This document shows, one piece after another, positions 1 to 64,000 of a DNA stretch of 64,000 nucleotides. Both the position numbers and the translations under genes were made by a program. The stretch's first letter is position 1. Each line of letters opens with the position of its first letter. This stretch comes from Saccharomycodes ludwigii (Eukaryota > Ascomycota > Saccharomycetes > Saccharomycodales > Saccharomycodaceae). The stretch covers positions 1,784,404 to 1,848,403 of the forward strand of contig NC_060202.1 of assembly GCF_020623625.1 (NCBI RefSeq). The letters run 5' to 3'. The notes under the pieces were generated by a model. It was not told the DNA's origin. It saw only the letters and a program-made list of their open reading frames with translations, and did no database searches.

Positions 1-579
1 AGTTTCTGGTTTATTACCGTGGTTGTTGTTATTACTATTTCCAGAATTTCCTTTTGTACCACTTGAACTATTCTCGTTTCCTCCATCTTCACCTTCCTCT
101 TCACTACTTGATTCACTACTTTCACCTCCTTTACTACTACTGCTGCTACTACTGCTACTACTACTTTCGCCTTCCTCTTCACTACTTGATTCACTACTTT
201 CACCTCCTTTACCGCTACTGCTACTACTGCTACTACTGCTACTACTACCTTCCCCTTCACCACTTGATGAATGTCCGCCACTTGATGAATGTCCGCCACT
301 TGATGAATGTCCGCCACTTGATGAATGTCCGCCACTTGATGAATGTCCGCCTTCTTTATCCATTGGCATAACATCTTTTCCATTTTTTAACTCAAAATCA
401 GATAAATACGTTTTTGAATAAACTGGGGATAATATTGTACAAGATGAATCATTTTTAAACTGTATATCCAGATCTTGACTAGTTGTATTTTTCGCATTTG
501 TTATAAAAAACATACAAAAAAATGCTACCGCAATTAAGTGAAAGTGAGAGATGTAATTTTTGGATCTACTATTAATCAT
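1..579 (-). CDS. Ser-rich secreted/cell-wall protein, 3' end beyond window
   Basis: The minus strand is open from an ATG at 579 to the left edge (193 codons, no stop), so only the N-terminal part is present. The first ~30 residues look like a signal peptide: a polar start, a hydrophobic stretch (LIAVAFFCMFFI) and a small-residue end (TNA). Around residues 77-106 are five perfect six-residue repeats GGHSSS, encoded by an 18-bp unit at 261-350. After these come two copies of a Ser run followed by a Gly-Lys/Glu-rich acidic block (KGGESSESSSEEEGE), then Asn/Ser/Gly-rich sequence. A later in-frame ATG at 511 would remove most of the signal peptide, so 579 is preferred. The composition fits a secreted or GPI-anchored wall protein, but the C-terminus is not visible and no family is recognised. 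The plus-strand frames here are low-complexity shadows. Confidence 0.6.
   Translation of the reverse strand, partial: MINSRSKNYISHFHLIAVAFFCMFFITNAKNTTSQDLDIQFKNDSSCTILSPVYSKTYLSDFELKNGKDVMPMDKEGGHSSSGGHSSSGGHSSSGGHSSSGGHSSSGEGEGSSSSSSSSSSSGKGGESSESSSEEEGESSSSSSSSSSSKGGESSESSSEEEGEDGGNENSSSGTKGNSGNSNNNNHGNKPET
261..350 (-). repeat. 18-bp minisatellite x5 (GGHSSS coding)
   Basis: Five head-to-tail identical copies of an 18-bp unit (plus-strand cacttgatgaatgtccgc). It lies inside the partial wall-protein gene and keeps its frame. Each unit supplies one His in a Gly/Ser setting. Confidence 0.95.
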
Positions 580-1314
580 GCTTTTTTTTTTTTCTGGATC
601 TTTTTATTGCCTTTCTATGTTTGACTTTGTTCGTATGTGTTTGGTTTTTTTGCAAGTCCACTATTCCAATAATTTTTTTAAAAAAAAAAAAATAAATATA
701 TTATTTATGGACAACCAAGAGAAAAGATCCCATTTATATATTTATATGGACTAGAAGTGAATTAACTTTATAAGGGTATTGATATTATTTATTAATCTCA
801 ATATATTTTTATTATTTTTATTATTATTATTATTATTAAAAAAGTTTTACAGCCTCTTGAATTAATGACAGCCTTGATACCAAAGAAGTATTTTTTTTTT
901 TTCTTGTTAAACAATTCATGGATATATGAATAAAAACATGTGATTGTAACCAAACATACTAAATTTTTTTTACCGTTTCTATTATTTATGCGGTGAAAAG
1001 AGAAAAGAAAAGAAAAAAAAGAAAAAAAAGAAAGGGGGAAAAAGATAGGGCTTAATTATTTTGTTAATGCGTAATTACGCATTATAATTAAGCCAAGGGT
1101 CTTATTTGTTGACAAAACGCCTCGGCCCCCTTGCTGCAATATCACTTGAAAAGTTATCTTAATTAAACTAAACAAAAACATCGATAATATATATTTTACT
1201 ATTGTTTATAATATTTAAGCCACAAATACCATCAGATAATTTATTCATCCCCCTTTCTTTACTATAGGACAAAACATTTATATATATATATTTTTTGGGT
1301 TCTCACATGCGTTC
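580..1314. other. intergenic, A/T tracts and nested palindrome
   Basis: Between the start of the wall-protein gene and the 3' end of LAP3. It holds poly-T/poly-A tracts, a purine-rich stretch (1000-1045) and the nested inverted repeat at 1049-1094. No ORF or RNA gene is recognised. Confidence 0.7.
1049..1094. repeat. nested perfect palindrome
   Basis: A 20-bp perfect palindrome, TAATGCGTAATTACGCATTA (1065-1084), is flanked by a second pair of perfectly complementary 10-bp arms, GGCTTAATTA (1049-1058) and TAATTAAGCC (1085-1094). It could form a cruciform, a hairpin in the LAP3 3' region, or a site for a dimeric DNA-binding protein upstream of the wall-protein gene (about 470-515 bp before its ATG). 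Confidence 0.85.
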
Positions 1315-2679
1315 TTAAATAGCCAAGGCTCCCATAGGATCCCAAATAGGTAAAATAATTTTGGTAGCAGAAGATAATGATTCTTTGTCAGTGAACTTTT
1401 CCTTTAAATTTTCTGGTAACTCATCAAGATCAACAACAATTTGAAAAGCGTATTCTTCAAAATATTTTTGAGTCATCAAATATAATCCATCCTTACCAGA
1501 ATCTTTCCCCCACGAGTTTTCCACGCGATATCTAACTGGCTTGCCATTTTCTGAAAGATGGCATCCAGTAATTAGCATGGCGTGCGTCATTAAACTTTCA
1601 TGGTACTTGATACGAGAAGCTTTCGATTGGTTGCATTGATAACCAATTGCCTTATAATTCCACAGGTCAACATCCATAATCCCATTTTTTTTATCCATGT
1701 ACCTAGGGGTATGAGAACCAAAAAAAACAGCTTTGTTGTTTTTTAAACGTTTAACAACCAGTTCAGTTAGGGTATCATTGTCTACATTTAAATACAAAAC
1801 AGCGTCACCCCCGGTAACATTACCTAATCTATCGATTTCGATTAGTTCACCGTAGGGGTGTCTAGGATCGTTTATCAATGAAACTGGTGGTTGTTCCAAA
1901 TCCAAACCGCAAATGTTGGTGGCAAATTCTAGTGGAGTACATTTCAAAGATTTTAGATTTTTATCTTTATCCAAATATTCCCAGGAAAATTCCTCATTTG
2001 GTTTGACAATAGAGGATGGCGCATCCATAAAAGTTGTTAGAATTTTGAAAATTTGCTTTTGGAATTTTTTTTGCAAGATTGGCAAATTTCCCACTTCTGG
2101 TTCCTCACGTAATACTTCAGCAAACTCTCTTAATTTGGTGGTTAATAATTGATTCAATTTTCTGCTTGCTGTAGTAGAGTAAGGCAAATCGCCATATAAA
2201 TCCTTTGGAACCAACCCATATTTCTTAACAATGTTAATAAACATGCTGTATTGGCCACCATCATTAGTTGGGGCCTCCAATAAGTACTGTACTAAACGCG
2301 AATCAACCTTTTGATCACGAGTATCAATTATTTGTTCCAAAAAATAATTGCATTTTTCTAATTTGTCGTAAAAAAATACATAACTCTGAGATAATTCTAA
2401 CTCTTTCAAAGACAATTTTTCCATAGCATTTAATCTCAATTGATTGGTGGCTGCAAATAACCAACATCTACCTGAAGATTTTTGGTTTGTTATTGGTGCT
2501 CCATCAATTTCCACAGTAGTATTATATACACGTGGATAATGTTTTAACAATTGTGTTTTATCCAATAATGCATCATCTGCATTATAATTTTTCAAAACGG
2601 TTGAAGCCAAGCAATGAGTTAGATCGGTAAAAAATTCTTCATCCCATTTACTTAATTCTTCAATTGACAAAGAAGGCAT
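1315..2679 (-). CDS. LAP3: bleomycin hydrolase, cysteine aminopeptidase (C1B)
   Basis: A 454-aa protein, the same length as yeast Lap3/Gal6. It is a papain-fold cysteine protease that in the known family forms a barrel-shaped hexamer and trims peptides from the N-terminus; it also hydrolyses bleomycin and homocysteine thiolactone. The catalytic triad is visible: Cys72 in SSGRCWLFA, His366 in THAMLITG, Asn388 in [10 protein letters not shown]. The C-terminus ([10 protein letters not shown] plus one residue) is the segment that reaches into the active site in the family. In S. cerevisiae the last residue is reported to be a Lys that is removed by self-processing; here it is Ile. The ATG at 2679 gives the normal family N-terminus and no upstream extension is needed. 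In S. cerevisiae LAP3 neighbours NAR1; here it lies on the other side of ATG2, so a local rearrangement is implied. Confidence 0.96.
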
Positions 2680-3084
2680 TGCTTAATTTTTTTTTTTTTT
2701 TGTGTTTGTTTGTTTGTTTTGATCTAATCAATTTAATGTTTCTTTTTTTTTCTACTTGTTCATAAAAGTAATATTTAATCGTCAAAGTAATGAGTTATTA
2801 AGGGGACCTCCAAAAAAAAAAAAAAAAATGTTAATGAATAATTTAAAAATGAAATAAAGCATTTATATATATTACAGTATCAAGTTATATATATAATAAA
2901 ATACTGTAGATAAAGGAATGAGCCAATCAATTATACGACTCTTAATATTAACATATCAGTAAACACGAAAGGACAAAAAAAAAAAAGCCATTTTGGCCTG
3001 TGAATCGTGTGCATCAAAAAAGCGCTTTTTCCAATTAAAAAAAGGACAAAAAAAAATAAAAAACCTCTACAGTACATTTAGCAT
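2680..3084. other. LAP3 promoter / SDR 3' region
   Basis: A 405-bp gap between two minus-strand genes. It contains poly-T and poly-A runs and AT-rich sequence, with no ORF of note. It must contain the LAP3 promoter. Confidence 0.6.
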
Positions 3085-3831
3085 TCAATGAGCAGTCATA
3101 CCACCAGAAGCATATATGGTTTGACCAGTAATCCATTTACCTTCGGTAACCAACATACCGATAATTGGTGCAATGTCCTCAATCTTAGTTAGTCTATGAT
3201 CAATGGCAGCAGACTTGTAAAATTCAACATCTTCTGGTTTTTCTTGGGAGTAAAAAAATGGAGTATCCATAGGACCTGGAGCAACACAATTGACAGTAAT
3301 TCTTTTGGATATTAATTCCTTGGAAGCCGATTTACTGTAATACTCAACAGCAGATTTAGTACCCTGATAAACAGAATAGAATGGTGTATAAGCAGCTAAT
3401 AAGGAGGTTACCAAGGAAACAATGTGACCACCATTATTAACATGTTTAGCGGCTTCGGCTATAAAGAAAAATGCAACTTTGTTGTTGATAGAATCCATGG
3501 CGTCAAATTCTTCCTCAGTAACTTCAACAATTGGTTTTTTCAAAACTTTACCAATATTATTAATAGCAACATCGATAGAACCAAACTTTTCTTGGCAAGC
3601 CTTGAATAGTTTTTGAACAGAGGCTTGTGAATTTAATTTTCCTTGGTATAATTCAACTTTGACACCGTATTTTGAAGCAATTTCTTCAGCAACCTTTTTC
3701 TCATCTCCTTGAGTAGAGTTATAATGTAAAAATAAATTGGCCTTGTGTTTAGAAGCTAATTCAATGGCAGTAATTTTACCCAAGTTTTTGGTACCGCCAG
3801 TGATTAAAACAGTTTTATTTGCTAAGGACAT
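3085..3831 (-). CDS. short-chain dehydrogenase/reductase (classical SDR)
   Basis: A 248-aa single-domain Rossmann protein of normal classical-SDR length. Visible motifs are the nucleotide-binding TGGTKNLG (residues 11-18), NNIG (91-94), and the catalytic set Ser143 (LVTS), Tyr155 and Lys159 in YSVYQGTKSA. The VAPGPMDT stretch (183-190) after strand 6 is typical of the family. The reaction is NAD(P)(H)-dependent oxidation or reduction of an alcohol or carbonyl; the substrate cannot be read from sequence. No signal peptide or membrane segment is seen, so it is probably cytosolic. It resembles the FabG-like/glucose dehydrogenase-like branch more than the best-known S. cerevisiae SDRs. It sits between LAP3 and ATG2 and is divergent from ATG2 across a 1.2-kb spacer. 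I do not recognise a gene name. Confidence 0.9.
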   Translation of the reverse strand: MSLANKTVLITGGTKNLGKITAIELASKHKANLFLHYNSTQGDEKKVAEEIASKYGVKVELYQGKLNSQASVQKLFKACQEKFGSIDVAINNIGKVLKKPIVEVTEEEFDAMDSINNKVAFFFIAEAAKHVNNGGHIVSLVTSLLAAYTPFYSVYQGTKSAVEYYSKSASKELISKRITVNCVAPGPMDTPFFYSQEKPEDVEFYKSAAIDHRLTKIEDIAPIIGMLVTEGKWITGQTIYASGGMTAH

Positions 3832-5013
3832 TATGTATACGTATGAGTGATTGTTTTTTTTTCTTTTTTTTTTTTTTATTATTATCTTAGTTGATTGATT
3901 GTTTTATATTAGTTCTATACAACAATATATATAAACTAGAAGAAAAAGAAAGAAAAAAAAAAAAAAAAAATAAATTATAAATTATAAATTAAAATTAATC
4001 ATCCTTATATATATATATACATATTTTTTCATTGAAATATCATATCTTTGATGTTATTAGTTTTAATGATAAATTTTAAAAGTATAATAGTGCTGTCATA
4101 GTGTTGTTATTGGTAATGAATTCATCTATAAAAAGCACAAAGCAAAAAGAAAATAAGGTATTTTTGTATACTGTTCCCCTTATTTTTCACCCCAGTTAAA
4201 TTCACCCCAGTTAAATTCACCCCGGTTAAATTCATCCCAGTTAAAAAAAAAAGTTGCGGCGGCGGCGGAGGAGGAGGAAAAAAGGAAAAGTTATGCCAAT
4301 GAGACATTTTTGCCTTGGCAAATCTTTTTTTTAAAAAATAATATATTATATATATATATATTTCAATCAACGACATCCTTAACTATTTATCACAAAGGAA
4401 AAACCATATTTCTTTAAAATATATGCAGTACTACCGTACTCTCATACAAACTATTTAAAATAAATAAATAATATAATTTCCCATATAAAACAAAAGTCAA
4501 AGAGATTAAGATTTTTTAGGGTATCCTTGAATATATTATGTTTCGGACTGATCCAACACTCGGACATAAATTCCTTTATCCGTTATTATTTTTTTTTTTT
4601 TTTTTTTATACGATGGAATATATATATTTATATCTTTATCATAATTATTATTGTGGATAAGTAAAATCTAAAACAACTTTATCTATTTTTGCTTATGATT
4701 CAGTGTTATCATCTAACCCTATTTTTTTAATATCTTTCCATATACAAAAAAAAATGTTTCTTTTTTATTATATTGTAGACTTTACTTACTTCAATATAGT
4801 TTTAAAAATAAAAAATAAAAATAAAAAGCAATTTATTCTTCATTTTTTTTTTTTTTTTTATTATTTTGATTGTATTTACATTAAGATATATACATCTACA
4901 ATTATCAAAAACAATAATAATAATAAAATTGCCAACGGAAAACAACAACAATAGCTCTTTTCTTTCCCTTTTCCCTTTCTTTTTTCTTTTTTTTTTTTAA
5001 AAAAAGACCAACC
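3832..5013. other. divergent promoter region (SDR / ATG2)
   Basis: A 1.18-kb AT-rich spacer between divergent genes. It holds long A and T tracts, TATA-like runs (about 4008-4020, 4340-4362), four copies of a 15-bp minisatellite (4186-4245) and a GCGGCGGCGG/GGAGGAGG patch just after it. A minus-strand frame of 84 codons across the minisatellite is low complexity and I do not call it a gene. Confidence 0.6.
4186..4245. repeat. 15-bp tandem repeat x4 (TTCACCCCAGTTAAA)
   Basis: Four adjacent copies of TTCACCCCAGTTAAA with one or two substitutions (CCCCGG in copy 3, TTCATCCC in copy 4). They lie in the SDR/ATG2 spacer, followed by a GC-rich trinucleotide patch that is unusual for this AT-rich context. 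Confidence 0.9.
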
Positions 5014-8000
5014 ATGTCATCCTGGTTTCCTCAAAATATACAAAAAAGGGTTATCCTTTATCTTTTACAAAAAATATCACTTTTTTCCAACATAGATGTT
5101 AGTAATTTGGATGTTTCCATAGGTTCAAACTCTCATTTTTCCTTTAAAGATATAAATTTAGATGTAGATAATATAAAGATACCTAATATGATAGTGAGAA
5201 GCGGGGTTGTTGGGGCAATGGAGATGCATCTAAAGGTTGGCGGTGGCGTTTGTATAAATATAAAAAACGTAACCTTTGTAGTAAAACTTTTGAAACCGCA
5301 AGACAACGATAAGGATAACGCAACAAATTTTTCCCTAACTAAAAGTGTTATTGATTTAACTAATTCTGTAATGTTATCCATAGATGGGGATAATAATGGA
5401 AATATTAATAGCGGCGAAACTGCTAATCAGGACGAATGTATCTCTTCGTTCTCTTCATCTTCATCTTCAACATCTGCCGCTAGCTCCAGCTCATCACAAA
5501 CATCATCTAATGGAACAAAATCGAAAAAGCTTGGCCCTTTGGAATCCATGCGAAATAAAGCTCTTTCCATGGCTTTACAAGACTTCCAACTAACAATACA
5601 AAATTTGGAAATAAAGCTACTTTTAGTGGAACAAAATTCATTGATCTTACATATTGAGACATTTTCAGCTACAATTCTGAATGAGGAACGTCGAAACATT
5701 GTTTTGAAAGGAATAACTTTGGAAAACCATCTCAGTTCCACTAAAGCACCGGGCTCTTCAACATCTGGCCCTTCATCCTCATTTAAGGATACTAAAAATG
5801 CTAACCCAGACTCTTTTAGTATGATGGAAGGCAGTATGCTATATTCCGCAGAAGAAGCAACAAGCATCTTTATGAGTGCAATGCAGAGTATGCCCGATAC
5901 CTCAATTTACAATGACGCTACTCACAAGGCTGGAAATCAAGAGACCCTTGGGAAATCTTCATCTAAACTTTTTAATATAGCATGCATAAACAGCACTTTT
6001 GAAGGCTTTTCCAGCTTCGATGATTTATACCCAACAGATATTCAGACAAATTTTACTGAGATTGAAATTTGGCTTCAAAATGTTTTAAAACTTGATTTGA
6101 CATCCCTTGAATTCTTATTAGCCAGTTTCACTAACCAAAAAATACCAGACTCAAGTTCAAAAACTGATAAATTGTATTCCTATAAAAGATTTCAAAAGGA
6201 ACAAAACCTACTACCAGAACTTCCCCTTAAAGAGTTGGAGATTGAATCTTTTGTTTTGAATTTAACCGATAATCTAAACTTAAAATTTACTAAAGTTAAC
6301 CTACAAAACGAAAATAAAACACATTTTGATTTGTCTATTCAAAATGTAGAAGCTTTGTTAGATCAATCCTACAGCTTGATAAATGATACAAACGGCGAAA
6401 CGATTAAATTTGAAGTAAATTTATTAAAAGGTTATTATGATATCATTTTCAATGATAAGATATGTTTTAATATAAATACAAGACTGATGGAAGAGTTGTT
6501 AGGGGTTATCAACCGAGTTAATACAATCCTTTCAATTGCTTCTCATACAAAACAAACTTTTAAAATACACCAAAGTATTAATAATGCAGGCGCAAACAAT
6601 AGTAGTGTTACTCAACATAACAAATTCTTTATAAGTTTACCAAAGGGTGCTGAAATTAATATTTTTTTACCAAAAACTAACAAAATTGTGATTTCTCTTC
6701 CAACTAGTAGGGTTGATATACTTGACAAATTTTTAACACTTCCAGACTTTAGAGTAATCATCAATGGGCATAATTTTATACAAGCAACCGGTATTTCCAT
6801 GGCTGTAAAGTTAAAGAAGGATATTAATTCATATGACTATAATCAAAAACCGTGTTTATATTCAAATTCCTTCAGAACAAGAATCTCAGAAGTTAAGTTA
6901 ATGTTGACAGAAGATGTATTGAGTTCTTTGGTCCATGATATTACAGAAATGATGGACATTTTTTCCACAAGGGAAAAAAAGTCTTTTTTGTCTTCTTCCT
7001 TCCACATTCCTGCTAGCGGAAATAGTGCCAGTATCAAAAAAAGCGTTCGAATAATGAATAGTTCAAGTATCATATATAAACCAAGCTCCAGAGTTAAAAG
7101 TATGTTTTTTATAGAGGATCTCGATTTAAAACTTCTATTAAATGGATCCATTGGCCAGTTGAATTTTGCTTCTCGCAACTGCGAATTTATTATGGAGAAT
7201 AATGGCAATTTCTTGTGTCACTTTTTCAATACAATTTTGGTTCGTGTATTAAACGATATTCCATTGGTCAAAAGTAGGAATGGGGAGAAAACGGATGATG
7301 GTCCCAATATTACTATATTTAAAAAAAATCAACAACTGAAAATTTTATTGGAAAACTTGGTTGTTTTTTATCATGCAAAATTGTTAGATGAATTTCAAAG
7401 GAAAACACAGGTTATCGATCTTACCGTGGATCCCTCCGAACCTAAAGTATCCGTTAGACTTTGTGATATTAGATTAAAAGATTGTGATTTGCATTTAAAG
7501 CCTTATAGGTTAAATACATTACTTGTACAAAGAATAAAAAGTGGCAATATCGTTATTTTTAATAAGGGGAATAAAATTAGCGGCACTTTGCGTAATATTA
7601 CACCATGGTTGATAGATAATATAGATCTATGTAAAACGATTTCAAAATTAGATGGATTTATACATTTAGGGTTAATTGATACATTAAATCTAAATTTTGA
7701 AAAAAAGTGCAACAACAAAACATTTCTTTCTCTAAATATTGCAAATTTTGAAGGATTATTATGCTGCGATTCTTTTAATTGCCTAATCCAAACATTTTTA
7801 GATTTAAAATATCCAACAGGGTTCCCAAACAACGAAAAATATAGCATGTGTTTTGAAGAGGATAAAGATATCTTTCAGGATGTCGATTTGAACTTTTTCG
7901 ATGATCCTAAAAATTTTAGCCTTAAGAAAAGTGTTAAGAAATATGAAAGCGTTGATGAAGCGTTTAGAAAACCTGATGTATTTACAAATACTTTTCAAAT

Positions 8001-8630
8001 TCAAACTGATTATTTAGATTCATTATCGAGAAATAAAACGAATCTGACTAAAAAAGGGGAGACTAAGACAACCGATGGTTCTGTTTTAACGTCTAGTTTT
8101 CCAATTGCGTTAGATGTTGAAATTACTATAGGTGACATCAACTTAAAACTCTATGATGGTTATGATTGGCGCTATACAAGAAAATCAATTAATCAAGTAA
8201 TTGAAGAGAAAGAAAGCAAGGATACGGAACATAGGAATCAATCGATAAATGCGGATAGAAGTGATGGTGATGGTGAAGAGAACGAAGCTCGTATTTTGTT
8301 TGATTCGATATTTATACAAAAGGGAGAACACGACCAAAATTTGCGACAAAGTATTCATGAGACAATTTATAACAATGAGGATATTATAAGCAACAGTGAT
8401 AATTCAGGTAAAATGAGATTGAAACCAACGAAAAATTGCAAAGCAGAAATCCAAATTAGAGACTTGTGTGTCAATTTTCAAGGATTTGACATTGATTTCC
8501 CCTCAAAATTCGAAAGTGACATGTCTGGTGATGTAATTAACTATACGCACTTAAGCGTAGGTGATGTAGAGATATTTGATCACGTTCCTACATCTACGTG
8601 GAATAAGTTTTTGACAAGAAGGAAGAAGAG

Positions 8631-8669
<39 letters not shown>

Positions 8670-9888
8670 GCCCAACACAAAAAATTACGAGCAAGATACC
8701 ATTCCGATAATCAATATACAAATAGAAACAGTCAGACCCATTGATTATCTTTTTGCCTCTGAACTACGATTTAAATTGGATGAAGTCCCGCCATTGCGGA
8801 TGTATATTGACGAAGATATGTTGGATTTTATGATTCGGTTTTTCACATTTAAAGACTCAAGATTTGAGTTGATAGATATATATCCGGATATAACTTTTCT
8901 TCAAAGATTTGAAATAGGTACAATAAACGTCAATGTTGATTTCAAAGCTAAAAAAATCGATAAAAGCGGGTTTAAAAGTATAATGCTATCAGGTTTGCGT
9001 AATTTTTTCGTAGTTGATGGTACTGAGGTGCTATTAAGACACGTGGTAGCTTATGGTATGGATGGATTTGGTATGTTGGGTGAATATTTGAAGGGGTGCT
9101 GGTTGCCAGATATTTTTTCAACACAAATAGTTCCAATTTTAAATGGTATTTCTCCTGTAAGAACTATGCTTACTTTGGGATCTGGGGTGAAAGCTTTGGT
9201 TGAAATGCCTATTCAAGAATACAAACGTGACCAAACGGTTTGGAGAGGTGTTCAAAAGGGCATGCTGTTATTCTTGCGAACAACTACGGGGGAGGCTTTG
9301 AGATTAAGTGTAAAATTATCAACAGGTACACAAACCATATTAGAGAACACAGAATCGCTTATCAAAACAAAATTTGATACAAATCTTTTAATTGAGGAAA
9401 ATAGTATTAGCCCTGATCTGGATAATAGCATAAAGGGAACAACGGACGAACCCGGTACCCTTCTGAGTGACTCTTATATCGTGAAACAAAATATTTTTGA
9501 GGAAAATCAGCTAATAAACCAGCATAGAAAAAGTGCTTTAACTTCAACTAGCAGTAATGATCTTGATGGATCTGGAAAAGCAGAGGCTAATAATAAAGTG
9601 AGTTTGTATGCGAATCAGCCCGAAAGCCTTCAAGAAGGTCTTGTTAAGGCATATTCTTCATTTGGTAAAAATATGGGGGTAGCATACAATGTAGTTAAGA
9701 AAACAAGCAGTAATATATCTGAAACTAGTAGTAACAAAGAAATTGCGATGCGTATAGCAAGGGCTTCGCCAGTTATTGTTTTGAGACCATTAATTGGTGC
9801 GACTGAAGCGTTGTCCAAGACTTTGCAAGGGTTTAGTAATGAGTTAGGTTCAGAGAATAAACAGTTGAATAAGGATAAGTATAAGTAG
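5014..9888 (+). CDS. ATG2: autophagy lipid-transfer protein Atg2
   Basis: A 1624-aa protein, close to the length of S. cerevisiae Atg2 (about 1590). The N-terminus (WFPQNIQKR..LYLLQKISLFSNID, then VSIGSNSHFSF) is the conserved chorein region that starts the lipid-transfer groove. The C-terminal region contains the conserved segment around ARASPVIVLRPLIGATEALSKTL (about residues 1575-1600). In the known pathway Atg2 forms a rod with Atg18 and Atg9 and moves phospholipid from the ER to the growing autophagosome. A Ser/Ala-rich linker (about residues 146-166) and a poly-Asn run from AAT repeats (about 8635-8670) are probably unstructured inserts. The ATG at 5014 follows a poly-T/A leader and gives the canonical N-terminus. 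It is followed by LRG1 on the same strand. Confidence 0.97.
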
Positions 9889-10268
9889 CAAGAAATATTG
9901 GTGGCTTTTGTATATATATATATATCTTTATGTGTATATTATTATTATGTTCAGTAATATCGGTAATTCCTGTCTTAATTTGTTATCTTGCTACTAAAAA
10001 AAGAAAAAAAAGGAATTTTTTCTCACTTTTTTTTATTTGGTGCCTGGTAATAAATAATTGGGTAATAATCAACGTTAAATTAGGTACATAAAAGCTTAGA
10101 GATGGCGCACACATCATTTGGATTATATTTTCTATCTTTTTTCTTTTTTTGTTTACTTTTGAACCACAAAAAAATTTTTTTTTTTTTTGAACAGAGAAAA
10201 TAAAATAAAAATACTTTTGAGAATGATTTACTCTTTTATTCTATTAACACTAACTGGTTAGCTAACAA

Positions 10269-10299
<31 letters not shown>

Positions 10300-10669
10300 C
10301 ATATATGTACATGTGGATATATATATGCATGTATATGGAAATAAATATATAAAAACTAGAATTGGATTACTCATAGTTAGGTCATCTATCGTCCATACAA
10401 GAACATCCTTTTATAGATATACCGTTATAATTTGAAATTCAGGATAATAAATCGATATAGTCCTCTTTCCATTCTCCTAATCCAATAATTTACTTTCCTT
10501 TTCTGCATTAACTTTTTTTTTTTTTCCCTTCTTTCCCACATTCCTTTTCTTTCTTTTTTTTTTTTCTTTTCCACCCAATCCTCCTTCAATTACACTCCAA
10601 CTTTTGTCAATCCTTCAAAGTAATTTTTTTCAATTTTTATTTTATTCTAATTTATCCACATCTAAATAT
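9889..10669. other. ATG2-LRG1 spacer with TATA-rich promoter
   Basis: A 0.78-kb AT-rich spacer with alternating TA runs at 9915-9925 and 10267-10325, then a long pyrimidine-rich tract (10500-10600) typical of yeast promoters upstream of the LRG1 ATG. The LRG1 frame is open back to about 10604 but has no ATG before 10670. Confidence 0.6.
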
Positions 10670-13600
10670 ATGTCCAAAAATAAACCAACTAATAACGCCA
10701 CTCACAGCCATAATAATACACAAGATAGATCTAAAGTACCGATTTCACATTCTTCTTCTAGGCAAGTGAAAAGATGTTGTAAATGTGGAAAATCCATCAA
10801 TGGTCAGTTAATTAAAGCTTTAGGAGATATATACCACCAAAATTGTTTTACTTGTTACGATTGTGGTACAATATGCAAACCAAAATATTTCCCCTTCGAA
10901 CTACCAGACACTAAAGAGCTTGTCCCTCTTTGTCATTACGATTATTTCAAACGAAACAATTTACTTTGCTATGTTTGTAACGAACCCTTGAGAGGCACTT
11001 TTTATAATGCTTTTGGTAGGTTGTATGATGAAGAGCATTTTTGTTGCAAAATATGTGGTGAAAAATGTAGTTTAAAAACATGTTTTAACTATAATAACAG
11101 CTTATATTGCAAATATCATTACTTGAAATTTTTTTCCAAAAGATGTAAAGGCTGTAAATATCCCATCACAGATCAACACTTTGAGTTTCCCAGAGGTGAT
11201 AAAATTTATAGGTGGCACCCTGAATGTTACGGTATTCATAGGTATTGGCACATAGATCTAGTTCCGGAATCGTTGGCTATTCCTGAGTTACCTATTTTTG
11301 ACCAGTCACAATCAAATAACAATAGTATCCTAAGTTCCAAAGACACAAATCCAAGTCCTAAGGAACTTGAGGTTTACATTAAAAGTTCAACCACTTTAAT
11401 TTTCAAAACATGGACTATATTATACAGATTCGAAGAAGAAACCGCCGCCTGTATTTCTGACATGATCCAATATGCAACTAGCGAGAATAATTTAAAAGGT
11501 GTTAATTCGACTGCATTATTTGTACTTAAAATCGAATGTTTATTTAAAGCATTGGATGCTTTGCAGTCCCTAACCAATTTTGCAACATTAGGTGGCAGAA
11601 TTAAAAACTCTTATTTACACGCTCCGGAAGCTCCTCAGGTAGAGGAAGATGATGACGAAGAAGAAGAAGAAGAAGAAGAAGAAGAAGGAGAAGAAGAAAA
11701 TTATGATGTCAATAAAACTAGAGACAATAATAATGGAAACATTTTACCTAATACTTCCAACAATATGAATGTGAAAAAAAGAAAAGAATCCATTTCACAA
11801 AAATATCGGAAATTCCCAAGAAATTTATCCACAGGCATTATGGTTTATTTACAACTATTAAGAAAATTCAACCCAATTCCAAAAGATAAAGATATGCCCG
11901 TTTCTAAAATTATGACGGTAATTAATGGCCTATCGCATTCGTTAAAATTGCTAATTCGTTACGGATTGTTTAATTCTTTAGAGTACAATATAAAGGTTCA
12001 TTCGACTAACACTTTGAGTAAATTTTTGAGAGAAGTGGAAAAGAATTTAAACTATTCATTAAATTACAAAGATCCGTTTGAATTTATAGATGTGAAACTT
12101 GATGCGACTGATTCCTGCGTGCAATGCGGTAAATATATCCAACAAGAATGTATTAGGTTCCAGAATAAGAGATGGCATATTCAATGTTTTAATTGTAGTT
12201 GTTGTCACAAGCATATAGAAAAGTACGATATTTTAGACGCTGCTTACCTTAAAAATGGCTGCAAAGTTTTATGTGCTCAATGCTCTTTAAACGAACCCGC
12301 ATCTATTTCTGGTTTTAAGCCTGTGACAAGATTATCACAGTTGATTTTTTTATTGAAAATGGCATTGGTGAAAACAAAAACTGTCATGGAAATGAAAATT
12401 AAAGAAAGTAAATTACGCCAAGAAAAAATGTTACTCACAGATAACAAAAATGATGCACATTTCAAAATCAATGTGAGAAATATAGCTCTAAGCTCGCCGG
12501 GGAAAACGTGTGGTGTTATGCAACAAGACTCGTCTTATGTTAGAACGTTAAACGATATTAAAGCACTAAGGGCCAAAAGAAATAGTTTGCGTATATCGCG
12601 TACTGATTCAAAGGTGAAAAAATCGCAACTAGTGGAGACTGCACAAAAAAACAGTGAAGAGAACAAGAGTGCCGACGACTCTTTAGAGATTGAAATATCA
12701 GAGGACACAGAGAATGATTCACCTAAAGACACTACAATGTTCAATAACTCAAAAACATTGACCTTAGATGATATATCGAGGATTGTTGCCGCTGAACAAG
12801 CCAGAGAACTAAGACCCAATGCCTTTAGGCACTTTAATAAACTTAAGGAAATTGATGAAGACGTAAAGTTGCCTACTTTAAACAAAAGTGGTGTATATTA
12901 TTCTGATTTATCCAGTGATCATCTGGTCAAACTACAGCTGATAGCTTTATCTGTAATATGTTGTGGGGATCACCGATTGTATAACAAGGATCAAAAAATT
13001 ATGGATCTAGTATTACAAATTGACAGTAAGAAGTCGACTAATTCCTCACCTGTTACTACTGATGATAATTCCAATGGGTCATCTCCAGTTGATGCAGTAA
13101 ATGGCTTTTGGGGCATTTTTAAACCAAGAAAACCAAAGGACTTGAGAAAAAATACCAATGTATACGGTGCTGTGCATCATGTTTTTGGTGAATCATTGGA
13201 TAGATTAACAGAATACGTTGGTATAGATTCAGATTTGGGAATTGGTTCATCAAGAGTTAAAATACCGCTACTAGTGGATGAAACCATTTCTACTTTGAAA
13301 CAAATGGACATGTCGGTTGAAGGTGTTTTTAGAAAAAATGGGAATATTAAGAGGTTGCGTCTTTTAACAGAAGAAATCAATTCTAATCCAACAACGATGC
13401 CAGATTTGTCCAAAGAGAACGCGGTCCAATTATCGGCTTTACTGAAGAAATTTTTAAGAGAGTTACCAGATCCTTTATTGACGTTTAGCTTATATGATTT
13501 GTGGATAAAAATTCCAACGGTAGAACCTGTTTTGTATAGAAACATATTTTATGCCACTGTGTATGCTTTGTTACCAAAATTTAATCGAAATGTTTCAGAG

Positions 13601-14038
13601 GTTTTGTTTTCGTTTTTAAGTTGGGTATCATCCTTTTCCCATTTGGACGATCACATCGGCTCCAAAATGGATATCCATAATCTCTCTACTGTTATCACAC
13701 CAAATATTTTGTATGCAAAAAGTAAGCTGGATGCGTATACACTGACAAATTACAGTTCTGCAGCAATGAAAAATAATGGGGAATCATACTTTTTAGCTAT
13801 TGAAGCGGTAGATTATCTAATTACACATAATGAAGATTTGGCTATGGTTCCGAAATTTATGATCAATTTGTTAAACGGAGTTGTAAAAAATAATTGGAAT
13901 GATTTTGAGCAGATATATGCGTTCGTAGAAAGTAATTATGCTTTAATAGACTTTACCGAATTTAACTTTAGTGAAAAGATTTTGGCGCAAGGAGTTACAT
14001 CACAAGTTAAAGTGGAGCAGGTGAAAATCAACGAATAG
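10670..14038 (+). CDS. LRG1: LIM-RhoGAP protein, Rho1 GTPase-activating protein
   Basis: A 1122-aa protein from the first in-frame ATG; the 22 upstream open codons begin with TTG and are excluded. It has the Lrg1 layout. Two adjacent LIM zinc domains lie near the N-terminus (CCKCGKSI from about residue 36; CYVCNEPL from about 100, then KRCKGC). A third isolated LIM starts near residue 482 (CVQCGKYI...CFNCSCCHKHI). A C-terminal RhoGAP domain covers about 860-1060, with the arginine finger Arg888 in GVFRKNGN and the conserved SALLKKFLRELP and MDIHNLSTVITPN segments. The segment TLTLDDISRIVAAEQARELRPN is conserved in Lrg1. In S. cerevisiae Lrg1 turns off Rho1 at the cell surface, limiting glucan synthesis and wall-integrity signalling. 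A poly-Glu run (about residues 328-345) and the middle linker are low complexity. S. cerevisiae LRG1 is about 1017 aa, so the linkers are longer here. Confidence 0.96.
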   Translation: MSKNKPTNNATHSHNNTQDRSKVPISHSSSRQVKRCCKCGKSINGQLIKALGDIYHQNCFTCYDCGTICKPKYFPFELPDTKELVPLCHYDYFKRNNLLCYVCNEPLRGTFYNAFGRLYDEEHFCCKICGEKCSLKTCFNYNNSLYCKYHYLKFFSKRCKGCKYPITDQHFEFPRGDKIYRWHPECYGIHRYWHIDLVPESLAIPELPIFDQSQSNNNSILSSKDTNPSPKELEVYIKSSTTLIFKTWTILYRFEEETAACISDMIQYATSENNLKGVNSTALFVLKIECLFKALDALQSLTNFATLGGRIKNSYLHAPEAPQVEEDDDEEEEEEEEEEGEEENYDVNKTRDNNNGNILPNTSNNMNVKKRKESISQKYRKFPRNLSTGIMVYLQLLRKFNPIPKDKDMPVSKIMTVINGLSHSLKLLIRYGLFNSLEYNIKVHSTNTLSKFLREVEKNLNYSLNYKDPFEFIDVKLDATDSCVQCGKYIQQECIRFQNKRWHIQCFNCSCCHKHIEKYDILDAAYLKNGCKVLCAQCSLNEPASISGFKPVTRLSQLIFLLKMALVKTKTVMEMKIKESKLRQEKMLLTDNKNDAHFKINVRNIALSSPGKTCGVMQQDSSYVRTLNDIKALRAKRNSLRISRTDSKVKKSQLVETAQKNSEENKSADDSLEIEISEDTENDSPKDTTMFNNSKTLTLDDISRIVAAEQARELRPNAFRHFNKLKEIDEDVKLPTLNKSGVYYSDLSSDHLVKLQLIALSVICCGDHRLYNKDQKIMDLVLQIDSKKSTNSSPVTTDDNSNGSSPVDAVNGFWGIFKPRKPKDLRKNTNVYGAVHHVFGESLDRLTEYVGIDSDLGIGSSRVKIPLLVDETISTLKQMDMSVEGVFRKNGNIKRLRLLTEEINSNPTTMPDLSKENAVQLSALLKKFLRELPDPLLTFSLYDLWIKIPTVEPVLYRNIFYATVYALLPKFNRNVSEVLFSFLSWVSSFSHLDDHIGSKMDIHNLSTVITPNILYAKSKLDAYTLTNYSSAAMKNNGESYFLAIEAVDYLITHNEDLAMVPKFMINLLNGVVKNNWNDFEQIYAFVESNYALIDFTEFNFSEKILAQGVTSQVKVEQVKINE

Positions 14039-14157
14039 TTATTTTGGCTTAACAAATGTACGGAATCTTATAGTATACTTAGCATGAAGTATTTCGAAAA
14101 TACACCCGCTCCGTTTTAAGTGTATAATATAATAATAATTATTTTTATTTTTATTTT

Positions 14158-14195
<38 letters not shown>

Positions 14196-14258
14196 CTTAT
14201 ACTTTGAAAACAATAGTTTATACAACATATATATTTAAAAAATGAAATCATATACTAA
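14039..14258. other. convergent 3' region of LRG1/ZWF1 with T35 tract
   Basis: A 220-bp gap between convergent genes. A run of 35 T (14161-14195) preceded by TTTTTA units probably serves 3'-end formation. The minus-strand Lys-rich frame across it is only the homopolymer. Confidence 0.7.
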
Positions 14259-15770
14259 TCAAATCTTTGATGGTCTAGTGACAGGCCACTGGTAATCCTG
14301 TCTTTTTTCAAAGATATAACCATGCTTAGACAAATACTTTGACAAGCCTGAAGGGCCTCTAGTCCCGTATGGATATATCTCAGGAGCAGGACCATTTGGA
14401 TTTTCCAAATAATTCAATAAAGGTGTAAACAATGCCCAACTAACTTCCAATTCGTCATCTCTAACAAAGTTTGAGTGATCATCCAATAGAACGTCTCTGA
14501 TTAAAGATTCATAAGCTTCTGGAATCCAAAAGTCTTGATATCTTCTGGCATAGGTCAAATCCAAATCAGTAATTTGGGTGGAGTTTGAAAAACCTGGTGT
14601 TTTCATGTTACATTTCAAGTAAATGGCTTCGTCGGGTTGAACTCTAATAACCAATTCATTGCTTGGAATATCATTGAAAACACCGGATGGAACTGCTTTG
14701 AACTGTATTCTAATCTCCACTTTACCCTCATTCAGAGCTTTACCTGCCTTCATAATTATAGGAACACCATCCCAGCGTTCATTTTGGATATTAAAAGTTA
14801 AAGCAGCAAAAGTTATACACTTGGAACCTTCACTAACGGTTTCATCATCTAAATAACTTGGTTTGGTGCCGTCCAAAGAACGACCATATTGACCTATTAT
14901 TATATCTTTTTGATTTATAGGGGCAAAAGCCTTTAAAACCTTTACCTTTTCATCACGAACGCTTTCTGGATCAAAGGAAACAGGTCTTTCCATTGTCAAT
15001 AGCGTCAATATTTGCAACAAATGATTCTGCATAACATCTCTAATAATGCCTATTTTGTCAAAATAACCACCACGACCTTCAGTACCGAATGGTTCCTTAA
15101 AAGTTAATTGAATGCATTTGATATTTTCTCTATTCCACCCAGCGTTAAAAACAGTATTCCCAAATCTGAACACTAACAAATTTTTAACCATTTCTTTACC
15201 TAAATAATGATCGATTCTAAAAATCTCATCTTCTGGGAACAAAGGAGCCAATTCCTCTTGCAATTCCCTAGCAGATTCCAAATCATGGCCAAATGGTTTT
15301 TCAACAACAATTCTACAAACACCATTCTCTGGATATATATTCTTTTTGATTCTAGAAGCAACAGTAATGAAAACACTTGGTGGCAATGCCAAGTAATAAA
15401 CACGGTGCGGTTGTTGGGCCCCTTTTTCAAATTTTTCGATTTCACCCTTTAAAGATTGATAGCCCTCGTCTGAATCATATTGACCAGAAACATAGGAGAT
15501 CTTGGACAAAAACTTTTCAACTTTTTCATTATCCTTATCCCCATGAATTTTTTTGAGAAATGGCTTTATTCTAGATCTTAGGCTTTCATCATCCAATTTA
15601 GAACGAGCATAACCAAATATTTTTGTAGATTCATCCAAGTAGCCCTCTCTGTACAATCCAAATAGGGCAGGAAAAGTCTTTTTTTTACTTAAATCACCAC
15701 TAGCTCCAAAAACGGTTATAACTGTATTTTTTTCAAACTTTATTGGGCTTTTGCCGACGCTATGAGACAT
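14259..15770 (-). CDS. ZWF1: glucose-6-phosphate 1-dehydrogenase
   Basis: A 503-aa protein, family length (S. cerevisiae Zwf1 is 505). It catalyses the first step of the oxidative pentose phosphate pathway, glucose-6-phosphate to 6-phosphogluconolactone, making cytosolic NADPH. Visible motifs are the NADP-binding FGASGDLSKKK (residues 21-31), EKPFGHD (157-163) and the catalytic/substrate motif RIDHYLGK (185-192) with its His. The gene is complete with no frame breaks. It lies downstream of NAR1 on the same strand, as in S. cerevisiae, and converges with LRG1. The ATG at 15770 follows a poly-T/A leader; the ~1-kb upstream spacer contains a long TA run at about 15990-16012 that could serve as TATA. 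Confidence 0.98.
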   Translation of the reverse strand: MSHSVGKSPIKFEKNTVITVFGASGDLSKKKTFPALFGLYREGYLDESTKIFGYARSKLDDESLRSRIKPFLKKIHGDKDNEKVEKFLSKISYVSGQYDSDEGYQSLKGEIEKFEKGAQQPHRVYYLALPPSVFITVASRIKKNIYPENGVCRIVVEKPFGHDLESARELQEELAPLFPEDEIFRIDHYLGKEMVKNLLVFRFGNTVFNAGWNRENIKCIQLTFKEPFGTEGRGGYFDKIGIIRDVMQNHLLQILTLLTMERPVSFDPESVRDEKVKVLKAFAPINQKDIIIGQYGRSLDGTKPSYLDDETVSEGSKCITFAALTFNIQNERWDGVPIIMKAGKALNEGKVEIRIQFKAVPSGVFNDIPSNELVIRVQPDEAIYLKCNMKTPGFSNSTQITDLDLTYARRYQDFWIPEAYESLIRDVLLDDHSNFVRDDELEVSWALFTPLLNYLENPNGPAPEIYPYGTRGPSGLSKYLSKHGYIFEKRQDYQWPVTRPSKI

Positions 15771-16819
15771 TTTTTTTTTTTTTTTATTATTATTATTATT
15801 ACTATTATATTGTATTCGACCAAATTGTTTTATTTACACAGAAAAAAAAAATCTTATGATAGTCTGAGTGCTTTTTCTTTAACAAAGGGGAAATGTCCGA
15901 TTATAAGGAAGTTGTGAATCTGTTATAATGTATTTATTTACATTTCTATTTTCATTTTTTCTTAAAAAAAAAAGCTATGATCGTTGTTGATATATATATA
16001 TAAATATATAAATATGTGAGACAAACGAAGGGGAGCGAGGAGATGTTATTGCTTACTAAAAGATTTTTATTTGGTTTTTTTTTTTTTTTACACATTTTTT
16101 AAAAAATAGTTAATTAAAATGGTGGTTTCTTTAGAAAAAGGCGTAGTATAGCCATTACATATATACAAATTTCGAATAATATATATAAATTATTTTTTTT
16201 TTTTTTTTTTTTTTTTTTTGTTTTTCCCCTTTCTTGCATTTTTCTCTACGCAGTTTATTAGAAATGAATTCTTTGTAGGTGGGGGAGGGGGGCGAGAAGT
16301 GAAGGAAAATACTTTTTTGGTAATGTAGAAAAAGAACGATTGACACCCGACAAATTCAACGGGAGTCGCCCGCTCGTTAAAAAGGGAAAAAAAAAAAATT
16401 GTAGATTTATCATTTGCTACGTCGTATTTAACAAGTTATAGTGGCAATGCCTCTCTCTCTCTCTCCCCGCAGAAACATCAGCTTGGTCATCTTAGACGGA
16501 TGTTTTGTAACCTGCTGTTATCCATTAGGCCCTTTTTTTTTATATACGTTATTGACATAATCGGATCACTGCCTTCCGAATAAAGCTATTCAAGGGATAG
16601 AAATAGTCACAGGGTGCACTTTTTTTAATTTTATTTTAATGTTTTTATTACTAATATTGCCACAAACTTTATGTCATATACAAAAAAATATGTATCACTA
16701 ATAATAATATATTAAAGCAAACGAGTAAAAGAGAAATAAATAGATATATATATATATATATATATATATGTAAAACTTTATGATCCAGTGTACAAATACA
16801 CTAAATTAACTAACACACC
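15771..16819. other. ZWF1 promoter region
   Basis: A 1.05-kb spacer between NAR1's 3' end and ZWF1. It has TA runs (15990-16012, 16743-16768), T tracts, a CT microsatellite (16450-16466), and a less AT-rich stretch at about 16340-16620 that is a likely site for activator binding. No ORF or RNA gene is recognised. Confidence 0.6.
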
Positions 16820-18352
16820 TCACCATTTAGAGGCAACATCAAGAGGGTTAGCATTCAGGTTATTGTTATCACTGGAAATATCACCAACATCCTTACTATC
16901 TTTAACAGATTTAAAAGTGTACTCATAATAGGCATGTTTATCATGTTTGTTAATATCATCCTTGACTATCAAAGGCAGGTTTTTCAACTGTTCTTCATAC
17001 CTTTTATTTAATTCCTTAATATATAATGTACGTCTTTTTGCATTATTATCTGTTTGTTCCGGGAATATTAAACCACCTCCATTAATGCAGCCGCTAGGGC
17101 ACGCCATTACTTCTATAAAATCTGATTTGAAAGGATCCACTTTAACGCCAGAGGTTGCAGTGTTTGTTGTAGTCCCCTTCAATCTATTCAAACGCGTATT
17201 CAATTTAACTAATTTCTTGTTGATCTTATTGGCAGGACTTTTCAAGGTGAATTTCCGAACCATGTTTTGGATATTTCTAAATCCGTATAATTCGCAGCTA
17301 CATTTTACAATTTCCCCATTTTTCATGAGCCTATACTCTTTTATGTCATTATTTTTCCCATGAACAGTTTCTATAGAATACAGCTCATCGCTAGTGTTAT
17401 TCTCTGTGTATTTTTTGAACTCATGTAAAATGTACTGGTAGGCATAACCACCACTACTACTGCCCTCGTTGCTACACCAACTTCGAACCGGATCAGAAAA
17501 AACTTTTAACATGCTGGGATTGAATTTTTTATAAAAGACCTCCGCGTCCTTGTCTAAAACTACAGGATAAGCGTTAAAGTCTATATTTAAGTCTGCAAAC
17601 ATATTGACAACCTCTTTTGGTGTTATAACGCAATCAACTTCATTCTCGCCGTCCTCTCTAGAAGCCTCTAACTTCTTATCAAAGCAGGGCATAATGCTTA
17701 AATGATATATTTTATTTGAACGCAATCCGTTTTTTAACACTGATCCAGTAATCTGTTGCGGCGATTTCACGTTTAGTAAATGAGGTAAAAGAGTAGGATT
17801 TGTCTTTTCGCAATATAAAACAAACCCAGGACATACTGACGATAATTTGGGTAACGCTCCAGTCGGTGTTGCACATTTGTCTAATTTATCTATCATTTGC
17901 TCTATCGCTATTTCTCTTCCGATTTGAGTGCCAACAATATATGTAGCTCCGAATTTTTCATGCATTATAGTTAAAAATATTTTATCAAATTCGCTGACGG
18001 TAATGTCATTGAAATATTTACTTAATGAGATTCTGCACTGAGGTGAAATACTGACAGCCAAAATTCTATCCTGATTTTTTATGCTATTTTCATTCATCCA
18101 AGAATCTAAAAACACTTTCGCACTTTGTTTGCTTAATAACAATTCTTCTGAGGATGTAATACAACCTGAACATGCTAAACAATCCTGCAAGGAAATGGAA
18201 ACTTTCTCCAAATCCACATCTTCTTTTCCGACTTCTAATTCATTATCTTTTGTCTTTTCTATCTGAGTTTGTTTATTTTTTATGGGCTTTATGCATGCTG
18301 TCCCAGGAGATATGAAATCATTTAAATCTTCTTCAGATAAAATCGCACTCAT
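16820..18352 (-). CDS. NAR1: cytosolic Fe-S cluster assembly protein Nar1
   Basis: A 510-aa protein related to iron-only hydrogenases; S. cerevisiae Nar1 is about 491. It works in the CIA machinery, passing 4Fe-4S clusters from the Cfd1-Nbp35 scaffold to the Cia1-Cia2-Met18 targeting complex. Visible cluster ligands are Cys20, then Cys58, Cys61 and Cys64 (DCLACSGC) for the N-terminal cluster. For the buried cluster they are the Cys in SSVCPGF, the Cys in IMPCFDKK, and Cys418/Cys422 in ACPSGCINGGG. The protein ends in Trp (ASKW), in keeping with the terminal Trp used by Nar1 for docking to the targeting complex. The N-terminus MSAILSEEDLNDFISP matches the family, supporting the start at 18352. 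NAR1 next to ZWF1 on the same strand is conserved with S. cerevisiae. Confidence 0.97.
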   Translation of the reverse strand: MSAILSEEDLNDFISPGTACIKPIKNKQTQIEKTKDNELEVGKEDVDLEKVSISLQDCLACSGCITSSEELLLSKQSAKVFLDSWMNENSIKNQDRILAVSISPQCRISLSKYFNDITVSEFDKIFLTIMHEKFGATYIVGTQIGREIAIEQMIDKLDKCATPTGALPKLSSVCPGFVLYCEKTNPTLLPHLLNVKSPQQITGSVLKNGLRSNKIYHLSIMPCFDKKLEASREDGENEVDCVITPKEVVNMFADLNIDFNAYPVVLDKDAEVFYKKFNPSMLKVFSDPVRSWCSNEGSSSGGYAYQYILHEFKKYTENNTSDELYSIETVHGKNNDIKEYRLMKNGEIVKCSCELYGFRNIQNMVRKFTLKSPANKINKKLVKLNTRLNRLKGTTTNTATSGVKVDPFKSDFIEVMACPSGCINGGGLIFPEQTDNNAKRRTLYIKELNKRYEEQLKNLPLIVKDDINKHDKHAYYEYTFKSVKDSKDVGDISSDNNNLNANPLDVASKW

Positions 18353-18571
18353 TTTGTTGTATGCAAAAGAGTCTTCTTCTTTTTAAAAAAACTTTGCTAT
18401 ACTTTTTCGTTATTTTTTTTAAGAGAAAAGAAAAAAAAAAAAAAAAAAAAAAAAAAAGAAAAGAAAAAAGAAAAAGACTAATATTATATATAATAAAATA
18501 TTATTTTATAGTTTAATTAGTAATCATCTACAAAAGTTAATCATTTCTTTTTTTCTTTTCTTTTTTTCTTT

Positions 18572-18618
<47 letters not shown>

Positions 18619-18880
18619 CAAATAAAAAAAAAGGCAATTAATCCATAGCAAAACATCCGTAACTCTACATCCGTTTATCCGTTCAAGATGAATAAAAGAA
18701 AGAAAAAATTTAGCACAAACCTTTCAAGAATCAAATTGATAAAATAGAATTTTTTTTTTTTTTTTAATATAAATAGTGAAAAAAATACACAACTTTTAAA
18801 TACATTTCAACTGTCTAAAACATATAAATAATAGGAAAAAGGAAAAGGGAAAAGAAAAAAAAAAAAAAAAAAAACTCTTC
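18353..18880. other. NAR1 promoter / phosphatase 3' spacer, long homopolymers
   Basis: A 528-bp spacer with an A27 run (18431-18457) and a T45 run (18574-18618) about 115 bp apart, together able to pair as a hairpin. It lies where the conserved block gives way to accessory genes. No ORF is seen. Confidence 0.75.
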
Positions 18881-20368
18881 TCAGAAGAACAAGGCGTTAA
18901 CTAAGCCAAGCAATAGTGCAGATAAAGAAGTGTTGATAACATTACCTCCGTTGGCTGATTTGGATGCTGAGCCAATAGTTGAACTCTCATTGGCACCAGA
19001 AGTAGCAGAAACATATTGACTGCTAGAAGCAGTAGCATTAGCTCCTCTAGTATTGGTAGCTGTAGTAGAGTTAATATAAGCTGAAGAGTTGGCTTGCTTG
19101 AAGCTAACAGTAGCCAAAGTAACAGCATTTGTAACACCACCGATAGAAACAGTAGTTGTGGTAGGTGTGAAATAACTAGCAGAAACTTGTTCTTCGAATG
19201 TAGACTTCCAAGTATCAACAATTGTTGGCAAGACACCCTTCCCATTCATGTTAACAGCAGAAACATTTGGTGCTGGCAAGTCAAGTTGGTCGTCTAACAA
19301 ATACCCAACATAAGTGTCATTATTCAACTTGTAAGTGGTATCAACTTCCTTGTTGCTAATACCGGCAGCCTCAGCAACCAAACTGAAAATATTAGCGTCA
19401 ACATCGTTCCTTCCTAGACAGTACAAATCCCAGTTGGCTTCAACAGTAGCAATTTGAGAATAATGGTCGTAAAAAGTGTCATCATTAGTACCTTTCAACT
19501 CATCTGGAATAACACCACCCAATAAAACACTGAAAACGGTATTTTGCATACCATAATTTTCATTTTCGTCAAAAGTAAGCAAAATCAATGTGTCGTTCAT
19601 GAAATATTCATTTTCTAACAATGGTTCCAAGAAAGTTCTGGTCCAGTTACCAGCATACTTAATGGTGGTATCGTGACCATCATTTAACATGTTAGGTGTC
19701 CAAATCATGTATTGAGGCAACTTTTGTTCTTCCAAATCCTTGGTGAATTCAGTTTGGTTCTTAATCAAGGATAATCTGGTGGAATTTGAAGTAACAGATT
19801 CATACAACATCAATGGGTTATGTTTTCTAACGTAATCATTGGCAAATGTGACTTGGTTTGAATAGTTGAAACCTTGGAAACCAGAGAACGGAATGTCTTC
19901 TTGGTACTCAGCCCAGGAAATACCACCTTCATCCAACAAATCAGCAATGGTGGAGACATTCTTTGGTAAAGAGATAAATCTATCATCATTTAAAGAAAAG
20001 TAATCACCACCAACAGAGGCCATATAGTTTGGCTCAGAGGGATGGGTCAAAGCCCAGTAGTTTGTCAAGGTGATACCTTGTTCAGCCAACCAGTTCAAGT
20101 CATCGTTGTCAGCAGCTTTATCATAATCCGTGTTTTCCAACCAGATAACCATAAACCTATTGAATGCCTTACCTTCAACATTAGTAGTCCATTGCAAGGA
20201 AGTGCTGTTGGATGCCAATTGGGCAATGTCAGTGGCAGATGGTTCATAGGTGCTGTAGGTACGAGGATCGTAGGAGGCAGTGGAAGATGTTGTGGCATTA
20301 TCGGCGTTTACGTACTCAATGAGAGCGAAAGCAGCGGCAATAAAGGTGGCTAAATTTTTGAAAATCAT
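18881..20368 (-). CDS. secreted GPI-type acid phosphatase/phosphoesterase (PF04185-like)
   Basis: A 495-aa secretory protein. Residues 1-22 (MIFKNLATFIAAAFALIEYVNA) form a signal peptide. The body carries phosphoesterase-family motifs seen in fungal phosphate-repressible acid phosphatases: VIWLENTDY (74-82), THPSEPNYMASVGGD (108-122), NDGHD (229-233) and TFDENENYG (265-273). Many NxS/T sequons fit heavy N-glycosylation. From about residue 420 the chain is Ser/Thr/Ala-rich and ends in a hydrophobic tail (INTSLSALLLGLVNALFF) after a Gly/Asn stretch, as in GPI-anchored wall proteins. It probably releases phosphate from organic phosphates in the periplasm or wall. It is not the histidine acid phosphatase (PHO5) type. 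The upstream spacer carries CACGTG boxes consistent with phosphate control. The overlapping frames on both strands are shadows. Confidence 0.85.
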   Translation of the reverse strand: MIFKNLATFIAAAFALIEYVNADNATTSSTASYDPRTYSTYEPSATDIAQLASNSTSLQWTTNVEGKAFNRFMVIWLENTDYDKAADNDDLNWLAEQGITLTNYWALTHPSEPNYMASVGGDYFSLNDDRFISLPKNVSTIADLLDEGGISWAEYQEDIPFSGFQGFNYSNQVTFANDYVRKHNPLMLYESVTSNSTRLSLIKNQTEFTKDLEEQKLPQYMIWTPNMLNDGHDTTIKYAGNWTRTFLEPLLENEYFMNDTLILLTFDENENYGMQNTVFSVLLGGVIPDELKGTNDDTFYDHYSQIATVEANWDLYCLGRNDVDANIFSLVAEAAGISNKEVDTTYKLNNDTYVGYLLDDQLDLPAPNVSAVNMNGKGVLPTIVDTWKSTFEEQVSASYFTPTTTTVSIGGVTNAVTLATVSFKQANSSAYINSTTATNTRGANATASSSQYVSATSGANESSTIGSASKSANGGNVINTSLSALLLGLVNALFF

Positions 20369-20533
20369 TGTATATTGTTGTGTCTGTAATTCCTTTTTCC
20401 CTCTTCTGTTCTAATGATGTAGATATGTGTCCTGTCGAATGCTAATATCTAATTTATGCTGTAATTTGAATAAAAAAAAAAGTTCCAAGAGTCACGTACT
20501 GGTTCTAACTTTCCTAAATGATTAATTGGTTTC

Positions 20534-20551
20534 ATATATATATATATATAT
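20534..20551 (-). promoter_or_regulatory. TATA-like run, phosphatase
   Basis: An (AT)9 run about 170 bp upstream of the phosphatase ATG. It is the best TATA candidate for that gene. Confidence 0.45.
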
Positions 20552-20640
20552 CTTTACGCTCTTTAGAAAAAAAAATATTGGCAACATTGAAAACGTCTGT
20601 TATGTGATAACATTAAACTTAAGGTAATTGCTAACAGTCG

Positions 20641-20646
20641 CACGTG
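20641..20646. promoter_or_regulatory. CACGTG box 1
   Basis: CACGTG within GCACGTGC, 273 bp upstream of the phosphatase ATG. The hexamer is the known core of Pho4 and Cbf1 sites in yeasts; assignment to Pho4 rests on the neighbouring gene's function. Confidence 0.5.
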
Positions 20647-20700
20647 CACCTGTGTAATTTCCTGGATAACTAATATGTGATAAGTGCCTAATTAAAGTCA

Positions 20701-20706
20701 CACGTG
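20701..20706. promoter_or_regulatory. CACGTG box 2
   Basis: CACGTG in CACACGTGT-like context, 60 bp from box 1 and 333 bp upstream of the phosphatase ATG. Confidence 0.5.
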
Positions 20707-20936
20707 TATCGTCAAAGAAATAATTTTAGAGCACACAGATAAATCTGTATATTTTTAATGGTAATACAGTTTGAATTATTTGCTGCTTTTTTAATTGGAA
20801 AATAATTTAGAAAAAATTTTGTAGGCCAGATAACTATGGAAATAAATGAAACGTCTCAAATCATTAATTAAAAAAACATGCATAAAATATTCATTTTCTT
20901 CAGCGTGATTAATATTTATTAAATTTTAGCTCTTCG

Positions 20937-20942
20937 CACGTG
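20937..20942. promoter_or_regulatory. CACGTG box 3 in CGCACGTGTGCG
   Basis: CACGTG centred in a near-perfect 12-bp palindrome, between the two divergent genes. Confidence 0.4.
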
Positions 20943-21620
20943 TGCGTGTATGTTTTTTTTTTTAATTCCTTTCTTTCCTCTCTGGCAATGCTGTAATAAC
21001 TAAATAAATTTCCTTAAATGAATAATAATTTGTATACAATATTGCTAACCGTGAGACGTACTATTCGTTATTATTTGCTGGTGTTAAAAAGAGGGATCAC
21101 TTATTATGTTAGTGAATTTCAGTAAAGATTTCACGAAACATAAAGAAAAATATGGGTAAACTTCCCTTTTTTTTTTTTTTCCTCTCTTTTTATGTTTCTT
21201 TTTTTTCTTTTTTAATTTTTAATTTTTAATTTTTTATTCTTTTGGTTCTCCATTTATATATACTTCAGGGAATGGCTATAATTAATTTGATACATTGGAT
21301 GAAATGGAAGGGGTGCAAAGGAAAGAATTTGGTTCAACAAAGGTGCAAATATTGTATAAATCTATCTCAAATAACTAGGATTTTGTTCTCCAGTATAATC
21401 CACCTCCGGACAAATTATATTCAGAAATAATAAAAGCGGGCAATCTACTTATTTATTTATTTAATAAAAAAATAAAATAAAAAATTGGTGGGGTTTTTAT
21501 TTGCATGTTTATTAGACTTGGGAACCATTTTACGTGTGTTTCTGTGAAACATACCGTATTTTGCTCATTAACATTCTCACGTTCTTTTACGTTAATTAAA
21601 AAAAAAAAAAAAAAAAATAG

Positions 21621-21632
21621 CACGTGCACGTG
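21621..21632. promoter_or_regulatory. tandem CACGTG boxes 4 and 5
   Basis: Two abutting CACGTG hexamers (CACGTGCACGTG), 384-395 bp upstream of the oxidase ATG. Such a directly joined pair is unlikely by chance in this AT-rich DNA. Confidence 0.55.
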
Positions 21633-21846
21633 TCATTTTTATTCTTGGTTAAAACGTCTAAATAAATAGTTAACTGTATACAATTTCATTTTACTTTAGT
21701 ATTTATTCTTTAAGAACCCTTCATCTATAATATGCAACATTCAAAAAAAAAAAGTCACATTGATAACTAAGAATTTCATTAAAAGAAAAAAAAAAAAAAA
21801 AAAAGAAAAAAAAAATATAATGCATTAAATGCTCGAAATGTTCCTG

Positions 21847-21854
21847 TATATAAA
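21847..21854 (+). promoter_or_regulatory. TATA box, multicopper oxidase
   Basis: TATATAAA followed by TAG, about 165 bp upstream of the oxidase ATG, at a usual yeast TATA distance. Confidence 0.55.
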
Positions 21855-22015
21855 TAGTTTCAATAACGTCCTTTTCTTTTTTTTATATAACTCTCTTGAG
21901 GCTGACAACATTTTTCTTATTTTCTCATGTGTTATTATTGCTCAAAATCTTCTCAAAAAAAAAAAAAGAAAAAAAAAAAAATGTAAACAACAGTAAGAAT
22001 AATAGGCGAAAGACA

Positions 22016-24016
22016 ATGGCAGACAGTTCCAATCCGTTCATTAATTTGAATGAATTTGACATCAGTGACAGTGTCACTGACAACAACATAGACAACATAG
22101 TTGAAGAAAAACCTACCTCTTCCTCAAAAAAAGTACTAAAAAGTTTAATTATCTTTACAGTCTTTCTGGCCTTTTTAATTTCTACAATTATGTTTTTGAC
22201 TTTGCAATACCATGATACAAGTAAAAATGGAGCAGATCGTGCAAAGAACACTTTTTTTTCCAAAAAACATTATTTTTATGATTCCGATGCTAATTTTGAC
22301 GACTATGCAAATGTGACAAACGAATGGAGACTAGACACAGGTACTAACTATACCATGAATTTAACTTATTGGAGAAATGACTATGGAACCTCCAAAGAAA
22401 GACATTATTATTTTAACATAACACAACTAACAGTTCAAATGGATAACATCGAAAACGACGAAGATCTAACATCATCTGCCAAAACTAGAAACTTGACCCT
22501 TGTTAATGGGCAATATCCAGCCCCATTAATAGAAGCAAATTCCGGTGATACCATCTATCTACATGTCGTTAATAAACTACCAGACAAGCAGCCAGTTTCT
22601 ATCCATTGTCATGGCCTTTTCTACCCAAATAACCCGTTTGATGACGGCGCTGTTGGCATCAACAGTTGCCCAATACCTTCCGGCTATAACTACACTTATA
22701 AAATTCCTGTCGGCAAAAAACAATGGGGTACATATTGGTACCATTCTCATTGGAGTACGCAGTATGCAGACGGTATTTTTGGACCATTGGTCATTCATTC
22801 AAAGGATGAAGATAATTTGTTAGATGATTATGATGAAGATAGAATAATTCTGGGTAATGATTTTTATCAAAATTTTACAGACACTTATTTAACAGAGTAT
22901 TTGGAATCTGGTAACGAAAATACTGAACCAACCCCTGATGATGGCTTTATTAATGGGATATACACTCAAACAGACTCACAACAAGATCGTTTTGAAAGTT
23001 TATTGTATTTTGATCCAGAAAAAGTGTACAGACTGAGATTAGTAAATGCAGGCTTTTTCTTGCCATTCACATTCTCAATAGACGCACATAAATTAACATT
23101 AGTTGAAGCTGATGGTACAAATATTGTTCCACATGAAGTAGACAATTTTGATATTTCTGTTGGCCAGCGTTATTCCGTCTTTTTAAACTATACTAAAACA
23201 AAGGATCAAAACTATTGGATGCACACCAGATATAATGCATATTGTGTTACTGAAAGTAACCCTAACTTTAATACGGATGTCCATGCTATTGTTTCATATA
23301 CCAACAAATACGAAGAGCCAGAAGATATGCAAAGTTGGTCCTATTATGGTGGTGATCCATTATGTGGAGATCTAGATCAAAACTTGCTTTCCACTTTGGT
23401 TTATGAAACAATCCCATTAAATGCAAATGGTTCGGCAAGGCCCGACGTTAAAGTTGAATTAGATATAGCCTTTATAATTGGTGGGTACCAACTGGATAGA
23501 GGATATTTTAATGATATGACTTGGGTTTCATGGGACAAAAATACTTCAACTATGCATCAATTGATGTTTAATTCTGAAGAGTACAAATGTGATGGCGTCG
23601 AGAATAAATTAAATGAACACACATATGTGTTAAACTTTGATAAGAGAGGTCAAATTGTGGATTTGGTACTAAACAACTATGATGATGGGGCGCACCCCTT
23701 CCATTTGCACGGTTTCAAATTTTGGGTGATTGCATCGAGTGCAACTGGCTCATGGAAGGATAGCTACTATGATGACTTGAGTTTAGGGAAAATTAAATTA
23801 GATAATCCTGTGCTAAGAGATAATTTAAACGTCGGACCATATGGATATGCAGTGATCAGGTTTGTAGTCGATAATCCAGGGGTATTTCCCTTACATTGTC
23901 ATATTGGCTGGCATATAGAAGCTGGATTGCTGTTACAAATTAATGCTTTACAAAGTGAATATTCCCAACTAGAATACGATCCTGAATGGAAAAACATGTG
24001 TGCGCTTGATAACTAG
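22016..24016 (+). CDS. N-terminally membrane-anchored multicopper oxidase
   Basis: A 666-aa protein from the first in-frame ATG. The frame is open 40 codons further up but begins with TTG and includes a poly-Lys stretch from an A-rich leader. Residues 1-40 are polar, about 41-63 (LIIFTVFLAFLISTIMFLTL) form a single membrane span, and the rest is a three-cupredoxin-domain oxidase. All four copper-binding motifs are present: H197-C-H199-G, H243-S-H245, H560-PF-H563-L-H565-G, and H627-C-H629-IGW-H633-IEAGL. Thus type 1 and trinuclear sites look intact, with Leu at the usual axial position. It ends shortly after motif 4 with no C-terminal membrane span, unlike Fet3/Fet5, whose anchor is C-terminal. 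It is probably a type II protein with the oxidase domain outside the cytosol. The substrate (Fe2+, Cu+ or phenolics) is not readable. It is divergent from the phosphatase across a CACGTG-rich spacer. Confidence 0.9.
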   Translation: MADSSNPFINLNEFDISDSVTDNNIDNIVEEKPTSSSKKVLKSLIIFTVFLAFLISTIMFLTLQYHDTSKNGADRAKNTFFSKKHYFYDSDANFDDYANVTNEWRLDTGTNYTMNLTYWRNDYGTSKERHYYFNITQLTVQMDNIENDEDLTSSAKTRNLTLVNGQYPAPLIEANSGDTIYLHVVNKLPDKQPVSIHCHGLFYPNNPFDDGAVGINSCPIPSGYNYTYKIPVGKKQWGTYWYHSHWSTQYADGIFGPLVIHSKDEDNLLDDYDEDRIILGNDFYQNFTDTYLTEYLESGNENTEPTPDDGFINGIYTQTDSQQDRFESLLYFDPEKVYRLRLVNAGFFLPFTFSIDAHKLTLVEADGTNIVPHEVDNFDISVGQRYSVFLNYTKTKDQNYWMHTRYNAYCVTESNPNFNTDVHAIVSYTNKYEEPEDMQSWSYYGGDPLCGDLDQNLLSTLVYETIPLNANGSARPDVKVELDIAFIIGGYQLDRGYFNDMTWVSWDKNTSTMHQLMFNSEEYKCDGVENKLNEHTYVLNFDKRGQIVDLVLNNYDDGAHPFHLHGFKFWVIASSATGSWKDSYYDDLSLGKIKLDNPVLRDNLNVGPYGYAVIRFVVDNPGVFPLHCHIGWHIEAGLLLQINALQSEYSQLEYDPEWKNMCALDN

Positions 24017-24911
24017 CTAAGTTTTTAGGATGAAATCTATATATTTATAAATGAAAAAAAAAAAAGGAAAAGTAAAAATTTGTACTTCTTGCCGTTGAAA
24101 AAATAAATGTACAGGTGTGTATTTTCTATGTAATTAGTGTACGTCATATGCTTAATTATTCTTTTTTTTATCTTTGCTATATATCAATACAACTTACTTA
24201 CAAGATATATATATATATAGACTATTACAGATTGTCTCTTTACATAAGCTATGGAAACCAAGGTGGATGTTTACATCGGTAAGTGTATTACATAATATGA
24301 ATAATTCTATTTACCAACCATGTCAGCTATTTTTTTAACATTCACAACTTCTTTTCGATTTATGAACCGACTTTCCACAAAAAGGAAGTTATTCGTACTC
24401 TCAAATGTACAAGGTCTTAATTGATTGAAAATTTTATAAAAACTGCAAATCCAACAATACACATTTGTAGCAGTCATATAATAAATAACTGCCAGCAACT
24501 ACAAACGTGAACAGATTTTTCATAGTAAATAGTGTTTCTTTTTTTTTTTTTTCATGTAAAGTTCAAAATGTATTCATGTATATCACCAGATTATTAAAAA
24601 AAAAAAAAAAAAAAAAAATATTCATTTGCTTTGAATTTCTTTAAATATGTAACATTTAAACATAATTTCCCCTCTGATGTTTTACATTTTAGGTGAAAAT
24701 GAAAATATATAAATCAAATGTCCTTTTTTGTTTTTAGATATCATCCCTTCTTTTATCATTTTTCTCACTTACTTGACATTTTTTCCCTTATTTTTTTAAT
24801 AATAAACCGAAAAATTATCGAAAACTAAGTACGAAAATTAATTTTTCTATACTACTGAATCACATCCACTTATATACAATTAGAAAAGTGAAAAAAAAAA
24901 AAAAAAAAAAA
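24017..24911. other. oxidase-aminotransferase spacer
   Basis: About 0.9 kb of AT-rich DNA with A/T tracts (24541-24552, 24596-24618) and a TA run (24207-24220). No supported gene. The aminotransferase frame is open back to a GTG at 24888 through a poly-A leader, which is not used as a start. Confidence 0.6.
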
Positions 24912-26060
24912 ATGCCTCACCAAGAAGATTTTGAAGTTGAACGTTACATGGATGACCATGAAAATATAGTTGAATACAATATAGCTGAAACCTGTTGTAG
25001 TTCATTATCATTAAATGAAGTAGCTGAGATATCTGGTAACAAGTTTGAATTTGATTATAATATGAAATTTGTTTACGGTGCTATTAAAGGTAGTGATAGG
25101 TTGCGTAGTTTGATAGCTAAAATGTATTCTGAAGACGGCATTAGCCTTGACAAAGACAATGTTTTGATCACAAATGGTGCGATTGGCGCTAACTTTCTGG
25201 TTGCCTATGCTTTAGCAGGTCCAGGGGATCATATAATTTCTGTTGCTCCAACCTATCAGCAATTGTTCAGTGTTCCAAAAATGTTTGGTGCAGAAGTTTC
25301 GTTATTGCAATTAAAGGAGGAAGATGGGTTCACACCTAATTTAAATGACTTGAAAGGATTGATTAGACCAAACACAAAATATATTATAATCAACAATCCT
25401 AACAATCCTTTGGGCAGTGTTATCGAGAATTCTTTGTTGAAAAAAATTGTTGACATTGCTAGACTGCATGATATCCATATTTTATGCGATGAGGTTTATA
25501 GACCATTGTTTCATTCTTGCGAAACTCCCTTTTCCATTACTTCAATTTACGGCAAAGGAATATCTACTTGCTCTATGTCAAAAGCTTTTTCTATGGCTGG
25601 AACAAGATTAGGTTGGATTGTTTCTCAGGACAAAAGTTTGCTAAGTGCTTGTGCAAGCAGAAGAGATTACAATACTATATCGATTTCGGTGATTGATGAT
25701 TATATAGCCACTTATGTTTTATCCAATAAGGATGCAATTTTAAAACATAATATAGAATTATGTAGGGGAAATTTAGAGTTTTTAACTAACTGGATTGACG
25801 ATAACAAAGACATTGTTGAGTTTTACAATGTTCCAAGGGGTGGATCGGTTTGTTTGGTTAAGTTGAAAAATATTCCTAACTGTTATGATTTCTCGAGTTG
25901 GTTGGCTAAAACTTGTAAAGTTTTGGTTGTTCCTGGTATAACTTTTGGTGTACCAGGAACTATTCGTATTGGTTATGGTAATGCAAGAAAAGACTTGGAG
26001 GCTGCATTACCTATTTTATCAAAGGCTATTAAAAAGTGGCAAAACTTAAATAGAAGTTAG
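24912..26060 (+). CDS. PLP-dependent class I/II aminotransferase
   Basis: A 382-aa fold-type I PLP enzyme; the start is the first ATG after a poly-A leader. Motifs seen are NNPNNPLG (161-168, the Asn that touches PLP), CDEVY (192-196, the Asp that binds the pyridine nitrogen and the Tyr that binds its hydroxyl), SMSKAFSMAGTRLGW with the Schiff-base Lys224, and the substrate-carboxylate Arg in TIRIGYGNA near the C-terminus. Length and order are normal for aspartate aminotransferase-like enzymes. The substrate is not identifiable. It does not look like the common yeast Aat, Aro8/9, Bna3 or Alt enzymes, and resembles bacterial-type class I aminotransferases more. It lies in the subtelomeric nutrient segment near THI5, but a shared pathway is not shown. 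Confidence 0.88.
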   Translation: MPHQEDFEVERYMDDHENIVEYNIAETCCSSLSLNEVAEISGNKFEFDYNMKFVYGAIKGSDRLRSLIAKMYSEDGISLDKDNVLITNGAIGANFLVAYALAGPGDHIISVAPTYQQLFSVPKMFGAEVSLLQLKEEDGFTPNLNDLKGLIRPNTKYIIINNPNNPLGSVIENSLLKKIVDIARLHDIHILCDEVYRPLFHSCETPFSITSIYGKGISTCSMSKAFSMAGTRLGWIVSQDKSLLSACASRRDYNTISISVIDDYIATYVLSNKDAILKHNIELCRGNLEFLTNWIDDNKDIVEFYNVPRGGSVCLVKLKNIPNCYDFSSWLAKTCKVLVVPGITFGVPGTIRIGYGNARKDLEAALPILSKAIKKWQNLNRS

Positions 26061-26886
26061 AATTATGTATGTTAATGGTGCGATTGGTATATATTTTGAG
26101 TATCATGTATCCTAGTAATAATATGCGTAATTTTTTGTTGATTTAATAAAGTTTTTAAACTTTTTTATTTATTAATTTGTAATCACATTATATTGAATAA
26201 ATAGTTCACCTAGTTGGCAAATGGGATTATTCATGTTATGTGATATACCTACTGATGTGAGCATACACCATCTTAATTTTTTTAACTTATGTGAGGAGGC
26301 CACTCATATAATTTATACATATCTTTATATATCTTATAAATAAATAGTGTTATATATAATATTAAAAAAAAAAAAAAAAAAAAAGAACATTTAAGCATAT
26401 GATGTACAATAATTATATAGATAATGTGCAGCTGTACATTTATTTTCCCAACTGAAAGAAGTATAAATTTTTTTTCAAAAAAATAAATATATATATTAAT
26501 AAAATATTATTAGCGTATATTAAAAGAAAGGCTCATCAAACTGCTTTCCATTATCAAACAAAAAAAATGTAGCATATAACGCAAGATAGCCGAAACACAT
26601 CATATTTTAAGTTGTATAACCGCGCATATAAATTAAATCACACTAATTGTTCACCTACATTTATAATATCCGGGGTCATACAATGGATATTATTTCTTTT
26701 GTTCTAGCTATGTCAAATCTATCTTTTAATGAACGTTTAGATATTTGACGATATATATATATATATACAACATGGTCAACGAATAGCTTTGAAGTTTGTG
26801 TTAAATATAATAATAGTTGATATTTCCTTTTCTTTTCTTCTATATTTAATGGTTATGTATAGGAAAAACGAAAAACTAACAATTGG
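26061..26886. other. aminotransferase-NDH2 spacer
   Basis: A 0.83-kb AT-rich spacer with an A20-class tract (about 26364-26384) and a TATATATATATATA run (26752-26766) about 120-135 bp upstream of the next ATG, a likely TATA element. No ORF is supported. Confidence 0.55.
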
Positions 26887-28158
26887 ATGACTGTAGATAA
26901 ATCTCGGCCAAGTGTTTTGATCTTAGGGACCGGTTTCGGTTCTGTAGGGGTTTTGCAAAATATAAACACTGAAAAGTTTAATATTACTGTAATCTCACCA
27001 AGAGACTATTTTTTATTCACACCTTTATTGACTTCTACTACCTATGGACATCTTAGAGATGACAGTATCAGTTTTGACTTTAGTTATTTCCTGAAAGACA
27101 AGTCTGTTCATTATATTAAAGATAAGGTGATCAAAATAAATCAAAAGTCAAATAAAGTTATTGTTTCCACTGGAGACACATATGATTATGATTATTTGAT
27201 TATTGCTGTTGGTACCACGACAAATACGTTTTCAATTCCAGGTGTTGAAGAACACGCTTTTTTTATGAGAGATTTGAAAAATACTCAAGAAATTAAAAGG
27301 CACGTTCGAGAAGTCTTTTGTTCCATTGATCGTAATACAACAAAAGAAAGTTTGCTACAAAAATTGGCGTTTGTTGTTATTGGAGGAGGACCTACTGGTG
27401 TAGAAGTAGCTGGTGAGTTCCAAGATTGGTTTCAAGGTGAGGTTTCTAAAAAATATCCAAAATTAATGAATTATTGTTCAGTGACATTGATTCACAATGG
27501 GCCATATTTATTAAATAATTTTATTACGGAAACTTCTAAAGACTTATGTTACCGTACAGAACAATGCCTACAAAACAACAATGTTAATGTCGAATTGAAT
27601 ACCATAGTTTTAAAAATTATTGATGATAAACAATGTTTAGTTAAAAATACGAATACCAACCGAGAAACAATTTTAAACTATGGCACCTTGATTTGGTGTG
27701 CAGGTAGTGAAAAAACATCATTGGTGAAAGATCTGTGCAAACAATTAGACAAGTATCAGCATGAAACAAGGGGTTTAAATGTTGACGATAAGTTTACTGT
27801 CTTAGGTACTAATAATATATATGCTATTGGAGATAGTATATATAGTGCTGAATTACCACCGAAGGCTTCTTCCGCCATGAAAGCTGGTTCATATTTGGCA
27901 CAAGAAATTTTCAACAAGGGATTCTTTGGTCCGGAAAAAAAAAATTATGAGCCAATGAAAATTAAGAAAAGAAATGGAAATTTAACTTACGTTACCAAAG
28001 GTTTGACTGTTGTAGAAAGCGGTGAAATCAAAGATATCTCATTTTATTATACTCTAAGACGTAGGTATGTTTATTTTTCGTCTCTTCCAACGTTCAAGAC
28101 AAAAATATTGTTGTTGGCTAACTGGTTAGGTCTTTTGTGTTCAAAAGTGTTTAATTAG
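26887..28158 (+). CDS. type II NADH dehydrogenase-like flavoprotein, shortened
   Basis: A 423-aa pyridine-nucleotide disulfide oxidoreductase-fold protein of the NDH-2 (Nde/Ndi) group. The FAD site LGTGFGSVG lies at residues 13-21, the NAD(P)H site VIGGGPTGVEVAGE near 164-177, and the second FAD contact NNIYAIGDS near 310. PLLTSTTYGHL matches the family's PLL-STT-G-L signature. Known yeast Ndi1/Nde1 are 513-560 aa. This one starts almost directly at the FAD fold, with no mitochondrial presequence visible, and has a shortened C-terminal membrane-binding part (though TLRRRYVYFSSLP..FKTKILLLANWLG keeps its pattern). It may be a cytosolic or relocated NADH:acceptor oxidoreductase, or a degenerating paralogue. 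The ATG at 26887 is the first in frame. Confidence 0.85.
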   Translation: MTVDKSRPSVLILGTGFGSVGVLQNINTEKFNITVISPRDYFLFTPLLTSTTYGHLRDDSISFDFSYFLKDKSVHYIKDKVIKINQKSNKVIVSTGDTYDYDYLIIAVGTTTNTFSIPGVEEHAFFMRDLKNTQEIKRHVREVFCSIDRNTTKESLLQKLAFVVIGGGPTGVEVAGEFQDWFQGEVSKKYPKLMNYCSVTLIHNGPYLLNNFITETSKDLCYRTEQCLQNNNVNVELNTIVLKIIDDKQCLVKNTNTNRETILNYGTLIWCAGSEKTSLVKDLCKQLDKYQHETRGLNVDDKFTVLGTNNIYAIGDSIYSAELPPKASSAMKAGSYLAQEIFNKGFFGPEKKNYEPMKIKKRNGNLTYVTKGLTVVESGEIKDISFYYTLRRRYVYFSSLPTFKTKILLLANWLGLLCSKVFN

Positions 28159-28549
28159 TACCATTTGGTATTAGAAATTCGAATAATTTTTAACTATTTT
28201 ATTAAACTTCTCTATATAAAATTGAACAACTTGGTAATGAAGTGGGTTGTAATCGTTTAAAAAAAAAAAAAATATTTCCCAAAGAAAGTAATTTTATTTT
28301 GCGGTAAAAGTTTTTGACAAGATTTATTTTCAGAATATTGTGGCGTCTTAGATAGTTTTAAAATAATATTCAAAAACAGTGTGATACTTCCTGAGTAGTA
28401 TTTAGTAGTGTTTAAGCGATAAACTTTCACGTTATATCATGAAACTTTCCATTAATATATCAAAAAGTCCTGTATAAATTTTATGATATTGTAATAATAT
28501 TAAAATTTCGAAGAAAAATTTTCATTCGCGTTATAATATTCAGGTTTTA

Positions 28550-28753
28550 TTAAAAGTGCTGGAATAATTCGTTGTTCGGGTTGTTACCCGGAGTCGAGTT
28601 ATTTCTTTGTTCTACTGGAACTGCTATATTAGGTTCTTTACTCATATTACCGATGATATTGTTAATGTTTCCTATCCTCTCTCGGTCAACAACCTCTATA
28701 ATACTCTCATCATTAAATGCGTCTCCTGTTTTGTATGTAATGATATATAGACG
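28550..28753 (-). pseudogene. possible gene relic, C-terminal fragment
   Basis: A 67-codon stretch open on the minus strand and ending in TAA. It reads like coding sequence: charged and Asn/Pro-rich, e.g. DAFNDESIIEVVDRERIGN, then VPVEQRNNSTPGNNPNNELF. Immediately upstream the frame is closed by TAA, but neighbouring frames continue with similar Asn-rich, protein-like sequence (SDIHSNNIENKDAI). This suggests a decayed gene with frameshifts. Local base composition is less AT-rich than the flanks. I do not recognise the family. Confidence 0.3.
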
Positions 28754-29153
28754 TTATTTATATTGCGTCCTTATTCTCGATATTATTACTATGTATATCG
28801 CTAGTATAATGTTCTTGCAGCGGGTTTGAATTTCATACGGTGTGCGTATGTTCTAACAAAAAAGATCATAATATTATGTGATACAATTTTTGTATTTTTT
28901 TTTCTGCACTTAACAAACAAAAAAAAAAGGAAATAAAAAATAAAAAATATTTTCATTTTATACATTTGAATAATGAACTGTAACTTTTTAACAAAAATAG
29001 TTAAAAAATTTCAAGAAAAAGACAGCAATTCATAAAAATGATTGGTCAAAAAGGTTAAATTTCTTAGGAATTATATCTTGAGTCTTTTTATTTTTTTCAA
29101 TACTTCTACTCAACAGGGGAGGAAATGAACAAATAAAAATGTAAAATGAAACG

Positions 29154-29161
29154 TATATAAA
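29154..29161 (+). promoter_or_regulatory. TATA box, THI5
   Basis: TATATAAA about 90 bp upstream of the THI5 ATG. The leader between them is pyrimidine- then A-rich, as in strongly expressed yeast genes. Confidence 0.6.
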
Positions 29162-29248
29162 GGCCATGGATAATTATCATCAAGATATTTGTTTTTCTTT
29201 CCTTTCCTTTCCTTTCTAAAAACACAAAGATCAACAAACAAGAACAAA

Positions 29249-30277
29249 ATGTCCACTGATAAAATCACCTTTTTACTTAACTGGCAAGCTGCTGCATACC
29301 ACATTCCAATTTATTTGGCTCAAACCAAGGGATACTTCAAAGAGCAAGGCTTAGATATTGCTATTTTGGAACCAAGCAATCCATCCGATGTAACTGAATT
29401 AATTGGGTCTGGTAAAGTCGACATGGGTTTGAAAGCTATGATTCACACTTTGGCCGCTAAAGCTAGAGGGTTCCCTGTTACTTCTGTTGCCTCTTTGTTA
29501 GACGAACCATTCACTGGGTTATTGTACTTGAAAGGCAGCGGTATCACTGAAGATTTCCAATCTTTGAAGGGTAAAAAGATTGGTTATGTTGGTGAATTTG
29601 GTAAGATCCAATTGGACGAATTGACCAAGCATTATGGTATGACACCAAACGACTACACTGCTGTTAGATGTGGTATGAATGTTGCCAAATATATCATCGA
29701 GGGCAAGATTCATGCTGGTATTGGTATTGAATGTATTCAACAAGTGGAATTGGAAGAATACTGCAAAAAGCATGGCAGACCAGTTACTGATGTTCAAATG
29801 TTGAGAATTGACAAGTTGGCTTGTTTGGGTTGTTGCTGTTTCTGTACTATTTTGTACATTTGTAATGATGAGTTTTTGGCCAAGAATGGAGACAAAGTTA
29901 GAAAGTTTTTGATTGCCATTAAAAAGGCCACTGACGATGTTTTGAACCACCCAGAACAATCTTGGGCTACATATACAGATTTGAAGCCACAATTGAATAC
30001 TGATTTGGCTTACAAACAATACCAAAGATGTTTTGCTTACTTTTCCAGTTCTTTGTACAATGTGCATCGTGATTGGAAAAAAGTTACTGGGTACGGTAAG
30101 AGATTGGAGATTTTGCCATTGGATTACAAGTCCAATTACACCAATGAATATTTGTCATGGCCAGAACCCAACGAAGTGGAAGACCCATTAGAAGCCCAAA
30201 GATTGATGGGTATTCACCAAGAAAAATGCAGAGAAGAGGGGTCTTTCAAGAGATTAGTTGTTCCATTGAAACATTGA
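29249..30277 (+). CDS. THI5: HMP-phosphate synthase (thiamine pyrimidine), Thi5 family
   Basis: A 342-aa protein from the first in-frame ATG (the 20 open codons upstream start at TTG); S. cerevisiae Thi5 is 340 aa. It makes the thiamine pyrimidine precursor HMP-P from PLP and a histidine of the enzyme itself, so it is a single-turnover enzyme. Lys62 (PLP-binding) and the donor His66 are in [14 protein letters not shown]; the iron-related CCCFC motif is at 195-199; [15 protein letters not shown] is conserved. The family segment written LNWQPTPYHIP in S. cerevisiae reads [11 protein letters not shown] here. The gene has a biased, less AT-rich codon use than its neighbours, as expected for a highly induced enzyme. 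Subtelomeric THI5 copies are also usual in S. cerevisiae. Expression is expected to be repressed by thiamine, though no site was identified. Confidence 0.97.
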
Positions 30278-30981
30278 AATATAGATTTATATACTGGTAT
30301 ATATAATATTATGTACGTGTGTGTTAATGAACTGCCATTCTTAATAAGTATTGTGCAAGATTTTTAATGCGATGAAATGATTTCTAGTGTATTCTTTTTT
30401 GCACTTCAAATCACTTTTCTAAAAAAAATATTAAAAAAAAAAAGAAATTTGTTAGTCTTTTGTTTTTTATGATTAAATTAGATTTATTACCTCTTTTTTT
30501 TTTATAACCTCGTTTGTTATGAAAAAAATAATAGTATTAAAATGTGAATAACGTGAAAGAATCATATCTTTTTTTAACATACTTTTTAAAAGCAAAAGTA
30601 CGAAATGTACGGATATGCGTTGTTCGGATAGCAACCGATATAGGGGTACTCGTCTTGTGTGTTTATTCTAAAATAAACGACGTACATGAACATTAAAAAG
30701 GGAGAGGTACAAGCTTATCGTTTAGAGTGTAAATCTACTACAAATCACATGGTGGCACGGCAACAAATCATATAAACTACCCCAACAGTTGTGAATTACT
30801 GAGATAATAAAACGGTATATATCTATATTATTAGTCAACAAGAACGTATCAAGTTGAAGATTTGTTTTATATCTTAAGACCATTCTTCGTAATTTAATTA
30901 TATAAAAGGAGTAAGACCAAAAGATATCTACTCTGGATTATTGTTGATGAAATTTATCCTTTACTTTGAAACTTTAAACTT
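30278..30981. other. THI5 3' spacer
   Basis: 0.7 kb of AT-rich sequence with no supported gene. Any N-terminal half of the methyltransferase would have to be here; I could not find its glycine-rich SAM-binding motif in any frame. Confidence 0.5.
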
Positions 30982-31364
30982 TTGTTAAAGAAAAAACTAC
31001 ATGGTTGTCACTATACTAACAGAACTATAAATTTTTTGTGTTCTAAAGCTGAAAATCTGAGCTCTGTTCTTCCACTAAATTCAGTTGATTTAATTACTTG
31101 TGCAGAAGCCATTCATTGGTTTGATACAGACAAGTTCTTCAAAGAAGCTTATAAAGTTTTGAAAACTAATGGTACGTTGGCCATTTGGGCTTATGCCGAA
31201 CCAAGATTTCTTGATTATCCAAAGGCAAACGAAATTTATGAGAAATTTGTTTTTGACGATGATAGATACATGGGCCCATGCTGGCAACAGCCTGGCAAAA
31301 CTCTGTTAAATTTTTTTGCAAAGATATTGGAGTTCCGACTAATATGTTTTCAGATAATAATTAG
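30982..31364 (+). pseudogene. SAM-dependent methyltransferase remnant (Tmt1/Crg1-like)
   Basis: A protein-like frame without its own ATG; it opens at a TTG. It contains the middle of a class I methyltransferase: SKAENLSSVLPLNSVDLITC, AEAIHWFDTDKFFKEAYKVL, then TNGTLAIWAYAEPRF and MGPCWQQPGK. These match the yeast trans-aconitate/Crg1-type family. The N-terminal third, including the SAM-binding glycine motif, is missing. Near 31302 the homology moves to a second frame (SVKFFCKDIGVPTNMFSDNN), which is then stopped by TAG at 31362-31364. A deletion plus a frameshift plus a stop make this a clear pseudogene of a roughly 290-300-aa protein. Confidence 0.8.
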
Positions 31365-32647
31365 AGTTACTTATGTCCCAATGATACGAAACTGAAAGTT
31401 GAATGGGTGATATTTTATATTTTAGCTGGAAAATAAAAATATGTATATATAAATTGTCAAGTAAGAAAAAAAAAAAGAAATGAAATAAAGCTTTTTTTTA
31501 TTTACTGTTTATCCGAGACTGATTTTAAATGGTTGTAGTTTTATTCCTTGTTTGTCCGAGATTGATTTTTCTTTTTTCTTTTTCCTTTTTCCTTTTTTCT
31601 TTTTTTCTTTTTTCTTTTTTCTTTTTTTTTTCTTTTTCTTTTTTTCTTGATTCTTTTTTTCTTGATTCTTTTTTTTCTTGATTCTTTTTTTCTTGATTCT
31701 TTTTTTTCTCAAAATAAAACAATTTTTTTATGTTGCAATTAAAAACCAACCAAAGTTTCTTATTGTTTTAATTACCTCATTTAAAACATTTACGAAAAAA
31801 TATGCAACTCTTTGTTTTTTTTTTTCAGTTAATAACTTGATGATATGAAAATATGCATAAGAGTTGTAAAACAATTACAATATTTCTATTTCTAGTATCT
31901 TCGTAAACAGAATCTCAAAGTTTCATGTTTACGTAAAAAGATAGTACAATGTTTTGTATATTTGGAGCGATAAAACAGATACATAGTTTTAAACGTATGA
32001 TTTTTTCTTTTCTTTTTTCAACTTAATTTATTAAGTAATTTTAGAAATCTTGTACTATTTTTGATATCTGAGGAGATTTTTAGGTTAAAGCAAAAAAATG
32101 TTTACAAATTCTTGTTTATATTGTCGAAAAAATCACAATTTTATCAACTGTTCATGTTAAGAAAAAAAAAACAAAAAAAAAAAAAAAAAAAAAAAAAAAA
32201 ACAACCAAATTAATTGCTAATATTTTGCTATTAAGCCTTTTAATACTATAGTTTTACTATGATATTAAAAAAACTTCAAACATTAGCTAAAAATATTTAC
32301 TCGGAACGTAATTACCTCAAACCTATTTTTCTCCGACATATCATCTCTATTGTTGCTTCTATTGTTTCTATTGTTATTATCTTTACAAAGCAGATGCCAT
32401 GATTATTGTTAATGCATAGTGCATGAGTATTTAATTTACGAGAATTTTATTTAATAACAAAAGTTGACACACAAATATGTGTATATTTTTCCTTCTTAAA
32501 GTGGCACGGCACCTAAATTATACCTTAATTTATCTTATTCATTTCATTTGTTTTTTTTTTTTTTTAAAGTCATTTGATTTACGAATATGTATCTATGTGT
32601 ATTTTTTTTAATGTGTTACGGCACCTAAATCATAATTTAATTTATCT
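31365..32647. other. spacer with CT microsatellites and degenerate repeat
   Basis: 1.28 kb of AT-rich DNA left of the retrotransposon. It holds a pyrimidine microsatellite (31568-31710), A tracts (32161-32202), and two diverged copies of a block with the core ACGGCACCTAAAT (32503 and 32621). Lys/Arg-rich minus-strand frames come only from the microsatellite. Confidence 0.6.
31568..31710. repeat. T/C microsatellite with TTCTTGATTC units
   Basis: A run of CTTTTT-type units followed by several copies of a unit containing TTCTTGATTC (about 31646-31708). Confidence 0.85.
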
Positions 32648-32648
32648 C
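32495..32648. repeat. degenerate ~118-bp direct repeat
   Basis: GGCACGGCACCTAAATTATACC (about 32501) recurs as TTACGGCACCTAAATCATAA (about 32619), each followed by TTAATTTATCT and preceded by TATGTGTAT. The retrotransposon inserted at the right edge of the second copy. Confidence 0.65.
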
Positions 32649-32652
32649 CTTC

Positions 32653-33070
32653 TATTGGGAAAAATCGGGGTCACCGATTAAACCCGCTTTATTATTCAAG
32701 TTACTAGACATCTTAATATCTAATAGTTACTCTTTTATAATAATTGTTCGCTTCCCTCTTTATATAATTCCTAACTATATAATTATATAAAGAAATAATT
32801 TTAATTAATATATTCTTAATTCTTAGTTTTGTGTCCTTTATATACCTTGATTTCCCTGTTTCAATCAAGGTACACCAGTTCGGGTATATCGTCATAAATA
32901 GGGGCTTGAGTGTGTAATATGACGTCATCAAATTATTACCGATATAATTTCGGGATTATTACCCCTAATTATTCGATAGTCCATATTAAACATTTATAAT
33001 ATTCCTTGCCGATAATCCATCGGGAAATAAACGGTTCAATTATTGGACAGACAATGTCAAATGTCCAACA
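32653..33070 (-). repeat. 3' LTR (418 bp)
   Basis: Identical by eye to 37726-38143. It contains a TATATA-type promoter core near the middle (about 32838-32844). The 72-codon frame in each LTR is not considered a gene. Confidence 0.95.
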
Positions 33071-33089
33071 TCCCCCATATTGATGAAAA

Positions 33090-36000
33090 TCAATACTCAA
33101 AATTTTTCATAAACAGTTTAATATTATCCTTATGTGGAGCAAATTTCGTTAACACATCAGCCGGATTTGACTTAGATTCAACAAATTTTAAATCAAATCC
33201 AATATTTCTCATTTGTTGTCTAGCTCTATATGCTCTGATTCCATGAAATTTATCTCGAAATTTAACAAAAGTATCAGCTTTACACAATTTTATTGCTGAT
33301 TGATTGTCACAATACAATTCTTTAGTTATCTCAGAATAATATTCTTCTAGTAATGGGATCCAGTATTCAAACTTCAAGGATGCCTCGTTTACTACATATG
33401 TCTCGGCTTCAGTAGATGACATACACGGAATGCTTGTAGTACCTGTTTTGTATCCTACAAGAAGATTGTTCATGTATACCATGTAGCCGTACTGACTTTG
33501 AAACTTTTCACGATTACCATGTGAAGCATCTACTATAATCTTAAAATTTCCTTTAATTATATCATCATATCTCCAAATTAATTTGTGGTTTCTCGTCCCC
33601 CACAAATAATTAATTGTTTTGTGTAACAATTTCATAATTTCTTCTGTTGGATATAGCTGATAACTTGCTAGTACATTTACGACGAAGTTTATATCAGGTC
33701 TATATTTGCCAACAACATAATTAAGCAATCCTACAGCTTTTCTACATTTTTGTATTTTCTCAGCTAAGTCTACTGAGTCAATTTTCAATTTCTCTGGTAG
33801 CTTGAAGTCGTAAACTAGGGGTAAGCTTGTAACCTTATCACTCAGATTGAAACCTAACTTTGGGAGTTTTTCTTCCAAAGACTTCCCCATAGTCATTGAC
33901 AAATGACTACCAACCTTATATTCTATTTCTAATCCAAGAATATCATAAATAGGTTCACCTCCATCATTGACTGTTTTAACCGTGTAGCGCGTATTCAACA
34001 TAGCAACCAGTTCTTTAAAATCACATTCTTTGGAGGAGACAACCACCATGTCATCTACAAATAGGCCCAAAAGAATGGTGTGTTTGATACCTTCAACACC
34101 ATCGTAATTCTTTTGATACAATGAAGGCCAAAATTCAATTTCTTGAAAACCTATCTGGATTAGAAAACTACTGATCTCTTGGTTCCAGAGATATCCACTT
34201 TGGCGTAGGCCATATAGACTCTTTCTTAATTTGAACAACATGTTCTTATATCCATAGACCTTAGGTGCCTTAACATACAATTCAGTGTTTATTGGAGCAT
34301 TCAAGTATGCGCCTTGAATATCCAATTGACCCAAATGCCAACTATTTGTCAAAACCATGTTAAGTAAAAACATCAATCCATCCTGAGCTAAGTTTGATGA
34401 GCTCAGAGAATCTTCGTATGTGGTTGCATCCTGGACATCTCCGCGCGCACAAATACGACATTTATACTTTCCAGATCGCTTGACATTGAATAATATTAAT
34501 AGTGGCACAATCTTTGATTGATCAACACTATCTACCGGAATGGGTTCCCCACTATCCCAAGTGTTAGATCCTTCTAATACTTCAATTTCTTTCTGCATTG
34601 CCATTAAATATTGATTCTTAATGTTAGGATCGCTAAGACGATAAACCTCGTGCAAATATAACGTCTCATTACGTATATGTTTGACATCAGCAGAGTTATT
34701 TCGTGCTGATTCCATCACTGCTAGAATCTTAGCTAACCTAATCTTTAATCTTTTTCTGGCTGTGACCATTGAGGGATCCTCTTGAATGGAGGCAAATATT
34801 TCCTCGGTGGTCATTTTTCTTTTCTTGTTGTTAGTCTGAACAACCCAATTGGTACTGTCAATAACACGAGGTGAATCTGATGATTCATTCTCAGAGTTAG
34901 AAGCAGAATCAGAATCAGAATCAGAATCGGATTTAGATTTAGAATCAGAATCAGATTTAGAATTAGAATCAGAATCAGATTCAGTGTTCGCATGTTCATT
35001 GACTTCATTGGATTTAATGTCGACATCATCGACTTCTTTTTCATTCTTATTAACGGTAGTCTGAGGTCTACCAACTGCAACATCAATACCATCACTTGGT
35101 ACATATTCTTCAGTGTCAGTAACACTATCTGTTCTTACACTACTCTCAGTGTTTGCCTCATCAACATCAAGTGCCTCTTCAGAAGTAGTTTCTGTATCTC
35201 CATCATATTCATTCCCTTGATATTCCTCATGTGAATCTTCACGTGAGTAATCAGTAATAATAGGAATAATTTGTTCCGATGAATCCTGATCAGTGGCAGG
35301 TATTACTTCTGCACTTTCATTGTGACTTTCATTTGTTTGACTACTTAATGGTTCTACTCTATTAGAATCCAATGAATCGTCTTTGGAGATAAGTTCATCA
35401 ATAAATTCGTCAATTACATTTTCTTGACATTCACCACTATTGAATGGACTTTTACATAGAGAAATACTAGAACTATCAACTATTCTCATTAAGGATGGCA
35501 CCCATACTAAATATCCAAAGGATGATTCAGATGGTGCCAAAACATAAGCATCTAAACCTCTCTTCTCGATCTTGTCATGAGTAGGATGATGTAAGATTAC
35601 ATGACTCCCAAATGGCAAGATCTTTGCGACATTCAATTTTGGTATAGACATTAGTTCTCTTGGAGAACATCCTGTATCGTTGCTGGCTGCAATAATACCA
35701 TTTCTCACATAACAACTAAATAATACCGCATAAAACCACAAATGTCTTGGTAAATTGGTATTCCCCATCAATGTTCGAGCATCATTTAATAATGTCAAAT
35801 TGAGGCGTTCGGCCACACCATTACCTCTTGAGTCACCAGCTGTATTATTTAGTAATTTAATACCAAATTTTCTCAAATATGCCATAACCAATCTATTCTT
35901 GTATGCCAAACCGTTATCTGTTTGAATATACTTGATTGATTTACCAAGGTGCTTTTCAACATACGGAACAAAAACCTTCAACACCTTCAAAATTGCTTCT

Positions 36001-37784
36001 GCAGATTTACTCTTTAGTCCATACACAAACTTGAACTTTGATTTTTCATCTGTAAAGCTTATAAACGAATGATAGTACCCTTTCTTAATATTACTCACAG
36101 ATCCAAATAGATCTGAATGGAAGTACTCACCGACTTCATAATATTGTTGGGCAATCGCTCTGCTACCAATAATATGGTTTTTATATCTGGATTTGCCTTG
36201 CATACACGTCACACAACCAAAACTATTGACATTCGACCAGTCAATATCATCGTAGTTAATACCTACCAAACAACCAGACTTGAAGCTTCTTTGTAGATCC
36301 TTAACATTTACGTGTCCTAACAAAACATGTATGTGATCCAGATTAAATTTTTCTTTAGACTTTGCTGTTCTCACCGATATGTTGTTCGGTGGAACAACCC
36401 AATTTCCAGGAAAGTAAATTGAATGTTCTCTTTCCTTCAAGTTTCCAACAAAACTATTATCCTTAGCATTCTTTATGGATAATTCTTGTTCATTTACAAT
36501 CAGATTGCACTCCTTTAAGCTTGCCCTACTGATAACTGGATCCATAGATTCATTAGTTACTCCGACAGCTCTAAACTTAATCTCGTTACCATTGATATTC
36601 ATGAACAAGTCGCCTACATATGGAGCATCAATAATGTTCTTATTGAAGTCCGTTAACGAAAAACGTGTGTTTTTATTTAAATTGTGCAACAAACTTTTAT
36701 TCACAATAGAGAAATCAGCTCCCGTATCATACAAGATATTCGGAAATTTCTTAATTTCAACTCTCAAAACCTTCTTAGTGCAGATAGGCCTAAGACTAAT
36801 TTCAGTGAGACCTTCCTCAGTCTCACCATCCTGATTATTAACATCAATACGACTAACTTTAGTCATATTCTCCTGATTGTTAACCAGCTTAACTTTACCT
36901 TTGGTAAGTGTCGAGGCATTAGATTTAGAACTATCCTTTTTCACAATAAGACTAGGACATTCATTTTTATAATGACCCTCCTTGTTACAACTGTAACACA
37001 CTACCTTTGCTTTGGTACTGGATTCGGTCATGAATCCGTAATCATCATGTTTATGACTACGACCATAAGCCTTAACTTCATTATCAACTCTTGACCTTAC
37101 TGACTTGGTCTTTTTGTACTGATCATACCGTTTGACAATGATATCCAATATGTCTTCTAATTTGACACTTTCTAATCCATTATACTGATAATCAATATAA
37201 TCACTAATGTTAGCGTAGGCTCCTTTCAAAGATTTAATGAGACGGTATTTTATTTCATAGTCACTCATTGGTGCACTGGATGCTTTGGTTTTAGCAACTA
37301 ATCTCAATAAACTTTTCTTGAAGATCTTAGCATTTTGTGAACCATCGTAGTGTAACTTTTTCCACTCACGACAAATACTGTCATAGCTATCTTCATCATC
37401 TTCATCAGAATCCTCATTCGCCAACTCAACTAACATATCATATGGTTGCGAATCCTTAAATTCACGGGGAAAATAAGCTTGCTTTTGGTAAAACAAGTTA
37501 TTTATACATCTAATCACAGTTTTGCTAGGGCGAACGCCGTTTGGACCAACATCAAATATGTATTCAAGGCCACGGCTAGCAACTAGATCTAAAAATACTT
37601 TACAGAAACTTCTAAAATTGCTCCTCGGAACATTTCTTTCATTAATTGTGAAATAGGAAGTTAATAATAATCTCTTGATAGTCTTGTCATCTTTGACAAC
37701 ATTACTATCCTGGGCAAAATCACCATATTGGGAAAAATCGGGGTCACCGATTAAACCCGCTTTATTATTCAAGTTACTAGACAT
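33090..37784 (-). CDS. Gag-Pol polyprotein of copia element, single frame
   Basis: A 1564-aa uninterrupted polyprotein. Order: Gag; zinc knuckle CYSCNKEGHYKNEC (263-276); aspartic protease DTGA (353-356); an HHCC integrase zinc finger (HVLLGHVN...CVTCMQGK); an integrase DDE core (HSDLFG near 558, QTDNGLAYKN near 622, NGVAERLN near 660); a Ser/Asp/Glu-rich linker (about 820-1000); reverse transcriptase (QLDIQGAYLNAP, LRKSLYGLRQ, the catalytic FVDDM near 1243); and RNase H (IVDASHG, SSTEAE, LYCDNQSAI). The integrase-before-RT order defines the copia group. Gag and Pol are in one frame with no shift or stop between them, unlike Ty1. Translation starts inside the 5' LTR; the first 19 codons lie in it. 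The stop is 20 bp from the 3' LTR. Confidence 0.96.
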   Translation of the reverse strand: MSSNLNNKAGLIGDPDFSQYGDFAQDSNVVKDDKTIKRLLLTSYFTINERNVPRSNFRSFCKVFLDLVASRGLEYIFDVGPNGVRPSKTVIRCINNLFYQKQAYFPREFKDSQPYDMLVELANEDSDEDDEDSYDSICREWKKLHYDGSQNAKIFKKSLLRLVAKTKASSAPMSDYEIKYRLIKSLKGAYANISDYIDYQYNGLESVKLEDILDIIVKRYDQYKKTKSVRSRVDNEVKAYGRSHKHDDYGFMTESSTKAKVVCYSCNKEGHYKNECPSLIVKKDSSKSNASTLTKGKVKLVNNQENMTKVSRIDVNNQDGETEEGLTEISLRPICTKKVLRVEIKKFPNILYDTGADFSIVNKSLLHNLNKNTRFSLTDFNKNIIDAPYVGDLFMNINGNEIKFRAVGVTNESMDPVISRASLKECNLIVNEQELSIKNAKDNSFVGNLKEREHSIYFPGNWVVPPNNISVRTAKSKEKFNLDHIHVLLGHVNVKDLQRSFKSGCLVGINYDDIDWSNVNSFGCVTCMQGKSRYKNHIIGSRAIAQQYYEVGEYFHSDLFGSVSNIKKGYYHSFISFTDEKSKFKFVYGLKSKSAEAILKVLKVFVPYVEKHLGKSIKYIQTDNGLAYKNRLVMAYLRKFGIKLLNNTAGDSRGNGVAERLNLTLLNDARTLMGNTNLPRHLWFYAVLFSCYVRNGIIAASNDTGCSPRELMSIPKLNVAKILPFGSHVILHHPTHDKIEKRGLDAYVLAPSESSFGYLVWVPSLMRIVDSSSISLCKSPFNSGECQENVIDEFIDELISKDDSLDSNRVEPLSSQTNESHNESAEVIPATDQDSSEQIIPIITDYSREDSHEEYQGNEYDGDTETTSEEALDVDEANTESSVRTDSVTDTEEYVPSDGIDVAVGRPQTTVNKNEKEVDDVDIKSNEVNEHANTESDSDSNSKSDSDSKSKSDSDSDSDSASNSENESSDSPRVIDSTNWVVQTNNKKRKMTTEEIFASIQEDPSMVTARKRLKIRLAKILAVMESARNNSADVKHIRNETLYLHEVYRLSDPNIKNQYLMAMQKEIEVLEGSNTWDSGEPIPVDSVDQSKIVPLLILFNVKRSGKYKCRICARGDVQDATTYEDSLSSSNLAQDGLMFLLNMVLTNSWHLGQLDIQGAYLNAPINTELYVKAPKVYGYKNMLFKLRKSLYGLRQSGYLWNQEISSFLIQIGFQEIEFWPSLYQKNYDGVEGIKHTILLGLFVDDMVVVSSKECDFKELVAMLNTRYTVKTVNDGGEPIYDILGLEIEYKVGSHLSMTMGKSLEEKLPKLGFNLSDKVTSLPLVYDFKLPEKLKIDSVDLAEKIQKCRKAVGLLNYVVGKYRPDINFVVNVLASYQLYPTEEIMKLLHKTINYLWGTRNHKLIWRYDDIIKGNFKIIVDASHGNREKFQSQYGYMVYMNNLLVGYKTGTTSIPCMSSTEAETYVVNEASLKFEYWIPLLEEYYSEITKELYCDNQSAIKLCKADTFVKFRDKFHGIRAYRARQQMRNIGFDLKFVESKSNPADVLTKFAPHKDNIKLFMKNFEY

Positions 37785-38143
37785 CTTAATATCTAATAGT
37801 TACTCTTTTATAATAATTGTTCGCTTCCCTCTTTATATAATTCCTAACTATATAATTATATAAAGAAATAATTTTAATTAATATATTCTTAATTCTTAGT
37901 TTTGTGTCCTTTATATACCTTGATTTCCCTGTTTCAATCAAGGTACACCAGTTCGGGTATATCGTCATAAATAGGGGCTTGAGTGTGTAATATGACGTCA
38001 TCAAATTATTACCGATATAATTTCGGGATTATTACCCCTAATTATTCGATAGTCCATATTAAACATTTATAATATTCCTTGCCGATAATCCATCGGGAAA
38101 TAAACGGTTCAATTATTGGACAGACAATGTCAAATGTCCAACA
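37726..38143 (-). repeat. 5' LTR (418 bp)
   Basis: The element's upstream LTR, driving transcription leftward. It includes the ATG and first codons of Gag. It is matched to 32653-33070 without gaps. Confidence 0.95.
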
Positions 38144-38148
38144 CCTTC

Positions 38149-39024
38149 ACTTCATTCAGGGTTTTCTACAGGTTTATTGTTAAAACTTTAAAATATTTCC
38201 CTTTTAAACCAAAATAGCCATGGAATATAATCAGCAAAAATACTTAAAACAAAGAATTATGGAGAATTAAGCTGCTATCTTTTTCTAAAGTCATGATTCT
38301 ATCAAAACTTTGCATAAAAGACTAGCAAACTGTCAAAAATTAAAAAAAACAAACTATATATATTCTTATAAATCTATGCAGAAAATGTAATATAAACTAC
38401 TACAAGTAAAAACTGAGTTCCTTCAAGCATTTAACAAATATATTTTTTATTTTTACATTGTAATATCTACGAATTCCTCATATGTTTATAATTTTGTTAT
38501 TTATTTAAACAGCTTATTTTTTTGAACTACTATTTCCCCCCTCTCCTCAGTTCAACTTATTAGATCTTGTAAGTAAAAAACAAGTATGGGTGTTACAGTA
38601 ACAATATATTCTCAATTAATTTTTGTGAGTTATTAAAACCTAGAGAACAATTATTTTGTCATCCGTAATCTTTTTTTTTTTTTAAAATCAAAATAACAAA
38701 ACTAAAAATAAAAAAATAAACCAAATCTGATTTTAACTGATGAACAAAAACAAAAAAAAAATTATTCGTAAAACCTTTATTACCTAGGTAAACAAGGGAA
38801 AAGTATTTAAGTAATTTATTTTCTATTTTTATCTCTATGTTTCTTCCGGAATACTAAATGATACACAAATCACGAATTATATCTTATTATCTTTTGGTAT
38901 TTAACATAATTATATAATTAAAACTGATCTTTAGTATAAATACATGCTTTGGGTGCTGAAATATTGAAATAAATTAAAGAGGGTTTTTGAAAACCCATAT
39001 ATGTAAAAATAAAATAGTTGAAAA
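38149..39024. other. spacer right of retrotransposon
   Basis: 0.88 kb of AT-rich DNA with A/T tracts. No tRNA gene is visible on either side of the element within several hundred bases, although many Ty1-type elements prefer such sites. Confidence 0.5.
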
Positions 39025-40902
39025 ATGAAAATGAATTTTTCCTCAACAAAAGAATTCTCACGGGCTGACGTCTGCAATTTTATAGCTATCTTGTCGCAAA
39101 TTATTAGCCACTCCATAGAGTTTAGACCCGAGTTTATTAGGAAAAATGAAAAATCCGAGCAACGGAAAAAACAGTATATTTTACCTGTGCTGATATCAGA
39201 CCCTTTGAAATTATCTGGTGGTTGTTTGCCTAAATTTGTCATTGACCTATACAAAGAGAATATATGCAAGTTAAATGCCAAAAACATTTATGAACAAGAC
39301 TACCATCTGTTAAATGAATACCATTCTAAAAAAATATATATGAACAGACAGTTGTCTGTTTCAGAATACGATAAATTACATAAAGTGGTGATAGCATGCT
39401 TCTACACACTTTACAGATGTGTTTTAGATTATAATGAAATGGAAGGATGTAGCGAAAAAAGGTATATCAAGATTAACAAATATATTGATGCTGCACCCTA
39501 TGATACCAACTTTCTTAATACCTCCCCTCAAACTATCTTTAAATCCAAAAATGGGTTCCAGAATGACACTTTGAACAATAAATTCCAAGAACAGTTATTC
39601 TTGACCGAAAATAGGTTTTCTCGTATATTTAAATCATTTGTTGGTGTGACTTTTAAAGAATACGAAAACTTTTGTTTTCAAACACTAAAAGAAAACCATG
39701 CGGTTTTAAAGCCTTATATTGATGTTATATCTGAGCTTAACTGTATATCTGATCATAATATTTGGAAAGAGCTAGCAGATGAACTTTTAGATAGTAATAA
39801 TTTTAAAAACAACAATGACACCAGCGATTATTCTAATGTAACTCATGGTGTGAATGCTGTTATTAATATTGATGATAATATTTGTCCAATAAATCAGGGT
39901 GTTTTAAATATAACAGAATTCACCACTAGTAACGTGAGAACAGGTGATAATTGTAACATTTTATTACCGCAAACTTTCTCATTACAAAATTACACTAGTT
40001 TTAGTGATAACAAAAGTAGGAAAAATACAAAAATAAGAAAGAAACTACTATTAAAAAAAATACCAAAGCTACAGCCAGAGTTTTTAATAGAATATAAGTA
40101 TCATCTGGCGTGGCCAAATATTAATAGCAAAATAGAAAAATTAAAAGCTGCTGACTCAGAACACCATGAATCTAAATTTAAAACGCACTCATATGGGCCA
40201 AAGGTTTATATAGATTTGACAGGTAGTGATACCTTCGGCAGAAGGGATATTAATACAAACAATAAAGTTCAAAACACAGCACCATATAAAACTACATACT
40301 TAAGCGTAAATGATGTCATTAGTAATAAATTTCGAGAATCCTCAAGACATGTGGCAAATATTACAGAAAATTTAGTCGCTACTAACTCTATAAATCATGG
40401 GGAATGGATTTCGGAGAGTAATATTAGTGTAAAAAATGGGACGAGTGATGATAAAATAAATAATGAGGCGAGTGATGATAAAATAAATAATGGGGCGAGT
40501 GATGATAAAATAAATAATAGGGCTTATTATAATTATAATAGAGATTCTTCAGACTTTTTCCCAGTCTCAAATGTTAAAAATACGCACGAATACGCCCCTT
40601 ATACTTATTGCAATAGTGTTAACTACCACCAACAGCAACTAAATGATTTAGATTTCCAAGCATCCTACAAATCCTTTTGCCTAGGTTGCAAAGGAGCAAA
40701 AGTATACCACGAAAATTATGAAAAGGATGATAATAACTATAGAGCGATTGCTACAGAAAATCCTAACAATCACGGTTTGGAAAATACAACAATAGTTTCG
40801 CCAAATTTGGTATCTCGTGGCAAATATGTTTCGAATTATTTTGTAAGCAAAACTACATCTGATGTAATTAGAGAAATGCTGTCTAACAAGGAAAAGCAAT
40901 AA
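39025..40902 (+). CDS. hypothetical 625-aa protein, subtelomeric
   Basis: A complete frame from ATG to TAA with an ordinary Asn/Lys-rich yeast composition. I do not recognise it. The first ~250 residues look globular (e.g. ADVCNFIAILSQIISHSIEF, FSRIFKSFVGVTFKEYENF). The middle is polar and Asn-rich, with a basic patch (RKNTKIRKKLLLKKIPKLQ, about 330-350). Residues ~470-500 contain three copies of a nine-residue unit (ASDDKINNG) encoded by a 27-bp repeat. No signal peptide or membrane span is visible. The basic patch and low-complexity C-terminal half would fit a nuclear or regulatory protein, but this is weak. It may be a fast-evolving lineage-specific gene. A minus-strand frame overlapping its start (38931-39287) has no support. 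Confidence 0.7.
   Translation: MKMNFSSTKEFSRADVCNFIAILSQIISHSIEFRPEFIRKNEKSEQRKKQYILPVLISDPLKLSGGCLPKFVIDLYKENICKLNAKNIYEQDYHLLNEYHSKKIYMNRQLSVSEYDKLHKVVIACFYTLYRCVLDYNEMEGCSEKRYIKINKYIDAAPYDTNFLNTSPQTIFKSKNGFQNDTLNNKFQEQLFLTENRFSRIFKSFVGVTFKEYENFCFQTLKENHAVLKPYIDVISELNCISDHNIWKELADELLDSNNFKNNNDTSDYSNVTHGVNAVINIDDNICPINQGVLNITEFTTSNVRTGDNCNILLPQTFSLQNYTSFSDNKSRKNTKIRKKLLLKKIPKLQPEFLIEYKYHLAWPNINSKIEKLKAADSEHHESKFKTHSYGPKVYIDLTGSDTFGRRDINTNNKVQNTAPYKTTYLSVNDVISNKFRESSRHVANITENLVATNSINHGEWISESNISVKNGTSDDKINNEASDDKINNGASDDKINNRAYYNYNRDSSDFFPVSNVKNTHEYAPYTYCNSVNYHQQQLNDLDFQASYKSFCLGCKGAKVYHENYEKDDNNYRAIATENPNNHGLENTTIVSPNLVSRGKYVSNYFVSKTTSDVIREMLSNKEKQ
40441..40521 (+). repeat. 27-bp tandem repeat x3 in hypothetical gene
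   Basis: Three in-frame units of about GCGAGTGATGATAAAATAAA plus TAATGGG with one to three differences, encoding SDDKINN-type repeats. Confidence 0.95.
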
Positions 40903-42608
40903 TAATGATATGACTAACCAGGTTTATACACAGTATACTAAAAGTAATAACACATAGATTTTTATTTTAAGTAAAGTTTTGGTATGACGAGTTTTCTGAA
41001 AACAAACTTTTTATCCGTATAATAACTTGAAATTCTTTAAAATATCTATTTTTTGCCAGGTTACTTTTTTTTAAATATTTTATCATAGTTGGGTGAAATT
41101 ATTGTGTAACAGTACATGAAAGTAAGTAGTGATGGAAATTGTTCATTATCAATACATATAGGCTTATCCATAGTTATTTTTTTAAAAAAAAAAAAATTGA
41201 AAATGAAGTAAATATGTATATGTATAATGGTTTAAAAATATTTGATAAATTTGTTATTAAAATTTTTACTCTATCGTGAGCTAGCTATTATTATCTTCAT
41301 ATATTGCCGAACTTGATTTAACAAACTTTTAAACATCTTAATTCTTGCAACTCTTAAAATATTTCTGTTAATGAGTGTATCTATTTTTACTCGAACTAAA
41401 ATTCTATCTGAAAAATGCATTACATAAAACAAAAAAAAAAAAAAAAAAATTATTTAAAAACAAAAAGCACGTGACTTAGAACGTTTTTGTTCGTTTATCA
41501 CGTGATTTAGATTACGTAAAGAATGAATATTACGCAGGTTTATTTAATATTGAAACCAAATTTTCAAAATGGGGGAGCGAAGGTGATTTATGTTGCGGAA
41601 AAAAGAAAAATTTTAGGTTAAATATATAAAATGTTATTAAATTTTATAATTTTGTATTACAATATAATAAAGATATTGGCTAAGAAACACGGATAAGCAA
41701 CATTAGCATGTGATTATACAATCGATCAAAAGAGTGCACTATACCTTCAATAATAATAACATTTCCGACCCCATTTGATCTGAATAATTGCTTTCTTGTT
41801 ATTGCTGTTCCATACATCTGTAACAGCTATGTATCATAAAGAAAGCATGAATAGCGGCAAACTAATCTTTTTTTGTGGAATGCTAAAGGCTTATCTTTTG
41901 AATACTTTTTTATTTTTTCAATAATCAAAATCTTTTATTATCATTCGAAATACTTTAATATTTTACTCTTAGCGATGGTATTATCAGACTGTATTGAATT
42001 TCCAACAGGGGACAAATATGATCCTTTGTTTCACACACATATACACGTTCCTTTCGTCCGATTAGCCTGTATTTGTTGGAGTAATGCTATACTGCCTATT
42101 TCCTTAATGAGGGTTATGTTTCGTAAGAGATTATCGCATATTTGGTGGTTGAAAATGTGATCATACCCTTTTTCTTTGAAGTTTTTTTTTCCCATCTTTT
42201 TCCTTCATGGACTTAATGTTGTTTAGTATATCCTGTTATACAACTATATATTTATCATCGTAATGATTTGTATTTGTTTGTATAATGTTAGTTCTGTTGC
42301 TGCACCTATGTGTTATTCGCCACCGTCCTGAATTATATGTGAGGGGCGTTCGTTGCAACAGAATTGGTGATTCACATCACGTGCACCATTAACAACAACA
42401 ACAACAACAAAGAAGAGAAAAATTTTTTATCAACTTTTGTGAAAATAAATTTCGTACATAGTAACAACAATACCAAACTTTTTCATACCCATTTTATCCG
42501 AACCATCCCCTCCTCCCCCTCCCCCCTCTAATATTGCTCAGCCACAATTTTTTTTTTATTTTTTGTGTTAAAACATTACATCACTAAAAAAAAAATTTTT
42601 TTTATTGA

Positions 42609-42720
42609 TTGTGAAACATTGTTAAAAACGTAAGAAGCACAATAAAGCTCAATTACTTTTTTTTTTTTTTTTTTTTTTTTTGGTTGTGAAACATTGTTAA
42701 AAACATAAGAAGCACAATAA
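42609..42720. repeat. 37-bp direct repeat flanking a T tract
   Basis: Copies at 42609-42645 and 42684-42720 differ at one base (AAACG versus AAACA). They are separated by a T-rich spacer. Confidence 0.95.
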
Positions 42721-42743
42721 CTTTTTTTTAACACTTTCTTGAG

Positions 42744-43238
42744 AAAGTTGGTCAATTTATTTTTTAGCAAAGAAGAATATCAGCTGTATGTTTTATCGAA
42801 TTCCTAAATATCCAAAGAACAATATAATGTAAGGGCTATTATCTATAAATGTTTCAAACAGTCATTTACGATACTAACCTTATAAACTGTAAGTTGATTT
42901 TTTTTAGTTTTTTTTAGTTTATTTTATCCGTAATTTACTGGAAAAACTTTTTTAAAATTAACCAACTTTTTTTATGGTAACAAACGATACATCCGACCTC
43001 CGTTTATAAATTAAACATTAAACCGAAAAACTTCTGAGAGTGAAAAAAATAAATGAAAAAAATAAACTATAAATAGAAGTTTTACAATTACGTTCAAAGC
43101 TATTAAAAAGTAAACAAGCTAAAAGCAAAAAAGCGAACAATTTTTTTAACCAACTTTTTGATTACTACAAAGATTTTTTCTTTTAATATGATGATTAAAA
43201 CAATAAAAATGTTTTTGGAAAAAAAAAAAGTTGGTTAA
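42744..43238. promoter_or_regulatory. four TTAACCAACTTT-type motifs
   Basis: AAAGTTGGTCAA (42744-42755), TTAACCAACTTT (42958-42969), TTAACCAACTTT (43146-43157) and AAAGTTGGTTAA (43227-43238). Two point each way and one has a mismatch. They are candidate binding sites for an unknown regulator about 1.1-1.6 kb upstream of the flocculin. Confidence 0.4.
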
Positions 43239-44303
43239 GAAAATGAGATGCTATACCCACTTACATTTTAATATCGTTAGAAAAATCATTTATTATAAAA
43301 ATACAACGAACAGTTTATATGCATAATAGCAAACGATTAAACAAAGCAGAAGAAAAAGTGATAATTGTAATGTAAATAGAGCTCATTTTTTTACTAACTG
43401 CAGATTTTTTATGGCGATATAATTATACAAAAGTATTCTGGATAAAAAAAACAAATCATATTTTTAATGATGGAAACAAAGGTATGAAGCAATGAAAACT
43501 CTGTAAGATAATAAAATACTTTAAAGTTTACACATTTTCTGCACAAACAAAAGATTTACCTATTTTTTTTCACAGGAAAAACATTATAATAGTTTTCATT
43601 AAAGAGCTTATTAGAAGTAAATATTTTTTTCAACCATTCACAAATAAATATACTAGATATTACTACTGAAACATGTTATGTGTTGATTTTACTATTTTTA
43701 CAACTATCATAGTAATTATATTGTTTTGGGTTTACTTTAACAATAAAAGATTCGGAAATATTTTTGGTTCAAAAACAATTAATGATTAATGCAGATTCTA
43801 GCAACTGAAACATATTTACGAAAAAGAAATAACTTTAAATCAATGATTAATAAGTGATTTTTTCATATTACCGCTTTTTTTTTTTTTTTTTTTTTTTTTT
43901 TTGGATACAAGGACTAGAGTGCTGAATGATTATCAATTTTTTTACGTAAACTAAATCCATTATTAGGACAAAGGTGTCTACATGGGTTAAACATACATAT
44001 AGATCCAGATAGAGTTACGTAATAAATAAAAAGAAAAGAAAAGAAACCATATAGCATAAACAATGAATTTATCGTATTGTTTTTTTTTTTTTTTGGAAAC
44101 ATAGAAGGGGGAAAAAAAAATTGGAAGCACCCAGCTGGGTTTTATTAATGATAAGGATGATATATAAAGTACATGGATAAACATGCTTATTTCTTATGGG
44201 AGATAAATTAGTATTGATTTGTTTAGAAAAAGCTTTATTATTTTAAAAAATACTAAATATTAGAAAGTTAAGAAAAAAATAAAAACTATCAAACATAGCA
44301 ACA

Positions 44304-47300
44304 ATGCTCGAAAGAAAACAGAGAAGTTCTTCTCTAAGTTGGCTTTTGGCTGGTTTATTATTTAATTTTTTTATTAAACACGCATATGCTACAGGTGTGA
44401 TAGCTCAATATGCTAGTGGGTGTATACCATCCACCCTTGATAAGGCTGGCGAAAACATGGGTTTTCATGTTCAATTCTATCATTATAATTATTTGACGTA
44501 TAACCCCAAAATTAATACAGGTACCGCCGATTGGGATACCTATGTGAGTTCTGAATATATCAATGGTGGTTTTGTTGATTATGGTATGTTTGGTGAAACT
44601 TATGGCGCTACCAATTTGACATACGAATTTGTCCCTGATAACACTAATGTCGCTCTTCAATTAGGAACTTTACCACCTGGGTTTGATTATTCAACACCGT
44701 TTTATCTTACAAATTGGACTTTCCTTGCTACTGGTTACTTTGTTCCACCAACCACAGGTGTTTATACTATATATTTGGACTATATTGATGATTTAGGTGT
44801 CGTTTCCTTCGGTGCCGATGCAGCATTTAGATGTTGTTTACAGAATTCTACCTCCATTACTCCAAGATCTTACCAAATTGATTCCTTGTGGTCCTCCAGT
44901 GGTCCTACAGGTGTTAACCAAGTTTCTGTTGCTCTATATGCTGGTGTTTACTATCCTTTAAGAGTATTTTACGTTAATCGTCAAAATATCGGTGGGATAA
45001 ATTTCGGTTACACAGATCCAGATGGTGTATATCATAACGATTGGTCTGAGGTTGTCTACAATTTTGAAGACGCCTCTGAAACATGTGATGCTCCAAGTGC
45101 AAATACAACAACTTACAAACCATGGACTGGTACCTATACATCTACTATTGCTACTAGTGTTCTTACTACGACTGGATCAGATGGTATTCCAACTACCTCC
45201 ACTATTTACACAGTTGAAACTCCAGATATGAGAGCTACCACTACCACCTACACACCATGGACTGGTACATTCACTTCTACCATTGGTACTAGTGTTATTA
45301 CCAGTATTGGATCAGATGGTAAACCAACTATATCTACCGTTTACACTGTTGAAACTCCAGAAGCTGATGCTGTTACTACCACCTACACACCATGGACTGG
45401 TGCATTCACTTCTACCATTGGTACTAGTGTTACTACCAGTATTGGATCAGATGGTATTCCAACTACCTCAACTATCTATACAGTTGAAACTCCAGAACAC
45501 GATGCTGTTACTACCACCTACACACCATGGACTGGTGCATTCACTTCTACCATTGGTACTAGTGTTACTACCAGTATTGGATCAGATGGTATTCCAACTA
45601 CCTCAACTATCTATACAGTTGAAACTCCAGAACACGATGCTGTTACTACCACCTACACACCATGGACTGGTGCATTCACTTCTACCATTGGTACTAGTGT
45701 AACTACCAGTATTGGTTCAGATGGTATTCCAACTACCTCCACCATCTATACTGTTGAAACTCCAGAAGTTGATGCTGTTACTACCACCTACACACCATGG
45801 ACTGGTGCATTCACTTCTACCATTGGTACTAGTGTTACTACCAGTATTGGATCAGACGGTATTCCAACTACATCTACCGTTTATACAGTTGAAACTCCAG
45901 AACACGATGCTGTTACTACCACCTACACACCATGGACTGGTACATTCACTTCTACCATTGGTACTAGTGTTATTACCAGTATTGGATCAGATGGTAAACC
46001 AACTATATCTACCGTTTACACTGTTGAAACTCCAGAAGCTGATGCTGTTACTACCACCTACACACCATGGACTGGTGCATTCACTTCTACCATTGGTACT
46101 AGTGTTACTACCAGTATTGGCTCAGATGGTATTCCAACTACCTCAACTATCTATACAGTTGAAACTCCAGAACACGATGCTGTTACTACCACCTACACAC
46201 CATGGACTGGTGCATTCACTTCTACCATTGGTACTAGTGTTACTACCAGTATTGGATCAGATGGTATTCCAACTACCTCAACTATCTATACAGTTGAAAC
46301 TCCAGAACACGATGCTGTTACTACCACCTACACACCATGGACTGGTGCATTCACTTCTACCATTGGTACTAGTGTAACTACCAGTATTGGTTCAGATGGT
46401 ATTCCAACTACCTCCACCATCTATACTGTTGAAACTCCAGAAGTTGATGCTGTTACTACCACCTACACACCATGGACTGGTGCATTCACTTCTACCATTG
46501 GTACTAGTGTTACTACCAGTATTGGATCAGATGGTATTCCAACTACCTCAACTATCTACACTGTTGAAACTCCAGAAGTTGATGCTGTTACCACCACTTA
46601 CACACCATGGACTGGTACATTCACTTCTACCATTGGTACTAGTGTAACTACCAGTATTGGCTCAGACGGTATTCCAACTACATCTACCATCTATACTGTT
46701 GAAACTCCAGAAGTTGATGCTGTTACTACCACTTACACACCATGGACTGGTACCTTCACTTCCACCATTGGTACTAGTGTCACTACCAGTATTGGCTCAG
46801 ATGGTATTCCAACTACCTCAACTATCTATACAGTTGAAACTCCAGAACACGATGCTGTTACTACCACCTACACACCATGGACTGGTGCATTCACTTCTAC
46901 CATTGGTACTAGTGTAACTACCAGTATTGGTTCAGATGGTATTCCAACTACCTCCACCATCTATACTGTTGAAACTCCAGAAGTTGATGCTGTTACTACC
47001 ACCTACACACCATGGACTGGTACCTTCACTTCCACCATTGGTACTAGTGTCACTACCAGTATTGGCTCAGATGGTATTCCAACTACATCTACCATCTATA
47101 CTGTTGAAACTCCAGAAGTTGATGCTGTTACTACCACCTACACACCATGGACTGGTACCTTCACTTCCACCATTGGTACTAGTGTCACTACCAGTATTGG
47201 CTCAGATGGTATTCCAACTACATCTACCATCTATACTGTTGAAACTCCAGAAGTTGATGCTGTTACCACCACTTACACACCATGGACTGGTACATTCACT

Positions 47301-50300
47301 TCTACCATTGGTACTAGTGTAACTACCAGTATTGGCTCAGACGGTATTCCAACTACATCTACCATCTATACTGTTGAAACTCCAGAAGTTGATGCTGTTA
47401 CTACCACTTACACACCATGGACTGGTACATTCACTTCTACCATTGGTACTAGTGTTACTACCAGTATTGGATCAGATGGTATTCCAACCACCTCAACTAT
47501 TTACACCGTTGAAACTCCAGATGTTGATGCTGTTACCACCACTTACACACCATGGACTGGTACATTCACTTCTACCATTGGTACTAGTGTAACTACCAGT
47601 ATTGGCTCAGACGGTATTCCAACTACATCTACCATCTATACTGTTGAAACTCCAGAAGTTGATGCTGTTACTACCACTTACACACCATGGACTGGTACAT
47701 TCACTTCTACCATTGGTACTAGTGTAACTACCAGTATTGGCTCAGACGGTATTCCAACCACCTCAACTATTTACACCGTTGAAACTCCAGATGTTGATGC
47801 TGTTACCACCACTTACACACCATGGACTGGTACCTTCACTTCCACCATTGGTACTAGTGTCACTACCAGTATTGGCTCAGATGGTATTCCAACCACCTCA
47901 ACTATTTACACCGTTGAAACTCCAGATGTTGATGCTGTTACTACCACTTACACACCATGGACTGGTACATTCACTTCTACCATTGGTACTAGTGTAACTA
48001 CCAGTATTGGCTCAGACGGTATTCCAACCACCTCAACTATTTACACCGTTGAAACTCCAGATGTTGATGCTGTTACCACCACTTACACACCATGGACTGG
48101 TACCTTCACTTCCACCATTGGTACTAGTGTAACTACCAGTATTGGCTCAGACGGTATTCCAACTACATCTACCATCTATACTGTTGAAACTCCAGAAGTT
48201 GATGCTGTTACTACCACCTACACACCATGGACTGGTACCTTCACTTCCACCATTGGTACTAGTGTCACTACCAGTATTGGCTCAGATGGTATTCCAACCA
48301 CCTCAACTATTTACACCGTTGAAACTCCAGATGTTGATGCTGTTACTACCACTTACACACCATGGACTGGTACATTCACTTCTACCATTGGTACTAGTGT
48401 AACTACCAGTATTGGCTCAGACGGTATTCCAACCACCTCAACTATTTACACCGTTGAAACTCCAGATGTTGATGCTGTTACCACCACTTACACACCATGG
48501 ACTGGTACCTTCACTTCCACCATTGGTACTAGTGTCACTACCAGTATTGGCTCAGATGGTATTCCAACTACATCTACCATCTATACTGTTGAAACTCCAG
48601 AAGTTGATGCTGTTACTACCACCTACACACCATGGACTGGTACATTCACTTCTACCATTGGTACTAGTGTCACTACCAGTATTGGCTCAGATGGTATTCC
48701 AACTACATCTACCATCTATACTGTTGAAACTCCAGAAGTTGATGCTGTTACTACCACCTACACACCATGGACTGGTACCTTCACTTCCACCATTGGTACT
48801 AGTGTCACTACCAGTATTGGCTCAGATGGTATTCCAACTACATCTACCATCTACACAGTTGAAACCCCAACCAACAACGGTGTTACCACCACATACACAC
48901 CATGGACTGGATCTGTTACATCTACTATTGGTACTAGCGTTATCACTAATACTGGTACTGATGGTATTCCAACTACGTCTACCATCTACACTGTTGAAAC
49001 ACCAGCTAACCATGGTGCTTCAACTACTAATGTTCCATGGACTGGATCCGTTACTACTACTGTTGGTACTTCGATTTTCACTACTACTGGTACTGATGGT
49101 AAACCAACTACATCTACCATTTACACAGTTGAAACTCCAGAAAATCATGGCATTAGTACTATATTTACCTCTTGGGGTGGTGCTTACACTTCAACTTATT
49201 CCATTAACATTTTCACTGTTACTGGCTCTAATGGATTGTCTACCACTTCCACTATTATTTACGTTGAAACACCAGGATTTGGTTATTTTAACACTACCAG
49301 CTCTAAATCATCTCCATTGACTACTATTCCAGGTACTACCTCTACTTCTGAAACTGTTTCTCCAGTTAATCCAACTACTGAGACATCTGGATTGCCTTCT
49401 AGTGTCACAAGAACTACTGTGATTGTTACATCTGGCAGAACTATAACCTCGACTATTGTCACATGCGATGCTACTACCACCATTGTTCCAAACAACAACA
49501 ACAACAATAATGGTGGTTCTAACAATTCCGGTTCCGAAGTTTATTCTGTTAGTTCTGAGACTTCCAATACACCAGTTACTGTTACTAAGACTAGTGTATT
49601 CACTACATCTGGTAGTACCATTACTGCTACTATCACCTCCACTATTGTTCCAAATAACAACAACAACAACGGTGGATCTGGTAGTTCTGAAACTGGTAAT
49701 ACACCAGTCACTGTTACTAAGACTAGTGTATTCACTACATCTGGTAGTACCATCACTGCTACTATCACATCCACTATTGTTCCAAACAACAACAACAACG
49801 GTGGATCTGGTAATTCCGAAACTGCTAATACACCAGTTACTGTTACTAAGACTAGTGTGTTTACCACATCTGGTAGCACCATTACTGCTACTATCACTTC
49901 TACTATTGTTCCAAACAACAACAACAACAACGGTGGATCTGGTAATTCCGAAACTGCTAATACACCAGTTACTGTTACTAAGACTAGTGTATTCACTACA
50001 TCTGGTAGTACCATTACTGCTACTATCACCTCTACTATTGTTCCAAACAACAACAACAACAACGGTGGATCTGGTAGTTCCGAAACTGCTAATACACCAG
50101 TTACTGTTACTAAGACTAGTGTGTACACTACATCAGGTAGTACCATCACATCTGTTATTACATCTACTATTGTTCCAAACAATAATAATGAAAACGGATC
50201 AGGTTCTCCAGGCAATGCTAGTGAATATGTTGAGACTATTTCATCTGGTTCTGTTCACACCACTGTTACCAAGAGTGGCAGTGGCAACTCTGGTAATTCC

Positions 50301-50519
50301 AACAATGTTGTTACTAAGACCACATCTGGTGGAAAAGTCATTACTACTACTATTCAATCAGAAACTGTTTCTAGTACAGCTGGTATTGAAGTGCAAAGTA
50401 TTCAATCTCAACCAGCATCTAGTGGATTAATTTCTATTTACCAAGCTGGTGCTGTTTCAAACAGAATATCCACTTTCAAGATGTTCTTCACCCTATTTGT
50501 CTTATTTTTCAACTTCTAA
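44304..50519 (+). CDS. Flo1-type flocculin / GPI adhesin with PA14 domain
   Basis: A 2071-aa adhesin. Residues 1-~30 form a signal peptide (WLLAGLLFNFFIKHAYA). Residues ~35-260 are a PA14 lectin domain of the Flo1/5/9 type: GCIPSTLDKAGENMGF near the start, the calcium-binding Asp pair D162-D163 in YIDDLGVVSFG, AFRCCLQN, and GVYYPLRVFYVN. From residue 268 there are 31 tandem 45-aa Flo repeats (TTTYTPWTG.. to ..YTVETP plus a variable five-residue end). Then come a Ser/Thr-rich linker, five 43-44-aa repeats (TPVTVTKTSVFTTSGS...TIVPNNNNNN), and a hydrophobic C-tail (FKMFFTLFVLFFNF) for GPI anchoring. It should bind cell-surface mannose and mediate flocculation or adhesion. Position ~13 kb from the telomere fits FLO genes, which are often silenced epigenetically. 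All other frames over the array are repeat shadows. Confidence 0.96.
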   Translation: MLERKQRSSSLSWLLAGLLFNFFIKHAYATGVIAQYASGCIPSTLDKAGENMGFHVQFYHYNYLTYNPKINTGTADWDTYVSSEYINGGFVDYGMFGETYGATNLTYEFVPDNTNVALQLGTLPPGFDYSTPFYLTNWTFLATGYFVPPTTGVYTIYLDYIDDLGVVSFGADAAFRCCLQNSTSITPRSYQIDSLWSSSGPTGVNQVSVALYAGVYYPLRVFYVNRQNIGGINFGYTDPDGVYHNDWSEVVYNFEDASETCDAPSANTTTYKPWTGTYTSTIATSVLTTTGSDGIPTTSTIYTVETPDMRATTTTYTPWTGTFTSTIGTSVITSIGSDGKPTISTVYTVETPEADAVTTTYTPWTGAFTSTIGTSVTTSIGSDGIPTTSTIYTVETPEHDAVTTTYTPWTGAFTSTIGTSVTTSIGSDGIPTTSTIYTVETPEHDAVTTTYTPWTGAFTSTIGTSVTTSIGSDGIPTTSTIYTVETPEVDAVTTTYTPWTGAFTSTIGTSVTTSIGSDGIPTTSTVYTVETPEHDAVTTTYTPWTGTFTSTIGTSVITSIGSDGKPTISTVYTVETPEADAVTTTYTPWTGAFTSTIGTSVTTSIGSDGIPTTSTIYTVETPEHDAVTTTYTPWTGAFTSTIGTSVTTSIGSDGIPTTSTIYTVETPEHDAVTTTYTPWTGAFTSTIGTSVTTSIGSDGIPTTSTIYTVETPEVDAVTTTYTPWTGAFTSTIGTSVTTSIGSDGIPTTSTIYTVETPEVDAVTTTYTPWTGTFTSTIGTSVTTSIGSDGIPTTSTIYTVETPEVDAVTTTYTPWTGTFTSTIGTSVTTSIGSDGIPTTSTIYTVETPEHDAVTTTYTPWTGAFTSTIGTSVTTSIGSDGIPTTSTIYTVETPEVDAVTTTYTPWTGTFTSTIGTSVTTSIGSDGIPTTSTIYTVETPEVDAVTTTYTPWTGTFTSTIGTSVTTSIGSDGIPTTSTIYTVETPEVDAVTTTYTPWTGTFTSTIGTSVTTSIGSDGIPTTSTIYTVETPEVDAVTTTYTPWTGTFTSTIGTSVTTSIGSDGIPTTSTIYTVETPDVDAVTTTYTPWTGTFTSTIGTSVTTSIGSDGIPTTSTIYTVETPEVDAVTTTYTPWTGTFTSTIGTSVTTSIGSDGIPTTSTIYTVETPDVDAVTTTYTPWTGTFTSTIGTSVTTSIGSDGIPTTSTIYTVETPDVDAVTTTYTPWTGTFTSTIGTSVTTSIGSDGIPTTSTIYTVETPDVDAVTTTYTPWTGTFTSTIGTSVTTSIGSDGIPTTSTIYTVETPEVDAVTTTYTPWTGTFTSTIGTSVTTSIGSDGIPTTSTIYTVETPDVDAVTTTYTPWTGTFTSTIGTSVTTSIGSDGIPTTSTIYTVETPDVDAVTTTYTPWTGTFTSTIGTSVTTSIGSDGIPTTSTIYTVETPEVDAVTTTYTPWTGTFTSTIGTSVTTSIGSDGIPTTSTIYTVETPEVDAVTTTYTPWTGTFTSTIGTSVTTSIGSDGIPTTSTIYTVETPTNNGVTTTYTPWTGSVTSTIGTSVITNTGTDGIPTTSTIYTVETPANHGASTTNVPWTGSVTTTVGTSIFTTTGTDGKPTTSTIYTVETPENHGISTIFTSWGGAYTSTYSINIFTVTGSNGLSTTSTIIYVETPGFGYFNTTSSKSSPLTTIPGTTSTSETVSPVNPTTETSGLPSSVTRTTVIVTSGRTITSTIVTCDATTTIVPNNNNNNNGGSNNSGSEVYSVSSETSNTPVTVTKTSVFTTSGSTITATITSTIVPNNNNNNGGSGSSETGNTPVTVTKTSVFTTSGSTITATITSTIVPNNNNNGGSGNSETANTPVTVTKTSVFTTSGSTITATITSTIVPNNNNNNGGSGNSETANTPVTVTKTSVFTTSGSTITATITSTIVPNNNNNNGGSGSSETANTPVTVTKTSVYTTSGSTITSVITSTIVPNNNNENGSGSPGNASEYVETISSGSVHTTVTKSGSGNSGNSNNVVTKTTSGGKVITTTIQSETVSSTAGIEVQSIQSQPASSGLISIYQAGAVSNRISTFKMFFTLFVLFFNF
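45105..49289 (+). repeat. 31 x 135-bp Flo repeats
   Basis: Thirty-one in-frame 45-codon units. The units end in EHDAV, EVDAV, DVDAV or EADAV; the first and the last few are diverged (DMRAT, TNNGV, ANHGA, ENHGI). Units 2-5 and 7-10 have the same variant order, so a five-unit (675-bp) block was duplicated. Confidence 0.97.
49554..50190 (+). repeat. five ~132-bp repeats of flocculin C-terminal part
   Basis: Units start at 49554, 49686, 49815, 49947 and 50079 (129-132 bp). Differences are mainly in the number of AAC (Asn) codons. Strong codon-level similarity means recent homogenisation. Confidence 0.95.
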
Positions 50520-53500
50520 GCTTTATGCTTATTTTTTTTGTCAATATGATTTTACTCCTTTTTGATCAATTTTTTTTAAATTTTTTAAGTTCATCAATTT
50601 TTTTTTGTTTTCATCACAATCATTTAATTTTTATATGTATTTTCCTTAAGTTTGTTATAGTTCGTTTTTTTTACATATATATTAATATAAATTAACTTTT
50701 ATAAACAGTTATTTTTAACAAGATATTTTTTTTTGATAATATGGGAATACTTTTTTCTTGTTTCTCATACTAATTTTCTATTTTGATTTTTCTTCCACTG
50801 ATGGTTTTAAAAGTTTAATAATAATAATAACAGTAAAAAGAAGTGTCTTAAACTATGAAGAATAAGATAGATCTATTCTTTTGGAAGTAAATACTCGATC
50901 AATGGGATAATTTATGTTGTGTATTTTAAACCAATAATTCCAAACTTATAAGTCTGCTTAGATTCTATAAAATCGATGTTTATTTGTAACATGATTGGTG
51001 ATAAAGTTTCCCTTCATATATATATTATTCTTTAGTTAACAGGCTCTATGTTTTTTATTATTCCATAAGTCAAGTGTTTGTTAATAATTAGTTCATATAA
51101 GTGCTTGCTTTATCACAATGTATAATTATAATGATATAGTGAAAGACGAGTTTGAATATCCCGCAAGATGCATTCCTTGTCAACAGAGTACTTGTTATAT
51201 TTCATCAACTTTAGCGTATATTAAAGGAAAAAACATACAAATCGAGATCTTGTAATATAGATAGAAATTTGAAAACAATATTGAATAGTATTAATTGTAG
51301 TTTATGGTATTTAATTCATTGTGTATGTCTAATTGAGATGTTGTGATTCATTCATTTTGAGTTTGCTGCTATTTAGTGTTAATTAACAAAAATAAACTTC
51401 ATTCTTTACATATAATGAATTGTAACATAATCCATAAAACAAAACAAACTTGTTATTGGAAACTAGTCTTAAGTTTATTCACTAGGTTTTATCACATCTA
51501 TTATCCTTGTTGCAATATGTAATATTAAACTACTTAGTTTTTAGTTCTCTTTGCTTCATATGTTATCTGAATGCTTGAAATTATTTATGGTCTTGATAGT
51601 TACAATGACATAGTTTCTTTGGTAAATTTATAAAATATATTGGGTGAAAACTTGGTGCATTTCTAACTCTCCATAACTCTTGAAATAACTGGTGTTCAAA
51701 TGCAATTTCACTTTCTATATTTTATGTTAGATAACATTTATTAAAGTTTTATTGATAAAATAACATTGTGAATTTAGATGATATTTTTGAGCGAACGAAA
51801 AAAAAAAAATTATTTCTTTGGCTGCAAAAAAAAAAAAAAAAAAGATTTGTTTCGTAAAAAATGCTAAATATTTTCAAGCTGTGAATTACCAACAAAGTTA
51901 AAAAAAAACAGTTTGTTGATTATCAGAAATAACAAAACAAAACAAAACAAGTATTTTACACAATTTACAACAACTTACAAGAAATTAGAAAAGTTTTTGA
52001 TCAAAAAACAGATATTCAGGTAGTATTTAAAAAAACTATCAAAATACGAAATCATATCTACATTTTCAAAGAATGTTTCAACTAGATATATACTGATTGG
52101 AGTGAAGAAAAACAACACTATAAAGGGGCTGTTTATTATTATTTTGTTATTCTAGTGGATAACCATTGCGTGTTTGTTGGAATCATAATGACTGTACTGG
52201 AGTGAAGGACCATATTGTTAATAATAAGCACACATCAATATTTACATGTCATCCAAAATATAAGTGGTGTATAACTGATTAAGCATGATAAAAGTTTAAA
52301 AACAAAAGATACACTGAAAACACAAAAAGTGCCTATTTATTAAAGTATCAATTCACAAATCAATCAAATAACAAATAAGGTTATACTGTGCGATCTGACA
52401 CCTGAATACTTTTATTATATTTAATTTTTCATTCTAATACTGCGGATCTGTATAGCATTGGTATTACCACTTATAACTTTGTTTCTAATTACTATTTTAA
52501 AAAAGTGGGTTAGTAATAAGGCTTTTCTTTTTATTCTAATATCCTACTAGATCTAGAACTGACAACACACATACTCGGTTTATATCTACTGAGTGTATAC
52601 CAAACATTACTGTACCTAGAAATATTCAAAGATTCAGTGATATTTATGAAGACCAGCTATTGCATACATAAAATCTAAATGTGCATGTCAATTTATATAT
52701 TCTATTCATCAAAAAAAGGTTTATTACAAAATGACATTATATGATTAGTGTGGAATTTGACATTCTGATTTAGGTTGAAATGGACTTTTTTTTTTTTCCT
52801 CCCTAATTACAGGAGTAACACAAGTATTATTATGGAATATTGTATCAATATATTGGGAAATATGTTTACCTGGACAAGTGAGTAAGTAACAAGTTTATTT
52901 GTGATTTATTGTGTGACTAACATGAGTTGGTAAGAAATGACTTACTATTAGAAAGAGAAGGATATTTATTTTGACTAAAATCAAGGGCATTGCAAATAAT
53001 ATAATGAAACATATATTTTGTTACACTTTTAGGCACTTCACAGTACTGAATCTTAATTAATAATTACAGTCTATTTTGTTTTATATGTTACCAATTCAAT
53101 CATTTGAAATTAATAAGATCATCCAATTGTGGAAACGCAGTAGTGATCTTGTTACATAGCAGTTGTTGAAAAACTTATACAAAACTGGGATGTGTATTTG
53201 TGATACCAATTTCCTTCATTTTCTTTTTTCACCACGTACATTATTTTGTGAATAATATTTACAGGAAAATAAAAGAAGATTGTATTTGGAGCACGATTAT
53301 TATTGCTATTGATCAATATTCTAAATGTATTTTTGTGGAATAGCAGCAATCAATCCAAATCAGCAAAACACTTGACTACCATGTAATTCTAGTTTTTAAT
53401 GACATTTTGAACTGAGATCAAGTTAGATGATTTTTGTAAACAGATCAAGTGTAGTAACATTTTATATTTGTTGGTAAAACAGGAACCTTGACGTATCTTT

Positions 53501-55340
53501 TTAGTATTTCCTGTAATTTTTACACACACATGCTTTATAAGCTAGACAGGATTATTGTCAAAATTTTTAAATTGTTAGTGGAGATAACAATACTGATTTA
53601 GAGATTGTTTTTGAGAACTTATCACATGAAAAGAGACAGAGAGTTTTGTTTCATATCTCTTTACGAAACACATCATCATTAATACAAGTACAAATCAGAA
53701 ATAATAGATCATTTAACTCCCATAGCTTTTGGCCAATCACAACATTCACATTTCTGTGTTTCAAACTGTAAGATATTTTATCACTTATCATAACATCAAA
53801 ACATCTGAAATAAGGAAACAACAAAAGAAAGATGTGCTATATAGAATAGTTTGTGAACAATTGCCTTGATACGAGGAGACATAAGTTACCACTTATTTGT
53901 TGATGCTATAAGAATAATCTCTTTTGTGATGGTTTGAACAGACAAGTAAAAAATAAAACTTTAGGTGAAATAAGATCTAACAAAGTGTGGGTCAATAATG
54001 TGTAATGTACAATCTATTTTACGCTCTTGGATAACAAATTCTTGGGTGAAATGTAAATCTTGCTTGGTAACATTTTTACCAACTTGAAAACTATCCGAAC
54101 CTGTAGAGTAAATAATTGAGATTGGGGCATATTAGTGATCCAAAAACAATATAGTAATATGGCAATATTTATATGATTGTTCAGTGGACTAATAAAAGAC
54201 TTTGAGACAATGTATTAAAAAAAAAAAGCTCCATATTCCGTAAAAAAAAACAACATATTTTGTAATAATATGCACAACACTTAAGTGCATAGCCCAGTTT
54301 ATTTGATATTTCGGTAGAACACTTTTCAGACTGTTCAAATGCAGTTAATTTTATTATTTTGAGCACAATTACTGTTATGCCAAAGCCATGGACAAATAAC
54401 TTTTTTCCCCCTAAAGAGACTTGGATATATAACACAAACCTAGATACAAGTATAGTATTACTCCTGTAGCATGAGTAATATAATTTTCTTTGTATTAATC
54501 TAAACACAAGCTAGAAACGTAAATTCCATTAAAAAACTTGTGAAAATTTCCATTGGTTAACTGCTTGTATTATCAATTTATATTTCTACATTCTGATGCT
54601 GGAAGTAAATTTGGTGTGTGATATTGAGGATTGAAATGGATTTAATATGCATACGCTCACAAAATACAGAACACTCAGATCAACTATATGTTCACAAAAT
54701 TGGCAGACCGCCATAAATTTCCATCAAAGAATTTGGAATTTGTTGCACAGGCACTTTGTATATTTTTTTTTTTTGTATAGGTTATTCGATATAAAAAGTA
54801 TGTGTGTATGAATTAAAGTAATTGTGTAAAGGGTTGTTTTTTTTTTTTTTTTCTGTTCAAATGATTGATACTGTTTCTTTTTTTGTAGTAGTAGTTGTAG
54901 TAGCAACTCGAAATGGAAGATGCGTTTATGCAACCAAAAAAAAAAAAAAAAAAAAAGTGGTTACGTTGTCAATCACGTGCTATTGATAAAAATAAAAAAA
55001 AAGGAGTAAATTGTTTATCGATAAGGTTGTATAGACATAGCAAAGTGTATATAGATTTGTGTTATTCTGGTTAAATATTAAATTGGAATAGTAATTTAGA
55101 TAGACAGGACATACAGAATATAGGATTGCACAAAAGTTAAAAGTTGTTTCGCAGTGTTATTGTAGTTTATCTTGGTTGTTGAAAGTGGGGATGGAAAAGA
55201 TTGAATGAAAGATTAGATTTTTTTTTTTAATTTTTTTTTGAGATAAGATAAGGATGAAACTCGGGTTAAGCTTTGAATGGCAGTGATGGCATATCGGGAT
55301 ATATGCTATTTTCGGACTGCATGATTTTACTTTTTCTGTC
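50520..55340. other. gene desert, 4.8 kb
   Basis: AT-rich sequence with few long homopolymers and no ATG-started frame that looks like a gene. Short frames at 53152-53349 and 54181-54507 (the latter GTG-started) have no family resemblance. One small ATG frame (51118-51255) is listed separately. No tRNA or other RNA gene is recognised. It could be decayed gene sequence or a subtelomeric non-coding domain. Confidence 0.6.
51118..51255 (+). CDS. possible 45-aa Cys-containing small ORF
   Basis: An ATG-to-TAA frame of 45 codons whose central part reads EYPARCIPCQQSTC, with a CxxC plus a third Cys. It is protein-like compared with the surrounding noise, but short, without homology that I recognise, and could be a relic or chance. 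Confidence 0.15.
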   Translation: MYNYNDIVKDEFEYPARCIPCQQSTCYISSTLAYIKGKNIQIEIL

Positions 55341-55500
55341 GTTTTTTTTAGGCTCTAATTTGTGGGTTATTTTTTGGACCCTTTTTTAGGGCCCTATATT
55401 TAACCCTAATTTCTCGACACTATTTTTTTGATCCTATATCTTAGTCTCTAATTGTTTGACTCTGTTTTTTTCAACTTTAAATTTTTAGGGCTTTATTTTT
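55341..55500. promoter_or_regulatory. TTAGGG/CCCTAA cluster, Tbf1-like subtelomeric element
   Basis: A degenerate repeat with CTCTAATT/CCCTAATT starts near 55353, 55404 and 55446 contains TTAGGG (55386-55391, within the palindrome TTAGGGCCCTA), AACCCTAA (55402-55409) and TTAGGG (55485-55490). RCCCTAA is the known Tbf1 recognition sequence in yeast subtelomeric (STR/core X) repeats. The function here is inferred. Confidence 0.45.
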
Positions 55501-55599
55501 TTCAATAACAAATCGTATAAAATGAGTAAATTTGTTTATTTATTTTCTGCTATAAGATTTTAACATTGTGCTTGTATAAATCAAACCAGTACAAAATAA

Positions 55600-56012
55600 T
55601 AATCATCATATTTATAAAAAGTCAACTTTATTTTTTTTTAATATCATATAGATACTTAATAGTGTTTTCTTATATCATTTATAACTATGCAAAATTATAT
55701 AAGATGTATTTTATTTCTTATATTTTCAATCTTCATTTTTTTGTCCTTTTTATATCTTGATTTCTTTGCTTCAATCAAACAATATCAGTTTCTGAATTGT
55801 CGCTAAATGATTTCAAGTTAACAACTTTTAGCGATACTTAACTACCGATGATTCCTTATCAGATTCTTATCTTGACAAGCTTTAAGTAAACAAGTTGTCG
55901 GAATTCAAGTTCCTCAATATTTAAAGTATAATCGTAGTTTTTTGATTAGTATATTTCCCAATTTGGTATTTGATTCCAATAATATTTCCTTATTTGTAAT
56001 TTGGTTCCAACA
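55600..56012 (-). repeat. diverged copia LTR (approximate left edge)
   Basis: Ends at 56012 in TTTGGTTCCAACA (element strand TGTTGGAACC). It shares with the intact element's LTR a promoter core: GTCCTTTTTATATCTTGATT at 55743 versus GTCCTTTATATACCTTGATT at 32833, followed in both by TTCAATCAA. The left boundary is not clear; further LTR-end-like pieces lie at about 55960. Confidence 0.55.
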
Positions 56013-56127
56013 GTTGCAATCTTTCCCAATTATCTTATCAGAAATATATATTATTTCTTTTATATGTTGCATGTTACATCTCACATGTCTAGTAAATTTA
56101 ATTCCCTATTGAAATTCGGTTCCAACA
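56013..56127 (-). repeat. second LTR end fragment
   Basis: Ends in ATTCGGTTCCAACA at 56127, directly joined to a protease-coding remnant. It is evidence of an internally deleted or nested element. Confidence 0.5.
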
Positions 56128-57206
56128 TAAGCATTCCTTGGGAACAATTGTGGTCTCTGAACCAGTATCATACATGATATCTCTAATTTCAGACTGAGCA
56201 GTTTTTAAAACTTTCTTAACCAATCTAAGCCTAAGGGTACTTGATGGCGGGTGATTTCCTCTCTCTCATTAAATAATTTAATCTCTTTGATTTTAACTTC
56301 TTTCTCCTTCAACTCAGGACAATTAGGTCTGATATGTCCTTCTTGTCGACAATTATAGCAAACAACAGGTTTATTACTGCTAACATTTTTAGCAAAACCT
56401 TCATTGGATCTTTTGTTATAGATACCTTTTTTTTTCTTATAATTTTCCTTATCACGAAAAAATTGTCTGGCAAACGGATCTTTATCAAATCTACAGGTTA
56501 TTGCAATTTCCTTTTCCTTTTCATGATATATATTTGTGATAATTTCATAGATTTCTTCAAAGTCAACGTCTAACTTACCACGGTTTAGGAGCAAAATAAT
56601 ATCCTTAACTTTGTGATAATCTTTCTTCATAGATGCCATAATCCTTCTTTTCATCTCATATTCACTCATCTCACAATCGTACTTCTTGGTTCTAATTATC
56701 AAATTTTTTACCTTAGTGATGTAGTTCGCTGCACTAACGCTACCATCATAATACAAGTTGGACCATTCCTGGGAAATTTCTCTTATAATTGATGTTTTGG
56801 TTTTATCATAAATACCGGCATCAATATCAAGTAGAAGTTGCAAACCATCCTTTGTGCTAGCCCCATTTGGAAAGCAATCCCTATGATATAATAAGAATTC
56901 GTTTATAAAATTTAACGTCTCTGATCCATAGACGGATTCAGCATTCTTTTCAAGTAAACACCCTAAACCATTAAGTTTCATTTTCAACAATAAACCTTTC
57001 ATATGAAAGATGAAATCGTTTTTTTTTATATCCGTATAATTGCTAGAATATAACAAGTTATAAAGCTTGTCGAGTACTTCATCTTTAGAAAGCATAACTG
57101 AATTCCTCTCAGTGTGAGTGCCATGTTCAGATGAAACCTGATCTGAAGTGATATTATTATTATTATTGGAATTATACGGATGGGACATTATTAGTAGATC
57201 AACCAT
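56128..57206 (-). pseudogene. copia gag ORF with protease stub, pol deleted
   Basis: The frame 56205-57206 (333 codons, intact) is a Gag homologous to that of the full element: EWSNLYYDGS, MSEYEMKRRIMASMKKDY and EEIYEIITNIY match its EWKKLHYDGS, MSDYEIKYRLIKSLKGAY and EDILDIIVKRY. It ends with a zinc knuckle CYNCRQEGHIRPNC. A second Met at 57188 is an alternative start. Past the Gag stop, the -1 frame continues with KKVLKTAQSEIRDIMYDTGS, the aspartic protease motif (DTGS at 56158-56169). It is then cut off by LTR-like sequence at 56127. All of integrase, RT and RNase H is absent. It is a relic or a gag-only derivative; an intact Gag could still be made. Confidence 0.85.
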
Positions 57207-57319
57207 GAAACTGTATGTTTAGTAAAGTTATATTATTGACTATAATATTTTTACTGAATGTTCTCTTTTATTATTTGTAAATATATTTTTCAATACACTA
57301 TTGGAATTTGGTTCCAACA
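57207..57319 (-). repeat. LTR end fragment upstream of gag relic
   Basis: Ends at 57319 in TTGGAATTTGGTTCCAACA, the same terminus as at 56012 and 56127. Only ~113 bp separate it from the gag ATG, much shorter than the 359 bp in the intact element, so the 5' LTR is probably shortened. Confidence 0.5.
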
Positions 57320-58120
57320 AAAATATTTATTTATTCGAGATTTATATGAGTGAGTTCTTGTGGGACACAGTGTATAATTATTTTATTTATGAGAGAAATT
57401 ACGATGTCTGTATTTTGTTTTATTTTTATATATTTGTTATTTTTTTTTTGAGCGAGTAGAATTTATTAAAAAAATTTTTTTTTGTTTTTATTTCTCGTTT
57501 AGTAATTTATAGATTGGGAAAATAGGATCACGTGGATTATACAAAAAAAGAAATTTTGTTTCATTAAAAATTAATATTTACTTTTTGAAATTATTTATTA
57601 GGAGATACGCGCGATGGGATTAGATTGCTACTGCTGCATAATGAACGTATAACAAGCAAACAAATACAATCAAGAAGAAAATATACGACACAGTAATAAA
57701 CGCGAAAAAAAATATTAATTGAACTCACAGAAAGCGACGCATTGAGAAGGCGTACAACTACCAAATAAAAAAAAAAATAATAAAAAAACAAGCGAGTTAT
57801 TTATACGAGATTGGATTGGGCACCAAATATTTTCACGATGTAAAAGAAGCGGGTGGCAAATAAAGAAAAAGTTGTATTTCAATTAGCACATTACACAACT
57901 TGATTACATTGATTACATTCATTATACAAAGTGTATATGTAATAAGAAACAAGTAAAATACACAGAATAACAAGTAAATTAACATGAACCAAGAAGATTA
58001 TTAGAGTTTACAACAATTTAAAATAAAAAAGACAGGGTTGATAGGTGGATTACATTATGGAGAGTGTTTGAAAGAAGAAGGAAAGATCACGTTTTTTTTT
58101 TATTTTTTTTTTTTTTAAAT
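57320..58120. other. subtelomeric spacer, no gene
   Basis: AT-rich sequence with normal C content (57600-58010 even C-rich relative to G on the plus strand) and T tracts. A 66-codon minus frame (57591-57791) is not supported. Confidence 0.5.
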
Positions 58121-59819
58121 TTAGTCAGGATTTATTCGAGCAAGTGAGTAAGTGAGTGATTGTAGTAGATATTTTGTTTTAGATTTTATTTTATTTGTAG
58201 GAATTATTAGGATATTTGAGTTTTGAGTTGGGTTGTATTTGGTTGATTATGTTTAATGGTTTTCTGTGTGGGTGTGATTTCTTAAAAAAAAATTTTTTTC
58301 TTTTTTTCTTTTTTTTCTTTTTTTCTTTTTTTTCTTTTTTTCTTTTTTTTCTTTTTTTTTTTTTTTTTTTCTTTCTCAGTTGATAATTTATGAAAATAAT
58401 CATGTGACTGTTGTAGCTTAGTTCGTGTGTGTTCTTGTTTGATCACGTTGTGCTTTTTGCGCGGATCAGATTTGTTAAAAAAAATATTTTTTTTTTGTCG
58501 GATAACAAGTTGTGTTTTTTTGCACGTGTAAGATTTGTTAAAAAAAAAATAATTTTTTTTCTTTGGTTGATAAGTTATTAGAGTTGTTAAGAAATGATGA
58601 GTTGAGTTGTATGGATTATGCTTGAAATATAAATTTACAGGTTTATATTAGAGCTAGTGATTATCATTGATATGACTGATTATTTAATTAAAAGGCATAT
58701 GATATGAGGAATTAATTGGATAATATACAAGATATAAGAACACATTGGATAAAAAAAACAAACAAAGAGACAAGGATATGATAATATTATTAGTGATAGT
58801 TATATTGAGAGGATAAGTGGAGTCTTTGACAAACAGGTTGGAGTTATAGTGGTGGATAATTGAGTTGAGTTGTGGAGAAAGTAGGATTTATTATTATTAT
58901 TCTTTTTATTTTGTTAGGTGATGAGATATTTTGATAGATGATATATTTAATAAATGCAATTATTATGAATGATGGGATTAGAAATAGTATCAAAAGTATG
59001 ATGGGATTAGAGTTAGGATTATAATTATGATGGGAGTATTAGTATATTTATAGATATGAAGACGAGATTAGTATAATAGGATTAGAGTTGAAATTGAATT
59101 ACTAGAGTATTGGGATTATTTATTTATTGAATTATAGATAGGGTGAGATTATTAGTTATATTATGATTACTATCGTACTTAGATTACAAGTGAGTTGTGA
59201 AGATTTATACAGTCGAATTAGAAATGTATTTAGATGATAAGTGAGTTGAGATTGTGTATTGGGAGATGTGGGTATGTTAGAATTATGAATGAAGTATATT
59301 TAAATATTGGAGATATTTGGATTGAATATGGTGAGGGATTCTAGATGGAGTATGATTAGAAGTATGTTTGAGTTATTGATATATTATTAGTATAATTGGA
59401 ATTGGATTATAGATAGTGTGGAGTTATTGGATATTGAGATTATAAAAACATATTGACCATGATACAAGGATTATTGATAAATTTGGATAATTATTATACG
59501 GATAGTATAAGTATATTAGAATAGTTATTCTAATGAGATAATTATTAGATTGGGATTATGAATATATTTGAATAATTAGTATGTTAAGGTGACAAGTAGA
59601 TTGGTATAACTATTGATATAGATGGAATAGAAGTGGGGTTAGACAATAAAGATATTTGGAGGATAAGTATTGGATATGATTATAAATGTAGAATGAGACG
59701 ACTAGGATATAGAGTATAAGAGTGGTGAGACATGATTATAAATGCTATTGAGATTATGAATATGAATATGAATATGAATGATTATTATAAATACAAATTG
59801 GGGATATGATTAGTAGAAT

Positions 59820-60830
59820 GATTATTGGAGTGATACAATAAATATATATGGAGGATAATTATACTGAGACATTCAGAGTATTATAGTTATGAGGATTTAT
59901 TTTGGTTATAAGGATGGATGGATCGTTATTATGATATGATTATAAATGCTATTGGGAGTATGATATTGTTATTATAAATATAGTAGAATAATTATTGGAG
60001 TGAGACAATAAATATATATGGAGGATAATTATATTGAGATATCTAGAGTATTATAGTTATGAGAATTTATTTTGATTATAAAGATGAATGGATAGTTATT
60101 ATGACATTATTATGAATATTAATGGAGGATATGAATATGAATATGAATGGATGATAATTATAAATATGAATTGGAGATACGATTAGTAGAATGATTATTG
60201 GAGTGATACAATAAATATATATGGAGGATAACTATATTGAGACATTCAGAGTATTATAGTTATGAGTATTTATTTTGATTATAAAGATGGATGGAAAGTT
60301 ATTATGACATTATTATGAATATTAATGGGGGATGTGAATATGAATATGAATGGATGATAATTATAAATATGAATTGGGGATACGATTAGTAGAATAATTA
60401 TGATATTGGCATGATAAATATAGGAGAATGATTATTAGAGTGAGACAATAAATATATATGGAGGATAATTATACTGAGACATTCAGAGTATTATAGTTAT
60501 GAGGATTTATTTTGGTTATAAAGATGGATGGATAGTTATTATGATATGATTGTAGATGTTATTGGGAGTATGATATTGGTATTATAAATATAGTAGAATA
60601 ATTATTGGAGTGAGACAATAAATATATATGGAGGATAACTATATTGAGACATTCAGAATATTATAGTTATGAGTATTTATTTTGATTATAAAGATGGATG
60701 GATAGTTATTATGACATTATTATAAATATTAATGGAGGATATGAATATGAATATGAATGGATGATTATTATAAATATAAATGGAGGATTATTTGATTGAG
60801 ATTATCAATTTATATATATATATAGTATAA
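59820..60830 (+). repeat. tandem composite repeat, ~170-240-bp units
   Basis: Five copies of a block containing ACAATAAATATATATGGAGG, at about 59834, 60004, 60208, 60446 and 60616. Each is followed by ATTCAGA.TATTATAGTTATGA (or TATCTAGA) and a GGATGGA-containing segment. Spacing alternates between about 170 and 205-240 bp because of an optional GAATATGAATAT-rich insert. Confidence 0.85.
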
Positions 60831-62879
60831 GGATATGAATATAACAAACATATTATTATTATAAGATTAGTGGGATAATTATTATGAATGGATGGATGTT
60901 GATAAGTTATTAGTTGATTTAGATTATAAATATATGTGGAATATGAATATATTAGGAATAATTATTATATGATGAGTGGTATAAGTATATATGAATTATA
61001 AGTATAGTGGGAATAATTATTATATTATGAGAGTAGGTATATTATAATTATGTATTTATATTATAAATAACCAAGTAATGTAAGTACATATGAATTATAA
61101 ATATATATAGTATAGAAATATTATAATCAAAGTATAGTAAGATAATAAATATATGAGTTGTATAAGTATATTATAATTATAATATATGTATTATTAGTAT
61201 ATTATAGATATAAATATATAAGTAGTATATTATAATTATAGTTATAAATATATAAGTAGTATAATTGAATAATTATTATATATAAGTAGTATAAGTATAT
61301 TATAATTATAAATATATAAGTAATATAAGTATATTATAGTTATAAATATATAAGTAGTATAATTGAATAATTATTATATATGAATTATAAATATAGTAGG
61401 GATAACTATTATAGATATAATATAAATAACTTGTTAATATTATAAGTATAATAAGATATTTATAATATTGAAATTGGAAATATTATTGAGAGTATAAGTA
61501 TGAATTAATAATTATGATGTATGGATAATAACAGTTGATTGATAAGTATTATATATAGGATATTATTACTATAATGATATTGGAAGAATATATATAGTAT
61601 AAGAATATTGTTGGGATTACAAATATTAGAATAAGATGGTTAGATATGGATTAGTATTATTGTGATTATGGATATTGGAAGAAGATTATAATTATAAAGA
61701 TATTATTATTATTATAAATATATTATGAATAATTATTATATAATGAGTACAAGAATATTATTGAGATTATAACTATAAGAATAAGATGAGTATTATATAT
61801 GGATTAGAATTAGTATGTGAATTATTATAAGGATATAGTTATGAGTATAAATATAAGAGGAGGATGATTATAATAATATTGTTGGTATTATTAATATGGA
61901 ATTAAGATTATTAGTATAATGGTATTATTAATAGTATAGATATGAAATTAAGATTATTATTATAAAGATATTACTATTATTATGAACAAGAGAGTAAGAT
62001 GATTATTATATATGGATTAGTATTAATATAATAATATTGTTGGTATTATAAATAGAAGAAGAATATTATTACAAAGATATTATTATTATTATGAATATGA
62101 GGGTAAGATTATTATTGTATATGGATTGCTATTATGAATGTGAGAGTAAGATTATTATAATAATATTGTTGGTATTATAACTAGAAGAAGGATATTATTA
62201 TAATAATGTTATTGGGGTAATTATGAATATGAGGGTAAGATTATTATTATATATGGATTGCTATTATAATTATAATGATAATATGGAATTAAGATGATAA
62301 TTATATATGGATTACTGTCATTATTGGAATATTATTGAGGTTATAAATACAAAAGTAAGATGATAATTATATATGGATTACTGTCATTATTGGAATATTG
62401 TTGGTAGTATGAATATTAAAAGAAGATTATAGTTATAAAGATATTGTTATTATTATGAATATGAGGGTAAGATGATTATTATAATGGTATTATTAATATT
62501 ATAAGAATATTGGAGGGATTATGGATATTGGAATAATATTATTATAAAGATATAATTAGTATAAATATGAGGATAAGATGATTATTATTACTATTATGAA
62601 TATGGAATTAAGATTATAATTATATCTTTAGTATAAGATTATTATTGAGATTATGAATATGGAATTAAGATGATAATTATGAATATGAGAGTAAGATGAT
62701 TATTATATATTTAATATTAGAATACTGTTGAGCTTATAAATATATGTAGTATAATAATAGTGTTGGTATTATGAATACTAGAACAAGATGATTATTATAA
62801 AGATATTATTATTATATATAGATTGGTATTAATATGATTATTATGAATATGAGAGTAAGATGATTGTTATATATGTAGT

Positions 62880-63095
62880 ATAATAATAATGTTGAGATTA
62901 TAAATATATTTAGTATAATAATATTATTGTAGTTACTAATATATTAGTTCATATATGTAGTATAATAATATTATTGTAGTTATGAATATATGTGGTATTA
63001 TAATAATGTTGAGATTATAAATATATTAATTCATATATGTAGTATAATAATATTATTGTAGTTATTAATATGTTAGTTCATATATGTAGTACATA
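62880..63095 (+). repeat. short tandem duplications
   Basis: TTCATATATGTAGTA recurs at about 62948, 63030 and 63077, and GTTGAGATTATAAATATAT at about 62890 and 63009. Confidence 0.8.
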
Positions 63096-63394
63096 TTTAA
63101 TATAAAGATGATTAATGAGATTAGAAGTGGAAAATGATTGGGATTAGCAAGGTGGTATAAGTGGGAGTATATTTGGATGAATAATTGAGATGGAATTAGA
63201 AGATATTGGGGATAATTTGTACATTTTGATTATAATGGATGTGGGATAAATATATTGGTGAGAGTATAATGAGTTTGGATTAGAAATATATGGACAGGGT
63301 TAAAAGAGATTGGGTGTGGGTATAAATATATATTGACGAGATTAGAAAGCATTTGTGGTAGAAATATATTGGGATAATTACGATATGGTGAATA

Positions 63395-63910
63395 TAAATA
63401 TAGTCGGATTAGCCATTACTCGGGTTATATGTATTCGGATAAATAATTGAGTCGGCTTACACGATACTCGGGTTATATACACTCGGATAAATAAATTGGT
63501 CGGATGATGAAGTATTCGGGTTATAATATTCGGATAAATAAATTGGTCGGATTGTGAAGTATTCGGAGTATAATATTCGGATAAATAATTCGGTCGGATT
63601 ACAAAGTATTCGGGTTATAATATTCGGATAAATAAATTGGTCGGATTGTGAAGTATTCGGGTTATATTATTCGGATAAATAATTCAGTCGGATTATGAAG
63701 TATTCGGGTTATAATATTCGGATAAATATTTTGGTCGGATGATGAAGTATTCGGGTTATAATATTCGGATAAATAAATTGGTCGGATTGTGAAGTATTCG
63801 GGTTATATTATTCGGATAAATAATTCAGTCGGATTATGAAGTATTCGGGTTATAATATTCGGATAAATATTTTGGTCGGATTATGAAGTATTCGGGTTAT
63901 AATATTTGTG
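63395..63910 (+). repeat. 47-bp subtelomeric tandem array
   Basis: About eleven copies of a unit beginning CGGAT..TGAAGTATTCGG and containing ATTCGGATAAATA. Unit starts are 63395, 63453, 63501, 63548, 63595, 63642, 63689, 63736, 63783, 63830 and 63877. The period is exactly 47 bp from 63501 on and looser before. The last units repeat as trimers: 63642 equals 63783 and 63689 equals 63830. Confidence 0.95.
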
Positions 63911-63940
63911 TGAAGGTGGGGAGTCGAATTGGTGAGTAAG

Positions 63941-64000
63941 TGTGGGTGTGGGTGTGGGGTGTGGGTGTGTGTGTGTGTGTGGGTGTGGGTGTGGGTGTGG
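63941..64000 (+). repeat. telomere repeat tract, G strand
   Basis: Irregular TGTGGG/TG repeats (TGTGGGTGTGGGTGTGGGG-like, with a TG run in the middle) up to the window end. These are heterogeneous TG1-4 repeats of the budding-yeast kind, with TGTGGGTG matching the Rap1-binding style. The strand and position mark the right chromosome end. Only about 60 bp are present, so the assembly probably stops inside the tract. Confidence 0.9.

Follow-up and report, generated by a model that had tools for sequence, protein, structure and literature searches.

A C-depleted subtelomeric domain of Saccharomycodes ludwigii and its probable origin from an old C-free tandem array

The right end of contig NC_060202.1 of S. 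ludwigii, analysed here in a window of 64,000 nucleotides, carries next to the telomere a domain with almost no C on the strand directed towards the telomere. With a probability of roughly 70 %, we regard this domain as an old C-free tandem array, which forms the outer part of an element shared by the chromosome ends, was spread by recombination and is slowly gaining C. The ends are homologous in this region, the domain is periodic, its orientation is uniform and the recent polarised changes contain no excess of C-to-T.

Composition and borders of the domain

The earlier note had described the plus strand as nearly free of C and frequent in G, and the base counts for 58120-63394 agree with it: 2029 A, 140 C, 1011 G and 2095 T, which corresponds to a GC skew of 0.76. 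The background skew, taken in windows of equal length with a step of 25 across 1-58119, ranges from -0.26 to +0.125. Purines and pyrimidines number 3040 and 2235 in the same interval, T being as common as A, and A and T are about equal in every copy of the domain. Clusters of G are few, with 41 overlapping GGG and no strict G4 motif in the domain.

The bias had also been described as starting well inside the chromosome and continuing to the telomere. The strong domain stands, but its inner border is gradual and the bias weakens before the telomere is reached. A single change point in C content fits best at 58525, and 58141-58500 still has 25 C in 360 bases (12 in 58261-58380 and 12 in 58381-58500), and part of this C falls in a T/C tract. 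In the terminal array we counted 45 C and 119 G, so that the bias is weaker ahead of the telomere; its 35 TC and 34 CG dinucleotides belong mostly to TCGG. The inner start of the repeat array is imprecise, 58.6-59.0 kb. The CACGTG at 57529 is presumably linked to Cbf1/CDEI.

Table 1. Features between the shared element and the chromosome tip (positions in the window)
Feature	Position	Strand	Basis or remark
Inner part of the end-shared element, not strongly C-poor	57468..58524	+	alignments, divergence
CACGTG in ATCACGTG context	57529..57534	.	identical in 10/10 copies covering it
T-rich tract, T(7-8)C with a period of 8-9 bp, inner border	58293..58376	+	
Second CACGTG	58523..58528	.	identical in 12/12 copies covering it
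C-depleted domain, degenerate minisatellite	58525..63394	+	change point, autocorrelation, unit models
Terminal array, 47-bp unit in ~11 copies with 14-bp and 17-bp sub-periods, TCGG motifs	63395..63906	+	
Telomeric repeat, GTGTGG-like, heterogeneous	63940..64000	+	

Repeat structure

Self-similarity in the domain peaks at 17, 20, 23, 26, 34, 37 and 40 bp. Compared with 60 order-4 Markov simulations, lag 17 reaches a z of 11.8, lags 23, 34, 40, 20 and 26 also form peaks, and lag 17 is among the highest lags in each of five sub-blocks. In the control region 51001-55500, the top peak has a z of only 3.5 at lag 76, and lags 17 and 20 are absent from the top 22. The periodic self-similarity exceeds that given by composition, as in a minisatellite. 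Seven unit lengths were tried, and 17 bp gave the best fit (gain 669), with 637 for 23 bp, 635 for 20 bp and 356-515 for 11, 14, 16 and 18 bp; simulated sequences gave gains of 297-344 in 6/6 cases, with fewer restarts and iterations than the real fit.

The unit is 17 bp long with steps of +3 bp, its consensus is about GATTATAAATATATTGG, and it is free of C, which stays at or below 7 % at every position. The unit is nevertheless weak, with no consensus at positions 15-16. The C that does occur lies mostly at T-consensus positions (75 of 109, posterior-weighted), which make up 2006 of the 4815 bases. Training on the distal half gave a model that scored +0.050 per base on the proximal half versus -0.022, -0.037 and -0.038 for a reversed copy and two simulations, but its consensus string was a different one, a further weakness of the unit. 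Over 58601-63400, 4 of the 24 bins of 200 bp score below the order-3 background. Adjacent copies are strongly degenerate, and the local arrays given by Tandem Repeats Finder have many different periods.

Searches with two consecutive units, the counts of which are lower bounds, yielded at least 47 matches; 46/47 are no more than 10 kb away from a contig end, and these 46 are all telomere-oriented and occur at all 14 ends with the domain, while the reversed-pattern control gave none. Expansion of a C-free minisatellite, one of the two causes proposed in the earlier note, is thus upheld by the periodicity, the C-free 17-bp unit and the location at ends, but not in the form of a recent expansion, as the array is degenerate and not a recent one of near-identical copies.

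When the unit was re-estimated with the domain model as the starting point, the terminal 47-bp array fell into the frame of the unit, an outcome which such a start favours; the distal-trained model gives no support for a shared frame, and under it the array scores below background (-0.152 versus -0.080 for its reversed copy). We rejected the idea that the domain arose from TCGG units through C-to-T, since A, G and T are nearly equal at unit position 15, and it is also disfavoured by the two varied bases before GGATTA in the domain.

Copies at other chromosome ends

The domain is present at 14 of the 16 contig ends, always with G on the telomere-directed strand. The two exceptions, C7 right and C8 right, are tips without a telomere repeat, that is, uncapped breaks, and C7 right ends within adhesin-like repeats. 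The claim that the skew lies on the same strand as the telomeric G repeat is therefore borne out at 14/14 subtelomeric ends, all of which agree in sign; ends without skew or with the opposite skew, which would have spoken against it, were not seen among them.

Homologous copies in uniform orientation at most ends, here 14/16, are what characterises a shared subtelomeric element of the Y'/X/R-like kind. Alignments begin at query position 468 in 9 of the 13 other ends, on which the element start at 57468 is based. The copies differ by 1-14 % between ends, and 57468..58524 is among the most conserved stretches, with 0.4-1.0 % differences from the column majority. C1 right carries parts of two element copies. 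Retrotransposon LTRs sit inside the domain in both orientations and have an ordinary C content.

Substitutions and the origin of the skew

Before counting, we masked two HSPs at 69 % identity (C6 left and C2 right) together with 231 bases of low local identity, and dropped columns with too few copies or a majority below 70 %. The two most divergent copies served as outgroups, although the ends may exchange sequence, and a column entered the singleton sets only if the outgroups agreed and no more than a single copy deviated. Noise in the alignment of AT-rich repeats imitates composition, for which reason unfiltered singletons were set aside and the conclusions rest on the flank-filtered ones.

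Among recent polarised changes, C was gained 25 times and lost 4 times (p 1e-4), and in the same set G was gained 56 times and lost 58 times. These numbers are small: under stricter filters the ratio of C gains to losses was 15:3 (p 0.008), 11:2 (0.02) and 8:1 (0.04) when one outgroup copy was required, and 12:3 (p 0.035), 8:2 (0.11) and 6:1 (0.13) when both were.

There is also a weaker telomere-polarised asymmetry: recent changes that create G outnumber those that create C about 2.7-fold (40 versus 15), a feature not required of a pure relic. If an active process at every end filtered C-creating changes, be it selection for a structureless strand or copying of C-free units in end-to-end recombination, this present 2.7-fold deficit would be its trace. 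We consider such a process possible but unlikely; copying from C-free units could mimic the bias.

The second cause proposed in the earlier note, long-term C-to-T change, fared worse. Here ongoing C-to-T on the telomere-directed strand, single-stranded in putative TERRA-like R-loops, during 5′ resection or in lagging-strand replication, would keep the domain C-poor. The sign of the skew is right for it at 14/14 subtelomeric ends, the mirror changes are unequal (T-to-C 27/18204 versus A-to-G 51/17284, p 0.004, at flank 5; 17 versus 34, p 0.011, at flank 8; 13 versus 22, p 0.13, at flank 12), and a count over every variant copy gives C-to-T at 9.6 % of C and G-to-A at 3.5 % of G, a 2.7-fold difference. 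However, the recent polarised changes show the same rate for C-to-T (3/657, per C) as for G-to-A (32/6779, per G), so that the C-to-T footprint of an R-loop-forming region is not seen in counts with which a 3-fold excess is still compatible (P 0.04 to 0.54), and C is being gained rather than lost. With C loss as the only bias, the composition would require a 7.5-fold excess, which is improbable (P 4e-5, 1e-3 and 4e-4 with one outgroup; 0.05, 0.07 and 0.02 with both), and a smaller one would suffice if C creation were also suppressed. The domain has no surplus of T, because A and T are about equal, and the few G clusters and the ordinary C of the LTRs also argue against this cause. Seven LTR copies in the domain show 4 C-to-T versus 8 G-to-A, shared changes being counted each time, which are too few changes for the insertions to serve as a mutation clock. 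Altogether we judge continuing C-to-T improbable.

Still less probable is selection for a C-free strand, in which resection, replication or annealing between ends would benefit from a single strand without structure or from a transcript that lacks C. The predicted folding of single strands is weak, with means of -5.6 (G strand) and -4.0 (C strand) kcal/mol per 150 nt, compared with -8.9 in 52 GC-matched windows (p 8e-5, G strand) and -9.5 after half of the G was swapped for C, and changes creating C are fewer than those creating G. Yet single copies are accumulating C, LTRs with ordinary C sit in the domain in both orientations and the copies differ by 1-14 %. Very improbable is a telomerase origin, in which the array would be the fossil of an ancestral 17-bp telomeric repeat that persisted after a change of the telomerase template. 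The unit has about three G, is very rich in AT and does not resemble the present GTGTGG repeat, even though the array adjoins the telomere in the same orientation at 14 ends, is C-free and has stepped unit lengths.

In the reading that we favour, the old C-free array would have started from a unit close to 17 bp in length, variable by 3-bp steps, whose telomere-directed strand lacked C. The array may have expanded by slippage or by unequal or rolling-circle copying, and it may have spread between ends by recombination, either break-induced replication or roll-and-spread. Point mutation would have been eroding it since, adding C mostly at T positions. The skew would then be inherited from the unit, and its extreme value would be maintained by copying of C-free neighbours rather than produced by deamination that still goes on in an exposed strand. 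Poor folding of both single strands, a prediction, would be a likely by-product.

Comparison with known chromosome ends

The nearest analogue would be the strand-biased subtelomeric R element of Kluyveromyces lactis, which was reportedly described by Nickles and McEachern in 2004 as distal subtelomeric, strongly biased in strand composition and present on nearly all ends. The S. ludwigii domain resembles it in all three respects. The bias of the R element is reportedly one of purines versus pyrimidines, whereas here only C is missing, T equals A and a strong purine/pyrimidine bias is absent; the length of ~5 kb and the 17-bp unit also set our domain apart from the R element as described. The Y' and X elements of S. 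cerevisiae are likewise subtelomeric, shared by many ends and sometimes tandem. In contrast, the S. ludwigii element is a degenerate minisatellite with a skew near 0.8. The Y' element has a helicase reading frame; no closed ORF of at least 120 aa is listed between 57207 and 64000 here. An asymmetry associated with replication, reportedly described for S. cerevisiae by Gierlik in 2000, is similar as a telomere-polarised composition bias, but the bias in S. ludwigii belongs to a single repeat element.

GC skew is also known from the chromosome ends of Encephalitozoon cuniculi, where replication and/or transcription were proposed as its cause (PMC4704409). This strand asymmetry at ends is the point of likeness; the E. 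cuniculi ends are GC-rich and gene-bearing, and the available part of that paper does not mention a C-free minisatellite. Searches of open-licence papers gave no earlier description of the C depletion.

Implications

Fourteen ends in one genome provide a natural replicated test of exposed-strand mutation versus sequence history as the source of an extreme skew. For the skew near these telomeres the answer leans to history, and therefore skew alone should not be taken as an R-loop footprint. S. ludwigii is reported to have almost no meiotic crossing over (PMC8567612). That its ends nevertheless have sequence in common would turn the array into a marker of exchange between ends.

Composition and borders of the domain

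The C-depleted domain lies at the right end of contig C3 (the window spans C3:1784404-1848403), where the plus strand runs toward the telomere. We counted 2029 A, 140 C, 1011 G and 2095 T on this strand between 58120 and 63394, which bears out the C-poor, G-rich composition first noticed by eye; GC skew in windows of equal length across 1-58119 ranged from -0.26 to +0.125. C content shows its strongest single change point at 58525, and the initial 400 bases from 58120 onward are of mixed composition and include a T/C tract. The earlier note has the bias continuing to the telomere, but the skew drops again in the terminal array of 47-bp repeats (63395-63906, 45 C versus 119 G), where C is found mostly within TCGG. 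The window terminates in a GTGTGG-type telomere.

Distribution among chromosome ends

The assembly comprises 12,500,424 bases in 8 contigs (C1-C8), and the genome of S. ludwigii NBRC 1722 is described as 12.5 Mb in 7 chromosomal scaffolds with 30.9 % GC and telomeric repeats at 9 ends (PMC8567612). The earlier note proposed comparing skew across chromosome ends. We identified the domain at 14 of the 16 contig ends (left ends of C1-C8, right ends of C1-C6), with C at about 1-3 % in several 500-base bins, and the skew had the same sign at all 14, the G-rich strand always running toward the telomere. Nine of these ends terminate in telomeric repeats, as judged by eye. Among the 16 ends inspected, only the right ends of C7 and C8 had neither domain nor telomere repeats. 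C7 breaks off there within adhesin-like repeats, which by eye resemble those of the 2071-aa frame (see table), and C8 (26,468 bases, one subtelomeric end) may be its missing right end.

The domain forms the outer part of an element common to chromosome ends. Nine of the 13 other ends align to the window from 57468 onward and two from 57566; for C5 left and C1 right the alignment begins farther out. C1 right carries portions of two element copies. The aligned domain part of each copy contains 1.8-3.1 % C and 17-23 % G, with A about equal to T. Pairwise identity after masking was 86-99 %, and divergence was 0.4-0.6 % over the inner 900 bases, peaked at up to 5.9 % near 60.8 kb and was 0.9-1.6 % past 62 kb, so the copies are shared but not identical. 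In the inner element, CACGTG at 57529 and 58523 was identical in 10/10 and 12/12 covering copies, respectively.

Repeats and open frames in the window and at other chromosome ends
Feature	Position	Strand	Remarks
Two 413-bp LTRs flanking a 1564-aa frame	32657-38142	- (frame)	Both LTRs 97.8 % similar to the query LTR; probably an LTR retrotransposon
Open frame, 2071 aa	44304-50519	+	Contains a 135-bp unit in about 29 copies, plus another block of 132-bp repeats; resembles flocculin-type adhesins
Frame with CCHC zinc knuckle	56205-57206	-	Probable remnant of a retrotransposon gag, immediately internal to the shared element
LTR copies, ~413 bases	Within the domain at C2, C3, C4 left and C2, C4 right	Both
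LTR copy	Between element copies at C1 right

A degenerate 17-bp unit

Self-matches of the domain peaked at 17, 23, 34, 40, 20 and 26 bp (z 7 to 12 against 60 order-4 Markov simulations), a series of single (17+3k) and double (34+3k) units; lags 17, 34, 51 and 68 are already visible in block 58581-59750. In the control region 51001-55500 z did not exceed 3.5 (reached at lag 76), and the top 22 lags included neither 17 nor 20. A circular unit model fitted best at 17 bp out of seven lengths tried and beat six of six simulated sequences, for which fewer restarts and iterations were used. The consensus is about GATTATAAATATATTGG, with C at 7 % or less at every position; it is only approximate, because the distal half fitted alone gave a different string. 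Four of 24 bins of 200 bases (58601-63400) scored under the order-3 background, and since 58601-59000 is among them, the array's inner boundary is uncertain. Sub-periods of 14 and 17 occur in the terminal array, which retains the frame of the unit in a re-estimate started from the domain model; a distal-trained model scored it lower than its own reversed copy.

Searching the genome for a two-unit pattern with up to 3 mismatches gave at least 47 matches (counts are lower bounds), 46 of them no more than 10 kb from a contig end. The latter are all telomere-directed and reach all 14 domain-bearing ends; the sole internal match has three mismatches, and the reversed pattern gave 0 matches genome-wide. 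Of the two causes suggested in the earlier note, expansion of a C-free minisatellite is supported by the periodicity and by a 17-bp unit lacking any C-rich position, but the unit is degenerate and its consensus approximate.

Recent substitutions

The other suggested cause was long-term C-to-T change on a strand displaced by R-loops. We polarised changes unique to one copy using as outgroups the pair of copies that had diverged most, C7 left and C1 right, with at least one present and outgroups in agreement. Of 657 C sites 3 had changed to T, and of 6779 G sites 32 had changed to A (flank 5). C gains exceeded losses by 25:4 (flank 5, p 1e-4) and 19:4 (flank 8, p 0.003), with G at 56:58 (flank 5). 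Six stricter filters left the direction unchanged with lower support (p 0.008 to 0.13). The ratios were 15:3, 11:2 and 8:1 when one outgroup copy was required and 12:3, 8:2 and 6:1 when both were. Were the bias confined to C loss, accounting for the composition would take an approximately 7.5-fold C-to-T excess ((2095/140)/(2029/1011)), which is improbable (P 4e-5 to 0.07, six filters); a 3-fold excess is compatible with the counts (P 0.04 to 0.54). Two results speak against the origin that we favour below. When all variant copies were counted, C-to-T amounted to 9.6 % per C versus 3.5 % per G for G-to-A. Recent changes at A and T sites also created C less often than G (15 versus 40; flank 3, one outgroup), so a loss bias below 7.5-fold would suffice. 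From the latter set we estimate that the present process would reach equilibrium at about 8 % C and about 20 % G, or a skew of roughly 0.4. This figure is rough, being based on only 3 losses, and would place G near balance and C below it. Simple C-to-T loss from ordinary DNA would also leave T far above A, and this is not observed. With per-site C-to-T no higher than G-to-A among recent polarised changes, C gains exceeding losses and no T surplus, long-term C-to-T change is not upheld.

The LTRs within the arrays have ordinary composition on their own strand (C 16.6 %, G 13.3 %). On the telomere strand, seven copies, with shared changes tallied in each, showed 4 C-to-T, 8 G-to-A, 15 T-to-C and 8 A-to-G changes; because there is little difference among most of the copies, which are probably young insertions, this test of mutation is weak. 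At C2 left, a 5.5-kb insertion with an LTR at each end lies inside the C-poor array, and the array portion displaced to 7.5-9.5 kb from the end retains its skew.

Origin of the domain

We favour, with a probability of roughly 0.7, a degenerate C-free array spread by recombination and eroding by point mutation; the poor score of the terminal array under the distal-trained model lowers this figure slightly. A unit made of A, G and T only would have expanded, recombination would have carried the array between chromosome ends, as we infer for S. ludwigii, and point mutation would then erode it. In K. lactis mutants one telomeric source spreads onto other ends (PMC3486848), and telomere-adjacent repeats are reported to be added in N. 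castellii (PMC6778800). Other budding yeasts are described as having faster substitution in their subtelomeric DNA (PMC2570616), which is consistent with decay. R-loops may form over the domain at present, but G clusters are few, with 41 overlapping GGG, 7 GGGG and 0 strict G4 motifs found in the domain.

Strand-biased subtelomeric elements shared between ends are already a known kind, of which K. lactis has one. Skew at chromosome ends is also reported for Encephalitozoon cuniculi (PMC4704409). Repeats common to several S. ludwigii ends have been published (PMC8567612). What appears to be new is that C alone is depleted, across about 5 kb and in association with a degenerate 17-bp unit, at the 14 ends reaching the domain. 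Weak folding is predicted for the C-free strands and might influence resection or annealing.
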